Origin: Candidatus Baldrarchaeota archaeon
GTDB taxonomy: Archaea > Asgardarchaeota > Baldrarchaeia > Baldrarchaeales > DXJG01
Length of the DNA: 5,165 nucleotides
Assembly (NCBI GenBank): GCA_030587435.1
Contig: JAUQZC010000179.1
Coordinates: 1 to 5,165, forward strand
Direction: 5' to 3'
Shown here in pieces: positions 1 through 5,165 of this stretch; the stretch's first letter is position 1; each line of letters begins with the position of its first letter. Position numbers and translations under genes: made by a program. The notes below the pieces were generated by a model. The model worked only from the letters and a program-made list of their open reading frames with translations, was not told the DNA's origin and searched no databases.

Positions 1-524
1 TTAACTAACGCTTCAAACATCTCAACAAGCCTTTTCTCTTCATCATGATATAATCTACAACCAGGCTGCAAAGCCACTCTCAAATTCTTGAGAGGTTTTA
101 CAACAGCCTTAGAAATAGTATCCAAACCTATTTCATCATGTAAAACTTCTATAGCGTGAAGCACTTCCACCGTACCTTTAAATTCCCTGCCAATTGTCTG
201 CAAATCACGATTAACCTTGTCTTTAAGCTCCTTATCATTCTTCAAGCTTTCATTAACCTTGTTAAGCGTATCAAAACAACCATTACAAATAGTCATAATG
301 TTTGCATTCAATTTCTCTGCTATTGAAATGTTTCTGGCTGCAATGTGAATCCACAAGTTCTCGTCAAATTGTCTACTAATTTCAGGATCTGAGCAACAAG
401 TTGCTCCTTCCATATCAACCAGTTCTACACCTAACTTCTCAAATGATTTCCTTGCTGCAGCTTCCACATGAAATTGGCTGGCAGGTATGGTGCAGCCGAG
501 GAAAAACGCAAATCTTTTCTCCAT
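1..524 (-). CDS. hdrB: Heterodisulfide reductase subunit B (HdrB)-like protein, 3' end cut off by window edge
   Basis: This is the N-terminal 174 residues of an HdrB-like protein; the family is usually a little under 300 residues. HdrB holds two CCG domains that bind non-cubane [4Fe-4S] clusters, which cleave the CoM-S-S-CoB disulfide in methanogens; relatives act on other or unknown thiol/disulfide substrates. The first CCG domain is complete: FLGCT with Cys11, the pair Cys43-Cys44 and CNGC with Cys80 and Cys83, at spacings matching the methanogen enzyme as I remember it. Cys156 in QPGC opens the second CCG domain, whose remainder lies off the left edge. The start is the ATG at 524, preceded by GGTGA at 531-535 with six bases of spacing. 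The gene follows the HdrC-like gene by 14 bases, so it is the last visible gene of the operon. Family assignment is firm. The physiological substrate is not known, and no HdrA is visible. Confidence 0.88.
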   Translation of the reverse strand, partial: MEKRFAFFLGCTIPASQFHVEAAARKSFEKLGVELVDMEGATCCSDPEISRQFDENLWIHIAARNISIAEKLNANIMTICNGCFDTLNKVNESLKNDKELKDKVNRDLQTIGREFKGTVEVLHAIEVLHDEIGLDTISKAVVKPLKNLRVALQPGCRLYHDEEKRLVEMFEALV

Positions 525-538
525 CTCTCTTCACCAAC

Positions 539-805
539 TTAAACTAGTTTTTTCTTTTTCTCTAAACCAATTAACTTAGATATCTCTTCAAGTTCTTTTA
601 CAGCTTCCTTAAATTTCCAAGCTGTGGGTGGAACAGATTCTAATCCTATTTCCTCTCGTTCATCAGCAGTGAAATCTGAAAACTGCGGTAAATGAGCGCT
701 AGTTAAAAGTGCTCTAATGGCTCCAGCATAGGTTTCCGGGAATTTTTTTAAAGGCTTACGTAAAGGATAGAGATCTCTATTTTCCTCCAATAACCTCCAC
801 CCCAT
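539..805 (-). CDS. HdrC-like protein reduced to the C-terminal helical domain, without Fe-S motifs
   Basis: This 88-residue protein contains no cysteine. Its second half (around residues 50-80: EREEIGLESVPPTAWKFKEA and then a run ending in LIGLEK) resembles the end of HdrC, where a LGL-x-PPT-x-(K/Y)-x-EA pattern precedes the C-terminal helix. Ordinary HdrC is roughly twice as long and begins with two CxxCxxCxxxCP ferredoxin motifs, all missing here. The gene lies between a four-cluster ferredoxin and hdrB, where hdrC is expected. Its ATG at 805 lies inside the ferredoxin gene, giving a 29-base overlap in a different frame. That ATG has no clear Shine-Dalgarno site, and a stop codon lies four codons upstream in the same frame. 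A TTG at 790 is an alternative start. I infer that it serves as an adaptor between HdrB and the adjacent ferredoxin. It could also be a decayed or frameshifted remnant. Confidence 0.65.
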   Translation of the reverse strand: MGWRLLEENRDLYPLRKPLKKFPETYAGAIRALLTSAHLPQFSDFTADEREEIGLESVPPTAWKFKEAVKELEEISKLIGLEKKKKLV

Positions 806-1295
806 ACAGTTCTTTTAACATTCTTCTTGCTTCCTCTCTCGTAACAAGCTGCAATGCCCCAGTAGTACAATACTTTACGCACTTAGGATCTATGGTGCCA
901 GTTTCTTTATCGTAGCAGAGATCACATTTCCATGAAACCTTAGTTTCAAAGTCAAAGCGTGGATTAGATAGCGGACAAGCGTAATTGCAAGATCGGCATC
1001 CAATGCATTTAAGACTATCAATAAACACCCAACCTGTTTCTTCGTCCTTTGTTATTGCGTCTACTGGACACGCAGCTGCGCAAACAGGTTCTTCGCAATG
1101 GGAACATCTAATGGATTCAAAAACCCCAGGGTTATCAGGATCTTCCACAACCTGATTGCGGGATTTATCGTAACTCAAAACACCAAAATGGTGAAAAGAG
1201 CAAACTATCATGCAAACAGTACACCCAGAACACTTATTTCTATTATGAACAATTACATAGGGACCTTTTTCCTTAACAAGCTTTAAAACACTCAT
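777..1295 (-). CDS. Four-cluster [4Fe-4S] ferredoxin, HycB/DmsB-like electron-transfer subunit
   Basis: This 172-residue protein has exactly 16 cysteines in four groups: 22/25/28/32 (CxxCxxCxxxC), 64/67/72/76 (CxxCxxxxCxxxCP), 97/100/103/107 (CxxCxxCxxxCP) and 124/127/139/143 (CxxC-x11-CxxxC). This is the layout of the HycB/DmsB/CooF family, soluble subunits that carry electrons between a catalytic partner and a second redox protein. There is no signal peptide or membrane segment, so it should act in the cytoplasm. The ATG at 1295 follows GGAGG with eight bases of spacing, and that GGAGG overlaps the TAG stop of the small-subunit gene upstream. Its end overlaps the HdrC-like gene by 29 bases. 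By position it probably wires the hydrogenase-like module to the HdrB side. It could instead serve an unseen formate dehydrogenase or aldehyde oxidoreductase. Confidence 0.85.
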   Translation of the reverse strand: MSVLKLVKEKGPYVIVHNRNKCSGCTVCMIVCSFHHFGVLSYDKSRNQVVEDPDNPGVFESIRCSHCEEPVCAAACPVDAITKDEETGWVFIDSLKCIGCRSCNYACPLSNPRFDFETKVSWKCDLCYDKETGTIDPKCVKYCTTGALQLVTREEARRMLKELYGVEVIGGK

Positions 1296-1307
1296 TTTGT
1301 TTTCCTC

Positions 1308-1751
1308 CTAATCTTTTGCTAAAGCCTTTTGTATACATTGAGCAATACCCACAATAATTGCCTCAGGTTTAGGTGGACAACCAGGAACATATACATCTAC
1401 GGGTATTATTTTGTCTACGGGACCACCAAAAGTGTAGGTAGGATTATCATCGTCCCTTAGAAAAACTCCTCCAGTTGTTGCGCAAGCACCCACAGCAACA
1501 ACTCCTTTTGGTTCTGTCATTTGATTGTATATTCTCTTAATTACGGGTACCATTGCTTTAGGAACTATACCCGTTACAACCATGATATCTGCATACCTTG
1601 GATTATTAGTTAATACGATTCCGATTCTTTCTACATCGTATCTAGGGGTTAATGCTGCTGCTACTTCAATATCACATCCATTACATCCACCGCAATGTGC
1701 ATGAAACAGCCAAGGACTTCGAGTTCTAGCCCACTTCTTCCAACCCAACAC
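1308..1751 (-). CDS. [NiFe]-hydrogenase group 4 small subunit / NuoB-family protein (HycG/EchC/MbhJ type)
   Basis: This 147-residue protein carries the one [4Fe-4S] cluster that lies next to the catalytic site in group 4 hydrogenases and at the N2 position in complex I. The ligands are visible: HCGGCNGCDIE (Cys23 and Cys26), GAC at Cys90 and VPGCPPKPE at Cys125. The CNGCDIE form, rather than the adjacent Cys-Cys pair of NuoB, points to the Ech/Hyc/Mbh hydrogenase side of the family. Length is normal and no ligand is missing. The start is a GTG at 1751, read from AGGAGG with five bases of spacing; that site overlaps the TAG stop of the upstream ferredoxin gene. The large subunit with which it should pair is not in the window. 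The family is certain. Whether the complex makes hydrogen or performs Fpo-like electron transfer cannot be told without the large subunit. Confidence 0.9.
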   Translation of the reverse strand: MLGWKKWARTRSPWLFHAHCGGCNGCDIEVAAALTPRYDVERIGIVLTNNPRYADIMVVTGIVPKAMVPVIKRIYNQMTEPKGVVAVGACATTGGVFLRDDDNPTYTFGGPVDKIIPVDVYVPGCPPKPEAIIVGIAQCIQKALAKD

Positions 1752-1760
1752 GTTTTCCTC

Positions 1761-2333
1761 CTAAATATACTTTCTAGTATGCAAATTTAATCTTATAGCG
1801 AGTTTTTTCCTACAATCAGGACAATAATGTGAAGCAACTTCCACATCATGTAAAATTTGCTCCTTTAAAGCAGAATCTTTAATTTTTTCCTTAATCCTAT
1901 CAATAATTGCCTCAACTTGCCTATCCGGCATGAAATAGGTACCACAATTCTCACATTTTCTCAAGTCGAGAGAAATTGTTGAAACAGCTGAATCAACTTG
2001 ATCGGTTACCATGTTCCAGTTCTGAGAAAGCTTGATCGCCTCTTCTTGCGGACATATTAATTGACATCTTCCACAGTAAATACACCTACCAAGATACACC
2101 GTTAAAGTTCTCTTGCCGTCATCATCCACATATTTAATTGCTCCAGCAGAACACTGCATACTACATGCTGCGCAACCCACACATTTTTCCTCATCATATT
2201 CAGGTTGTCCTCGAAACATCGGCGCAACAAAAGCAGGCGGACCAAAGGGAAAGTCAACTGTTACACATTTTCCAAGTCCAGATAGTGAGGTTTTCAAGAG
2301 TTTACGTATTGCTCCAACCCTTTTTTCCTTCAT
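1761..2333 (-). CDS. HycF/HyfH/NuoI-type ferredoxin subunit with cysteine-pair C-terminal tail
   Basis: This is the bridging iron-sulfur subunit that passes electrons to the hydrogenase small subunit on the cytoplasmic face of the membrane. Counted from the ATG used here (190 residues), two ferredoxin motifs are seen at Cys51/54/57/61 and Cys84/87/90/94, with FRGQPEYDEEKC before the first, as in HycF. The first motif ends CSAG and lacks the usual proline after its fourth cysteine. The C-terminal half has CENC (127, 130) and CPDC (171, 174), a probable zinc- or metal-binding pair also found in HycF/HyfH and absent from NuoI. The gene follows the membrane-subunit gene almost directly. An in-frame TTG at 2342, touching the preceding TAG stop, is an alternative start giving 193 residues; I prefer the ATG at 2333. 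It ends nine bases before the small-subunit gene, and its stop codon forms part of that gene's ribosome site. Confidence 0.87.
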   Translation of the reverse strand: MKEKRVGAIRKLLKTSLSGLGKCVTVDFPFGPPAFVAPMFRGQPEYDEEKCVGCAACSMQCSAGAIKYVDDDGKRTLTVYLGRCIYCGRCQLICPQEEAIKLSQNWNMVTDQVDSAVSTISLDLRKCENCGTYFMPDRQVEAIIDRIKEKIKDSALKEQILHDVEVASHYCPDCRKKLAIRLNLHTRKYI

Positions 2334-2342
2334 TTTAATCAA

Positions 2343-3365
2343 CTACCCAATAATTTGTGCAAATGGAATATCAAACCAAGGCATGTAAAGTAGGTATGCC
2401 CAAATTATAGATAAAATCGAGAACACAAGAGGATATTTTATGAACCAAGCAAAAGCATCACTAGGTCTATATCTAGGCATGAGAACGGCGATTAACGCCC
2501 ATATAAAAACTATGATAGCTGTTAGCACCAAGAAGTAAATCACTGTTAGCCATGTGAAGCTTGTCATCGCTCCCCCGAGTAAAAAGTCTACTATTATTGT
2601 AGAAATCAAGAAAAATTTAATGTATCCTTCAATTTTGAATAGTCCAAGAAGCCAACCGCTATACTCGGCGAGAGGACCGTAGACAATTTCCTGTTCTGCC
2701 TCAACAATGTCAAAAGGCTTTACATGTATTTTCCCCAGTACAGAGAGAAACAACGCAATTGCAGCAAACGGATTAAGAAACAAAAACCAGGCAGGAAGGT
2801 CTATACCAAAAACGTTCAGTCTATGTGTCGTTTGATAATCTACTATTCCCTGTACACTTAGAACCGCATGTTTGACATGTCCAGTCATTAAAGCGATACT
2901 TAACAAACTTAATATAAAGGGCACTTCGTATGCAAGCAGCAACAAAATTTCTCTTTTACTTCCAACAACTCCATAAGGGGAACCACTAGAGGCTCCAGCA
3001 ATAACATAGGCAACCGGAGGGCCGTATAATAGGTAAATCAAGAGTAATACACCAATTTCGTGGTTTGAAAGAGGCGAAAATCCGGCAACTGGAACAAGCC
3101 AGAAAGTAGCTATGGTACATGCTAAGGCTAGGAACGGCGCAAAAAAGAAAAGCTTCTTTTTAGCTGTCCCTGGTACTTTGGGTTTTTTGCTTAAAAGCTT
3201 TAGAACGTCAGCAAATACCTGATACCATCGCGCAGGGAAATAAGGTCCTCTTCTCATCTGCATTCTAGCATATAACTTTCTGAATTCGTAGAAAAATATG
3301 CAACCTAGTGTGAATGCAACTATGGGTATTAATATAAATTCTAATATGGTCCAGACGAACGTCAT
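2343..3365 (-). CDS. NuoH/HycD/EchB-family membrane subunit
   Basis: This 340-residue integral membrane protein anchors the hydrophilic redox subunits and forms the start of the ion-translocating path in complex I-like enzymes and group 4 hydrogenases. About eight hydrophobic segments are visible, at roughly 4-25, 72-93, 104-124, 139-160, 190-210, 250-265, 270-295 and 310-328. Family motifs are RRGP at 38-41, followed by the amphipathic FADVLKLL stretch; YEVPF at 146-150; PFDIVEAEQEIVYG at 217-230; and EYSGW at 234-238. The acidic residues (E147, E222, E224, E226, E234, E246) that line the quinone-like cavity or proton path in the family are kept. Length is normal. The ATG at 3365 has GGGAGAG about nine bases before it. 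It lies 39 bases after the small membrane-protein gene and runs straight into the HycF-like gene. Sequence alone does not settle HycD versus EchB, MbhM or FpoH. Confidence 0.9.
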   Translation of the reverse strand: MTFVWTILEFILIPIVAFTLGCIFFYEFRKLYARMQMRRGPYFPARWYQVFADVLKLLSKKPKVPGTAKKKLFFFAPFLALACTIATFWLVPVAGFSPLSNHEIGVLLLIYLLYGPPVAYVIAGASSGSPYGVVGSKREILLLLAYEVPFILSLLSIALMTGHVKHAVLSVQGIVDYQTTHRLNVFGIDLPAWFLFLNPFAAIALFLSVLGKIHVKPFDIVEAEQEIVYGPLAEYSGWLLGLFKIEGYIKFFLISTIIVDFLLGGAMTSFTWLTVIYFLVLTAIIVFIWALIAVLMPRYRPSDAFAWFIKYPLVFSILSIIWAYLLYMPWFDIPFAQIIG

Positions 3366-3404
3366 ATTTTTTTCTCTCCCTTTCTTGGTGTTAAATTTGC
3401 ATAA

Positions 3405-3728
3405 TCATTTGCTTCCTTTTTCTTTCTTTTTTCTTGGGCTTAATAATTCTTCATCACTTATATATGGTGGAGCAGCATAACCTCCGGTAAAAATATCTTC
3501 TGCACGGACTTTTTTAGGGAAGAGAGATGGAATAGCTAGGTATGAAGCTATAGCAACAATCGAAACAATTAAGACTTCGATGAAAATCTCCTCGTAAAGG
3601 AAAAATCCACCATAGCAAGCTCTACACAAAAATATCCCGATTAAACCAATAATAAGCAATATTAACGTAGTGATAAGGAGAACTTTTCCAATTTTCTTGG
3701 ATTTAGATGAAGTTACGTTTTCCGTCAT
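3405..3728 (-). CDS. Small two-helix membrane protein, first gene of the Hdr/hydrogenase-like operon, function unknown
   Basis: This 107-residue protein has a lysine-rich N-terminus, two hydrophobic segments (about 14-35 and 47-69) separated by a short loop containing Cys35 and Cys39, and a charged C-terminal tail that is probably cytoplasmic and ends in a lysine-rich run. The tail motif AEDIFTGGYAAPP (76-88) vaguely recalls the cytosolic tail of NuoL/HyfB-type antiporter subunits, but this is from memory and weak. I do not recognise a family. Expression support is good: GGTGA at 3736-3740 lies seven bases before the ATG at 3728, and a TATA box lies about 65 bases upstream of the ATG. As first gene of the operon, 39 bases before the NuoH-like gene, it is probably a small accessory membrane subunit of the same complex. 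It might alternatively be the leftover end of a lost antiporter-like gene. Confidence 0.75.
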   Translation of the reverse strand: MTENVTSSKSKKIGKVLLITTLILLIIGLIGIFLCRACYGGFFLYEEIFIEVLIVSIVAIASYLAIPSLFPKKVRAEDIFTGGYAAPPYISDEELLSPRKKKEKGSK

Positions 3729-4053
3729 TTGAATGTCACCAACATTTAACCCCTAATCCATCATAACTGTCCTCAATAAAACAGAAATTCCTATATAAAT
3801 TTTTTAATCCAGAGGGACAGCTGCATGGAAACTATATTTACTGATTAATAGACTTTTATTGAAGTTTGTAAAAAATTGTGCGCAACTAATTTCGATAGTG
3901 TAAATTATTTAAAAAATACAAAAATGGCTAACATTATGCATAAATTTTTGCAAAATGAATAGATTGCGTAGTTGAAATACGCCGCTGAGAAATTTTGGAC
4001 ACGTTTAAAAGTTATGGTTTTTAAAAGTAAATATTTGAAGTTTAGTATAAAAA
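3729..4053. other. AT-rich intergenic gap without a gene
   Basis: These 325 bases lie between the operon and the nitroreductase gene. Apart from the operon promoter and leader at the left end I see no coding potential: open stretches on either strand are very short, for example an ATG frame of only 12 codons on the plus strand around 3924. A T5 run on the minus strand directly after the nitroreductase stop (4049-4053) may act as a weak archaeal terminator. A perfect 10-base palindrome, TTATGCATAA, lies at 3934-3943. No tRNA fold or direct repeat was found by eye. Confidence 0.6.
3791..3810 (-). promoter_or_regulatory. TATA/BRE promoter of the hydrogenase-like/Hdr operon
   Basis: On the minus strand the sequence reads GGATTAAAAA followed by ATTTATATAG, a good archaeal TATA box with a purine-rich BRE before it. 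A start of transcription near 3770 would leave a leader of about 40 bases containing the GGTGA site before the ATG at 3728. No comparable promoter was seen between the downstream genes, whose gaps are 39 bases or less, so they are probably transcribed together. The call is from pattern only. Confidence 0.6.
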
Positions 4054-4560
4054 TTAAGATATTTTTTCTCCGTATTTTTCATGATAAGTTAATTCTTTTA
4101 GTGGTTTTCTTGACGGAGGGTTAGGGATCCTTTTAGGGTATCCTAACGGTATAACTGTAAGCAAATGAAGTTCTTTAGGTATATTTAGCAGTTCTTTTGC
4201 TTTATCTCTATCCATGGTTCCTATCCAACATGTTCCAAGCCCTAGTTCCCAAGCTGCAAGCATCAAATTTTGAACCGCGCATGAACCATCAATTACATGT
4301 GCGTAAGATTTTCGGGGATCAGTAACAACAGCAATTACCACGGGAGCATCGGCTATAAACCAACCAAACTTAGCAAGCTTAGCCAACTTTTTCTTAGTTT
4401 CCTGATCCCTTATAACAATGAATTCCCATGGCTGACTATTCTTACTACTAGGAGCCCAACGAGCAGCATCCAAAACCTCCATTACCAACTCACCAGGTAC
4501 ATCTTTTTCCAGAAATTCCCTTACTGACCTTCTCTCCCTAATAACTTTGATAACGGACAT
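4054..4560 (-). CDS. Nitroreductase-family FMN-dependent oxidoreductase
   Basis: This 168-residue cytoplasmic flavoprotein belongs to the nitroreductase superfamily, whose members bind FMN as dimers and use NAD(P)H or other donors to reduce varied substrates; the natural substrate cannot be read from sequence. Family motifs are clear: RRSVREF at 10-16 (FMN phosphate and ribityl contact), APSSKNSQPWEF at 36-47, DGSCAVQNLMLAAWELGLGT at 91-110 at the dimer and flavin interface, and IPLGYP at 137-142. It is a compact form, common in archaea and anaerobes, and looks intact. The ATG at 4560 follows GGAGG at 4568-4572 with seven bases of spacing. It stands alone, separated by about 325 bases from the operon downstream and divergent from the decayed radical SAM gene, so it is probably an independent transcription unit. 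Confidence 0.9.
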   Translation of the reverse strand: MSVIKVIRERRSVREFLEKDVPGELVMEVLDAARWAPSSKNSQPWEFIVIRDQETKKKLAKLAKFGWFIADAPVVIAVVTDPRKSYAHVIDGSCAVQNLMLAAWELGLGTCWIGTMDRDKAKELLNIPKELHLLTVIPLGYPKRIPNPPSRKPLKELTYHEKYGEKIS

Positions 4561-4587
4561 GATTCAACCTCCATTACGAACAAACAG

Positions 4588-4609
4588 TTTTTAAATAATT
4601 TTTAAATGG
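4588..4609 (-). promoter_or_regulatory. Candidate TATA region for the nitroreductase gene
   Basis: The minus strand holds two tandem ATTTAAAAA-type boxes, at about 4598-4607 and 4588-4596. The distal one would place the transcription start near 4578, leaving an 18-base leader that includes the GGAGG site. The nearer one would start inside that site, so the distal one is more likely used. Confidence 0.5.
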
Positions 4610-4688
4610 TTTCTTTTTCTATATTTATCGGCCAATATATTAATTTCGGAAAATTGCTTCAAATAAGAGTCGCATCTGGGACTTCAGT

Positions 4689-4954
4689 ATGGTGGATGTG
4701 GTTCTTATTAATCCACTAGATATTCATTCAAAGTTTGCTTTGCTTTCGGTTTCCTAGCGAAACAAGAGAAACTATAAAGGTCACCATAAAATTTGCTAAG
4801 AAGATAGACCCGGACTATGCGGTATTTTCATTAGCAACACCCTACCTGGAACCAGATTTTACGAATTCTGCAAAAACTCGGTTTAATCAAGGTAAAGGAC
4901 TGGATACATTACAACCTAATTACACCAATAATAGAAACAGCGTATTTCGATTAA
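4689..4954 (+). pseudogene. Decayed B12-binding radical SAM protein gene: internal deletion plus frameshifts
   Basis: Family resemblance continues across several frames, which no single open frame explains. From the ATG at 4689 one frame reads MVDVVLINPLDIHSKFA, like the N-terminus of a cobalamin-binding radical SAM protein (NPP replaced by NPL), then stops at 4755. Near 4733 the resemblance jumps to CFAFGFPSETRETIK, a segment normally hundreds of residues later in the radical SAM domain, and continues with FAKKIDPDYAVFSLATPY. Past 4845 a second frame gives PGTRFYEFCK, and past 4877 a third gives LGLIKVKDWIHYNLITPIIETAYF, stopping at 4952-4954. Each frame change is explained by one lost base (in GGTTT-CCT, TAC-CTGGA and the A5 run at 4872-4876). 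The CxxxCxxC cluster site and most of the B12 domain are gone, so the product cannot work. An 86-codon frame from a TTG at 4735 is a by-product of this decay. Confidence 0.75.
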
Positions 4955-5017
4955 TTATCCTACAAATCAAATACGTCGTTAACTCGCTAAAGTAAGCGTA
5001 GCCGCTCTTTACTCCCA

Positions 5018-5048
5018 ATCTTTGTTTCATTTTTCTATGCTATTTTTA
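5018..5048 (+). terminator. T-rich tract, possible archaeal terminator
   Basis: The plus strand after the decayed gene has several T runs (TTTG, TTTC, TTTTTC, TATTTTTA) within about 30 bases and no strong GC hairpin, as is common for archaeal termination. It could be the old terminator of the radical SAM gene. The call rests on composition alone in an AT-rich region. Confidence 0.3.
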
Positions 5049-5049
5049 A

Positions 5050-5091
5050 TAGGTTTTTAGGTGATGGATATATCAATTTCTTAAAAACCTA
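5050..5091. repeat. Inverted repeat with 10-base arms, possible operator
   Basis: TAGGTTTTTA at 5050-5059 is matched exactly by its reverse complement TAAAAACCTA at 5082-5091, with 22 bases between. It lies directly before the candidate TATA box at about 5093-5102. Arms spaced this way just upstream of a TATA box suit a dimeric regulator site, for example for an activator or repressor of the gene at the right edge. A hairpin in the RNA is possible but would be AT-rich and weak. Confidence 0.45.
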
Positions 5092-5104
5092 AATATTTAA
5101 AACT
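5091..5104 (+). promoter_or_regulatory. Candidate TATA box for the gene at the right edge
   Basis: The plus strand reads AAATATTTAAAAC, a TATA-like element. Transcription would begin near 5125, giving a leader of about 35 bases before the ATG at 5159. Background AT content makes chance matches common, so the support is mainly the agreement of spacing with the downstream GAGGT and ATG. Confidence 0.4.
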
Positions 5105-5158
5105 TAATTACAAAAAGGATAAGTAATTCCAAAGCGGTTACCAACAATTAAGAGGTTC

Positions 5159-5165
5159 ATGCGAT
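5159..5165 (+). CDS. Possible start of a plus-strand gene cut by the right edge
   Basis: Only ATG CGA T is visible. GAGGT at 5152-5156 lies two bases before the ATG, closer than usual, and a TATA-like element lies about 60 bases upstream. Nothing can be said about the product, and the real start could lie outside the window. Confidence 0.25.

Follow-up and report, generated by a model that had tools for sequence, protein, structure and literature searches.

The stretch of DNA analysed here (the window; 5,165 nucleotides of a Candidatus Baldrarchaeota contig) carries, by its open reading frames, seven genes in one run on the minus strand at positions 1-3728, with intergenic gaps of 0 to 39 bp and a single 29-bp overlap (Table 1). 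Read along that strand, they encode a small membrane protein, NuoH/HycD-, HycF/NuoI- and HycG/NuoB-type subunits, a HycB-like ferredoxin, a C-terminal domain of HdrC, and HdrB. Pfam and NCBIfam profile searches bore out the gene set given in a preliminary description of this DNA (NuoH/HycD, HycF, HycG, and HycB types, an HdrC-like tail, and HdrB); the small gene at the head of the operon, with two hydrophobic stretches and kept in relatives, is an addition to that list. The named Pfam scores were above the curated cut-offs, and the NCBIfam scores for the HycF-, HdrC-, and HdrB-type proteins were below them, as was that of the full-length HdrB of a related locus, L002 (253.5 bits versus 345), so these three are regarded as homologues and not as certified equivalogs. 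By its cysteine positions, the HycF/NuoI-type subunit ends in an additional CxxC...CxxC tail besides its two [4Fe-4S] motifs. A scan for sigma-70 promoters and terminators gave no signal above shuffled sequences, the sigma-70 model not being apt for archaea.

Table 1. Genes of the operon in the window and the catalytic genes of the two related loci, with the E value of the profile match where there is one
Feature	Locus	Position	Strand	Remarks
Small membrane subunit, 107 aa	window	3405..3728	-	two hydrophobic stretches; operon head
NuoH/HycD/MbhM-type membrane subunit, 340 aa	window	2343..3365	-	Pfam NADHdh 4.5e-65
HycF/NuoI-type subunit, 193 aa	window	1761..2342	-	hydrogenase 4 subunit H model 5.6e-35
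HycG/NuoB/MbhJ-type hydrogenase small subunit, 147 aa	window	1308..1751	-	Oxidored_q6 4.2e-32
HycB/DmsB-like ferredoxin, 172 aa, 16 Cys	window	777..1295	-	Fer4_11 1.7e-23
Stand-alone HdrC C-terminal domain, 88 aa, 0 Cys	window	539..805	-	TIGR03290 2.2e-5
HdrB, first 174 codons, cut by window edge	window	1..524	-	TIGR03288 2.2e-53
NuoCD/HycE-type catalytic gene	L001	8904-10571		next gene after hdrB; outside window
NuoCD/HycE-type catalytic gene	L002	11648-13333		next gene after hdrB; outside window

The same gene order was found at two loci, L001 and L002, of two Baldrarchaeota (Asgard) MAGs with DNA identities to the window of 96.7% and 80.7%. The window spans a mere 5.2 kb, which leaves room for an assembly artefact or chimera; the recurrence of the order in different MAGs, in L002 on a 254-kb contig, refutes this reading and leaves it a virtually negligible chance. 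In both relatives, a fused NuoCD/HycE-type gene directly follows hdrB, and the window lacks it only because the contig ends inside hdrB. The complete operon thus has eight genes, spanning 7569-13333 in L002. The remark in the preliminary description that HycE is not at its place in the hyc order thus holds for the window, but the gene lies just beyond hdrB. Both suggestions built on that remark, a large subunit encoded elsewhere and a Ni-site role that has been dropped, are ruled out: the gene adjoins hdrB, and all four Ni-binding cysteines are present as two intact CxxC pairs, RVCGIC and DPCY[A/S]CTDR. A tail of 23 to 28 residues follows the second Ni motif (32 in HycE), the closest solved relatives are the large subunits of Hyc (HycE, 7z0s, 278 bits) and MBH (6cfw, 222 bits), and HypD and a HycI-family protein are encoded in both genomes. 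The operon therefore has what marks a group 4 [NiFe]-hydrogenase, namely, a NuoD-like subunit with both CxxC pairs, read in L001 and L002, and NuoB-, NuoI-, and NuoH-like partners.

The ferredoxin contains exactly 16 cysteines, arranged as four [4Fe-4S] motifs. The gene that overlaps its own by 29 bp, in a different frame, encodes a protein without cysteines and hence without Fe-S ligands; above noise, its only matches in the PDB were HdrC chains (5 sequences, E values of 4.1e-10 to 2.6e-5; next match, 0.22). The protein earlier called an HdrC-like tail is accordingly homologous to HdrC, but as a stand-alone, cysteine-free C-terminal domain, and the two [4Fe-4S] motifs and C-terminal helical domain that make up HdrC in one chain are here split over two genes. 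That it is the frameshifted end of the ferredoxin was ruled out, since relatives encode it as an ORF of its own, which overlaps the ferredoxin gene in L005 and L012 and lies 30 bp past it in L006. An AlphaFold model (pLDDT of 60 with 11 alignment rows, rising to 68 with 46) does no more than tend in the direction of the sequence comparison: in a Foldseek search, 7 of its 8 matches were chains of Hdr complexes, identified as HdrC by chain letter, none with an E value below 0.9. The HycB-like ferredoxin takes the place of the N-terminal half of HdrC, which has two clusters.

In the window, the first CCG motif of HdrB is intact (C11, C43-C44, and C80xxC83). Full-length HdrB in relatives has 290 to 291 residues and both CCG motifs, the ligands of two non-cubane clusters, with CC at 43 and 190 and CxxC at 80 and 227 in L001 and L002; in L008 and L021, the pattern gave CC where the final CxxC would stand. 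The protein is a clear homologue of the HdrB of MvhADG-HdrABC complexes (8rvu_b, E value of 3.7e-64, with the cysteine positions aligned; 5odc, 4.3e-64). The Baldrarchaeal operon differs from these complexes in having neither the flavin subunit HdrA nor MvhD, in its split HdrC, and in its group 4-type hydrogenase.

We then compared the gene neighbourhoods of 80 loci, all of which were scored (46 plus the window were drawn); the scoring comprised 79 rows, since in L058 no ferredoxin ORF exceeded the limit. Among the 38 closest loci, HdrB came after this ferredoxin in 34; over all 80, it did so in 35. In a tree of 47 HdrB rows (49 before two duplicates were left out), the hydrogenase-linked HdrBs formed one clade (100/98), apart from the HdrB of HdrABC; form A is not strictly separated by a single branch, since L044, a long branch from a contig end, falls inside it. 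Stand-alone HdrC tails were found in 10 of the 227 Asgard-phylum genomes searched and were clearly separate from ordinary HdrC ends. These comparisons support the link between an Ech/Hyc-type hydrogenase arm and HdrB, via a HycB-like ferredoxin, which is conserved across archaeal phyla.

A case against this link, close to the one named as refuting in the preliminary description, would be a conventional, ferredoxin-linked Ech/Hyc hydrogenase that happens to lie beside hdr genes serving a separate HdrABC. Both Baldrarchaeota genomes do hold a normal HdrC-HdrB-HdrA cluster as well as a separate complex-I-like hydrogenase, and one Halobacteriota locus (L195) encodes the ferredoxin, a small transmembrane protein, NuoCD, NuoH, NuoI, and NuoB without HdrB. 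However, the hydrogenase operon itself encloses the hdrC tail and hdrB, flanked by the genes for the ferredoxin and NuoCD, so the coupling stands despite the separate clusters. With the recurrence of HdrB after the ferredoxin, the separate HdrB clade, and the distinct HdrC tail also against it, the conventional arrangement is extremely improbable.

The arrangement had been called uncommon. The hydrogenase-HdrB link is real, but "HdrB-interacting" group 4 hydrogenases (Ehd, Ehe, Drh, and Ehg) had been proposed by 2022, according to the excerpted text of PMC9723716, and the joint presence of [NiFe]-hydrogenase genes with HdrB and HdrC in one cluster places the Baldrarchaeal operon among them. 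The same excerpts assign Ehd to Methanomethylicia and Ehe to Culexarchaeia and give Lyu and Lu 2015 as the source for Drh of the Methanocellales. A related case in the excerpted text of PMC8407382 is hdrB2 within the fpo operon of one Bathyarchaeia family. The open-access literature searched held no report of an HdrB-linked hydrogenase in Asgard archaea.

As in Ehd and Ehe, the core modules lie in one Baldrarchaeal operon. The gene order differs, however, and according to PMC9723716 these two have an antiporter subunit (an antiporter match does lie near the operon of L009) and Ehe also comes with GcvH, SdhA, CdhA, and HdrA2B2C2, all missing from the Baldrarchaeal operon. Compared with Hyc, counterparts of HycF, HycG, HycD, and HycB are present, while HdrB and the HdrC tail replace formate dehydrogenase and there is no HycC-like antiporter. 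In lacking the antiporter gene, the operon resembles Drh. Four Halobacteriota loci (L190, L192, L193, and L203) encode the ferredoxin, HdrC tail, HdrB, NuoCD, NuoH, NuoI, and NuoB, with no antiporter match in the stretch fetched; we take them to be Drh, inferring that they belong to Methanocellales. Their content rules out the antiporter-less form as something wholly new.

In the NuoCD tree, whose row set differs from that of PMC9723716, the catalytic subunits of Baldrarchaea formed one clade (100/98) with L009 (Methanomethylicota), L005 (Culexmicrobium), and the Drh-like rows; the HdrBs of L005 and L009 also fall inside the hydrogenase-linked HdrB clade. The three Drh-like rows branched apart (100/100), outside an 84/95 group of Baldrarchaea, Odinarchaea, Culexarchaea, Methanomethylicota, and one Bathyarchaeote; the antiporter-less Baldrarchaeal operon thus groups with antiporter-bearing forms. 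A firm loss of the antiporter (Baldrarchaea nested with 97/98, then 100/98) had to be softened, as wider sampling leaves the branching inside the 84/95 group open. Fragments of less than 300 residues were left out of the NuoD trees, as were L158_10883 (group 3-type), L047, and L088 from the later ones; L193 is missing from the widest NuoCD tree because its first motif, RICGFC, escaped the search pattern.

No antiporter gene was found in the operon of L001 or L002, in line with the earlier remark that the antiporter-like HycC is missing from its expected place; all PF00361 antiporter-domain matches of the two genomes (3/3 and 2/2) lay in the separate complex-I-like cluster. The operon is therefore not filed under the energy-converting Ech/Hyc/MBH type, with its at least one antiporter-like subunit. 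This absence and that of MCR (below) are provisional, as they depend on the completeness of the two genomes. The complex could borrow antiporter subunits in trans from that cluster, and close relatives of the operon do have an antiporter of their own; but the antiporter genes lie near their own NuoB, C, D, and H genes, and no case of a shared module was seen in this analysis, which makes such borrowing very unlikely.

Seven widely conserved acidic residues of NuoH (D53, E147, D219, E222, E224, E226, and E234) align with D63, E157, D213, E216, E218, E220, and E228 of E. coli NuoH. Their retention would be expected if NuoH were still active in energy transduction and counts against a non-pumping complex. 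Three Drh-like NuoHs without an antiporter keep the same seven, with one Glu-to-Asp change. In the small membrane subunit, whose two hydrophobic stretches were read by eye, Glu51 of the second stretch and the motif IF-GG-A-PPYI--E at the C terminus are shared by relatives; related small ORFs lie ahead of an antiporter gene or of NuoCD in L005, L006, L009, and L012 and occur also in L193 and L195. The glutamate was shared by all 8 usable sequences (the L192 ORF, in a wrong frame, was uncounted, and L190 and L203 were left out) and aligns with the key glutamate of NuoK. The identity of the subunit with NuoK is not established, the likeness being weak (best PDB E value, 0.19; hhalign probability, 8.5%).

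These residues are what favours the same complex as an ion pump, as the preliminary description supposed, in which NuoH and the small subunit with its membrane glutamate suffice for H+ or Na+ coupling. Apart from the weak likeness to NuoK, the NuoH acids may be structural, their columns having been preselected by requiring an acidic residue in 9 or more of the 11 rows, and the excerpted text of PMC9723716 equates the missing antiporter of Drh with the lack of an ion gradient. On balance, we regard a pump of this kind as unlikely. A stronger version, in which a stripped-down complex I relative of this composition couples electron flow between H2 and a disulfide to ions and arose more than once (in Baldrarchaea and Drh-type Halobacteriota), perhaps with the disulfide of a lipoyl carrier in a non-methanogenic Asgard archaeon, is decidedly unlikely.

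Judged by gene content, ligand motifs, conserved synteny, and the shared HdrB clade, the product of the operon is fairly probably a membrane-anchored group 4 [NiFe]-hydrogenase:disulfide oxidoreductase that pumps little or nothing; the best reading is an already proposed kind of enzyme in Asgard form. In such a complex, the NuoCD/HycE-like subunit would split or form H2 at its Ni site, and electrons would pass through HycG/NuoB, HycF/NuoI, and the four ferredoxin clusters to HdrB. Kept in place by the separate HdrC tail, HdrB would make or break the disulfide at its two non-cubane clusters, either direction being possible. NuoH and the small membrane protein would anchor the complex, which, having no antiporter gene, probably translocates few or no ions.

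MCR alpha was matched in neither of the two Baldrarchaeota genomes (the control was matched in two methanogens), and the disulfide is therefore probably not CoM-S-S-CoB. A lipoyl group borne by a GcvH-like carrier is a candidate: a GcvH-like protein with the invariant ESxK lysine is encoded beside the separate HdrABC of the same genomes, and GcvH-like genes lie near the operon at 8 of the 79 loci scored, L001 and L002 not among them. Drh is proposed, in the excerpted literature, to act on CoM-S-S-CoB, which could well be the substrate in the Drh-like genomes, where Mvh-like genes adjoin.

These results extend HdrB-linked hydrogenases into Asgard archaea. In this family, HdrC is made up of a four-cluster ferredoxin and a separate docking domain. 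NuoH can persist with its acidic residues where there is no antiporter, which makes the system useful for working out what moves ions in a complex-I-like enzyme, and with no MCR found in two Baldrarchaeota genomes, the physiological disulfide becomes a testable question.

The closest matches to the window, in a search with its ferredoxin as bait, were loci from two Baldrarchaeota MAGs, L001 (96.7% identity over 4.9 kb) and L002 (80.7% over 4.6 kb); PMC9723677 places Baldrarchaeota among the Asgard phyla. Window positions 1-4940 align with L001 8555-3614 and the alignment resumes at 4933-5165 (L001 3346-3113), about 267 bp of L001 being missing from the window there. The preliminary description had taken the operon to lack a large subunit, which would be encoded elsewhere or have dropped its Ni role. 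Neither proposal held, as in both L001 and L002 a fused NuoC-NuoD (HycE-type) gene of 555 and 561 aa, respectively, directly follows hdrB, with both Ni-binding motifs intact (RVCGIC and DPCYAC or DPCYSC); the four Ni-binding cysteines that it had proposed to check are thus present as both CxxC pairs. The gene is out of the window's view solely because the contig stops inside hdrB. The L002 protein carries the Pfam domains Complex1_30kDa, Complex1_49kDa, and NiFeSe_Hases, and a tail of 23-28 residues follows the second Ni motif in the two proteins, resembling that of HycE (32). Their top solved relative was HycE (278 bits), followed by the MBH large subunit (222 bits), with complex I scoring lower. 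HypD and a HycI-family protein were found in both genomes. Genome G002 (Baldrarchaeota) also encodes a 666-aa NuoCD-like protein with an additional N-terminal part, and in two Hermodarchaeota loci a second hydrogenase large-subunit gene (426 aa), of PF00374 type according to a Pfam run on L007, lies directly before the operon.

The operon is transcribed from right to left, with intergenic gaps of 0 to 39 bp and a 29-bp overlap between the ferredoxin and HdrC-tail frames. HdrC is split into two genes, since the HycB-like ferredoxin carries four cysteines for each [4Fe-4S] cluster, exactly 16 in all, the HdrC C-terminal piece is free of cysteine, and a PDB search with a profile of this piece gave HdrC chains alone above noise (5 sequences; E 4.1e-10 to 2.6e-5; next, 0.22), matched within residues 111-183. 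A four-cluster ferredoxin takes the place of the two-cluster half, and the HdrB-side domain has its own gene. The HycF-, HdrC-, and HdrB-type proteins score under the NCBIfam curated equivalog cut-offs and, judged by sequence, are homologues rather than certified equivalents. A nitroreductase-family flavoprotein is encoded upstream of the operon, and a closely similar ORF is also found upstream in L001 and L002.

Coordinates of the operon genes and of related genes and clusters in other stretches
Feature	Stretch	Position	Strand
Nitroreductase-family flavoprotein	window	4054-4560	minus
Small membrane protein	window	3405-3728	minus
NuoH/HycD	window	2343-3365	minus
HycF/NuoI	window	1761-2342	minus
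HycG/NuoB	window	1308-1751	minus
HycB-like ferredoxin	window	777-1295	minus
HdrC C-terminal domain	window	539-805	minus
HdrB (cut by edge)	window	1-524	minus
NuoCD-like protein	L088 (G002)	960-2960	
Second large-subunit gene	L007	8611-9891	
Second large-subunit gene	L158	10883-12163	
HdrC-HdrB-HdrA cluster	L121	4352-11056	
HdrC-HdrB-HdrA cluster	L123	2018-6363	
Hydrogenase cluster	L195	2108-6481	

Among 80 loci collected with the window's ferredoxin, HdrB lay immediately downstream of it in 35, and this held for 34 of the nearest 38; the exceptions were L019 and L024, which stop within 400 bp, and L025 and L034, in which an antiporter match stands in HdrB's place after a ferredoxin of the window's family. 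Of the 35 loci with HdrB, 31 also had NuoD within reach; in those that did not (L003, L004, L035, and L044), the sequence runs on for no more than 1508 bp past the ferredoxin. A phylogeny of 47 HdrB proteins united the 35 that are linked to a hydrogenase in one clade (100/98), with those of HdrABC clusters outside it, including those of the same Baldrarchaeal genomes, which argues for long common inheritance and not chance adjacency. The suggested hydrogenase-HdrB link was thereby upheld. Form A, with the HdrC tail, comprised 13 loci (Asgard, Culexarchaea, Methanomethylicota, and one Bathyarchaeote), and form B 21 loci from Bathyarchaea, Hadarchaea, and others (L011, L013-L018, L020-L023, L026, L028-L033, L035, L036, and L038); L044 was counted in neither. 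Form B consists of ferredoxin, separate NuoC, HdrB, NuoD, and a NuoB/ferredoxin fusion, and NuoH was near these genes in 0 of 21 loci, some of them breaking off within 4 kb; in Bathyarchaea and Hadarchaea it is a hydrogenase-HdrB operon of soluble appearance. Six form B rows (L014-L016, L021, L022, and L029) have DRCISCTNR, not DPCxxCTDR, as the second Ni motif.

HdrB-interacting group 4 hydrogenases were described in 2022, PMC9723716 naming Ehd (Methanomethylicia), Ehe (Culexarchaeia), Drh (Methanocellales, without antiporter), and Ehg (Nezhaarchaeia), and suggesting GcvH with a lipoyl disulfide as a possible partner. For comparison with Drh, the phylum to which an Archaeoglobus locus belongs was searched (392 genomes) and 14 stretches fetched. 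Four of these (L190, L192, L193, and L203), which we take to be Drh, encode ferredoxin, HdrC tail, HdrB, NuoCD, NuoH, NuoI, and NuoB, with no antiporter match in the stretches. A 49-row tree placed form A and the Drh-like rows in one clade (100/98), and the Baldrarchaea with Ehd/Ehe-type rows (84/95), outside the Drh-like branch, which would imply repeated loss (or gain) of the antiporter. The Drh-like branch includes L195 (100/98), a Halobacteriota locus whose matching hydrogenase (ferredoxin, small TM protein, NuoCD, NuoH, NuoI, and NuoB) is devoid of HdrB, HdrC tail, and antiporter match. In 227 genomes from the same phylum as G001, presumably the Asgard archaea, an HdrC-tail profile built in part from these same genomes gave any match in 149 and a stand-alone tail (at least 113 bits; next, 52) in 10. 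No report of a hydrogenase-HdrB complex in Asgard archaea was found in the open-access literature searched.

An antiporter-like gene lies within the cluster in L006, L007, L009, L012, L027, and L037 (confirmed by Pfam in L006, L007, and L012). Its absence from the operon, noted in the window, was borne out in L001 and L002, and all antiporter-domain matches in the two Baldrarchaeota genomes (3/3 and 2/2) fell inside a second, complex-I-like cluster, which by gene content resembles that reported for Freyarchaeia and Atabeyarchaeia (PMC11291895). Culexarchaeal L005 has no antiporter in view, its contig terminating within NuoH. An alignment of 11 NuoH-like proteins has seven positions that are acidic in 9 or more of them, and the window's NuoH retains every one; the small membrane subunit, weakly like NuoK, keeps one Glu across the eight usable sequences compared.

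MCR alpha was found in neither Baldrarchaeal genome (0/2), the positive control being matched in two methanogens, which would make CoM-S-S-CoB an unlikely substrate there. Both genomes have lipoate-ligase-family genes and a separate HdrC-HdrB-HdrA cluster faced by a GcvH-like protein with the ESxK lysine kept; in L121, this cluster comes after a molybdopterin oxidoreductase gene, and its HdrA2-like and HdrC identities were confirmed. HdrA and GcvH adjoin the hydrogenase in L005 and in Methanomethylicota L009. From these genes, it is a fair guess that a lipoyl carrier would be common to both Hdr systems of Baldrarchaea. The standard potential of H2 is about -414 mV, less negative when H2 is low, and the potentials of lipoamide and CoM-S-S-CoB are about -300 and -140 mV; a lipoyl disulfide would thus leave little energy for pumping and permit either direction. 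Such a small yield might fit the missing antiporter, an argument weakened by the Drh-like enzymes, which probably act on CoM-S-S-CoB and likewise have none.

What the preliminary description had observed stood, and its interpretation did so in part, for the HdrB link and not for the absent large subunit or lost Ni site. The operon adds an Asgard member to an enzyme kind described before in the literature; its Ni site is intact, its HdrC is split, and it has no antiporter gene. The kind is known already; the Asgard setting, the identity of the disulfide, and the retention of NuoH without an antiporter make good testable questions.
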